From positions 1-33,031 of the IMG/VR virus record IMGVR_UViG_3300045965_000058: DNA of 33,031 bases. One strand, written 5' to 3'. Below are positions 1-33,031 of the stretch, in pieces. Every line of letters begins with the position of its first letter. Position 1 is the stretch's first letter. This stretch comes from a virus. Position numbers and translations under genes: made by a program. Under the pieces are notes generated by a model that was not told the origin of the DNA, made no database searches, and was given only the letters and a program-made list of their open reading frames with translations.

Positions 1-11
1 CGGCCGGGCGA

Positions 12-27
12 GGCGCTAGGGCGCTAG
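12..27. repeat. Adjacent 8-bp direct repeat downstream of integrase
   Basis: The octamer GGCGCTAG occurs twice back to back (12-19 and 20-27), just beyond the integrase stop codon. The remaining bases 1-56 show no gene. A short repeat beside an integrase could belong to an attachment site, but two copies of 8 bp in GC-rich DNA can also arise by chance. Confidence 0.3.
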
Positions 28-56
28 TCGCCGGCCGGCCATCGGGCGCGCGGAGC

Positions 57-1886
57 CTACGGCTTGCCACCGCCGCGCTGCCGCCATGCGCGCCGAAGGC
101 GCCAATCGGGCGGCCGGCCGAAGTTAGGCCGAGGCCCAAGCTTCACGAGTAGCGCGATCAGGCCGCCGTCGGGGGTCGGATTATGCCGGGAATCGCTGTG
201 CGAAAATTGGATGCGCCATTGAAATGGATCGCCCAATTTTCGTACCAAGGGATTGTGGACGGCCGAGCCTTCGGCCGCAGGATGTCGTACGAGGAAGATC
301 TTGGCGCTATCGCCGGCAGGGTCTACAACGATCTTGTAGACGATCGGCCGGATGAGCCGCGCCTTCTCATCAAGGCTCGTCGCCTTGCGGAAGGCCTGGC
401 GCTGGCGGTCGGCGAAATCTTCGATGGTCTTAGCTGTCATCGCCCGAAGCAACCCTTCGAGCTCGTAGATCTTCGATTCAGCGCCGGCGATCCTAGCACG
501 CCGTTCCGCTCGCTCGTCAAGATAAAGTTGCCGATCCCGCGGATCGTCGCTCTCCACCATGTGTTGGTAGGCGCGCTTCAGTGCCCGCTCATCCTTCGCG
601 ATCTCCTCGCGCAGTTGCGCGATGGACTTCTGGAGCTCGGCCGGTCGCTGATGGAGCGCCGCGCTGACGGCATCGCGCCAGAGCTTCGGCTGGTCGATGG
701 CCTCGCGGATCGCGTTGAATAACTCGCCGTCCAGCCAGGTCGCATTCATCGTCGGCAGCGCACAGCGCGATTCCGTCGCGCGTGACGCGCAGCGGTAGTA
801 GGCGTAGTTGCGGCCGGTCGGCGTACGGACCATGAGCCGCATCGCGCCGCCATGACCGCCACACCACAGATGCCGATGGAACAGGGAATCATGGCGCGGC
901 GGTCGGCCGGCGGCGAGCTTCGTGTTCAGATCGAGCCGGCGGTTCGCTTTCTCCCACAGATCCGGCGAGACCATCGCCGCATTCGGATACGGGATCTCGT
1001 AGAGTGCGCCGGCCTGCCGCGCCTCGTCGCGGCTCAGGCGATAGCGCTTGTGCTTCGATGCACTGCGCTCCAGCGGTTTGATGCGCTCGCGCTTCGATAG
1101 GCCATAGGTCGCGAGGCCCTTGTACAGCGTGTTGCGGATCATCTTCCGGAGTCGCACGCGCGAGAACACCGCGCCTTTCTCGTCGCGGAGGCCGCGCGCA
1201 AACCAATCTTTCTGGATCGTGAAGACCCCATGCTCGAGTGCGCCTACCCGGTGGTAGAGCTCCTGGACGAGCGCGACGGCCTCGGGCGAGGTCGCGATGA
1301 TGTCGTTGCGCTGATGCGGGTGGCGCGGATCGGGGTTGAGTGCCGGAGGCCAGATGAGCTTGAGCCCGAAGCCGGTCGTCCCGAGCGGGTACTGCGGCGG
1401 GATCTCCAGGCCGTTCTTCTGCTTCACGCCCCGGAGCTTGCGTTCCTTGCCGCGCATGAGTTGCCGGCGCAGCGCGACCACGAAGTCTTCGCTCGCGCCG
1501 AAGCCTTCGCGCATGGCCTTCCATCCCTCGTCGGTATCGCGGAAGGGTTCCTCTAGCGAGTCGAACAGGATGCCCTTGGCCTGGCAAAGCTCCACGATGT
1601 GCAGGCCGACGACTACGCTCCGGGCCAGGCGATCCCATCGGGCGACGAGGATGCCCTGGATGCGGCGCTCCTCGATGAGCCGGAGGACTTTCTCCATTTC
1701 GGGCCGGTAGAGGAAACGACCCGAGAAGTCTTCCTTGACGAGGATGGCCCCGTCGCCGCGCGGATCTTCGGTGAGCCGTTCCTCCTGGTCCTCGATGCCG
1801 AGACCGTGCTCGGCCTGCTCGTCGGAGCTTACGCGGCAGTAGAGCAGCCAGGGCGCATCGGGTGATACTCCACTCGCTCGTCGCAT
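57..1886 (-). CDS. int: Large serine recombinase (site-specific integrase)
   Basis: 609 aa, the usual length of a large serine integrase, which joins phage attP to host attB through a 5'-phosphoseryl intermediate. The N-terminal resolvase domain (about residues 14-150) has the YCRVSS motif with the likely nucleophile Ser20, and the DRLAR motif at 85-89. The Recombinase domain follows (about 165-330). A zinc-ribbon region has Cys342, His345, Cys366 and Cys375, so the first pair is C-x2-H instead of C-x2-C. A charged coiled coil runs about 415-480, where these enzymes carry the arm that controls directionality. The start is ATG, 8 bases after an AGGAG ribosome site. The gene lies at the left edge, reads outward and is separated from its neighbours by a terminator-like hairpin. 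The C-terminal 60 residues are basic and not recognised. The family call is firm; activity is inferred. Confidence 0.95.
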   Translation of the reverse strand: MRRASGVSPDAPWLLYCRVSSDEQAEHGLGIEDQEERLTEDPRGDGAILVKEDFSGRFLYRPEMEKVLRLIEERRIQGILVARWDRLARSVVVGLHIVELCQAKGILFDSLEEPFRDTDEGWKAMREGFGASEDFVVALRRQLMRGKERKLRGVKQKNGLEIPPQYPLGTTGFGLKLIWPPALNPDPRHPHQRNDIIATSPEAVALVQELYHRVGALEHGVFTIQKDWFARGLRDEKGAVFSRVRLRKMIRNTLYKGLATYGLSKRERIKPLERSASKHKRYRLSRDEARQAGALYEIPYPNAAMVSPDLWEKANRRLDLNTKLAAGRPPRHDSLFHRHLWCGGHGGAMRLMVRTPTGRNYAYYRCASRATESRCALPTMNATWLDGELFNAIREAIDQPKLWRDAVSAALHQRPAELQKSIAQLREEIAKDERALKRAYQHMVESDDPRDRQLYLDERAERRARIAGAESKIYELEGLLRAMTAKTIEDFADRQRQAFRKATSLDEKARLIRPIVYKIVVDPAGDSAKIFLVRHPAAEGSAVHNPLVRKLGDPFQWRIQFSHSDSRHNPTPDGGLIALLVKLGPRPNFGRPPDWRLRRAWRQRGGGKP

Positions 1887-1906
1887 CCGAATTCTCCTTG
1901 CGAGCG

Positions 1907-1940
1907 AGGTGACCCTCGGCTTATCCTGGAGAGGTCACCT
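1907..1940. promoter_or_regulatory. Interrupted 8-bp inverted repeat upstream of int (operator or attP candidate)
   Basis: AGGTGACC at 1907-1914 and GGTCACCT at 1933-1940 are perfect inverted copies separated by 18 bases, ending about 21 bases before the integrase start codon. The position fits an operator controlling int. It also fits part of an attP site, because attP of large serine integrases usually lies next to the gene and is a quasi-symmetric site of roughly 50 bp. Sequence alone cannot decide. Confidence 0.4.
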
Positions 1941-1982
1941 TCCTTCTCGCCTCTTGTGGGGGGTTGGGATGTTGCGTGATGG

Positions 1983-2011
1983 CGAGCCGGGTGCCCCAAG
2001 CGCCCGGCTCG
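1983..2011. other. GC-rich hairpin upstream of int
   Basis: CGAGCCGGGTG (1983-1993) faces CGCCCGGCTCG (2001-2011), an 11-bp stem with one mismatch around a 7-base loop. Neither side has a T-tract, so a classical terminator is unlikely. It sits in the 245-bp gap between the integrase start and the small gene at 2132-2350. It may affect the integrase leader RNA or be a protein site. Confidence 0.4.
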
Positions 2012-2053
2012 TCGCGCTTTCAAGCGCTCGCAATGCCTGCCTTCTAGGATAGC

Positions 2054-2075
2054 AAAATCGCCCTGGCCCGATTTT
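2054..2075. terminator. Bidirectional intrinsic terminator candidate
   Basis: AAAATCG (2054-2060) pairs with CGATTTT (2069-2075) over an 8-base loop, with an extra T on the plus side. The stem itself supplies the T-run in both directions. It lies about 55 bases beyond the stop of the leftward gene at 2132-2350, where a terminator for the regulator operon would be expected. The stem has only 7 bp and is AT-rich, so strength is uncertain. Confidence 0.45.
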
Positions 2076-2131
2076 TCGCGGACTTTCGTTGGCCCCTGGC
2101 GACCTCGGCCTCGGCGATGAGGCGCGCCGCG

Positions 2132-2350
2132 TCATCGACGAGCGCCTGGCCTCGCTTCTGATTTCGCGACCGTACGCGCACGGAGGATCTCGGCGCGACT
2201 GACCTCGCGCGCGATCGCCTCGCCGAGCTCGCGCCAGCGCGCGTCGGCCTCGGCGTGCGTGATCCACTCGACGGTGATCCGGATTAGGTGCGCTGGCGGC
2301 GCGCGACCTTCATCGCCTCTTTTCTCTTGGCGATTTCTCCGTGAATCCAC
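2132..2350 (-). CDS. Small hypothetical protein downstream of HTH regulator
   Basis: Open frame of 72 aa with a GTG start, overlapping the end of the HTH gene by about 67 bases. The N-terminal 22 residues are very basic and may be spurious; the convincing part begins near the end of the HTH gene and reads as a regular charged helix (EADARWRELGEAIAREV). No ATG, GTG or TTG start lies nearer the HTH stop. I do not recognise a family. Tight placement behind the regulator and before a terminator-like hairpin suggests the same transcript. It could still be a non-coding open frame. Confidence 0.4.
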   Translation of the reverse strand: MDSRRNRQEKRGDEGRAPPAHLIRITVEWITHAEADARWRELGEAIAREVSRAEILRARTVAKSEARPGARR

Positions 2351-2547
2351 TGCTCTATCCGATCCATGTGCCGATCGGTTGTCGTCACGCGCGCGGCGAG
2401 CAGATTGTTCAAGTGGCCGCGCGAAACCCCAAGATGCTCGGCCAGGTCTTTTCGCGGGAGCTCGTGCCCGTCCAGCAGGCGGATGAATTCTTTACCGCGC
2501 CGCCGGAAGCGGATCCGCTCCGATCCCGTACGTGGTCGGCCTCGCAT
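2284..2547 (-). CDS. Small helix-turn-helix regulator (Cro/XRE-like)
   Basis: 87 aa, basic, with one helix-turn-helix at about residues 32-52: the stretch DLAEHLGVSRGHLNNLLA has the Cro/CI-type pattern of a small residue and glycine at the turn and a recognition helix after VSRG. The frame stays open upstream past 2900, but the ATG at 2547 is chosen because a promoter (TTGACG, 17 bp, TACGGT) sits about 28-56 bases upstream, with GGAGA as a weak ribosome site. Longer starts, such as the ATG at 2640, would place coding sequence inside the promoter and the palindrome. With a divergent gene at 2915 and the integrase beyond, it is a good candidate for the lysogeny or excision regulator. The family call is sequence-based; the target site is inferred. 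Confidence 0.7.
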   Translation of the reverse strand: MRGRPRTGSERIRFRRRGKEFIRLLDGHELPRKDLAEHLGVSRGHLNNLLAARVTTTDRHMDRIEQWIHGEIAKRKEAMKVARRQRT

Positions 2548-2574
2548 ATTCTCGATGGTCTCCGGATGCTCCTG

Positions 2575-2603
2575 ACCGTACAGAGCCGGCCCGAAGGCGT
2601 CAA
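2575..2603 (-). promoter_or_regulatory. Sigma70-type promoter for the HTH gene
   Basis: Reading leftward, a -35 box TTGACG (2603-2598) is followed after exactly 17 bases by TACGGT (2580-2575), which matches TATAAT at three of six positions. The predicted transcript would start near 2568 and give a leader of about 20 bases before the ATG at 2547. The palindrome at 2608-2644 abuts the -35 box on its upstream side. Confidence 0.45.
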
Positions 2604-2607
2604 GGCC

Positions 2608-2644
2608 ACCTATGGCTTGCAAGCGCTTGCAAGTCACCATAGGT
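2608..2644. promoter_or_regulatory. Nested palindromic operator
   Basis: The core 2616-2633 is a perfect 18-bp palindrome made of two copies of the self-complementary octamer CTTGCAAG separated by CG. It is flanked by ACCTATGG (2608-2615) and CCATAGGT (2637-2644), themselves perfect inverted copies, offset by three bases (TCA) on one side. It abuts the HTH promoter and is a strong candidate binding site for a dimeric or tetrameric repressor, most simply the adjacent HTH protein. Confidence 0.6.
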
Positions 2645-2914
2645 CGTGGGCCTGGTGTATCATCCCGCGCATGAGCGGAAGGGCTCTCCAAGGTGGAGCG
2701 GGCGAGCGTGAAAACTGATTCCCGGCGCACGATGGCTTGCGCGCTGCTCACTCTGACGGATGACGACAAATGATCCGGATGCACCGTAGCGAAATCGGAC
2801 AGGCTTCGCAAAGAGAATTCTTCCGCGCGCAGCAAATGACTACCGATAGGTCTGGTAGCATTCCCGCGCCAAAAGCCGCGCGATCCCACCCCCCACATAT
2901 AGGAGGAGTCAGGC
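2645..2914. promoter_or_regulatory. Divergent intergenic control region
   Basis: No convincing gene lies here; the longest open frames are 13-15 codons. It should hold the rightward promoter for the gene at 2915. A TATCAT -10-like hexamer is present at 2658-2663, without a well-spaced -35. An inverted repeat CTACC (2840-2844) / GGTAG (2854-2858) could be a second operator. A strong AGGAGG ribosome site lies 6-7 bases before the ATG at 2915. Confidence 0.45.
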
Positions 2915-3220
2915 ATGGCGAAGGCAAAATCCCCATACAAACGATGCCCGGTCAAAGGCTGTAACAAATACATGACGGGCGGGCATCACCACGCGGCCGC
3001 CCCGGCCGCCACGATGCCGGCGGTGCTGTCGAATGGCCTGGCGCCGTTGCGCCGCGAGCTCGAGGTCGGCGTCGCGAAGGCGTTGAACGGCACCGTCACC
3101 AAAGTCTTCGATGTGGCCGAGGAGCTCTACGCCGATAACGCCGCGCTCCGTCGCCGGCTCGCGAAGCTCGAAATGGCCTGGTCCAAGGTCCAGCAACTCG
3201 CGAAGGCCGATGCGACATGA
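2915..3220 (+). CDS. Small hypothetical protein with Cys-containing N-terminus and coiled coil
   Basis: 101 aa, preceded by an excellent AGGAGG ribosome site. Residues 8-20 are basic with a C-x4-C pair (CPVKGC) and are followed by GGHHH, which suggests a metal-binding tail, although two cysteines alone do not make a zinc finger. An alanine/proline linker follows. The C-terminal half (about 70-100) is a leucine-rich amphipathic helix (NAALRRRLAKLEMAW) typical of dimerising coiled coils. It is the first of three rightward genes that run against the late operon. I do not recognise the family; a small DNA-binding or adaptor role is only a guess. Confidence 0.75.
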   Translation: MAKAKSPYKRCPVKGCNKYMTGGHHHAAAPAATMPAVLSNGLAPLRRELEVGVAKALNGTVTKVFDVAEELYADNAALRRRLAKLEMAWSKVQQLAKADAT

Positions 3221-3244
3221 GCGCGCACGATCCCGGAGCGCGAA

Positions 3245-3267
3245 TGCTCTAGCAGGGCGCTAGAGCA
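3245..3267. other. Perfect 9-bp stem hairpin between rightward genes
   Basis: TGCTCTAGC (3245-3253) pairs perfectly with GCTAGAGCA (3259-3267) over a 5-base loop AGGGC. No T-run follows on either strand, so it is either a weak or factor-assisted terminator or a protein site. It sits 25 bases after the stop of the 101-aa gene and 75 bases before the Tat-protein start. Confidence 0.5.
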
Positions 3268-3341
3268 CGAGGCGGACCGACGACGCGCGGTTGGGCGCGC
3301 CGCCGGCCCTAACCACCTACGCCCTTGACAGGAGGGTTTCG

Positions 3342-4478
3342 ATGGCTGAGGTCAATTCTACTTGCCGGTCGAGTCGAACCGAAAATACGCGCTATGATCG
3401 CCGCACGCTGTTGAAGGGCTCCGTGGCCGCCGGGCTCCTCATCGCGCTGCCAGTACAACTCCCCGCCGTATCCCGTCGTCAGGATCGCATGGTAGCCGGC
3501 CGGCGCTATCGCATGCTGCGTCGGCTGCTGCGTCAGCATCCATCCCTCGCTGCGTTGGTAGCTCCAGCGACCCGGCCGGGCGGCTATCTGCGGCTCAGCG
3601 TTACGTACCGAGCCCGACGAAGGGCCTGGCTGGTCACGGCGGAGGCTCAAGAGCCGATCGCCCTGGAGCCCATCCAGGTCATCGCGCCCTTGTCATTCGA
3701 CAATTACGTGGAGACCTCGGGTTTCAACTTCGCAAGTCAGAATGCCAATGGGCGGCTGTTGCAGTACAACTCCTACATCAATTACTACCTGCCGATGATC
3801 GCGGCTCAGAACGCTGCGGCGCAGGCCGCCGCCGACCAGGCCGCGCTCGTCAATGTCATGGTGGTGCCGCCGCCCGAGCCTGAGCCCATCATCATCCCGC
3901 CGGTCGTGGAGCCGGAACCCGAGGCCGCACCGGAGCCGAGCTTCACGGATCCGCTGTTCAACAATCCCTACTCGCAATACGTGGCCTCGGCGCTGCGGGA
4001 TGTTGGCCTAGACATTACCGAGGCGATGGCCGTCGCGTTCCTCATCGAAGGCTCAGCGACCGCATTGGAGTTTGCGCTCCCGCCGATCTACGCTACCGCA
4101 TCGCAGCTGATCGCGGAGGGTCTGGCGGCGGGTACCATCGCGGCCCGCATCGGGCTCCTGGCGACCGGGGTGACCGTGGGCCTCTCCGGGGCCGGTCTGG
4201 CCCTCGCGAGTTTGGCGGTCGTGGGGATCACACTGTACTACGTGGTCCCGGAGATCGAGCGCGCGCGGCGCACCAACCTCAGCGACTTCACCGGCGAGAT
4301 CTCCGTCGAAGCGATGCCGCTCGTCGTCGAGCCGCCATCGGTCAGTGCCGAGCCGGAGCTCCTCCCGTACATTCCAGACGGCGCCCCGATCTCCCAAGAA
4401 GAATCCGAAAGCCTGTACCCCGGCTACAACTGGTATTGGGACGTTCAGACTCAAGCCTGGGTGTACTTCGGAGAGTGA
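3342..4478 (+). CDS. Tat-exported protein of unknown function
   Basis: 378 aa from the ATG at 3342, chosen over an upstream ATG because AGGAGG lies 6-7 bases before it. The N-terminus carries a twin-arginine signal: RRTLLK at residues 20-25, then a hydrophobic stretch to about residue 41, so a folded protein is probably exported by the host Tat system. The middle has a proline/glutamate spacer (about 180-210, PPPEPEP and repeats). A long glycine/alanine hydrophobic segment follows (about 275-320) and may span a membrane. The C-terminus is aromatic (YPGYNWYWDV). No catalytic motif is recognised. It lies in a rightward transcript among phage genes, as expected of a cargo ('moron') gene altering the host envelope; that role is inferred. 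Confidence 0.8.
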   Translation: MAEVNSTCRSSRTENTRYDRRTLLKGSVAAGLLIALPVQLPAVSRRQDRMVAGRRYRMLRRLLRQHPSLAALVAPATRPGGYLRLSVTYRARRRAWLVTAEAQEPIALEPIQVIAPLSFDNYVETSGFNFASQNANGRLLQYNSYINYYLPMIAAQNAAAQAAADQAALVNVMVVPPPEPEPIIIPPVVEPEPEAAPEPSFTDPLFNNPYSQYVASALRDVGLDITEAMAVAFLIEGSATALEFALPPIYATASQLIAEGLAAGTIAARIGLLATGVTVGLSGAGLALASLAVVGITLYYVVPEIERARRTNLSDFTGEISVEAMPLVVEPPSVSAEPELLPYIPDGAPISQEESESLYPGYNWYWDVQTQAWVYFGE

Positions 4479-4479
4479 C

Positions 4480-4638
4480 ATGCGGAAGATAAAGTGGCTG
4501 GTCGTCTACCCGGTCGGCATGCTCGCGATTGCGATGCTGCACGGCTCCGCATCGTGGGCGCACACCATCACCATCATGGTGCTCGTGACCGGCTTCCTGC
4601 TGCTCTTTGATTGGCGGCGCGGCCGCCGACGCGGTTAG
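4480..4638 (+). CDS. Small two-helix membrane protein
   Basis: 52 aa. The ATG lies one base after the stop of the Tat-signal gene, and GGAGAG at the end of that gene serves as ribosome site, so the two are translationally coupled. Two hydrophobic segments (about residues 5-20 and 28-43) are separated by a short polar turn, and the tail is strongly basic (RRGRRRG), so the C-terminus is probably cytoplasmic. Size and topology would suit a small holin-like protein or a membrane partner of the exported neighbour; neither is shown. Confidence 0.65.
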   Translation: MRKIKWLVVYPVGMLAIAMLHGSASWAHTITIMVLVTGFLLLFDWRRGRRRG

Positions 4639-4650
4639 CAAAACCCTCAC

Positions 4651-4677
4651 ACGCGCCGGTCGCGAGGGCCGGCGCGT
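4651..4677. terminator. Convergent bidirectional terminator
   Basis: ACGCGCCGG (4651-4659) pairs perfectly with CCGGCGCGT (4669-4677) over a 9-base loop. Rightward it runs into TTTCCCTTT. Leftward it is followed by GTGAGGGTTTTG. It lies exactly between the ends of the rightward (4638) and leftward (4684) transcripts and should stop both. Confidence 0.7.
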
Positions 4678-4683
4678 TTCCCT

Positions 4684-4926
4684 TTATCTCCCTTCTGGCG
4701 CGCATGTAACCTCGACGCGATGCGGACCGATGGTCTTCTCGACGCCCCACAGGAATACCAGGCGCTCGCGCGCGGCGGCGCGGGTGCAGTAGAGGTAGAG
4801 ATAGTCGCCGACGAGCTCGCCGCGCCGCTCCCAGGTCGTCGCCGCGATGACATCGCGCCCGGTCGTGATGCCGCTACATGCGGCGGCCCCGAGCGCGAGC
4901 AGCGCCGTCGTGGCGGCCCGGCGCAG
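4684..4926 (-). CDS. Small lipoprotein, probable non-ATG start
   Basis: About 80 aa with a typical lipoprotein leader: two arginines, the hydrophobic run TTALLALGAAAC and a lipobox ending in Cys at about residue 18, so the mature protein would be lipid-anchored. The mature part has several aromatic residues (GDYLYLYC) and two further cysteines. No ATG, GTG or TTG occurs near the leader in this frame. The CTG at 4926 starts two bases after the preceding gene's TAA and gives a leader of the right length, so I use it; an ATC at 4944 is the alternative. It is the last gene of the leftward block. The family is unrecognised. Confidence 0.6.
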   Translation of the reverse strand: MRRAATTALLALGAAACSGITTGRDVIAATTWERRGELVGDYLYLYCTRAAARERLVFLWGVEKTIGPHRVEVTCAPEGR

Positions 4927-4928
4927 CC

Positions 4929-5120
4929 TTACCGCCTGCGCGATGGGCGCGCGGCCTCGGCCGCCTTCGGCTTGGCGGGCCAGTAGCGGCGATGCCAGTA
5001 CTCCCCCTTCGGCGGGATGACCGGCGCCGGCGGCAGCGCAGCGCCCGTACCCCCAAGCCAGAACGCGAACCGGCCGCGCGCGATGATCGGCGGGGCGACG
5101 CGCGGCCCCAACGGGATCAT
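4929..5120 (-). CDS. Small hypothetical protein, proline/tryptophan-rich
   Basis: 63 aa; its ATG overlaps the preceding gene's TGA as ATGA, the usual junction in this operon. It is rich in Pro, Gly and Ala with PPIIARGRFAFW, a PPKGEYWHRRYW stretch and a basic end. No domain is recognised. Its place between a tail-appendage-like gene and a lipoprotein gene suggests a virion or envelope accessory, but there is no direct support. Confidence 0.55.
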   Translation of the reverse strand: MIPLGPRVAPPIIARGRFAFWLGGTGAALPPAPVIPPKGEYWHRRYWPAKPKAAEAARPSRRR

Positions 5121-5914
5121 GAGCTCGGCGTGAGCGCCATCGCCGTGCGGTTGTTGCTGCCATCAATCGTCGCCGCGACGCGGGTCGCGCTGCCATCAGG
5201 CGTCGACATGGTTGCCCCACTCGAGGAGGTTCGGCCGGCCAGGACTGCGAGCATGATCGAGAGCGCTTGCTGCAGCGTGTAGTTCCCGGCCGTCTCGATG
5301 ACGGCGGCCTTGACGGCATTCGCGATCTCCGTCGCCGCGTCCCCGGCGAGCTCGGAGGCGCCGATGGAATCCGGCGCGATCTTCCCGGCGGTGATGGCGT
5401 CGGCCGCGATCTGAGTCGCGCCGATGGCATCGGCCGCGATCTTGGCCGAGGTAATCGCATTGGCGGCAATCTTCGCGGCGGTGATCGCGTCGGTCGCAAT
5501 CTTGGCCGCCGTGATGGCATCGGCCGCGATGGCGGCGGCGTTGATGGCGTTGGCGACGATGTCATTGACCGAGACCAGGAGCTTCGAGGCTCCGAAGAAC
5601 GAATCCCAGACGTTCGCCGGGACGATCATGAAGTCGCGCCAGACCGGGAGCGCGCCGCTTACATAGATCGAGGCGCGCATCGCGCCGAGGGTCCCGGTAT
5701 CGGTGGCATTCAGCGCGACCGCGTAGTTGCCTTCCTCCTGGTGCGAGGCGGTACCGCTGTCATTTTTCTGCGCATAGCTGCCGCCGTTCTTCGACAGGCG
5801 CGTCTCGGCCTGGGTCAAGCTGAGCCCGGTCTGCGGCGTGAAGCCATCGGTCGACGAGACGAACGGCCCGAAGCTTACGGTCACCGCGGTTGATTGCTTG
5901 AGCCAGATACTCAT
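5117..5914 (-). CDS. Tail-appendage-like protein with decapeptide repeats
   Basis: 265 aa. Residues 1-115 form a beta-rich N-terminal domain (tryptophans, short Gly/Thr strands). Residues 121-190 contain seven consecutive ten-residue repeats in exact register, with consensus A-D-A-I-T-A-A-K-I-A. Such Ala/Ile repeats occur in phage tail fibres and other surface proteins as extended stalks. The C-terminal 70 residues are small, polar and threonine/serine-rich. It starts two bases after the end of the 238-aa gene and overlaps the next gene. The virion location is an inference from composition and context. Confidence 0.7.
   Translation of the reverse strand: MSIWLKQSTAVTVSFGPFVSSTDGFTPQTGLSLTQAETRLSKNGGSYAQKNDSGTASHQEEGNYAVALNATDTGTLGAMRASIYVSGALPVWRDFMIVPANVWDSFFGASKLLVSVNDIVANAINAAAIAADAITAAKIATDAITAAKIAANAITSAKIAADAIGATQIAADAITAGKIAPDSIGASELAGDAATEIANAVKAAVIETAGNYTLQQALSIMLAVLAGRTSSSGATMSTPDGSATRVAATIDGSNNRTAMALTPSS
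5345..5554 (-). repeat. Seven 30-bp units encoding decapeptide repeats
   Basis: Each 30-bp unit codes for one decapeptide such as ADAITAAKIA or ADAITAGKIA. Units differ mainly at the third and fourth residues and the second-last pair. The DNA copies have diverged, so the array is probably old and held by protein structure. Confidence 0.75.
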
Positions 5915-5915
5915 A

Positions 5916-6632
5916 TCAGGAGCTCCTCCGCATCGCGTAATGAGCGGAGGCCTGTCGGACGGCCGCCGCGCTGGCCGAGGCGTCTTTGAATGCGGCGCAA
6001 ATCATGCGCCAGGCAGTCGCGCCCGCGTTGTGCGTCCAGTCGACGGTATATGTGGTGGGACTCCCCGCGATCTTGAATTCTATGTGGAGGGGATGGACCG
6101 AAGACTGGGTGATCTCGTAGATTTCGGTGAAGCCCGCACCTACCGTGAAATTCGTATCGACCCCCGTGATCGCCACGCCGATGAGCAGGGCACCACTCGT
6201 AAGCGTCGCCAGCGTATCGCTGATGGGACTCCCCGAGCCCGAGTTTTCGCCGCCATCGACTTCGAGCGGCGGCGAGGATGCTACGCCGGAAAATTCATCG
6301 GACACGAAGGCCATAAAGACGCTATGGGCCATCGTGACCGTCAGCGTCAGCGAGCCCCCAGTGACCACCGGAGCATACGCGATGAAGGGATGGCCGAAGC
6401 CTCCGCCCCACGGCAAGGCCGAGGCGCCAAACAGGAGACTGATGGCGCCGAGCGTCGCGCTGCCGCCGCCTTTCGTTACCGACACATCGGCCTTGACGAA
6501 ATCGGCGCTGTCCCAGATTACCCCCGCGATCATCGCGAAGTATCCCGCCGTCACCGCGAGCGGGAAGTTGACCGACCGGATCGCCCCGGACCCGACTTCG
6601 CTGAGGATCTGCCCCGCGACGTGCGCGATCAT
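5916..6632 (-). CDS. Beta-sandwich phage surface protein, hypothetical
   Basis: 238 aa, dominated by short beta strands separated by Gly/Ser/Thr turns, without a signal peptide. The sequence ends with an AWRMICAAFKDA stretch that resembles the closing strand seen in many phage jelly-roll or ConA-like proteins. The start overlaps the stop of the beta-helix gene as ATGA. The likely role is a tail or baseplate decoration; no enzymatic motif is visible. Confidence 0.65.
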   Translation of the reverse strand: MIAHVAGQILSEVGSGAIRSVNFPLAVTAGYFAMIAGVIWDSADFVKADVSVTKGGGSATLGAISLLFGASALPWGGGFGHPFIAYAPVVTGGSLTLTVTMAHSVFMAFVSDEFSGVASSPPLEVDGGENSGSGSPISDTLATLTSGALLIGVAITGVDTNFTVGAGFTEIYEITQSSVHPLHIEFKIAGSPTTYTVDWTHNAGATAWRMICAAFKDASASAAAVRQASAHYAMRRSS

Positions 6633-8212
6633 TCAGCGCGGTATGTCAGCGTGAGGCCTGCGGGTGGATTCGGCGTCGGGCCGGGCGTACGAAGACAGGC
6701 GGGGGGGATCGCGCCATAGCGGCTCACGATTTCGCTGGTGACGGTGTTCGCCTGGTAGCCCGAGCCCGCCGTGCCCGCCAACGCAGAGCCACCTTGCCCG
6801 CGCGTATTCTCGCGTTGCAGCGCCGCCTTGATGCGGTCATCCATCGGCCAGGGCCAGAGTGGCCGCGCCGTAGTGCCGCCGGTCCCGTCCTGCAACACGC
6901 CATTCTGGTACTCGTGGCAGGCGCGCGATCCGAGTCCACCTGCTGAGCCGGCCGCGCCCGTATAGAAATGCGGACACCCGCCAATATTGTTGCCCGTCGC
7001 CGCCGTACCCGCCTGACATTCCTTGAAGTTGGTCGGGGCAATGCCTTGGAAGTTGACCGCGTTGGAGCCGGTCTGGCTATAGGTATCATTATCGGCCGCG
7101 GTCGTTTTCAAGGCCGTAATCCGATCGAGGAGCACGCTGCACGGCGCGCCCGCCTGCTCATTCGTATAGGTCACGGTCGGGAGCTTGTATGGACGGGCGT
7201 CGATGAAAATATCGCGCGCGCGCCACGCCCCCGGCGAGTCAGTGCAGAAGACCCGTTGGAAGAAGCCGCTATGGTTCATGGTAAAGCGGATGGGCAGGCG
7301 GACGTAGATGATCGCCCCCATCGTCGTGAAACCGCGCTGGCCGAGGTCCATGCTGTCGGAGTAGGGGCCGATGGGCGTAGTCGGGCTGTAGCACGGATGC
7401 CCTGGCGTCAGTTGCTCGTAGGTCGACGCCGAGATGTAGTTTTCATAAATGAGGTTGGGGTTCGTGTTGCTGTGATAGCCCCATTGCCCCGCCGGCCCGC
7501 CATCGCAGGCCGTATCGCCGGGGAACCCCGCATATCCCTCATGGCGAATCCAAATCCGCCGCACGGTTACGTTGTGGTTGTAGGGGTTGACGAACATGTT
7601 GCGCCCGACGCCAAACCCGCAGATGTCCTCGAATAGCCCATCAGTCAGGTCATTGATTGACCACGGATGCGAGTTGACGCGCGTAGTGACGGGGGCCACG
7701 TTCGAGGCGCAGATGCGACGGAAGGTGAGGTCCGTCGTGGTGCCGGTATATGCGGCGACGAAGACCCCGCCGCGGCTGATGTCGAAACCTTCGAAGACCC
7801 ACGAGCGATTGCCGTCGACCCAGACGCCGCCCAAATCGTCATAGTTGGCATCGATGACCGCCTGGCCTTCGTTCTTCGCTCTGACGGTGATGCGCGTACT
7901 GGGCGTACAACTCTTCCCAGGAACGTGGATGGGCAGGGCCAGCAAGTTCGCGGAGCCCCCATTCGGGAGCCCAGGGCCGGCGTAGGTACCGTTGAGCACC
8001 GTGATCGTGTCGCCGCAGACTGCGATCTGGAGCGCGCGCGCGATCGTACAGGGCGATCCCTCCGCCGTGCAGGCATTCGGGCTCCCAGTACCGGCGGGCG
8101 TGGGCGCCGCGAAGCGCTCGACAGGCACGCGCGGCTCGATGCGGATCGTGCAACTCGCGGCGCCGACGGCCAGCATGACGAAGGCGAGACCTCGCAGCGT
8201 CCATCGAATCAT
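6629..8212 (-). CDS. Lipoprotein with right-handed parallel beta-helix
   Basis: 527 aa from the ATG at 8212, chosen because GGGAGG lies 5 bases upstream and the frame then starts with a compact signal peptide. The lipobox GAASC gives Cys at about residue 21. After a short linker come strands typical of pectate-lyase-like solenoids, with turns DTITVLNGTY, ITVRAKN and WVFEGFDISRGG at about residues 70-160, and about ten cysteines that may form disulphides. Known proteins of this fold cut or bind acidic polysaccharides, and many phage tailspikes use it. A lipid anchor is unusual for a tailspike and instead suggests a cell-envelope protein of the lysogen or infected cell. Catalytic residues cannot be assigned. 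Confidence 0.75.
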   Translation of the reverse strand: MIRWTLRGLAFVMLAVGAASCTIRIEPRVPVERFAAPTPAGTGSPNACTAEGSPCTIARALQIAVCGDTITVLNGTYAGPGLPNGGSANLLALPIHVPGKSCTPSTRITVRAKNEGQAVIDANYDDLGGVWVDGNRSWVFEGFDISRGGVFVAAYTGTTTDLTFRRICASNVAPVTTRVNSHPWSINDLTDGLFEDICGFGVGRNMFVNPYNHNVTVRRIWIRHEGYAGFPGDTACDGGPAGQWGYHSNTNPNLIYENYISASTYEQLTPGHPCYSPTTPIGPYSDSMDLGQRGFTTMGAIIYVRLPIRFTMNHSGFFQRVFCTDSPGAWRARDIFIDARPYKLPTVTYTNEQAGAPCSVLLDRITALKTTAADNDTYSQTGSNAVNFQGIAPTNFKECQAGTAATGNNIGGCPHFYTGAAGSAGGLGSRACHEYQNGVLQDGTGGTTARPLWPWPMDDRIKAALQRENTRGQGGSALAGTAGSGYQANTVTSEIVSRYGAIPPACLRTPGPTPNPPAGLTLTYRAE

Positions 8213-8226
8213 GGAACCTCCCTGCA

Positions 8227-9225
8227 TCATGGATGCGCGACGCCGGTCGCTGGCGCCGAGCAGGCGCTCGCCACGTTGCTGGTATTGACCGCGACTACGG
8301 CGGCCGTGTAGGTCGCGCCGTTATTCAGGCCGGTCAAGGTCGTACTGGGACCGATCCCGACGGCGACAAAGCTACCGCTCGGACAGGGATTCGCGGTGCC
8401 GAGCCCGTAGTAGACCCGATAGCCTGAGAGGTCAGTCAGGACTGAGCCATCGGTATTGTTGGTCGGCGCGCTCCAGGCGGCCACCAGCTTCGAGTTCGTC
8501 GCCGGATTGGCCGGGATGATGAAGTCCTGGAAGGCATGGCCGCCCTCACTGTAATTGCCGGCCGCATCAATCGCCGTGACGCCGAAGTGGGCAATCACGC
8601 TGGCGCCGCTGGCGTCATAAGGAACGACCAGCGACAGGGCATTGGTCGTCGTTTCGCCGATCGCGATATTGGCCGTCCAGTTGTAGTCGCTGACATCCCA
8701 GCTGTAGCGCGAGACGAGGCAGTTGCACGGCTGGTCGAGCGAGGCCGGCCACGTCACGGAATAGCTGACGGATGTCGGCCCGAGGGTCGGCGCGCTGATC
8801 GCCGGCGCGCCGGGCTGGGCGGGCGGCGTCGTATCGCCGGCGGCCACGTTGAACGTGGCGGTCACCGTCTGCGCTGCGGTCATGGTAACCGTACAACTGG
8901 GCGTAGATCCCGAGCACGCGCCAGACCAGCTCGCGAAGGTCGAGCCCGCGGCCTGCGTCGCCGTAATCGTGACGACGTTGCCTGAGGCATAGCCGCTGGT
9001 ACAGCTCGTCCCGCAGTTGATGCTCGGCGGCGCGGTGACCGTGCCCTGGCCCGTGCCGGCTTTCGTGATGGTGAGTGGATAATTCGGAACCGGCGGGAAG
9101 TAGGGCGGCCACCATTGCGTGCTGATCGTCAGGCGATCGCCGTCGTGGACAATCGTCGTACAGCCGCTCACCAGGAGGGCGAGCGCGAGCAGCCCGACGA
9201 GCGCGCGCAGTCTAGGCCGGGTCAA
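8227..9225 (-). CDS. Lipoprotein with InlB-type B-repeat and Fn3-like domains
   Basis: About 332 aa from a TTG at 9225 that overlaps the previous gene by 14 bases; this start puts a clean lipoprotein leader (LLALALLVSGC) at the N-terminus. Residues about 50-125 match the divergent InlB B-repeat pattern (GTVTAPPSINCGTSC, then FASWSGACSG and VTATF), a common bacterial surface module with paired cysteines. Two fibronectin-III-like domains follow (about 130-330; opening DTTPPAQPG and a YRVYYG strand). Such proteins act in adhesion or surface display. No good ribosome site is seen before the TTG, so translational coupling is likely. Its job in a phage late operon is unknown. Confidence 0.7.
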   Translation of the reverse strand: MTRPRLRALVGLLALALLVSGCTTIVHDGDRLTISTQWWPPYFPPVPNYPLTITKAGTGQGTVTAPPSINCGTSCTSGYASGNVVTITATQAAGSTFASWSGACSGSTPSCTVTMTAAQTVTATFNVAAGDTTPPAQPGAPAISAPTLGPTSVSYSVTWPASLDQPCNCLVSRYSWDVSDYNWTANIAIGETTTNALSLVVPYDASGASVIAHFGVTAIDAAGNYSEGGHAFQDFIIPANPATNSKLVAAWSAPTNNTDGSVLTDLSGYRVYYGLGTANPCPSGSFVAVGIGPSTTLTGLNNGATYTAAVVAVNTSNVASACSAPATGVAHP

Positions 9226-9799
9226 CGGAGGTAATCTGCGCGGCGCCGACCGCCGTCGAGAGCGCGCCGGTCCAGGCGGGCGTCGCGTCATCTTCCTTGT
9301 AGACCGTGATCGCCGTCGGTGTCGTACTCCAGCGATTGCGCAGGAGACGAATCGCATTCAGGAGCGACCGGCCCGCTGCCGCAGTGACCGCTTCGACGGC
9401 GCTCATGTCGCGCTTGAAAATCTGATCCGGGATGAGCGCCGCACTCTGGATTCGGTACGGGATATCGAAGCCGAATGTCCCGGCGACGGACACCTGGAGC
9501 GCGACCCAATCCGCGCCGGAGGCAAAAGCGCCGTTGGGGATGTCGAGGCGGTACCACCCTGGCATGTTGGCGGCGGAGATCTCGCGCCATCCTCCCGAGG
9601 CCCACGCGGCGTTGGCCGAGGCCAGCGCGACGAGCGTGATCGGCGTGGGCGCCGCATCGCCCTGGCGATACCACTGGGCGGCGACTGCGGCAGCGGCGAT
9701 CCCGGTCAGCCTGGAATTGTCGACGCTACTGCGGAGCAGGAGCGCGATGCTGACGCCGGTGATATCCGCGACGACGTCGCCGTAGAGTCGATCCGCCAT
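9212..9799 (-). CDS. Tail/baseplate-associated hypothetical protein
   Basis: 195 aa with a GGAGG ribosome site before the ATG. The central part (WREISAANMPGWYRLDIP, then FASGADWVALQVSVAG) and the ending with a two-strand YKEDDATPAW motif resemble beta-domains found in phage proteins encoded next to tail fibres. A helix-rich segment (about 125-155) separates the two parts. It is the first gene after the terminator at 9823-9875. The family is not named with certainty. Confidence 0.6.
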   Translation of the reverse strand: MADRLYGDVVADITGVSIALLLRSSVDNSRLTGIAAAAVAAQWYRQGDAAPTPITLVALASANAAWASGGWREISAANMPGWYRLDIPNGAFASGADWVALQVSVAGTFGFDIPYRIQSAALIPDQIFKRDMSAVEAVTAAAGRSLLNAIRLLRNRWSTTPTAITVYKEDDATPAWTGALSTAVGAAQITSVDPA

Positions 9800-9822
9800 G
9801 CCGGCCTCCGTTGCGCGAGGCC

Positions 9823-9875
9823 AAAAAAGAAACGGGGCCGCCGGTCTTGGTCGTGACCAGGCGACCCCGTTTCTT
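9823..9875 (-). terminator. Strong intrinsic terminator (leftward)
   Basis: In leftward RNA, AAGAAACGGGGTCGCC (9875-9860) pairs with GGCGGCCCCGTTTCTT (9842-9827), 16 positions with one mismatch, and runs into a T-tract (9828-9823). The 17-base loop holds a smaller TGGTC/GACCA hairpin. It separates the tail fibre gene from the accessory block, so expression of that block needs read-through, antitermination or a promoter close to 9799. Confidence 0.85.
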
Positions 9876-9888
9876 CGCGGTGTCCCGC

Positions 9889-9915
9889 CGCGCGGAGTTC
9901 ATGAGGCTCCGCGCG
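9889..9915. other. Second perfect hairpin upstream of the terminator
   Basis: CGCGCGGAG (9889-9897) pairs perfectly with CTCCGCGCG (9907-9915) over a 9-base loop. It lies directly before the terminator in the leftward transcript, without its own T-tract. It may stabilise the 3' end of the structural mRNA. A TATAAG hexamer (leftward, 9948-9943) is nearby but lacks a clear -35 box. Confidence 0.5.
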
Positions 9916-9980
9916 TTCAGCCCCGCTGTGCGTGTCTGCGCCCTTATACCGCTTCTGTCGACGACTCCGCTATGAACAAT

Positions 9981-11411
9981 TCACAGCCCCCCGTACCGCA
10001 CGCGCCAGTAGTCGAGCTCCCACCCGGCCGGCGAAAACGCGCCGGTCGCGCAGCCAAACGAAAGATTCTCGGCCGCCGTGAGATAGGTCGGGTTCGTGAC
10101 ATACGCCTTGAACACGTTGTCGAAGTAGACCGCGACGCCGAGCGCCGCCGTGACCCAGACCACCGTATGGAGTGCGTTGTCGACGGGCACGCCCGAATCG
10201 ATCACCGTTACCGCGCCGGCCTTGCCGAATGCGAGTTGGAAATTGCCGGCCCCCGCCGCGAAAAAGGAGCACGCGACCCAGAGCCCGTTACTGGGATTGA
10301 TCGAGTGGGGGCTATCGTGAAAGCCAATCGCGCCGGCCATCGCATCCGTCGAATAGCGTGCGAAGCGGATCGCGGCCGTCGCGCGCGCGCCGAGCCCGAA
10401 CAGTCCGAGCCCCAGGGCATTGACCGCATCATAGGGGCCGAAGAGATTGGCGTAGTGGCCCGCCGCGAGACCCGCCACGAAGTACTGCCCAGTGATGCGC
10501 AGGAGGCCCGCCGGAGTCAGGCCATAGGTCGCCGCGTCGACGAGGTAGTCATAGCCGAGGATCACGCCGCCAGGCCGAGGCAGAAACTCATCGGCATGAA
10601 GCACCAGCTGTTGCTGGGTTTTGGGGAGTCGGGGGCCGGCGACATGCCGCCAACTCCCGGTAGCTTCGGACTCGAAGACGAAGACATCGCCGGCCACGGT
10701 GTAGTGATCGTGGCCGCCGAGCATGATGAGCAGCGCCGCATCATGCGCGAGACGAAGCTCGCCATCGAAGACTAGCGTGACGACTGTCCCGGCCGGGGCC
10801 GACGACAGCGCCAGGATCGGCGTCGTCCCGGTCACGTGAAACAGGTTGCCATCGGTGCCGAGGACCAGCGTCGAGGCCGAGGCGAGGTTGGCGCCCTTGG
10901 CCCACTCCTGGCGTCCGGTAAAGCGATTCTGACCGAGCCCGGCGACTTGATAGAAGTTCTTCGCGGCGGTGACCTGCGTCCCATAGAAGCGCCCGACTTC
11001 CTCCCAAACGGTGCCCGAGAGCGCGACGAGCAGGACCACGGTCGGATCGGCCAGCGAGAGGTCGGCATTGCCGGCAAGCGAGAACTGCCCCGCGCCGCCG
11101 GCCGCATGCTTGATGACGACGACCTGGCCGGCGTTCGCCATGCGCAGCGCCATCCACGTCCCGTTCTTCATATTCGTCGGGACGCAGTTGGCGAGGTTGG
11201 CCGAGGCCGCACCGCCTGGCGTGGCGACACTCAGGAACGGCGAGACGCCCGCGGCCGGCGTGATGCTCGTCCCGCTCATGGTGATCGAAGTCACCGGCAA
11301 TCCGCCGAGGAGCTCCTTGGTCGCCTGGAGGTTCTGCTCGAAGGCGAGCTTTTGCTCCGCGACCGTCCGCGCGCCATCCTGGAGATAGTTGGGCGCCGTG
11401 AAATTCGTCAC
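9981..11411 (-). CDS. Tail fibre-like protein
   Basis: 476 aa. The N-terminal part (about 1-145) and middle part (about 150-265) each look like the beta modules of phage fibres, with phrases such as AGNADLSLADP and TDGNLFHVTGTTPI followed by TVVTLVFDGELRLAHDA and a Trp-Arg ending. The C-terminal 200 residues resemble a concanavalin/laminin-G-like domain with Gly/Ala-rich strands, which could bind host glycans. It directly follows the tip protein and precedes a strong terminator, so it is the last gene of the core structural operon. The receptor-binding role is inferred from position and composition. Confidence 0.75.
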   Translation of the reverse strand: MTNFTAPNYLQDGARTVAEQKLAFEQNLQATKELLGGLPVTSITMSGTSITPAAGVSPFLSVATPGGAASANLANCVPTNMKNGTWMALRMANAGQVVVIKHAAGGAGQFSLAGNADLSLADPTVVLLVALSGTVWEEVGRFYGTQVTAAKNFYQVAGLGQNRFTGRQEWAKGANLASASTLVLGTDGNLFHVTGTTPILALSSAPAGTVVTLVFDGELRLAHDAALLIMLGGHDHYTVAGDVFVFESEATGSWRHVAGPRLPKTQQQLVLHADEFLPRPGGVILGYDYLVDAATYGLTPAGLLRITGQYFVAGLAAGHYANLFGPYDAVNALGLGLFGLGARATAAIRFARYSTDAMAGAIGFHDSPHSINPSNGLWVACSFFAAGAGNFQLAFGKAGAVTVIDSGVPVDNALHTVVWVTAALGVAVYFDNVFKAYVTNPTYLTAAENLSFGCATGAFSPAGWELDYWRVRYGGL

Positions 11412-11423
11412 GCGCGTTCCTCC

Positions 11424-14400
11424 TCAGTAGCCCGTCAGATGGACATCGACGGTGCCAGCCGCCGAGGCGCCCGTCGCGAGCGCATAACACCGGATCAGCG
11501 GCCCATTGTTGGCGCCGGCGACGTTCTGCTTATCGACGACAATCGGCGCGACGTTGGTCGTAAGGGCGGTCGCCTGGACATTCAGGATCGCCCGATAGGT
11601 ATTCTGCAGGGTGAGCCGCGTGCCGGTCGTGATCGCGATGGCGACGTTGTTCTGGTCCTCGGTGATCGTGTCGGCATCGATGACCAGGTTCAGCCGCGAC
11701 AGCACGGCCTGCGAGGCCGCGGCGCCCGTGATGATCCGGAAGTGATACGTGCCGGCCTCGACATTCTCCAGCGAGCCAGGGAAGGGCAACCAGACAGTAG
11801 TCGTGACCATCGCCGATGACGTGAAGTAGCCCGGAGCGAAGTAGCGCGCGTGGAAATAGCCGGGGCCGAAATACGGGATGGGGAGGCTCGACGCGGCGCT
11901 TTCCGCCGCATACTCGAGCGTCCAGCTTTCCGCGACCATCGTCGTCTGGAGGAGAATCCGCGCCCCGACGCTATCGCCGCTGACGGTGTAGTCGAACTCA
12001 TAGACCATCTGCTGGTAGGTGCCCGCCCAGAACAGCGCGAGCGGATCGGTGACCCAGAACTTCGCCGTATCGGCGCCCCAAAAGATCGTCGGGACACCGG
12101 CCGCGGCGAGGTTGCCACCGAGGATGACGCCATTCGTGATGGTGCCGGGCCAGCCCGCCGCCTTGTAGTCGAAGGCCGTGACCTGGTTGTGAATCCGCAC
12201 ATCGACGAAGGTCACGACGACGGAGGATGCCTCGCTCTCATTGCCGCTGGTATCGACGGCCGCGACGAGGAGCGTCCACTGCCCGAACATCGGCGGCAGG
12301 ATGAAGGGGCTCGCGCTCACGACGCCCACATGGAGCGGCAGCGCACCCGGCCAACTGACCAGGCTCCCCGGCAACCCGCGGACCAGGAAGCCGTCCAGAT
12401 CGGGCGGCGGCGCGGGGTAGTCCCATTCCAGGCGAGTCAGATCCGGCGTCGTCGTGCGCAGATTCTGCGGCGCGGGTGGCGGCGTCGTCTTGCCGATGAC
12501 GGTGTAGTTGAGTACCTCGGCCCAGGGCGAGGCCTGCCCCGAGCGGTTGACCGTCCGCAGGCGCAGATCGTAGGCGATGCCCTCCTCGACTTCCGTGAAC
12601 AGGACGCGCGTCGCGCCGGCCGCGAGTTGCGGCAGGATGTCGTAGGGACTCGTCGCGCCCGTACGCCGAATCCGCGCCTCGAGGTAATCGGCGCGGACGT
12701 TCGAGGTCGACAGATAGCGCAGCGTGACGATGATGGCGGCGCGCAGCGAGCCGTCGAGATCGCGCACCAGCACCGACTCATCAGAGACGACCGCCTCGAT
12801 GATCGGCGTCGGTGGCGCCTGTTCGGTCGCGATCGGCAGCGTCATCTGCGGGTCCCACGGCGGGATCGTGAGTTGGTCCGCCGTGAGGACCGCCGGCGCG
12901 GCATCGACGACCGTCAGCATGGCGGTCAGGTCCGGTCCCGGCCGGATCATGGCCACGATCGCCGGGATGGTTTCGCGCCCGATGATGCCGAGTACGGCCA
13001 GGTCGCCGGGCTCCGGGAGCGGCGGGACCATCGGCGTCGGGAAGGTCAGCGTGTGCGTGAGGCCCGGCCCCGGCGGCGTCTGCACGGGTACGACGACCGA
13101 GCCGAGGTCCGAGAACCGAAAGCGCATCGCATAGACCTGGCCCGTCGACATCGGTATCGCTTCATCGAGCGTCACGCTGGTCCCGAGCCCGGATGGCGTC
13201 GTCGCGACGCTCTTGACGCGGCCCCAGGCGATCCCCCACTCAGTCACATCATGCGCGACCTGGATCAGGTCGCCGCGCCGGCAGGCAAGATTTTCGAGGT
13301 CGGTCTCGAAGCTGTACGTCTCCGGGCGCAATGTGGCCGCCGCGAGCTGATACCGACCCCAGCGCCAGGCCCAATCGGGATCCGTGCAGCCCGGCAGGTC
13401 CATCGACTCAAAGCGTGTCGCGGCGACGACGCCGGGCCCCGCGACCGCGCCATACCCATCCTGGTAGGCGATCCGCTCGACCTGTTGCCAATTCGATTGC
13501 GGATCGACGAAGCCCACCTTGAGCGCGTGGACCTCATCGGGAATCTGGCGCGAGCCGCGGAAGTTGCGCGAGTTGCGCGGCGTGAAGACCTGACGCGGGA
13601 CGCTCTGCGCGAGGTCCCGCACGGTCGCAAACTTCAGGTCATTCATGGTCGGCGTCGCCCGACCCGTCATGGCGATCTCGCGCAACAGCTGATAGACCGT
13701 CGTCGGGAAGTCGACGACCCGATTGTGCGAGCGGCCGCCGGATGAATTCTCGCGGTGCCACGCCTCCAGCGCCGGCAGATCCAGGCGACTATCAGGCACC
13801 GGCCGCGCGTTGCTCTTGGACTCCAGTACCCCGCCCTGGAGCACTTCGCGGTAATGGCTCGCCGGATTCGAGGTACGGCGCACGACCCAGCCGCCGGTGC
13901 CGGTGATCGTCTCGGCATGCAGCGCGACGCGCGCATCGCTGAGCGCGCCGGCATACACGGCGACTTCATCAAGGGTACCCGCGAAGCGCCCGCCGACCGC
14001 ATCGGGGTCCGCGACCGCAAACATGAACGGCGGCGGCGCGCTGCCGGCCCCCCCCTCCGGCTCGATGGTCGGCGCGATCGCATAGAAGTAGGGCGCGACG
14101 GCCCCGACGACGCCCTCGATTACGGCGAAGATGAAGTACCCCGTCGCGAAATACCCAGCGTGAAAGTACCGGGGCGCAAAGTAGGAGACTGAGACCAGGG
14201 CTCGCGGCCGCCGCGGGGCGCCACGCGCGGCGGCGCTGCGGTCGTGGCAGAGCTCCAGGTTGAACGTATCGGCGTAGGGCGTCGTACCGACATTGGCGGT
14301 ATTGACCGGCAACCCGTTGAGCCAGAGCCGCGCGAGGCCGGTCGCGATGTCGTAGACGACCATCGCGTGATAGATGGTGCCCGACACGAGCGACGCGCTC

Positions 14401-16085
14401 AGGACCGTCGGAGTACCCGTCCCGGCGCCGCGACAGAACTCGAGCATCGTGCCATGCAGTTGCAGCGCCCACCCGGCGGCGCCGGCCGCGAAGTCCAGGC
14501 CGTTGCTCTTGCGTAGCAGGCCGCGCGTGCCGTTCAGCGTGGCGGCCTGGAAGACGCATTCAATCGTGAAACTGCCGGCGCCCATGTCGAGGGTCGCCAT
14601 CTCGTTGAACGTATCCACGCCATCGTCGATGCCGTCGGCCAGCATCGCCGTATCGGGATCGTCGGTCAGGAGGCCAGGCCCGCCCAGTTGCGGCGAGCCG
14701 CGATAGGCGCCAGGGTGGTCATTCCCCGAGGCATCGAACGCCGTCGGCGCGCCGGCGACCTCCCCGAGGCGCCAGTAGCCGAGAGGGTTATCCTCCAGCA
14801 CGACCGCCGGGTGCGTCGTAAAGTCCAGGTGCAGCGAGTGGGCGATGCAGTTGAATTGATCGACGACGCCGTTCAGCTGGTCCGTCGCCTTGATCCGCAT
14901 AGCGACCAGTGCGAGCCCCGGCAGATTGACTGGCGCGCCGGCGCCGTAACTCCGCAGCGAAGTCCAGACCGAGGTGTTCTTCACCAGGGGATCGCCCGAG
15001 TCGGGCGTCGTGCGCGTCAGCCGTACGTCGTACTGGTCATCCGCGACCGCCCACCGGAGGCCATTGCGCGCGAGCGATTGGCGGGCATCAGTTGTGACCA
15101 GCGGCGAGCCCGGCGCGGCGATCCAACTCGTGGCGCCGACGGCCCGGTAGTCAACGTCGACGCTGACGGTCGTCGCGAGCTTGGTGGTCCCGGTCTCGCC
15201 GCCGAACTCCACCAGGCCTTCGGGAAAGGCGAGGTCGATCGAGAGCTCGATCGCGTGCGCCGTGCTCGTGCGAATCTGCGGCTGGCCCGCCAGGAGCACA
15301 ATCGAGAGCGGCGTTTCGTTCACGTCGGTCGTGTAGAGCGTAATCGGGGGCTCATCCGGCCAGCCGGCGCGGACCTCCGTTTCGACGCCTTGAAAGTTCG
15401 CGAGCGCGGTCTCGCCGATGCGCAGGTCGTCGATTTCGGTCGGCCCCAGGCCGACGCAGAACAGCAAACGCAAATACTGATCGGCCCCCACCATCTCCGT
15501 GTAGGGCATCGCCGCGTAGGGCGGGTAGGTCTTGTGCCGGCCATAGATGCGCGGCACGACGGCATACGGCCGTGCCGTATTCGCTTGGCCCGCAATCGAG
15601 AGCGTCGGACTCTCCGGGTTGTTGGCCGAGGTCACGCCCGCCAGGCCCTTGAGCGGCTTCGCTTGCTTCGGCCCCGGTAGGAGCATGTTGAGGAGCGCGC
15701 CACTGATCATCGCGGCGCCGGCCATGATGAGCGGCAGCGAGGCGGGTGATAGGGGCGTAAAGAGCAGGACCGTCGCGATGATTTCCAGCAGCACGCCCAC
15801 GATGATCTGGCCGATGTTCATGCTCTTGCCGCCGCCCTGGCCGCCGCCCCGCGGCACGACGCGGACCAGCACGTGCGCGCCGCGCTTGGGCCGGATGCGG
15901 TGATAGAACTCGGGGTAGATCAGGTCGCCGTTGAGGTAGACGCGCACGGGCATCGCGCGCGGAATGCCGGCGACTTCGAGGAGTTGCGCAATCGTCAGGC
16001 CGGCCTCGACATCGACCTCGCGCCGATCCAGACTGAAGGGCCGGTCCAGGACCTGGAGCGGGAGCGCCTCGCCGAGCTCGATCAC
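11424..16085 (-). CDS. Tail tip attachment protein, lambda gpJ-like
   Basis: 1553 aa from a GTG that overlaps the NlpC/P60 gene's stop as GTGA; the longer open frame upstream is read-through into that gene. Residues 1-85 are a small beta-grasp-like domain ending in RVVPRGGG. A hydrophobic stretch (about 91-135) follows, then the conserved core of tail-tip J proteins (IYGRHKTYP, LLFCVGLGP, DLRIGETAL). A laminin-G-like domain (about 435-725) is interrupted by an insert. Two Fn3-like domains lie at about 1085-1290, and a beta-rich distal part follows. gpJ proteins form the hub at the tail end and contact the receptor. Two copies of a YF-rich repeat sit at about 635 and 1405. Family assignment is firm; domain limits are approximate. 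Confidence 0.9.
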   Translation of the reverse strand: MIELGEALPLQVLDRPFSLDRREVDVEAGLTIAQLLEVAGIPRAMPVRVYLNGDLIYPEFYHRIRPKRGAHVLVRVVPRGGGQGGGKSMNIGQIIVGVLLEIIATVLLFTPLSPASLPLIMAGAAMISGALLNMLLPGPKQAKPLKGLAGVTSANNPESPTLSIAGQANTARPYAVVPRIYGRHKTYPPYAAMPYTEMVGADQYLRLLFCVGLGPTEIDDLRIGETALANFQGVETEVRAGWPDEPPITLYTTDVNETPLSIVLLAGQPQIRTSTAHAIELSIDLAFPEGLVEFGGETGTTKLATTVSVDVDYRAVGATSWIAAPGSPLVTTDARQSLARNGLRWAVADDQYDVRLTRTTPDSGDPLVKNTSVWTSLRSYGAGAPVNLPGLALVAMRIKATDQLNGVVDQFNCIAHSLHLDFTTHPAVVLEDNPLGYWRLGEVAGAPTAFDASGNDHPGAYRGSPQLGGPGLLTDDPDTAMLADGIDDGVDTFNEMATLDMGAGSFTIECVFQAATLNGTRGLLRKSNGLDFAAGAAGWALQLHGTMLEFCRGAGTGTPTVLSASLVSGTIYHAMVVYDIATGLARLWLNGLPVNTANVGTTPYADTFNLELCHDRSAAARGAPRRPRALVSVSYFAPRYFHAGYFATGYFIFAVIEGVVGAVAPYFYAIAPTIEPEGGAGSAPPPFMFAVADPDAVGGRFAGTLDEVAVYAGALSDARVALHAETITGTGGWVVRRTSNPASHYREVLQGGVLESKSNARPVPDSRLDLPALEAWHRENSSGGRSHNRVVDFPTTVYQLLREIAMTGRATPTMNDLKFATVRDLAQSVPRQVFTPRNSRNFRGSRQIPDEVHALKVGFVDPQSNWQQVERIAYQDGYGAVAGPGVVAATRFESMDLPGCTDPDWAWRWGRYQLAAATLRPETYSFETDLENLACRRGDLIQVAHDVTEWGIAWGRVKSVATTPSGLGTSVTLDEAIPMSTGQVYAMRFRFSDLGSVVVPVQTPPGPGLTHTLTFPTPMVPPLPEPGDLAVLGIIGRETIPAIVAMIRPGPDLTAMLTVVDAAPAVLTADQLTIPPWDPQMTLPIATEQAPPTPIIEAVVSDESVLVRDLDGSLRAAIIVTLRYLSTSNVRADYLEARIRRTGATSPYDILPQLAAGATRVLFTEVEEGIAYDLRLRTVNRSGQASPWAEVLNYTVIGKTTPPPAPQNLRTTTPDLTRLEWDYPAPPPDLDGFLVRGLPGSLVSWPGALPLHVGVVSASPFILPPMFGQWTLLVAAVDTSGNESEASSVVVTFVDVRIHNQVTAFDYKAAGWPGTITNGVILGGNLAAAGVPTIFWGADTAKFWVTDPLALFWAGTYQQMVYEFDYTVSGDSVGARILLQTTMVAESWTLEYAAESAASSLPIPYFGPGYFHARYFAPGYFTSSAMVTTTVWLPFPGSLENVEAGTYHFRIITGAAASQAVLSRLNLVIDADTITEDQNNVAIAITTGTRLTLQNTYRAILNVQATALTTNVAPIVVDKQNVAGANNGPLIRCYALATGASAAGTVDVHLTGY
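11823..11873 (-). repeat. YF pentapeptide repeat, copy B
   Basis: Encodes YFGPGYFHARYFAPGYF at residues 1405-1421 of the tip protein: YF recurs every five residues, with H-A and A-P-G in the spacers. It matches the copy at 14133-14183 in both protein and DNA, and is flanked by otherwise unrelated sequence. Confidence 0.75.
14133..14183 (-). repeat. YF pentapeptide repeat, copy A, inside LamG domain
   Basis: Encodes YFAPRYFHAGYFATGYF at residues 635-651 of the tip protein, followed by a hydrophobic segment and a proline-rich stretch. It lies within an insert of about 60-70 residues that splits the laminin-G-like domain before its closing strands (GGRFAGTLDEVAVYAG). Confidence 0.75.
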
Positions 16086-16498
16086 CCGAGCCTCGGATGG
16101 CGATAGATGCCATGACGCCGCCGCGCCCAGCGCCAGGCATCGAGTCGCTCGATACACGCGAAGCGCGCGCCTTGCTCGACGTGCAGAAACTCCGTCGCGC
16201 TGACCATGACGCCGACATGCCACGGCTGGCTCAGCACGCGAAAGACGACGGCATCGCCGACGCGCGGCGCGCCCGTGACCGGCCGCCACGCATCGGCGGG
16301 AATCTGACTCGCCAGCAGCGCCGCGACTTCCTCACGCTCCTGCGCCGAGCGATACGCGCCCTGGTAGGTCGGGAGCTCGAGGTTGAACTCCTCGCGATAG
16401 ACGAGCACGACCATCCCGTAGCAGTCGAGCCCATCGCGCGTGCGCCCGCCATCCTGAAACGGGAGCCCGACATAGCGCGCGGCCCACGGCGCGATCAT
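16082..16498 (-). CDS. NlpC/P60-family tail assembly peptidase (gpK-like)
   Basis: 138 aa, the size of the isolated NlpC/P60 domain. The catalytic triad is visible: Cys26 in LDCYGM, His94 in PWHVGVM and a third polar residue, probably His106 in FLHVEQG. In lambda-type phages the gene beside J (gpK) carries this fold; the enzyme cuts peptidoglycan stem peptides during tail assembly or DNA entry. It overlaps both neighbours by four bases (ATGA upstream, GTGA downstream). The family call is firm. Confidence 0.92.
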   Translation of the reverse strand: MIAPWAARYVGLPFQDGGRTRDGLDCYGMVVLVYREEFNLELPTYQGAYRSAQEREEVAALLASQIPADAWRPVTGAPRVGDAVVFRVLSQPWHVGVMVSATEFLHVEQGARFACIERLDAWRWARRRHGIYRHPRLG

Positions 16499-16980
16499 GG
16501 AAACAGCCCCGGAAACCGATCGGGGGTGAAGCTGTACTGCATCGAAGGCTCGTTGAGGACATCTTCGGGCGCGAGCGTGCCCGTAACCGTCAGGGCGTCA
16601 TACTCGATCCCGCGCAGCGAGAACCTCGCCGGCCCCGCTTCCGGCTCCGGGGCGTCGAGCGCGCTCGCGAGGACCACTTCGAGCGTGACGGTCGGCGCCG
16701 TGGTCAGCGCGCGAATGCCCTCCATGATGCGGCGGTCGACGTTGTCGATGCGCAACTGCGGCATCGGCAGCGCATCGTCGCGCTCATCCGGCAAAGCGAC
16801 CTCGAAGGGCCACGCATAAAACGTGGTGCCCTGGCGCACGATGTCTTCGGTGTTGTTCACGAAGCACAGCGGCGTCGGCAGGTTCGTGTGGTCAATCGTC
16901 ACGCACATCAGGAAGATCTCGCCCGTTTCTTGGGCGGTGAGCGCGCGGACCGCCGCCGGCGAGAGGGCGCGAGGACTCAC
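16495..16980 (-). CDS. DUF1833-like minor tail protein (gpL position)
   Basis: 161 aa from a GTG that overlaps the gpM-like stop as GTGA; the upstream open frame is not used. The protein begins with a helix (SPAAVRALTAQE) and then a run of strands: MCVTIDHTNL, TTFYAWPFEVALPDE, LRIDNVDRRIMEGIRAL. This is characteristic of the DUF1833 family encoded between the gpM-like and NlpC/P60 proteins. The slot corresponds to lambda gpL, part of the tail tip complex. It lacks the cysteine-rich Fe-S C-terminus of gpL itself. Confidence 0.75.
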   Translation of the reverse strand: MSPRALSPAAVRALTAQETGEIFLMCVTIDHTNLPTPLCFVNNTEDIVRQGTTFYAWPFEVALPDERDDALPMPQLRIDNVDRRIMEGIRALTTAPTVTLEVVLASALDAPEPEAGPARFSLRGIEYDALTVTGTLAPEDVLNEPSMQYSFTPDRFPGLFP

Positions 16981-17351
16981 GGCATGATCCGCAGTTGAAG
17001 CTCGGCGGTGACCTGATCGACGACATCGGGTTGGGTCTGCGCATACTTCAGGCCGTTCGGCTGCGGCATGAAGCGAAACGTCGCGGGCGCCGACGTGATC
17101 GGATGAATCCAATCGAAGGGCAGCGCGCCGCCTTCGAGCGTATCCAGGAAGAAGGCGTCGAGCGTCGCGCGCTGGGCGTGCGTCAGCGCGAGCGTGCCGC
17201 TGACGAGCCGAAAGCCGGCCGTAAATCGGCGCCGGGCTTTCGGCGGACCCGCATCCATCGTCGATTCGATGACGAGATCGGGCGGGGTTTCGGTCACGCC
17301 GGGATTCTGTTGGAACCGCTGCGGCAGACTCGTCGGCCATACGGCGGCCAT
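16977..17351 (-). CDS. Minor tail protein, lambda gpM-like
   Basis: 124 aa. It starts MAAVWPTSLPQRFQ and contains RRFTAGFRLVSGTLALTHAQ followed by LDAFFLDTLEGGALPFDW, the arrangement found in gpM-type minor tail proteins, where a short Phe/Trp strand follows a helix. It lies directly after the tape measure gene, the canonical place for gpM, a tail tip component. Similarity is by pattern and position. Confidence 0.75.
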   Translation of the reverse strand: MAAVWPTSLPQRFQQNPGVTETPPDLVIESTMDAGPPKARRRFTAGFRLVSGTLALTHAQRATLDAFFLDTLEGGALPFDWIHPITSAPATFRFMPQPNGLKYAQTQPDVVDQVTAELQLRIMP

Positions 17352-17354
17352 CGC

Positions 17355-19370
17355 TTACCGTCCGGTCGGCTGGCGCCGCAGGTTGTAGGGCGCCATGACC
17401 GTCTCCATTTCGCCAGTCCCGATCATCCGTCGCATTTCGCGAATGACGATCTCGTGGATTTCGTTGCCGAGCGTGCCCCGCCGCGACTGGTGCTGAATCT
17501 CGGCGGTCGGGTGCTGGTTGCTGATGTTGACCTGGACGAGCGGCCCCTCCGCGAGCCCTTGCGACAGCGGGACGACGGCCTCGGGTCCCGCTTCGCCGAT
17601 GAGCGCGAGCGTCGGGGATTGCACGATGCCACCGCTCGCCATTTGCATGGGGTCATAGCCCATGTAGATCGTCTGATTCGCCTCGACCGTCGGACCGCTC
17701 GGCGCAAAGGCGCCGGCAATCGTGCCGCCGAGACTGCCGAGGAACGAGATGAACCTCTGGAAGTCTTCCGACCGGATGAACTTCTCGATCTCTTCTTCGA
17801 GGACTTTCAGCCCCTTCGCGATCATGGTCTCAGTGATTGAAACGAGGACGTTTTGTCCGAGGCGCTCGAAGGCCTGGCCGATGGTCTGCGTGCCTTGCAG
17901 GATGCCCGAGACCGTCCCGGTCAGGGCGCGACTGAGCGACTCGAAGCCGGCGTGATAGAGCTCCAGGCGCTTCGCCCACTCGGCTTCCTCGCGCCGATAC
18001 GCCTCCAGGCGATAGGCATTGACCGCGGCATTGTGTTCCTCCTGGAGCCGCAACTCATACTTCGCCGCCTCAAAGTCGAGCTTGGTCTTCGCGTCGAGGG
18101 TTTTCTGGCGGTCGGCGAGCTCCAGCTTGTTGAACTCCTCGAGCGTGCGGTAGTGCTCCTCGCCTTCGCGCTTGTACATCGCGCGGTAGCGTTCGACACC
18201 CGCTTGCTCCGCGCGGTCCATCGCGATGCGGTCACGCTCGGCCGCCTCCGCGATCGCCTTCGACTCGTCTTTGATTTGCTTGGCTTTGTCTTTCTTCTCG
18301 GGTGGTACGAACTGAAGCACGGGGCCGGGTGGCGCCTCGCCCTGGCGGCCGGCGCGGAGCCGCCGCTCGGCCGCCTCAAGCTCCTGAATCGTGCGCAATT
18401 GCGCGCGCAGTTGGTCGCGCTGCTTCTTGAGTACCTCGACGTACTGCGCCGCGCCGACGTTGCCGTACGAGGCGAGTTGCTGTTGGCGCTTGATCTCCTC
18501 GCCGATCTCGCCCAGGCGGCGCGCGAGCTCATCGGCATCCGGCGCGAGGAGCCCGACGACGCGCCCCATTTCGATCAGGCCTTTGATGGCCTCGTCGACG
18601 TAGCTCATGATCGTGAGCAGCGCCGGCGAGAGGTTGGCCATGATCGAGACGCCTACCATCTGGAAGGCGCGGCCGGCCAACTCCATCTTGTCGGCCGCCT
18701 CGCCGGCTTTCTTGATGACTTGCTCATCGAGGACCAGGCCGGCCTCTTTCAGCCGCGCGATGTAGGCATCGGTATCCGTCGCGGCCTCGCGGAGTGCGAT
18801 CGCCAACTGCGCGCCGCCGCGCCCGAACAAATCGTTGGCAATGGCGGCCGCCTTGGTCTGGTCCTCCATTTCGGCCAGCGCACGGACGACATCCGCGAGA
18901 ATCGCCTCGGTCGCGCGGGTCTGGCCGTTGACATTCGTGACCGCGACGCCGAGCTTGGCGAAGGACTCGATGGCGGCCTTGTTGTTCTGGAGCGCGTTGC
19001 CGACCTGATCGGTCAGGCGGTTGAGTCCACGCTCGAGCGCGGCCGTCTTGATACCCGACTCCAGCGCCGCGACCTGGAAGGCCTGGAGCGCCTCGACGTT
19101 GACGTTCAGGCGTTTCGCGGTGTCGTCGAGCTGGTCGGCGAGCTCCATTGAATGCTGGAGAAAGAGGCCGATGCCCGCGCCGGTCAGGACATCCCCGAGC
19201 GGGCCGAGCGCGTTCAGGAATTCGTGGACCGCCCCGATGGCGCCAGTAAACGCGCCCCGGATCGATTGGCCGAACTTCTCGCCGATGCGATAGGCGCGGT
19301 CCATGTCGTCAGACAGGACCGCCGTATCGCCTTCGACCGCGACGCGAAGTGTTCCGACTGGTTCAGCCAC
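17355..19370 (-). CDS. Tape measure protein
   Basis: 671 aa, starting at GTG with AGGAGG about 12 bases upstream, and overlapping the GT reading frame by 8 bases. It has a mixed helical organisation: Gly/Ala-rich N-terminus, an amphipathic helix region with LNVNVEALQAFQVAALESG typical of tape measures, a hydrophobic segment near 250-280, a long charged coiled coil (about 290-475), and a beta-rich C-terminus (about 580-671, with GEAGPEAVVPLSQG). It sets tail length during assembly and leaves the tail on DNA ejection. At about 0.15 nm per residue, the known rule, a tail near 100 nm would be expected. Confidence 0.92.
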   Translation of the reverse strand: MAEPVGTLRVAVEGDTAVLSDDMDRAYRIGEKFGQSIRGAFTGAIGAVHEFLNALGPLGDVLTGAGIGLFLQHSMELADQLDDTAKRLNVNVEALQAFQVAALESGIKTAALERGLNRLTDQVGNALQNNKAAIESFAKLGVAVTNVNGQTRATEAILADVVRALAEMEDQTKAAAIANDLFGRGGAQLAIALREAATDTDAYIARLKEAGLVLDEQVIKKAGEAADKMELAGRAFQMVGVSIMANLSPALLTIMSYVDEAIKGLIEMGRVVGLLAPDADELARRLGEIGEEIKRQQQLASYGNVGAAQYVEVLKKQRDQLRAQLRTIQELEAAERRLRAGRQGEAPPGPVLQFVPPEKKDKAKQIKDESKAIAEAAERDRIAMDRAEQAGVERYRAMYKREGEEHYRTLEEFNKLELADRQKTLDAKTKLDFEAAKYELRLQEEHNAAVNAYRLEAYRREEAEWAKRLELYHAGFESLSRALTGTVSGILQGTQTIGQAFERLGQNVLVSITETMIAKGLKVLEEEIEKFIRSEDFQRFISFLGSLGGTIAGAFAPSGPTVEANQTIYMGYDPMQMASGGIVQSPTLALIGEAGPEAVVPLSQGLAEGPLVQVNISNQHPTAEIQHQSRRGTLGNEIHEIVIREMRRMIGTGEMETVMAPYNLRRQPTGR

Positions 19371-20102
19371 GGTCCTTCGGAACCTCCTTCGCGCCCATCG
19401 CGAGCAAGTACTGGCGGAAGGCCTCGGTCCCGGCGTGCGCGATCTTGCCGGCCGCCGGCTCCCGACTTATGGCCTGGCGTTCAATCGATTTGCGCCGGTC
19501 GAACATCGCCGGCATGAAGTCATCGACCGTATAGGGCCGGGCGCCCTTCTTCCGGTGGGTGTTCGCGAAGATCGCCGCCAGCTGCGCGGCGCGGACATCG
19601 GCGCGATAGGGCTCCAGGCCGCCGCGCATCTCCGCCCACACCTGCCATTCCGTCAACTCGGCCGATGAGATGCGTGCCAGCAATTCCTCGACGGTCAGAC
19701 CGCCGAGGTGGCCGGCAAGCTCGAAGTAGAATCGCCGTTCTGCATCGGCCTTGAGTCGTTTCCCAGTGACTCCCGCGCGCCGGGCTCCAGTCCGTTCAGC
19801 CGGAGCGCCACGGTGAAGATGCGGTCCAGCGCGCGGGCGTTCTTCTTCGCGAGCTCGCCGAGGTCCGCATCGGTGAAGAGCCGCTCGCCCTCTTCGTCGA
19901 CCAGCGACAGCGCCGCGACGAGCGCCCACAGATTCTCGCGGCGCTCGCGCGACTGCGGCCAGGCCTGGAGGACGCGCCAGCGCGTCGCGCCATCCCAGGC
20001 CTTCACGCGGACCCAGGTCGACCACTCCGGGATTTCGAGCTCCTCGACGGCGCGATCCGCCAGGGCGAGCAGATCGCGCCGCCCGAGAAAGTTCCGACTC
20101 AT
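19363..20102 (-). CDS. gpGT fusion, -1 frameshift product
   Basis: A -1 slip at GGGAAAC (19764-19758) joins the first 115 residues of the gpG-like protein to a second frame that ends at 19363, giving about 246 aa. The added part has RRFYFELAGHLGG, then LTVEELLARISSAEL and a DFMP motif, matching gpT-type tail assembly chaperone domains. In lambda, gpG and gpGT bind the tape measure and tail tube protein during assembly and are absent from the finished tail. No separate ribosome site is seen for the T frame. Note that the coding sequence is a join: 20102-19758, then 19758-19363. Confidence 0.85.
19695..20102 (-). CDS. Tail assembly chaperone gpG-like
   Basis: 135 aa from an ATG overlapping the tail tube stop as ATGA. 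The protein is mostly helical (LALADRAVEELEIPEWS, then RRENLWALVAALSLVDEEG) and matches tail assembly chaperones of lambda gpG type in size and position between tail tube and tape measure genes. Its last 20 residues after the slip site (DSRPMQNGDSTSS and on) are low-complexity, as expected for the short unshifted tail. It is the majority product of the frameshift pair. Confidence 0.85.
   Translation of the reverse strand: MSRNFLGRRDLLALADRAVEELEIPEWSTWVRVKAWDGATRWRVLQAWPQSRERRENLWALVAALSLVDEEGERLFTDADLGELAKKNARALDRIFTVALRLNGLEPGARESLGNDSRPMQNGDSTSSLPATSAV
19758..19764 (-). promoter_or_regulatory. Programmed -1 ribosomal frameshift slippery site GGGAAAC
   Basis: In the gpG frame the bases read CTG GGA AAC; after a -1 slip they read GGG AAA CGA and continue as gpT. 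This is the X-XXY-YYZ form, one base different from lambda's GGGAAAG. The frame on both sides fits exactly: 115 codons before, 131 after. Confidence 0.85.
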
Positions 20103-20515
20103 GGCGTGGGGGCCGTCCAGGGTACGTCACCCGAAATGCGCAGGGTGATCGAGCCGGTAATCTTGTCGTCGGCATTGCCGGCGGTCTCGAAGCCTTTGAC
20201 CGTGGCACTGAACGCGAGCGAGCCGCCGGGATCGGGAAAGGTGACCGCGACCGGCTGCGGCGTCGGATCGTCGAGCGCATCCCAGATGAGCTTCTGCCCC
20301 GGATCGTTCAGGTTCATGTTCACTTCCATCGAGAATTCGCCGGGGTCCTTCAGGCCCGCCAGGTATTCCTTAGCGTCCGAGCCCAGATGCGTGACATCGA
20401 TGTCGCTGCGATCGAAGCGCGGCCCCGACCAGGAGACGACATCCGCGACATCGGTCGGCGTCGTGCCGAATTTGAACGTCGTACCCTGCGTTGGAACGGC
20501 GATGTTGGTTGCCAT
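20099..20515 (-). CDS. Tail tube protein (major tail protein)
   Basis: 138 aa. Strand pattern and phrases such as RFDRSDIDVTHLGSDAKEYLAGLKDPGEFSM (shown here in part: VTHLGSDAKEYLAG) match the small siphovirus tail tube proteins of the TUFF type, where a strand is followed by an aspartate-rich loop and a TVKGF strand. It lies between the tail completion protein and the gpG/gpGT chaperones, the conserved place for this gene. Hexamers stack to form the tail tube. Start ATG overlaps the previous stop as TGATG. Confidence 0.88.
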   Translation of the reverse strand: MATNIAVPTQGTTFKFGTTPTDVADVVSWSGPRFDRSDIDVTHLGSDAKEYLAGLKDPGEFSMEVNMNLNDPGQKLIWDALDDPTPQPVAVTFPDPGGSLAFSATVKGFETAGNADDKITGSITLRISGDVPWTAPTP

Positions 20516-20931
20516 CAGTCCTCCTCCACCCAGATCGAGTAATCCGCCGAGACTCGATAGGTCTTCGTCGTCTCATCGATCAGGTCTTGATCGACGAGAA
20601 AGTGCATCGCGCGCAGGCCATCGCGCGGGCCATGCGCGTAGCCATTGAGCGCCAGACGGACATTCGCCGCGAGCTCCTTGACCTGTCCATAGCCGGCCGC
20701 CCAGGCGTCGATTTGCAGCCGCACGTCGACCAGACGCCCCGGCTCCGTCAGGCCATCGACGCGCGTCGCGGCCACGCGCTGATAGGTAAGCGCCGGCAGG
20801 ATGGTCGACTGCGGCCGAATCACCGGATACATGCGCGTCGCGATCGCCGCGCGCACGGCCGCGACCGCCGCATTGGCCGGCGGCGTCGCGGTGATCAGGT
20901 AGCCGTAGACAAGCGACTCGCAGATAATCAT
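20515..20931 (-). CDS. Tail completion protein, DUF3168-like
   Basis: 138 aa from the ATG at 20931, which overlaps the previous stop as ATGA; the longer frame upstream runs into the gp10-like gene. It has an N-terminal helix region (NAAVAAVRAAIATRMYP), QSTILPALTYQRV, then VRLQIDAWAAGYGQVKELA and a YRVSADYSIW ending, the usual plan of DUF3168 tail completion proteins. These sit at the end of the tail next to the head connector. Assigned by pattern and gene order. Confidence 0.8.
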   Translation of the reverse strand: MIICESLVYGYLITATPPANAAVAAVRAAIATRMYPVIRPQSTILPALTYQRVAATRVDGLTEPGRLVDVRLQIDAWAAGYGQVKELAANVRLALNGYAHGPRDGLRAMHFLVDQDLIDETTKTYRVSADYSIWVEED

Positions 20932-21317
20932 GGCCGGTAGTTCGCCAGGTAGTAGCGCACGGCCACGCGACAGGCATCGAGGGCCGGCTGGGCGCCGAGC
21001 GCGAAGGCCGGCCGCATCCAGGGGCGCGCCGCGATCGTCGAGGTCCCCCACTCCAGGAAGCGCCCATAGAACCCGGCCGGCCCAGGGCCGATGAGGAAGT
21101 ACTGGCGGAGCTTCGACCGGCTCCGCGGATGGACCTGCGTCAACGATTGCTCGAGCGTGCCTTCGGCGCGCGGGACCGTGGACTTCATCGCATCGAGGAA
21201 CACATCGGCCGCCGCGCCACAGCCGGGCTCCAGGGCGTGCTTCGCGACGTTGGGCGCGACCGCGCGCAGCGCCTCGCGCAGTTCGTGAACCCCGGTCACC
21301 TTCACGCGATAGGCCAT
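20928..21317 (-). CDS. HK97 gp10-like tail component
   Basis: 129 aa. It opens MAYRVKVTGVHELREALRAV and closes with a FLEWGTSTIAARPWMRPAF stretch, the signature of the gp10-like family, in which the WGT-x-xxxARPFL motif is highly conserved. It overlaps its upstream neighbour by 16 bases and its downstream neighbour as ATGA. These proteins join head and tail; the mechanism is not fully known. Confidence 0.9.
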   Translation of the reverse strand: MAYRVKVTGVHELREALRAVAPNVAKHALEPGCGAAADVFLDAMKSTVPRAEGTLEQSLTQVHPRSRSKLRQYFLIGPGPAGFYGRFLEWGTSTIAARPWMRPAFALGAQPALDACRVAVRYYLANYRP

Positions 21318-21700
21318 ACGTTGCGGCCGGCCTCGTGGCTCGCGGCGGCGGGATCGACGCCAGGATCGCGCCAGAGCGTTTCGAGCATGAGAAACTCGCG
21401 CCGATTCAACTCCGCGATGCTCTGAATGTCATAGGTCTCGCCTTCGCAGACGGCGCGCCAGCGCGGCTCGACATCCGACCGATAGCGGATCGTGAAGACG
21501 GTATCGACTTGCGCCTGGAGTTGCGCGGCCGCGAAGCGCTCGGTGCCGGCGAGCTCGCGCTTGCTCGCCCAGCACGAACCGATATCTTCCCAGGTCTCGA
21601 TGAGCTCGCCAAACTCGTTGGTCGTCGACGTGTACTTCTGCAGGGTGATCCGGCGATCGAGCTTGCCGGGATCGGTGATGGCCGGCGCGGCGAGCGTCAT
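21302..21700 (-). CDS. Head closure / head-tail adaptor protein
   Basis: 132 aa from ATG at 21700 (ATGA overlap with the gp6-like stop). It contains KLDRRITLQKYTSTTNEFGE and WEDIGSCWASKREL, then AQVDTVFTIRYRSDV, characteristic of phage head-tail adaptors of the SPP1 gp16 type (PF05521). This ring-forming protein closes the head after packaging and receives the tail. The assignment is strong from motif order and position. Confidence 0.9.
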   Translation of the reverse strand: MTLAAPAITDPGKLDRRITLQKYTSTTNEFGELIETWEDIGSCWASKRELAGTERFAAAQLQAQVDTVFTIRYRSDVEPRWRAVCEGETYDIQSIAELNRREFLMLETLWRDPGVDPAAASHEAGRNVWPIA

Positions 21701-22338
21701 GAAAACGAGATCCCGATGGAGCGGCGATAGGGCGCGATGAGCGCGACGACCGCGAACGGCAGCGGCGTCGCCGGGGCCTCCGTGATGGCCGAGCGATGGT
21801 CGTACCACTGGCCGACCAGGAGCCGCGTCGCGTGGAGGATATCGGGCGGAACCTCGGCGGCCGGCGGGCCGGCCTCGTATGTGACGCGCACGGTATCATC
21901 CGGCAGGAGCGGCCACCCTTCGGGCGGCGGATACAGCAAGCCCGTATCCTCGTGAACGTGCGAGCCCGTGATGTCCGTCGGTGCGCCCGAGGCCGGGACC
22001 TTTTCGACTTTGCTGACGGCGCTGACGGGATAGGGCTCCAGAGGGATCGGCGAGGCCGGCTGCGTGATGGCATAGCGGGCAATGAAGCCGGCCTCGACCC
22101 AGGCGCGCTCGGTGTCGTGTTCGATCAGCGAGCGCGCCGCCGCAATGTAGGACTGGATGAGCGCATCATCCTCCGACAGATCGACCTTGCAGTGGAGCTT
22201 GGCCTCCGCGAGCGGCAGGTACTCCTCGAGCGTGACACTCGGATCGCGCCCCGACGAGAGGAGCTCGATGCCGAGCTCGTCAGGGACGATGAGGTCGGCG
22301 CCGTCGACGCACCCGCAGCGCGCGAAGGCCTGACTCAT
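21697..22338 (-). CDS. Head-tail connector, gp6-like
   Basis: 213 aa. A central helix bundle (LAEAKLHCKVD, DDALIQSYIAAARSLIEHD) with a later VRVTYEAG strand and LHATRLLVGQWYDHR helix matches the gp6-like connector family (PF05135), usually about 100-200 aa. It binds below the portal. The first 30 residues, including a CGC cluster, are an extra N-terminal extension. It lies directly after the major capsid gene with a 1-base TAATG overlap. Confidence 0.88.
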   Translation of the reverse strand: MSQAFARCGCVDGADLIVPDELGIELLSSGRDPSVTLEEYLPLAEAKLHCKVDLSEDDALIQSYIAAARSLIEHDTERAWVEAGFIARYAITQPASPIPLEPYPVSAVSKVEKVPASGAPTDITGSHVHEDTGLLYPPPEGWPLLPDDTVRVTYEAGPPAAEVPPDILHATRLLVGQWYDHRSAITEAPATPLPFAVVALIAPYRRSIGISFS

Positions 22339-23588
22339 TACGCGGGCGCGGGCAGGCCCGTCACTAGGCCGTAGGCGCCGGGCACGAAGTGGACGAGCGC
22401 GACCCTCATCTCGGCGCGGATCGTCGTGATGTTCGACGCGAAGTTGGCGTCGTGGGAGTTCGTCGCCTGGATCTGGATGCCGCCCTTCCGGAACAGCATC
22501 GAGGCGCGCTGAAACGCGCCGATGATGGCCGTCCCTTCGGGTACCTGCGGCGACTGGACCGGCGTCAGGCCGGCCAGCGGCGAGCCCGGTGGGAATAGCC
22601 AGAAGCTCGCCGAGGTCTGCATGTTCACGTCGATGTAGTTCATCGGGCTCAGCACGACGGTATCCGGCCGATACTTCGATGCCGTCCAGATCGCGGCCGA
22701 GGCCTTCGCGAGTGAGACCGCATGGGGCACCGCGGCGGCCCCGGTCGGGACCGCGTAGTCGGCTTGCTTGCCAGGGAGCGTCAGGAGGCCTTGAATCTTG
22801 CCGGCGCCGCCGGCGCCGCTGACGACCTCGACCTCGAGCTTCTCGATGAGCCCCCCCGCCATGTTCGCGTCGAGAAAGCTCCGCATGCCGGCGACGTCGT
22901 CGAGAAACTCGTCGGGCACGTTGATGATGTGCGCGATTTTCAGCAGCGTCGCGCTCTTGAGCGTGAAGACCTTGGCCGACTCCGGCTTGACGCCGCCGAC
23001 CGCGACGTAATCCGCCGCGTTGGTGAAGCTCGTTTCTTCGAGGTACGGAATGGACCCGGCCTCGGTCGTGCCCTGCGCGAAGCGCGCGGAGACCAGCTCC
23101 CAGGGATAGACCGGCGGCGGCGGAACGATCGTCACGCCCGGCGGAATCGCGGTCGTCGGGGTGATCGTCACCGCGGCATCGACTTCGAAGGTCGGGGTCT
23201 GCCAGTTGCCCGAGCGCGGCATCGACTGCATGAGCCGGAAGATTTCCGACTCGACGAAGGCCTGGCCGAGGTTGAGCTTGTTGCCCTGGATGAGCGGCAG
23301 CACGCCGCCCATCGGCGAGCGGATCATGGTCGCGGCCGACACGGGGTCCTTGCCATTCCCGTTGCCGTTGGGCCGAGCGGTCGGCGCCGCGCCGAGGCCG
23401 GCCAGCATCGCGTCGAGGCCGGTCTGGCGCTTTTGCTTCGCCGCCAGCGCTTCCATCGCGGCCTTGTGGTCATCGAACACCTTTTGCTCCTCGGCCGAGA
23501 GGTCGCGGTCTTCCTCCCGCGCCTTGGCAATGAGCGCCGTCGCGGCCTCGCGATGTTCGCGAAGTTCGTCGTGGATCGTCTTCACCAT
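22338..23588 (-). CDS. Major capsid protein, HK97 fold, with delta/scaffold domain
   Basis: 416 aa from ATG at 23588, with GGGGAGG upstream. Residues 1-75 form a charged coiled coil (LREHREAATALIAKAREEDRD) that, as in HK97, acts as the scaffolding delta domain removed by the prohead protease. The rest is an HK97 capsid: E-loop region, P-domain with VPDEFLDDVAGMRSFLD, and an A-domain ending in VALVHFVPGAYGLVTGL. It shares clear similarity with the protein at 24376-25323. Because it keeps the delta domain and follows the protease directly, it is the likelier main shell protein. Confidence 0.92.
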   Translation of the reverse strand: MVKTIHDELREHREAATALIAKAREEDRDLSAEEQKVFDDHKAAMEALAAKQKRQTGLDAMLAGLGAAPTARPNGNGNGKDPVSAATMIRSPMGGVLPLIQGNKLNLGQAFVESEIFRLMQSMPRSGNWQTPTFEVDAAVTITPTTAIPPGVTIVPPPPVYPWELVSARFAQGTTEAGSIPYLEETSFTNAADYVAVGGVKPESAKVFTLKSATLLKIAHIINVPDEFLDDVAGMRSFLDANMAGGLIEKLEVEVVSGAGGAGKIQGLLTLPGKQADYAVPTGAAAVPHAVSLAKASAAIWTASKYRPDTVVLSPMNYIDVNMQTSASFWLFPPGSPLAGLTPVQSPQVPEGTAIIGAFQRASMLFRKGGIQIQATNSHDANFASNITTIRAEMRVALVHFVPGAYGLVTGLPAPA

Positions 23589-24379
23589 GTGCCTCCCCCT
23601 GTTGCGCTGAGTAGCGCGAGCTCGCGAGCGGCCAGGTTGCGACGCCATGGTGAGGTCACCTGAGCGGCCGGCGTCGGTTCCTCGGGTTCCGGCTGCGGGG
23701 CCGGCTCCGGTTCCGGCTTGGGGTCTCGCTCCGGAGCTTGAGCGATGGCATCGACGAAGCCCGCAGCCAGCGCTTCCGACGCCTTGAACCAGGTTGTAGC
23801 GCTCATCCAGTCGCGGACCTGGCGGCGCGTATCCTGCGTGCGAGTCATGTAGACATCGAGCAGGACATCGCCGACCTTATCGAGCAAGTCGGCCATGTGC
23901 CGCATCTCGTCGGCGCCGCCGATCGCCAGCGCGTGCGGGTTGTGGATCATGTACATGGCGGCCGCTTCCATCGTGATCGTCTTGCCGGCCAGCGCGATGA
24001 TTGAGGCAATCGACGCGGCCAGGGATTCGATGATGGTCTCGACATGCGCCGGGTGGCGTAGCAGCGTGTTGTAGATCGCGAGGCCATCGAAGACGTTACC
24101 GCCTTCGCTGCGAATGTGGACCCGGAGCTTGGTCGTCGAGGCCGGCAGCGCGCGAAGCTCCGCGATGACCTCCTCCGCGGACTTGCCGAACCATCCGCCG
24201 ATCGTGCCGTAGAGATACAGGTCGGCGGTCTCATCCGCCTGCGCCTTGACCTCGACGCGCGGCGGCTCCGTGGCGAGCGTCGCGAAGACCTGCGGCGAGA
24301 GCACGACGGGCGCGGGCTGGTAGGCCGAGCGCCGGCCGGCGGCGATGAGCGCCTCGAGGTCCACCGGCCGGCGCATCAC
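23582..24379 (-). CDS. ClpP-like prohead protease
   Basis: 265 aa, GTG start overlapping the capsid paralogue's stop as GTGA (an ATG follows immediately). The Clp/SppA-type catalytic residues are visible: Ser123 in SLAASIAS, His146 in MIHNPH and Asp190 in RDWMSATTWF, followed by ALAAGFVD. The N-terminal strand RSEGGNVFDGLAIYN is typical. The C-terminal 50 residues are a Pro/Glu spacer and a basic tail. It matures the prohead by cutting the scaffold domain. Unusually it lies between two capsid genes. Confidence 0.92.
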   Translation of the reverse strand: MMRRPVDLEALIAAGRRSAYQPAPVVLSPQVFATLATEPPRVEVKAQADETADLYLYGTIGGWFGKSAEEVIAELRALPASTTKLRVHIRSEGGNVFDGLAIYNTLLRHPAHVETIIESLAASIASIIALAGKTITMEAAAMYMIHNPHALAIGGADEMRHMADLLDKVGDVLLDVYMTRTQDTRRQVRDWMSATTWFKASEALAAGFVDAIAQAPERDPKPEPEPAPQPEPEEPTPAAQVTSPWRRNLAARELALLSATGGGTW

Positions 24380-25323
24380 GCGATCCCCGTCACGAGGCAG
24401 AACGCGGCCGGTACGAAATGGACGACCGCGACCCGGAGCTCGGCCCGGATGACCGTCTCGTTTTCCCTGAACAAGCCGGCATGCGAGGTCGTCGCTTGGA
24501 CCACTACGCCGCCGCGCCGGAAGATCATCGCGCCCGACTTGAACGCGCCGACGATGGCCGTCGCGACCGCGAGATAGCCCGAGGCCACCGGCACCAGGCC
24601 CGGCGGAAACGAGGCCGCGCCTTGCGTGGCGATCTTGCCCCAGTCGGCCGGGTTCACGATGACGGTATCAGCGCGCCGCCGGCTCGCCGTGGCGATCGCG
24701 CCGGCCGCCGCGCCGATGGCGCCCATGTTGACGCCGGCCCCGCCCGCGACGGGCCCTGACTTGCCGGTCAGGCCGACGAGGCCTTGGATGTGCCCGGCCG
24801 CGCCATCGCCATTGATGAGCTCGGTATCCAGGCGCGCGAGCAAGCCTTCCGACAGCGCGACGTTGAGGTAGGTCTCCAGGCCTTCGGCATCGTCGAGAAA
24901 CTCGTCGGGCACCTGGCAGAGGTGCGCGACCTTCACGACGGGTTGGTTGGCGAGCGTGAACGCATCCGGCGAGTCGGGCTTCACGCCGCCGAGCGCGACA
25001 TAGTTCGCGTTGTTGGTGAAGGCTTCGCGGAGGTACGGAATCGCGCCCGCGCTCGTGCTGCCCTGACCGAAGCGCGCCGCGACGGAATCGAAGGCGGTCT
25101 CGTGCAGCGCCGGCAGTTGCGTACCGGGCGGGATCGGCGCGCCCGTCACACTCACGGCGGCCTCGATGGTGATCGGCCGGCGCGCGAGGAGCGCGGCGCG
25201 GACATTCGGCGCGCTCAGGAACGCCGTCCCGAGGCCGAAGACATCGCGCGGATGGAACACCGCCGCGGCCTCGATGTCGTCGAGGAGCAACTGATGGCCG
25301 AGCAACTGATGGCCGGTTGTCAT
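24376..25323 (-). CDS. Second HK97-fold major capsid paralogue without delta domain
   Basis: 315 aa. It is homologous to the capsid at 22338-23588: both share VPDEFLDD, a GHIQGL/GKIQGL stretch, PDTVVLSP/ADTVIVNP and the C-terminus RVALVHFVP/RVAVVHFVP. It lacks the N-terminal coiled-coil scaffold domain and begins with a short MTTGHQLLGHQLLLDDIE segment of different character. It overlaps the portal stop as ATGA and precedes the protease. It could be a minor shell subunit, a vertex or decoration form, or an unused copy; the frame is intact. Confidence 0.88.
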   Translation of the reverse strand: MTTGHQLLGHQLLLDDIEAAAVFHPRDVFGLGTAFLSAPNVRAALLARRPITIEAAVSVTGAPIPPGTQLPALHETAFDSVAARFGQGSTSAGAIPYLREAFTNNANYVALGGVKPDSPDAFTLANQPVVKVAHLCQVPDEFLDDAEGLETYLNVALSEGLLARLDTELINGDGAAGHIQGLVGLTGKSGPVAGGAGVNMGAIGAAAGAIATASRRRADTVIVNPADWGKIATQGAASFPPGLVPVASGYLAVATAIVGAFKSGAMIFRRGGVVVQATTSHAGLFRENETVIRAELRVAVVHFVPAAFCLVTGIA

Positions 25324-26582
25324 TCCACCACTCCATTCGACGCGGCCGGCAGCGCTTGCCGGCGCTTCTGGTCCTGGCCGGGCGCGGTATCCAGGCGCAG
25401 GACCGGCTTGTCATAGGCCGGATCGGCGATCTTCGGCAGGTTCAAGCGCGCGCGCGCTTCATTAACGGACACGTAGGGACTGCCGGTCGACGTCACGAGC
25501 GCGCCGGCCGCTTCCTCGAAGGAGCCCTGGAGCTTCTCGTCGATGTTGAACTCGACGTAGACATCCTCGTTGTCGGAGAACTCCGAGAGCAGCTGGAGCG
25601 CGAAGTCACCCTCGAGCATCGCGATGTGCGGCCCGAGCGTGTCCTGGTACAACGACTTGTGCTGCTCGCGGATCGAGCCATAGCCCTGCGACTCGACAAT
25701 GCCGATCATGGCCGGCGGGACGTGGTAGGCCGCCGCGACTTCCTCGCGGGTGAGCTTCCGGCCCTGGACCATCTGCGACTGTTCGGCCGTCGCGGTGATT
25801 TGCTCGTAGGTCATGCCATCTTCGAGGACGACCGTCTTGCCCGAGCCGGCCGGCCCTTGGTACTGCCGCCATTGCTTCCGGAACATCCGCCGCTGGTCCG
25901 GTTGCCACTTCGGCGCGCCCATCGGCCGGTAGATGACCCCGCCCAGGCGCGCGAAGTTTTTGAAGAACCGGGAGCGGTAGGCGACGCCCGCCTGGTCTTC
26001 CTCCAGCAAGGCGCGCAGCGATTCCAGCGGTGAGAGGCCGCGCGGCTGTCGCAGGTAGAGGACCTCACTGGCCGGCAGGACAATCGGCGGCGCGCCGGCA
26101 ATCGGGGTCCATACGAACTGCCGAGGCACCACATCGCCCGAGGCGACGACGTTGCCGGGCTCCATGCGATAGAGCTCCAGGCCGCCGCCCGGTGGGCGAA
26201 TCTTCGCGGCGTAGGCGTGCCCGTCGATGAGGTAGTCGGTGATCAGGTCGACGATGAAGCGATAGCGGGTCGTCGAGGGATTGGGCTGTCGGAGGAGCTT
26301 CGCCAGCGGGTGATCGTTGACTCGCACCCGATCGTCATTCGCCCGGCGGCGGTAGACGTGAATCCCGATCTGACCGAGGTTGACGGCGATGAAGTCGACG
26401 ACGGTGCGGACGTGCGGCTGCGACTGGTAGAGCCTGTCGTACTTCTCGACGTTATGCTGGTCGGCCCACCCCCAATTCGCCGGATAGGGTTCGTAGGGCG
26501 ACGGCGGCTGGGTATCGGCCGGCCTGAGCTTCTCGACGAAGCGCTGCCACCACGCCGACCACCAGGACCACGGCCAGTTCAT
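25320..26582 (-). CDS. Portal protein, HK97 family
   Basis: 420 aa, the normal length for this family (PF04860). Recognisable stretches: YQSQPHVRTVVDFIAVNLGQI near residue 55 (in part: VRTVVDFIAVNLG), IDGHAYAAKIR, YLRQPRGLSPLESLRALLEED, and LTREEVAAAYHVPPAMIG near 290. A dodecameric ring of this protein forms the DNA entry channel and docks the terminase. Tryptophan-rich start MNWPWSWWSAWW. It overlaps the following gene by four bases. Confidence 0.95.
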   Translation of the reverse strand: MNWPWSWWSAWWQRFVEKLRPADTQPPSPYEPYPANWGWADQHNVEKYDRLYQSQPHVRTVVDFIAVNLGQIGIHVYRRRANDDRVRVNDHPLAKLLRQPNPSTTRYRFIVDLITDYLIDGHAYAAKIRPPGGGLELYRMEPGNVVASGDVVPRQFVWTPIAGAPPIVLPASEVLYLRQPRGLSPLESLRALLEEDQAGVAYRSRFFKNFARLGGVIYRPMGAPKWQPDQRRMFRKQWRQYQGPAGSGKTVVLEDGMTYEQITATAEQSQMVQGRKLTREEVAAAYHVPPAMIGIVESQGYGSIREQHKSLYQDTLGPHIAMLEGDFALQLLSEFSDNEDVYVEFNIDEKLQGSFEEAAGALVTSTGSPYVSVNEARARLNLPKIADPAYDKPVLRLDTAPGQDQKRRQALPAASNGVVE

Positions 26583-26586
26583 CCCG

Positions 26587-26602
26587 CCCGGTACTTACCG
26601 GG
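26587..26602. other. Small hairpin upstream of portal start
   Basis: CCCGGT (26587-26592) pairs with ACCGGG (26597-26602) over a 4-base loop, ending five bases from the portal start codon. It may influence portal translation; no function shown. Confidence 0.35.
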
Positions 26603-26634
26603 TGCATCGATGAGACGGCAAGCGCTGCCCTACA

Positions 26635-26663
26635 GATGCGACGGGATGCGACGGGATGCGACG
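26635..26663. repeat. Three tandem copies of a 10-bp unit
   Basis: GATGCGACGG is repeated at 26635-26644 and 26645-26654, with a third copy missing its last base at 26655-26663. It lies immediately after the stop of the small HTH gene, in the only gap of the head module (26583-26663). Tandem short repeats beside a DNA-binding protein gene can be binding iterons, or the array may arise by slippage. Confidence 0.6.
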
Positions 26664-26855
26664 CTATTCGGGGTCGGCCTGGCGGACCTGGACGCCGGTC
26701 TTGGGCGCGACCCGGCGCGCCTCCACGAGGCCCTTGTCGACCCATCGCCAGACCGTCGACCGACTGACACCGTGCTCGGCGGCGAGCTTGGACGGCTTGA
26801 GCCATTGACGCTCAGGCTCGCCAGGCTCACACGACGACGAGTCCGTGGTCGGCAT
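26664..26855 (-). CDS. Small helix-turn-helix (excisionase-like) protein between TerL and portal
   Basis: 63 aa from the ATG at 26855, ten bases after GAGGAGG, inside the end of the terminase gene (29-base overlap). Residues 25-52 contain a helix-turn-helix of the MerR/Xis type: LKPSKLAAEHGVSRSTVWRW, then a wing beginning VDKGLVEARRV. Proteins of this form bind DNA, for example as excisionases or packaging helpers. It may bind the tandem 10-bp repeat that follows. A role in packaging or late gene regulation is inferred from location only. Confidence 0.7.
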   Translation of the reverse strand: MPTTDSSSCEPGEPERQWLKPSKLAAEHGVSRSTVWRWVDKGLVEARRVAPKTGVQVRQADPE

Positions 26856-28503
26856 AGGCAGACCCCTCCTCGGGTGCATTGAGCATGAGGCGCGAGAGCG
26901 CGAAGATCAATGCGGAAATACCGTCGATCCGTCCAGTACTTCGGCCCTTGTCGGGCATCATGTTTCCTTGCGCGTCCAGGCGAAGCGACAGGTTGCCGGC
27001 CATCCAATCGAGGCACGGGTGGCCGGGGTGATGGAGCTTGCCCGTTTCGACCAGCGCCAGGAAGTTCTTCGTCGGCTCTGACAGGTGCCGCATGTAGGGC
27101 GGGACCTCGATCACGGTGAACCCATCGGCGGTCAGGTCGGTCCCGATCGAGGCGGCGTTCCACGGATCCAGCCCGACCCCTTCGACCTTGACGACCTGGC
27201 CGAGCTCGCCGAGCCGGCGCCGCACCGCGGCGTAGTCGACGAGCTGCCCCTGGGTCGCCTGGACCTGGCCGTTGGCGATCCAGACATCGAACGGCGCGCC
27301 CCGATCGCGCGCCACCCGCGCGGCGACGTTCCCCTCCGGGATGAAGAAGTACGGAAAGCAGGACACCACGTTGTCCGGATCGGCGAACACCAGGACCAGG
27401 GCCGTCACGTCGAGCTTGACCGAGAGGTCGATGCCGGCGAAGCACGACTGACCCCGGCGCGCCTCGAGGTAGAGCCCCGGCCGGGCGCACGCATTCCAGT
27501 GCGCCGCGTTGACGGCTCGGTTGTCAGGCTGGAGCCACTCGTTCAGGTGGAGCCGGCGAAAGCCGGATTGGTAGAGCGGCAAGGCCTCGGCGCGCATGGC
27601 CTGCTGTTTCAGCGTCTCGACATTGACCGAGACGCCGAAGTTGGGATTCGCCTTGCGCCAGGTCGACTCCTTGCGCCAGTCGTCGCCTTCGTCGGCGCAG
27701 GCGATGAAGGCGAACCAGTCCGCGGCCTCCAGGCCGGCCAGGACTTTCTCCGAGTAGGCGTGTTGCTCGCCGCAGATGGTCGCGCGCTCCCGGCCGGCCG
27801 TCGTGATGTAGAACAGGAGCGGCTGCCGCCGGGCCATCGCGCCGGTTTTCAGCACGTCGACCATGCCCGAGGTCCGGTGCGCGTGGATCTCGTCGACGAT
27901 CGCCCCGTGGACGTCGAGCCCATCGAGGACATCGACGTCGGCGCCGAGCGGTTCCAACTTCTGGCCGGCGACCGTGCGCGTCAACGCCCGCGCGCCCAGG
28001 CCGAGCCGCTTCGCCAGCGCGGGCGTGCGGCTCGCGATCTCCTTCGCCTGTTCCCATACAATCTTGGCCTGGTCGCGCTTCGTCGCCGCGCAGTAGACTT
28101 GGGCGCCGGCTTCCTCATCGAAGAACGCCAGGAGGAGCGCGATGCCGGCCGCGAGCGTGCTTTTCCCGTTCTTCCTCGGGATCTCGATGTACGCCTCTCT
28201 GAACCGGCGCCGGTCGGGGTTGTGGCGCTGGCGCCAGCCCCACAGCGATCCGACGATGAAGGCCTGCCACGGCTCCAGCACGAAGGGCTTGCCGGCCCAC
28301 TCGCCGCGTGTATGGATCAGGTGGCCGAAGAACTCGATGGCCCAGGCGGCCTTGGTCGGCATCCAGCGATAGGGCGCCGTCGCCGGCTTGTACTTCTGCA
28401 GGTCGTCGAGGTGGCGCTGGCAGGCCGAGCGGACGAGCGAGCCGGCGGCGATCTGGCCGGCGACGACCTGGCGCGCGTACCGGGTCGTCGCGTCGGCCTT
28501 CAC
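26827..28503 (-). CDS. terL: Terminase large subunit (TerL)
   Basis: 558 aa; GTG start overlapping the previous stop as GTGA. The ATPase domain has Walker A PRKNGKST (109-116) and Walker B AIVDEIH with Asp204-Glu205. The nuclease domain begins with AGIDLSVKLD (first acidic residue Asp359) and ends near RIDGISALIFALSR, both part of the RNase H-like site. The EPWQAFIVG motif near residue 78 is typical of the HK97/P27-type terminases. It drives DNA translocation into the head and cuts the concatemer. Confidence 0.95.
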   Translation of the reverse strand: MKADATTRYARQVVAGQIAAGSLVRSACQRHLDDLQKYKPATAPYRWMPTKAAWAIEFFGHLIHTRGEWAGKPFVLEPWQAFIVGSLWGWRQRHNPDRRRFREAYIEIPRKNGKSTLAAGIALLLAFFDEEAGAQVYCAATKRDQAKIVWEQAKEIASRTPALAKRLGLGARALTRTVAGQKLEPLGADVDVLDGLDVHGAIVDEIHAHRTSGMVDVLKTGAMARRQPLLFYITTAGRERATICGEQHAYSEKVLAGLEAADWFAFIACADEGDDWRKESTWRKANPNFGVSVNVETLKQQAMRAEALPLYQSGFRRLHLNEWLQPDNRAVNAAHWNACARPGLYLEARRGQSCFAGIDLSVKLDVTALVLVFADPDNVVSCFPYFFIPEGNVAARVARDRGAPFDVWIANGQVQATQGQLVDYAAVRRRLGELGQVVKVEGVGLDPWNAASIGTDLTADGFTVIEVPPYMRHLSEPTKNFLALVETGKLHHPGHPCLDWMAGNLSLRLDAQGNMMPDKGRSTGRIDGISALIFALSRLMLNAPEEGSAYADHGLVVV

Positions 28504-29141
28504 CGGGTACTCGGTGACGGGAAGCTCACGTGCTTCCGGGTGACGATGAACTTCCGTGCGGCACCCGACTCGAGCGTCGCGCCGAGGAGCTCGCCAGCGA
28601 GGAGCACAATCAGGTGATCGTATTCGGCTTGGCCGTTGACCGCGAGCGAGACGAGCGGCCCCTGGCTGTAGAGGCCGGCCATGATGAATTGCTGGTGCGG
28701 CCGGTGCTCGTCATCGGAACAGAACGGCTCGGCCGGCTTGCGCGCCAGGTGCATCCGGCATCCACACGGCCGGTCCTCGTAGACCGTGCAGCGGAGATCC
28801 GGGCCGAGGAGCGGACAGCGGAGATCGAGCCGGCGGTATGGGACGACCGGCGGTTGCTCCTGGCTCCAGAGCGGCGAGGCCTGGAGCCGATCGACACAGC
28901 GCCGCAACTCGCGGAGGACTCGCTCGCGCGGCTCCTCCTCCATCGCGCGGACCCGATCGGCGATGAGCTTCGCCTCCGCGCGCACGGCATAGACCGGCTC
29001 CCAACAGCACCAGGCGCACCCCGCGCCCCGACAGGCGACCGGCGCGCCGGCCTGCTCGGCGCGCGCCTTGAGCTTCTCCGAGGTCGCGTCGACCTGGCGG
29101 TGAATCATCCGGATGAAGGCGTGCGGTCGATGCCGCTTCAC
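28500..29141 (-). CDS. Cysteine-cluster protein (YkgJ-like, Fe/Zn-chelating)
   Basis: 213 aa with a GTG start (GTGA overlap upstream). The N-terminal half has Cys37, Cys42, Cys45 and Cys46 in the C-x4-C-x2-CC pattern of the YkgJ/UPF0153 family (PF03692), and the second half adds Cys109, Cys118, Cys126, Cys128 and Cys141 with His131 (RCPLL, RCTVYEDRPCGC). The known family chelates a metal cluster; its biochemical role is not established. Placed between TerS and TerL, it is unusual for a packaging module. A metal-binding enzyme or DNA/protein-modifying factor is possible but not shown. Confidence 0.8.
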   Translation of the reverse strand: MKRHRPHAFIRMIHRQVDATSEKLKARAEQAGAPVACRGAGCAWCCWEPVYAVRAEAKLIADRVRAMEEEPRERVLRELRRCVDRLQASPLWSQEQPPVVPYRRLDLRCPLLGPDLRCTVYEDRPCGCRMHLARKPAEPFCSDDEHRPHQQFIMAGLYSQGPLVSLAVNGQAEYDHLIVLLAGELLGATLESGAARKFIVTRKHVSFPSPSTR

Positions 29142-29362
29142 GAGTCTCCGATGCCGGGCTCGCGGCCGTCGCGGATCGACTTCGCCGTCCGATGGATTCG
29201 GTCGCTCAACGCCTTCTCGGCGTCGGCCATGTCCTTTTTCTCCTCCGCATGATCCTTCCGCATGTCGGCGAGCTCGAGCGTCAACCGCGCGACCAGGAGC
29301 CCGGCGCGCCGTTTCTCCTCATCGGTTAGCGGGATCAATTCGAGTTGCCCTTGTTCCGCCAT
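29138..29362 (-). CDS. Small helical hypothetical protein
   Basis: 74 aa from ATG at 29362, with GGAGG upstream; the frame's upstream part lies in another gene. Nearly all of it is a charged amphipathic helix (EEKRRAGLLVARLTLELADM, then DAEKALSDRIHRTAKSI), probably a coiled coil. It overlaps both neighbours. Function is unknown. Confidence 0.6.
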   Translation of the reverse strand: MAEQGQLELIPLTDEEKRRAGLLVARLTLELADMRKDHAEEKKDMADAEKALSDRIHRTAKSIRDGREPGIGDS

Positions 29363-29477
29363 GTGATGACCTCCACTTCGGTATCCAGTCAAAGAACAGT
29401 GCGGCGAGCCCGCACAGCAGCCCCATGACCCCGAAGGCCAGCGCGGCCACACAGATGACACGATTCGGCCAATCCAC
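29319..29477 (-). CDS. Small single-helix membrane protein
   Basis: 52 aa from a GTG at 29477, preceded by GGA at about 8 bases; the TerS stop is 20 bases upstream. The hydrophobic run VICVAALAFGVMGLLCGLAA (residues 7-26) then LFFDW is a clear transmembrane segment, followed by a basic tail. It overlaps the next gene by 44 bases in a different frame. A holin or membrane partner is conceivable, but only the membrane segment is evident. Confidence 0.45.
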   Translation of the reverse strand: MDWPNRVICVAALAFGVMGLLCGLAALFFDWIPKWRSSHGGTRATRIDPANR

Positions 29478-29497
29478 AGGTTATTCCGTGGATAACG

Positions 29498-30007
29498 TCA
29501 TCGCTTGCCCCCCAGGAAGACCTCGAAGGGATCGGCTTCCGTCGGCGGCTCGGCGTGGATCTTCGCTTGTGTGATCGGCGTGAGCCCGAATTCGCCGAGG
29601 AGGTTCTTACACAGGGTCGCGAGCCGCTCGCTTCGCCGGATGAGCGGGTTCTCGCGGACCCGGCGCCGGATGACGCGACCGGCCTTGTCGAGCAACTCGT
29701 CGACGACGAGGTTGCGAAACTGCATCTCCCGCAACTGCGCGCGGACCCGGCCGTAGTCGGCAAGCGCTTGCGCCAGGAGCCCGAGCGCCTCGCCGTGCGC
29801 CGGGCTCAAGACCTTCACACGCTCGAGCCGTTCGCACAGTACCGTCCAGTGCCCGAACGCGACCTCATCGGCGCGAAGCTCCTCGGTCGGTTCTGGCCGG
29901 CCGAGCTCGACTTTCGGCTCGCGCTGACGATTCCGCGGCCGCGTGCCCTGGAGGAGATGCAGCGCCGTCGGCTTGCGCGGCCGGCCGCTCCGGTGATTGC
30001 CGGCCAT
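29498..30007 (-). CDS. terS: Terminase small subunit, P27-like
   Basis: 169 aa. It begins with the basic GRPRKPTALHLLQGTRPRNR segment (in part: RKPTALHLLQGT), the hallmark of P27-family small terminases (PF05119), and ends with TEADPFEVFLGGKR. The middle holds helices for oligomerisation (HGEALGLLAQALADYGRVRA). It recognises phage DNA and recruits TerL. Start ATG overlaps the ParB-like stop as TGATG. Confidence 0.92.
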   Translation of the reverse strand: MAGNHRSGRPRKPTALHLLQGTRPRNRQREPKVELGRPEPTEELRADEVAFGHWTVLCERLERVKVLSPAHGEALGLLAQALADYGRVRAQLREMQFRNLVVDELLDKAGRVIRRRVRENPLIRRSERLATLCKNLLGEFGLTPITQAKIHAEPPTEADPFEVFLGGKR

Positions 30008-30549
30008 CAGGTCGACACGATGAGCCGGGCCGGCCCGTAGTGGGTGACGTTCTTCGCCATGAGGTCGAGGAAGTCTTGTCGCGAGAGGTCAGAGAGGCGG
30101 AAGACTTCCTCGCCGCGCATGCCGAGCTCCTGCCCGATCTCGTCGACCGTCTTGCCGGCGCCGAGCAGCCGCTTGACGATCGCTTTCATCGGCCCCAGCT
30201 GGTGGACGCCGCGCGCCCGGTTATGGGTGATCGTGCCGTACACGTTCTTCGCCTCGTCCTCATGCTGGACGACGACCACCGGGACCTGGCCGTTGAGCAT
30301 CGTCCAGAGCGGCTCGCGGCCTGCGACGACCCAGCGGTGGAAGCCATCGATGATGACCAGATCCTCCGTCACGACAATCGGCAGCGTCCAGCCGTTCACG
30401 AGGATGGAGCGCTGGAGCAGCACGAGATTGTCTTCCAGTACAAGATTCGGGTTGTAGTCATTGGGCCGGATCGCGTCGCGCGGCACGAGCCGCGCGTTGA
30501 GTACGGGTAGCGCGAGCAAGCCTGTCGGGGTCTGCGGCGAGAGTGGCAT
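30007..30549 (-). CDS. ParB/sulfiredoxin-fold protein (IbrB-like)
   Basis: 180 aa from ATG at 30549 (a TTG 21 bases upstream is an alternative). The N-terminal half is a ParB-type domain: a DAIRPNDYNPN strand-loop, QRSILVNGWTLPIVV, then IDGFHRW at 67-73, equivalent to the GERR-type nucleotide-binding motif. ITHNRARGVH at 107-116 is typical of ParB-like proteins paired with PAPS reductases. A helix-turn-helix-like region follows (about 135-158). It overlaps the PAPS-reductase end by 92 bases in another frame. The family can be a CTPase, kinase or nuclease; the activity here is unknown. Confidence 0.85.
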   Translation of the reverse strand: MPLSPQTPTGLLALPVLNARLVPRDAIRPNDYNPNLVLEDNLVLLQRSILVNGWTLPIVVTEDLVIIDGFHRWVVAGREPLWTMLNGQVPVVVVQHEDEAKNVYGTITHNRARGVHQLGPMKAIVKRLLGAGKTVDEIGQELGMRGEEVFRLSDLSRQDFLDLMAKNVTHYGPARLIVST

Positions 30550-31642
30550 CCCATCCAACCTTGACTCCAATGGCGCGCAGCGTCCGGAGCTTCGGGTCGC
30601 CGGCCTTGAGTCCGTCGAACAGCATCCGGTAATGGACCGGCCCCAGCTGCAACATGAACGTCATCACATGCCGCCGATAGGTCTCGGCGACCTTCCGCGC
30701 GAGCTCTGAGCCGAAGTGCGCGGGAATGTCCTCCAACATCTCCAGCACCCGCGCCTGGTAATCGATCGCCTCCCCCATCGCGGCCTCGGCCTTGCGCCGC
30801 TGCCCGGTGCGGCGGCGGAACATCTCCGAATCCCAGTAGAGCGAGACGAGATACGCCGCCGGCTCCCGCCGGAGGATCGCCTCCATGAGCGCCGGGTAGT
30901 ACTCGGAGATCCGCGCCAGGATCGGCGCGGTGTCCACGCTGAAAAACTGGGAGATCCGCAAGCGAGGCCGCGCGACGCCCAACTGCCACATGTACCGGTA
31001 CGCATCGGGCACCTGGATCTGGCGTTGCGCGAGGTAGAGCCAGACGTCATCATCGGTCCAATCGTAGATGGGATAGATGCGCGGATGATAGCGCGCGGCC
31101 TCATCGCGCACACCAGCGACCGAGTAGTAGCGCTGGACGCTCTCGGCCGTCCGGAGCCCGACCATGTGTACGCCATCATTCAGCCGCGCGAGAAATGCTT
31201 GATACGTGTCGAGACGCGGCTTGAGGTAGGGATGCGATCGGATCGCGAACGGCGGCGGCTCGCGGACCCAGACGGCCGCTTTCGTGCGATCCCAACAGAT
31301 GAACGACTCATCGCATTCGAGTTGGTTCAGGCAGGAATAGTGGCGCACCTCCAGCGCGTACCAATCGAAGCGTACGCCGAGGTCGAGACACTTCGCGCGC
31401 CAGTCGAGGACCGTCTGCACCACGCACGGAAAGACGGCTTCCTCGTCGATGAACTCGACTCGGAGTTGGGAGAGATCGATGTCGCCGCGTACGCCGAGCG
31501 CGAGCGTAAGGTCCAGGAGCACCAGCGAATCCTTGCCGCCCGAGAACGAGCAGTAGACCGGGAGCTTGTTGGCGAAGATCGATCGAATGCGATCGCGCGC
31601 CGCGTGGAGGACATCGACCTCGAGCTCGCGGACCGCGATCAT
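30458..31642 (-). CDS. PAPS-reductase-family PP-loop protein (IbrA/DndC-like)
   Basis: 394 aa from ATG at 31642, which overlaps the upstream ParB stop as ATGA. An intact PP-loop, SGGKDS, lies at residues 34-39 (Ser34-Ser39), so ATP or PAPS binding is likely. Later motifs: GLRTAESVQRYYS and PIYDWTDDDVWLYL near 180-210, characteristic of the phosphoadenosine phosphosulfate reductase superfamily and its IbrA- and DndC-like branches. The C-terminal 150 residues are helical and extra to the core. Sulfate reduction is unlikely for a lone phage gene; known relatives include DndC, which acts in DNA phosphorothioation. The substrate is unknown. Confidence 0.88.
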   Translation of the reverse strand: MIAVRELEVDVLHAARDRIRSIFANKLPVYCSFSGGKDSLVLLDLTLALGVRGDIDLSQLRVEFIDEEAVFPCVVQTVLDWRAKCLDLGVRFDWYALEVRHYSCLNQLECDESFICWDRTKAAVWVREPPPFAIRSHPYLKPRLDTYQAFLARLNDGVHMVGLRTAESVQRYYSVAGVRDEAARYHPRIYPIYDWTDDDVWLYLAQRQIQVPDAYRYMWQLGVARPRLRISQFFSVDTAPILARISEYYPALMEAILRREPAAYLVSLYWDSEMFRRRTGQRRKAEAAMGEAIDYQARVLEMLEDIPAHFGSELARKVAETYRRHVMTFMLQLGPVHYRMLFDGLKAGDPKLRTLRAIGVKVGWDATLAADPDRLARATRTQRAARAARRDPAQ

Positions 31643-32220
31643 GTACCCTTCGGGATCAGGTGGCCGCACTTGGGACAGACGATCCCCTCGGCCGAGCTCG
31701 GTGTGTACTGATTCGTCGGCGAGCTCGCGCCGGGATCAGTGCTGCCGGGCGGAACCTGCTGGCCGGCCGTCTGCTGCTGAAGCTCCGGCGACATCGCCCC
31801 GTAGGCGCGCACCGCGGCGGCCTCGACATCGGCGCTCGTCGCCGTGAGCCGGCGCAGGATCTCGGCATCGTAGCCGGGCACGTCCAGGTCATCGAGCGAG
31901 CGGACCAGCGACATCACCGAGTCGTAGTCATCGATGCCGAGATCGAAGACTCGATTGTCGGCGAGCATGAGCTTGCGCTTCTGCGTCTCAGTCAGGCCGG
32001 TCACTCGATAGGCCGTGATCCGGTCCCGGCCGAGACGCTTGAACACTTCCACCAGGCCATTGCCGGCGAGGACCTCGCCGGTTTCGTCGATGACGATCGT
32101 CCGGATCTGGCCGAACATCTCGACGGAGCGCTGGAGCTCCCGTAACTGAAGCTCCGGGTGCCGGCGCGCGTTGAGCGGCGGCGGATGCGTCTCGGCGATC
32201 GCCACGTCTTCGAGGTTCAT
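31639..32220 (-). CDS. ParB-like protein with C-terminal cysteine knuckle
   Basis: 193 aa. Residues 15-95 form a ParB/sulfiredoxin domain: NARRHPELQLRELQRSVEMF with GQIRTIVID, LAGNGLVEVFKRLG (51-64, the GxG nucleotide motif) and LTETQKRKLMLADNR. Unlike the ParB at 30007 it has the AGNG form and no HNRARG segment, so the two are from different subfamilies. A Pro/Gln/Ser linker leads to a C-terminal CPKCGH knuckle (Cys182, Cys185, His187). It overlaps both neighbours by four bases. It may present nucleic acid or nucleotide to the PP-loop enzyme; that is inferred from gene order. Confidence 0.85.
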   Translation of the reverse strand: MNLEDVAIAETHPPPLNARRHPELQLRELQRSVEMFGQIRTIVIDETGEVLAGNGLVEVFKRLGRDRITAYRVTGLTETQKRKLMLADNRVFDLGIDDYDSVMSLVRSLDDLDVPGYDAEILRRLTATSADVEAAAVRAYGAMSPELQQQTAGQQVPPGSTDPGASSPTNQYTPSSAEGIVCPKCGHLIPKGT

Positions 32221-32891
32221 CGCACGCCCGGCTCCGCGATGATCGTCGCCGTGAGCATCTGGTGAACCTCGTCGGTCGGCCCCACTTCGCTATCGGGATG
32301 ACAGACGATGATCCGCATGGCCTCCTTGTCAGTCGTGAAGGCGTGGAGGACATCGGTCGGAATCATGAAGATCGAGCCCGGCTTCATCTCGACCTTACGG
32401 CCATCGGTGAGACACCAGCCGCGCCCATCGACGATGAGCCCGACCCGATGCGACGGATGCGTGTGCGCCGTCTGCTTCGTGCCGGCCGGAAAGAATAGGC
32501 AGTTGAGACACGGATCGCCCTGCTTCGGCGGCATGACGATCCCCGTATCGGTACACCCATCGATGTACTGGAGGCGGCCCTGCTGCTCGATCGGCCCGCC
32601 GACCGAGAACAGCCCCGCGTAGCCTTTGATCGTCACGACCAGCGCCCGACCGTTCTGCGCTTCGATCCTCGCCGGCGACGGTATGCAGCCGTACCATCCG
32701 GCCTGGAGTCGGTGACTCGCGCGGCGCCGCGTCACGAGGATCGTGCCACTCAGGACCCCGATGAAGGCCGTGCCTCGGTTGATGGGCGCCGTGGCGTGGC
32801 CGCTCAGTCCAACGACCGACAGCACGTCATCCGCGTAGGCTTCGACGTTGTCGAACGGCAGCATGGCGAATCGCTTGGGGTCTCCGATCAT
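32217..32891 (-). CDS. Bicupin protein
   Basis: 224 aa from ATG at 32891, with AGGAGG 6 bases upstream; the longer frame lacks a ribosome site. The C-terminal domain (about 125-205) is a cupin with the metal-binding pattern TAHTHPSHRVG (His143, His145, His148) and a later PTDVLHAF with His183. The first half (about 15-95) is a second, degenerate cupin without obvious metal ligands. Cupins include dioxygenases, isomerases and small-molecule-binding proteins. It is the first gene of the leftward operon and overlaps the ParB start. No substrate can be named. Confidence 0.8.
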   Translation of the reverse strand: MIGDPKRFAMLPFDNVEAYADDVLSVVGLSGHATAPINRGTAFIGVLSGTILVTRRRASHRLQAGWYGCIPSPARIEAQNGRALVVTIKGYAGLFSVGGPIEQQGRLQYIDGCTDTGIVMPPKQGDPCLNCLFFPAGTKQTAHTHPSHRVGLIVDGRGWCLTDGRKVEMKPGSIFMIPTDVLHAFTTDKEAMRIIVCHPDSEVGPTDEVHQMLTATIIAEPGVR

Positions 32892-33031
32892 CCGCGCCTC
32901 CTGTCCGGTGCCTGGCAAGGGGTTCACTGCGCGGCCGGCCGGCCAGGCCCCGTCGAACGGCTCGGCCTGGCGGAACCGACGCCGGCTCAAGACTTAACGC
33001 CCGCGTTTTTCGACCTCGCGCGAGCGAGGCA
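32892..33031. promoter_or_regulatory. Upstream region of the late operon at the window edge
   Basis: 140 bases with no gene. It supplies the AGGAGG ribosome site of the bicupin. It has a CCTCGC/GCGAGG hairpin at 33014-33029 and a GGCCGGCC palindrome at 32932-32945. A promoter for the leftward operon probably lies here or beyond the window; no convincing -35/-10 pair is visible. Confidence 0.35.

Follow-up and report, generated by a model that had tools for sequence, protein, structure and literature searches.

To our knowledge, no biochemical function has been assigned to the E. coli gene pair ybdN-ybdM, and the one known role of ibrA-ibrB is to activate prophage genes. IbrAB is named for the activation of prophage eib genes (title of Sandt et al. 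2002). In better described systems, proteins related to ParB accompany DNA-modifying enzymes, as do DndB and DpdB (PMC12839542; PMC12704722). In Dnd/Ssp phosphorothioation, a PAPS-reductase-superfamily PP-loop enzyme has a member of the ParB superfamily as its neighbor; DndB belongs to the latter superfamily, and C280 is essential in DndC (PMC11662687). In the Dpd 7-deazaguanine system, the ParB-like ATPase DpdB partners the base-modifying DpdA, and the PAPS-reductase-like PP-loop protein BrxP of Type 4 BREX carries extra domains (PMC12839542). Phage carboxymethylcytosine (CmoX/CmoY) loci, which hypermodify cytosine, combine ParBc with an encoded AMP-forming ligase and a small-molecule amine (PMC12783734).

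The DNA analyzed here, hereafter the window, is a stretch of 33,031 nt (IMG/VR record IMGVR_UViG_3300045965_000058) from a virus of bacteria. On its minus strand, genes for a cupin, a ParB-fold protein (ParB2), a PP-loop protein and a second ParB-fold protein (ParB1) run in this order into the gene for the terminase small subunit (TerS) (Table 1). An earlier note on this DNA, written by a model from the letters alone, had described the first four as an operon of overlapping genes; all four lie where that note put them, and their joints bear the description out. The cupin and ParB2 genes share an ATGA in a 4-nt overlap (32217-32220), and the next joint is also an ATGA provided that translation of the PP-loop gene begins at the conserved ATG at 31642 and not at the alternative GTG at 31669. 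The PP-loop and ParB1 genes overlap by 92 nt, and the ParB1 stop and the TerS start share a TGATG at 30007, making TerS a member of the cassette's translational unit. Each of the four proteins is 40-70% identical to its counterparts in other phages, where the gene order is kept, which excludes a chance origin of the gene set.

Table 1. Coordinates and best profile matches of the cassette genes and neighboring terminase genes in the window.
Feature	Coordinates	Strand	Remarks
Cupin protein	32217..32891	-	224 aa; ATG at 32891; Cupin_2 E=1.7e-12, C-terminal half
ParB2, predicted ParB-fold protein with C-terminal CPxCG knuckle	31639..32220	-	193 aa; phrog_620 E=8e-38; core
PP-loop protein, PAPS-reductase superfamily, IbrA/YbdN-like	30458..31642	-	394-403 aa; PF01507 E=5.5e-13; phrog_2302 E=7e-71; core
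ParB1, predicted ParB fold + HTH, IbrB/YbdM-like	30007..30549	-	180 aa; phrog_2159 E=2e-58; core
Terminase small subunit (TerS), P27 type	29498..30007	-	Terminase_4 2e-10; phrog_83 3e-19
Two genes between TerS and TerL	29138-29461; 28500-29141		Outside cassette
Terminase large subunit (TerL), HK97 type	26827..28503	-	TerL_ATPase 6e-35; TerL_nuclease 1e-40; conserved downstream landmark

Across other phages, ParB2, the PP-loop protein and ParB1 form a fixed cassette that is complete in 211 of 225 loci, counting non-redundant loci with enough flanking sequence. Whether a search starts from ParB1, from the cupin or from a symporter (the usual extra gene), it retrieves this cassette again. The PP-loop gene adjoins ParB1 in 70 of 72 ParB1-seeded loci, with the remaining two at contig edges, and is present in 74/77 cupin-seeded and 68/74 symporter-seeded loci. 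A search seeded with phage vB_RanS_PJN03 (ON245412) yielded one partial locus only. The earlier note had proposed a neighborhood search and would have abandoned its idea had the homologues never co-occurred or had the active-site ligands not been conserved in relatives; the homologues are found together, and the ligands of both the PP-loop protein and the cupin are kept (below). The gene set recurs in hundreds of other phages. We found no published description of an operon of symporter or cupin, ParB, PP-loop protein and ParB in a literature that covered few subscription journals, and no experiment on the cassette.

The position in front of the terminase genes, which the same note had remarked on, proves to be general, as TerL lies within 4.5 kb downstream of the cassette in 168 of 187 related loci. 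The adjoining TerLs belong to four or more families (GpA, HK97, Terminase_6 and one further), and on the PP-loop tree the TerL family switches at least 32 times (44-57 in shuffled controls). The accessory type switches only twice on this tree (20-31 when shuffled). Since the three-gene core has remained intact and terminase-linked through at least 32 changes of TerL family, it must be important for these phages. The pre-terminase site may also be a mere hotspot for accessory genes, which counts against a role in modification.

Two alternative sets of accessory genes accompany the core, either a cupin or, in most relatives, a Na+:solute symporter together with a second PP-loop enzyme. No locus has both symporter and cupin. 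The cupin, which had been taken as part of the system's core, is thus one of two mutually exclusive accessories, and we rejected it as a core component. Some lineages also encode a class-II glutamine amidotransferase with the catalytic Cys2, which always adjoins the second PP-loop gene and directly follows it in three arrangements; few loci have it, and its phage relatives mostly sit elsewhere. The window, which stops ∼140 nt upstream of the cupin gene, contains no second PP-loop, symporter or amidotransferase gene. As to its substrate, the symporter gave only superfamily-level scores, the closest being PanF and PutP, far below their cut-offs. As for the cupin protein, its C-terminal half is a predicted metal cupin that shows the pattern of HxH plus a downstream H (H143, H145, H183), and these ligands along with Q140 and R149 are 100% conserved in 46 non-redundant homologues. 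Of the "bicupin", only this half is confirmed as a cupin of the metal type. Single-sequence search found 1 relative of the cupin versus 122 by alignment search; a search of the phage collection gave no match and, as to substrate, the PDB matches of the cupin profile are generic cupins.

The PP-loop protein is, as had been claimed, an intact SGGKDS enzyme of the PAPS-reductase superfamily. The SGGKDS motif is conserved in the homologues, and S43, G45, K46, D47, D75, E76 and E77, along with other residues, are at least 97% conserved in 135 homologues (nr80). Foldseek matched the AlphaFold2 model of this protein to CysH, NcsA, FAD synthase, GMP synthetase, TilS and LarE, among them AMP-forming PP-loop enzymes, with the tRNA thiolase NcsA on top. 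Judged from this model, the protein combines the SGGxDS loop and HUP fold that mark N-type ATP pyrophosphatases. Its C-terminus is a helical extension without a PDB match.

The claim of two different ParB-fold proteins also holds at the level of profile matches, and both are predicted from sequence and models to adopt a ParB/Srx NTP-binding fold. Boxes DGFHRW/THNRARG and GNGL/ADN are conserved in the ParB-fold proteins. ParB1 carries the motifs DGFHRW and THNRARGxH, and its model matches ParB-CDP/CTP structures (E about 1e-5, probability 1.00) and resembles structures of ParB, Noc and the repressor KorB. Such matches point to DNA-binding regulators or partition proteins no less than to partners in modification. 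Among PDB chains, the ParB2 profile matches those of Spo0J/ParB (Spo0J E=7e-4). In ParB2 the CPxCG is conserved at 97-99% (135 nr80 homologues), and the next position is mostly E; of the CPKCGH knuckle noted earlier, therefore, CPxCG is a family trait and the final H is not. A canonical plasmid or phage partition ParB was rejected for both proteins, with ParB1 at 15.3 bits against the TIGR00180 cut-off of 58 bits and ParB2 without a match.

The suspected link to IbrA/IbrB is one of real homology. YbdN/IbrA and the window PP-loop protein align with 28% identity over 349 aa (pairwise E=8e-28) and share phrog_2302, while YbdM/IbrB and ParB1 align with 41% identity over 147 aa (E=5e-30) and share phrog_2159. 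The E. coli pair also has the PP-loop–ParB order and overlapping genes of the phage cassette. DUF3440 (PF11922) is recognized in YbdN (3e-32) and in the cassette member L082 (7e-13), whereas the window protein has no match at E up to 0.1. Beyond the IbrA/IbrB plan, the phage cassette has ParB2 with its CPxCG, a symporter with a second PP-loop enzyme or else a cupin, and the pre-terminase site. By sequence comparison, the cassette is a new variant of the IbrA/IbrB-like pair. It shares the pairing of ParB protein and enzyme with Dpd, but DpdA is a TGT where the cassette enzyme is a PP-loop protein, and no TGT was recognized by eye among the neighbor clusters listed. The CmoX/CmoY ligase is likewise an enzyme other than a PP-loop protein, and a carboxymethyltransferase was not recognized among the cassette's conserved neighbors. 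BrxP weakly matches the cassette enzyme in PADLOC (3e-10), and the cassette enzyme differs in its helical C-terminal extension and in having ParB proteins as partners.

We know of no modified base in any phage with the cassette. The explanation that we favor, at about even chances, is a late-expressed phage module that would modify nucleic acid, in which PP-loop adenylation would lead to the attachment of an amide or small-molecule group and the ParB proteins would guide this reaction to DNA. The earlier proposal of modification before packaging thereby survives as the best reading. The target would most likely be phage DNA shortly before packaging. At the cost of ATP, the PP-loop enzyme would adenylate a carbonyl or carboxylate for displacement by an amine or ammonia. 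The same chemistry may be served by the second PP-loop protein and, in the lineages that have it, by the class-II glutamine amidotransferase. A small-molecule building block could be imported by the Na+:solute symporter in most relatives; in the window phage and its kin, the metal cupin could produce or alter it. By analogy with the proposal for ParB-like DpdB, ParB1 and ParB2 may act as clamps or switches that bind NTP and recruit the enzyme to DNA, with the CPxCG tail of ParB2 possibly adding a zinc contact. The accessory genes, for symporter, second PP-loop enzyme, cupin and amidotransferase, sketch a pathway for the first time and lead to a chemical prediction that can be tested. More tentatively, at somewhat less than an even chance, the cassette could be a widespread new DNA-hypermodification system of phages, coupled to packaging, whose PP-loop enzyme attaches an imported or cupin-derived molecule or an amide nitrogen under two ParB switches. 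If true, this would reveal the ancestral activity of ybdNM and ibrAB. Given the homology of the central pair with ybdN-ybdM/ibrA-ibrB, an answer from the phages would probably also assign the E. coli genes.

The same homology and synteny are consistent with an IbrA/IbrB-type regulator in which ParB1 would bind DNA and the PP-loop protein would sense a nucleotide or sulfur, activating late (packaging) or host genes. This account draws further on the eib activation for which IbrAB is named (Sandt et al. 2002), on the likeness of the ParB1 model to ParB, Noc and KorB, and on the operon's place at the opening of the late region. We nevertheless consider it unlikely, as it leaves the strict SGGKDS conservation, second PP-loop enzyme, symporter, cupin and amidotransferase unexplained and puts the cassette in the very operon that needs activation. 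A target other than DNA (tRNA, protein, lipid or small molecule) or cofactor synthesis, with the late operon as a place of convenience, would fit a symporter and cupin that suggest a small-molecule pathway, and PP-loop enzymes often use tRNA or free metabolites, as the TilS, NcsA, GMP synthetase, LarE and FAD synthase matches recall. The two proteins with a ParB fold, one of them also carrying an HTH, and the constant linkage to several unrelated kinds of packaging genes make this quite improbable.

A DndC- or NcsA-like sulfur transferase thiolating the DNA backbone or a base would accord with PAPS-reductase superfamily membership, the top structural match to NcsA, weak PADLOC matches to BrxP and DndC (1e-5), the place of DndB in the ParB superfamily (PMC11662687), and conservation of C82, C113 and C125 in the window's own larger clade. 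This trio is missing, however, from loci like that of the Faecalibacterium phage FP_Taranis (NC_047914) and from most aquatic cupin loci, and C105, found in 94% of homologues, is Ala in the window protein. No cysteine is universal in the 135 non-redundant homologues, so that the family, unlike Dnd/Ssp, is without family-wide Fe-S cysteines or a residue for a persulfide, which argues against sulfur transfer and PAPS reduction alike. The DndC-type thiolation raised earlier fails on score as well (TIGR03183, 17.1 bits versus an NCBIfam cut-off of 290). The amidotransferase points to nitrogen, and a cysteine desulfurase was not recurrent, by eye, among the neighbor clusters listed; we regard DNA thiolation as distinctly unlikely. 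Far less probable still is a sulfur-assimilation auxiliary metabolic gene, a PAPS reductase next to partition-like ParB genes. The protein scores 12.9 bits against the CysH cut-off of 254 (TIGR02057, NCBIfam), and its family has no conserved C-terminal catalytic cysteine of the CysH type. The ParB pair would have no role in sulfate reduction, and further sulfate-assimilation genes did not recur, again by eye, among the neighbor clusters listed. What speaks for it are names, as published annotations call the cassette genes "PAPS reductase" plus "partition protein" or file them under "host metabolism", and a gene of this type has been counted as host metabolism (PMC11318856).

The ParB2–PP-loop–ParB1 cassette is a fixed gene set with a set place before the packaging genes. 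Among 80 IMG/VR loci retrieved with the PP-loop protein, ParB1 was kept in all 80 and ParB2 in nearly all, in the same order. Viral contigs and 84,980 species genomes supplied further locus sets, mostly Clostridia prophages along with loci from Treponema, Bacteroidales and Selenomonadaceae. This triad is the standing architecture across all sets and is complete in 211 of the 225 non-redundant loci with sufficient flank (loci with PP-loop proteins ≥95% identical removed). Because loci had been picked by similarity, we also ran reverse-seeded searches. The PP-loop gene was adjacent in 70 of 72 ParB1-seeded loci, the other two being cut at contig ends, and was present in 68/74 symporter-seeded and 74/77 cupin-seeded loci; since loci overlap between scans, forward and reverse counts are not fully independent.

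A TerL gene ≤4.5 kb downstream of the cassette is present in 168 of the 187 loci that allow the test. The terminases include GpA, HK97-type and Terminase_6 proteins and a further family matched by phrog_2, and the family switches 32 times on the PP-loop tree (44–57 when shuffled). The packaging link is thus not due to inheritance with a single terminase. In the window, ATGA overlaps at the cupin/ParB2 and ParB2/PP-loop junctions and TGATG at ParB1/TerS indicate that the cassette is translated as a unit with TerS. The cupin start is ~140 nt from the upstream end of the window.

Cassette, terminase and recombinase genes in the window
Gene	Position	Strand	Remark
Cupin	32217-32891	minus	first of four cassette genes in transcription order
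ParB2	31639-32220	minus	second
PP-loop protein	30458-31642/31669	minus	third
ParB1	30007-30549	minus	fourth
TerS	29498-30007		directly after ParB1
TerL	26827-28503		separated from TerS by two short genes; then portal, capsid
Large serine recombinase	57-1886		Resolvase, Recombinase, zinc-ribbon domains

In most relatives, ParB2 is preceded by genes for a Na+:solute symporter (PF00474, phrog_20720), shortened in loci like that of Faecalibacterium phage FP_Taranis, and for a second PP-loop protein, PP2, which is shorter than the first (phrog_424, SGGKDS conserved). Loci with the cupin, whose H143, H145 and H183 are invariant in 46 homologues, belong to the window's clade or to a large aquatic group; the usual order is ParB2-cupin-PP-loop-ParB1. 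The 246 loci with symporter and the 86 with cupin do not overlap, and accessory type switches only twice on the PP-loop tree (138 proteins; 20–31 when shuffled). There the window falls in a starred 10-row clade (cupin in nine rows) nested inside a larger clade of mostly symporter loci. In 39 symporter-class loci, a phrog_1558 protein whose C-terminus carries an HTH (6218-6865 of related locus L060) is encoded ~4 kb ahead of the PP-loop gene and is a candidate for the operon's late-gene regulator. The prophage at locus L054 encodes another PAPS-reductase-like protein with several cysteines (511-1470), ~8.5 kb upstream of its cassette.

Directly after PP2, some loci encode a class-II glutamine amidotransferase (GAT) with catalytic Cys2 intact, in three arrangements: symporter-PP2-GAT-ParB2-PP-loop-ParB1 (L180, L206, L225), PP-loop-ParB1-cupin-PP2-GAT-TerS-TerL (L329, L330, L332, L333) and ParB2-cupin-PP2-GAT-PP-loop-ParB1 (L513, L523). 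Such pairing is the one known from glutamine-dependent PP-loop amidotransferases, e.g. asparagine synthetase B. As most phage amidotransferases of this sort are found away from the cassette (49 of 64 loci have no cassette gene), the pairing is a suggestive, not conclusive, clue to cassette chemistry. Aquatic loci of the second arrangement have another ParB-like protein in the ParB2 position (L332:3794-4429, MNIRNRVKSLRMVPASDLRPNPKNW...), for which a Pfam search gave no match.

Conservation across 135 non-redundant PP-loop proteins is ≥97% for four SGGKDS-loop residues (S43, G45, K46 and D47), D75-E76-E77, W103, R136, G171, R173, E176-S177, R180 and the YDW, DxW and GDxK motifs. The AlphaFold2 model (mean pLDDT 85) shows the PP-loop/HUP fold, with matches to CysH, NcsA, FAD synthase, GMP synthetase, LarE and TilS; its helical C-terminal extension lacks a structural match. 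The ParB1 model (pLDDT 85) combines an NTP-binding domain with an HTH and resembles ParB, Noc and KorB; ParB2 resembles the ParB N-domain, and its C-terminus carries CPxCG.

The packaging-linked combination of a catalytic PP-loop, two DNA-type ParBs, a gene for small-molecule supply and sometimes an amidotransferase is best explained as a late DNA-modification module, to which we give about an even chance. DndB and DpdB are ParB-superfamily partners of DNA-modifying enzymes (PMC12839542, PMC12704722, PMC11662687), and phage carboxymethylcytosine loci frequently encode ParBc proteins and have an AMP-forming ligase (PMC12783734). The main rival, regulation in the IbrAB manner, is rather unlikely. 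E. coli ybdN–ybdM is homologous and syntenic to phage PP-loop–ParB1, and its equivalent is labelled IbrA–IbrB in a Klebsiella record; the one paper found to mention YbdN together with YbdM reports only regulation by CitR (PMC9068703), and phage studies mention IbrA/IbrB but give them no function (PMC4490671, PMC8813620, PMC4541368).

Sulfur transfer and modification of another substrate rank below IbrAB-type regulation, and we regard each as improbable. No cysteine is ≥97% conserved among the 135 PP-loop proteins; column 105 is Cys in 94% and Ala in the window phage, and outside the symporter clade, C82/C113/C125 are kept only in the window. Comparisons with DndC, CysH and CysD models scored far under cut-offs. 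A Clostridium clostridioforme prophage with both PP-loop PHROGs has been classed under host metabolism (PMC11318856).

The serine recombinase indicates that the window, a virus record of 33,031 bases, probably comes from a temperate phage. Between the terminase subunits, overlapping the TerL start, lies a CxxCxxCC-family gene (28500-29141; PF03692, E=1e-6), a location unusual for the family. The product of 8227-9357 is probably a tail or surface-binding protein, carrying an InlB-type B-repeat (PF18998) together with a likely fibronectin-III domain.
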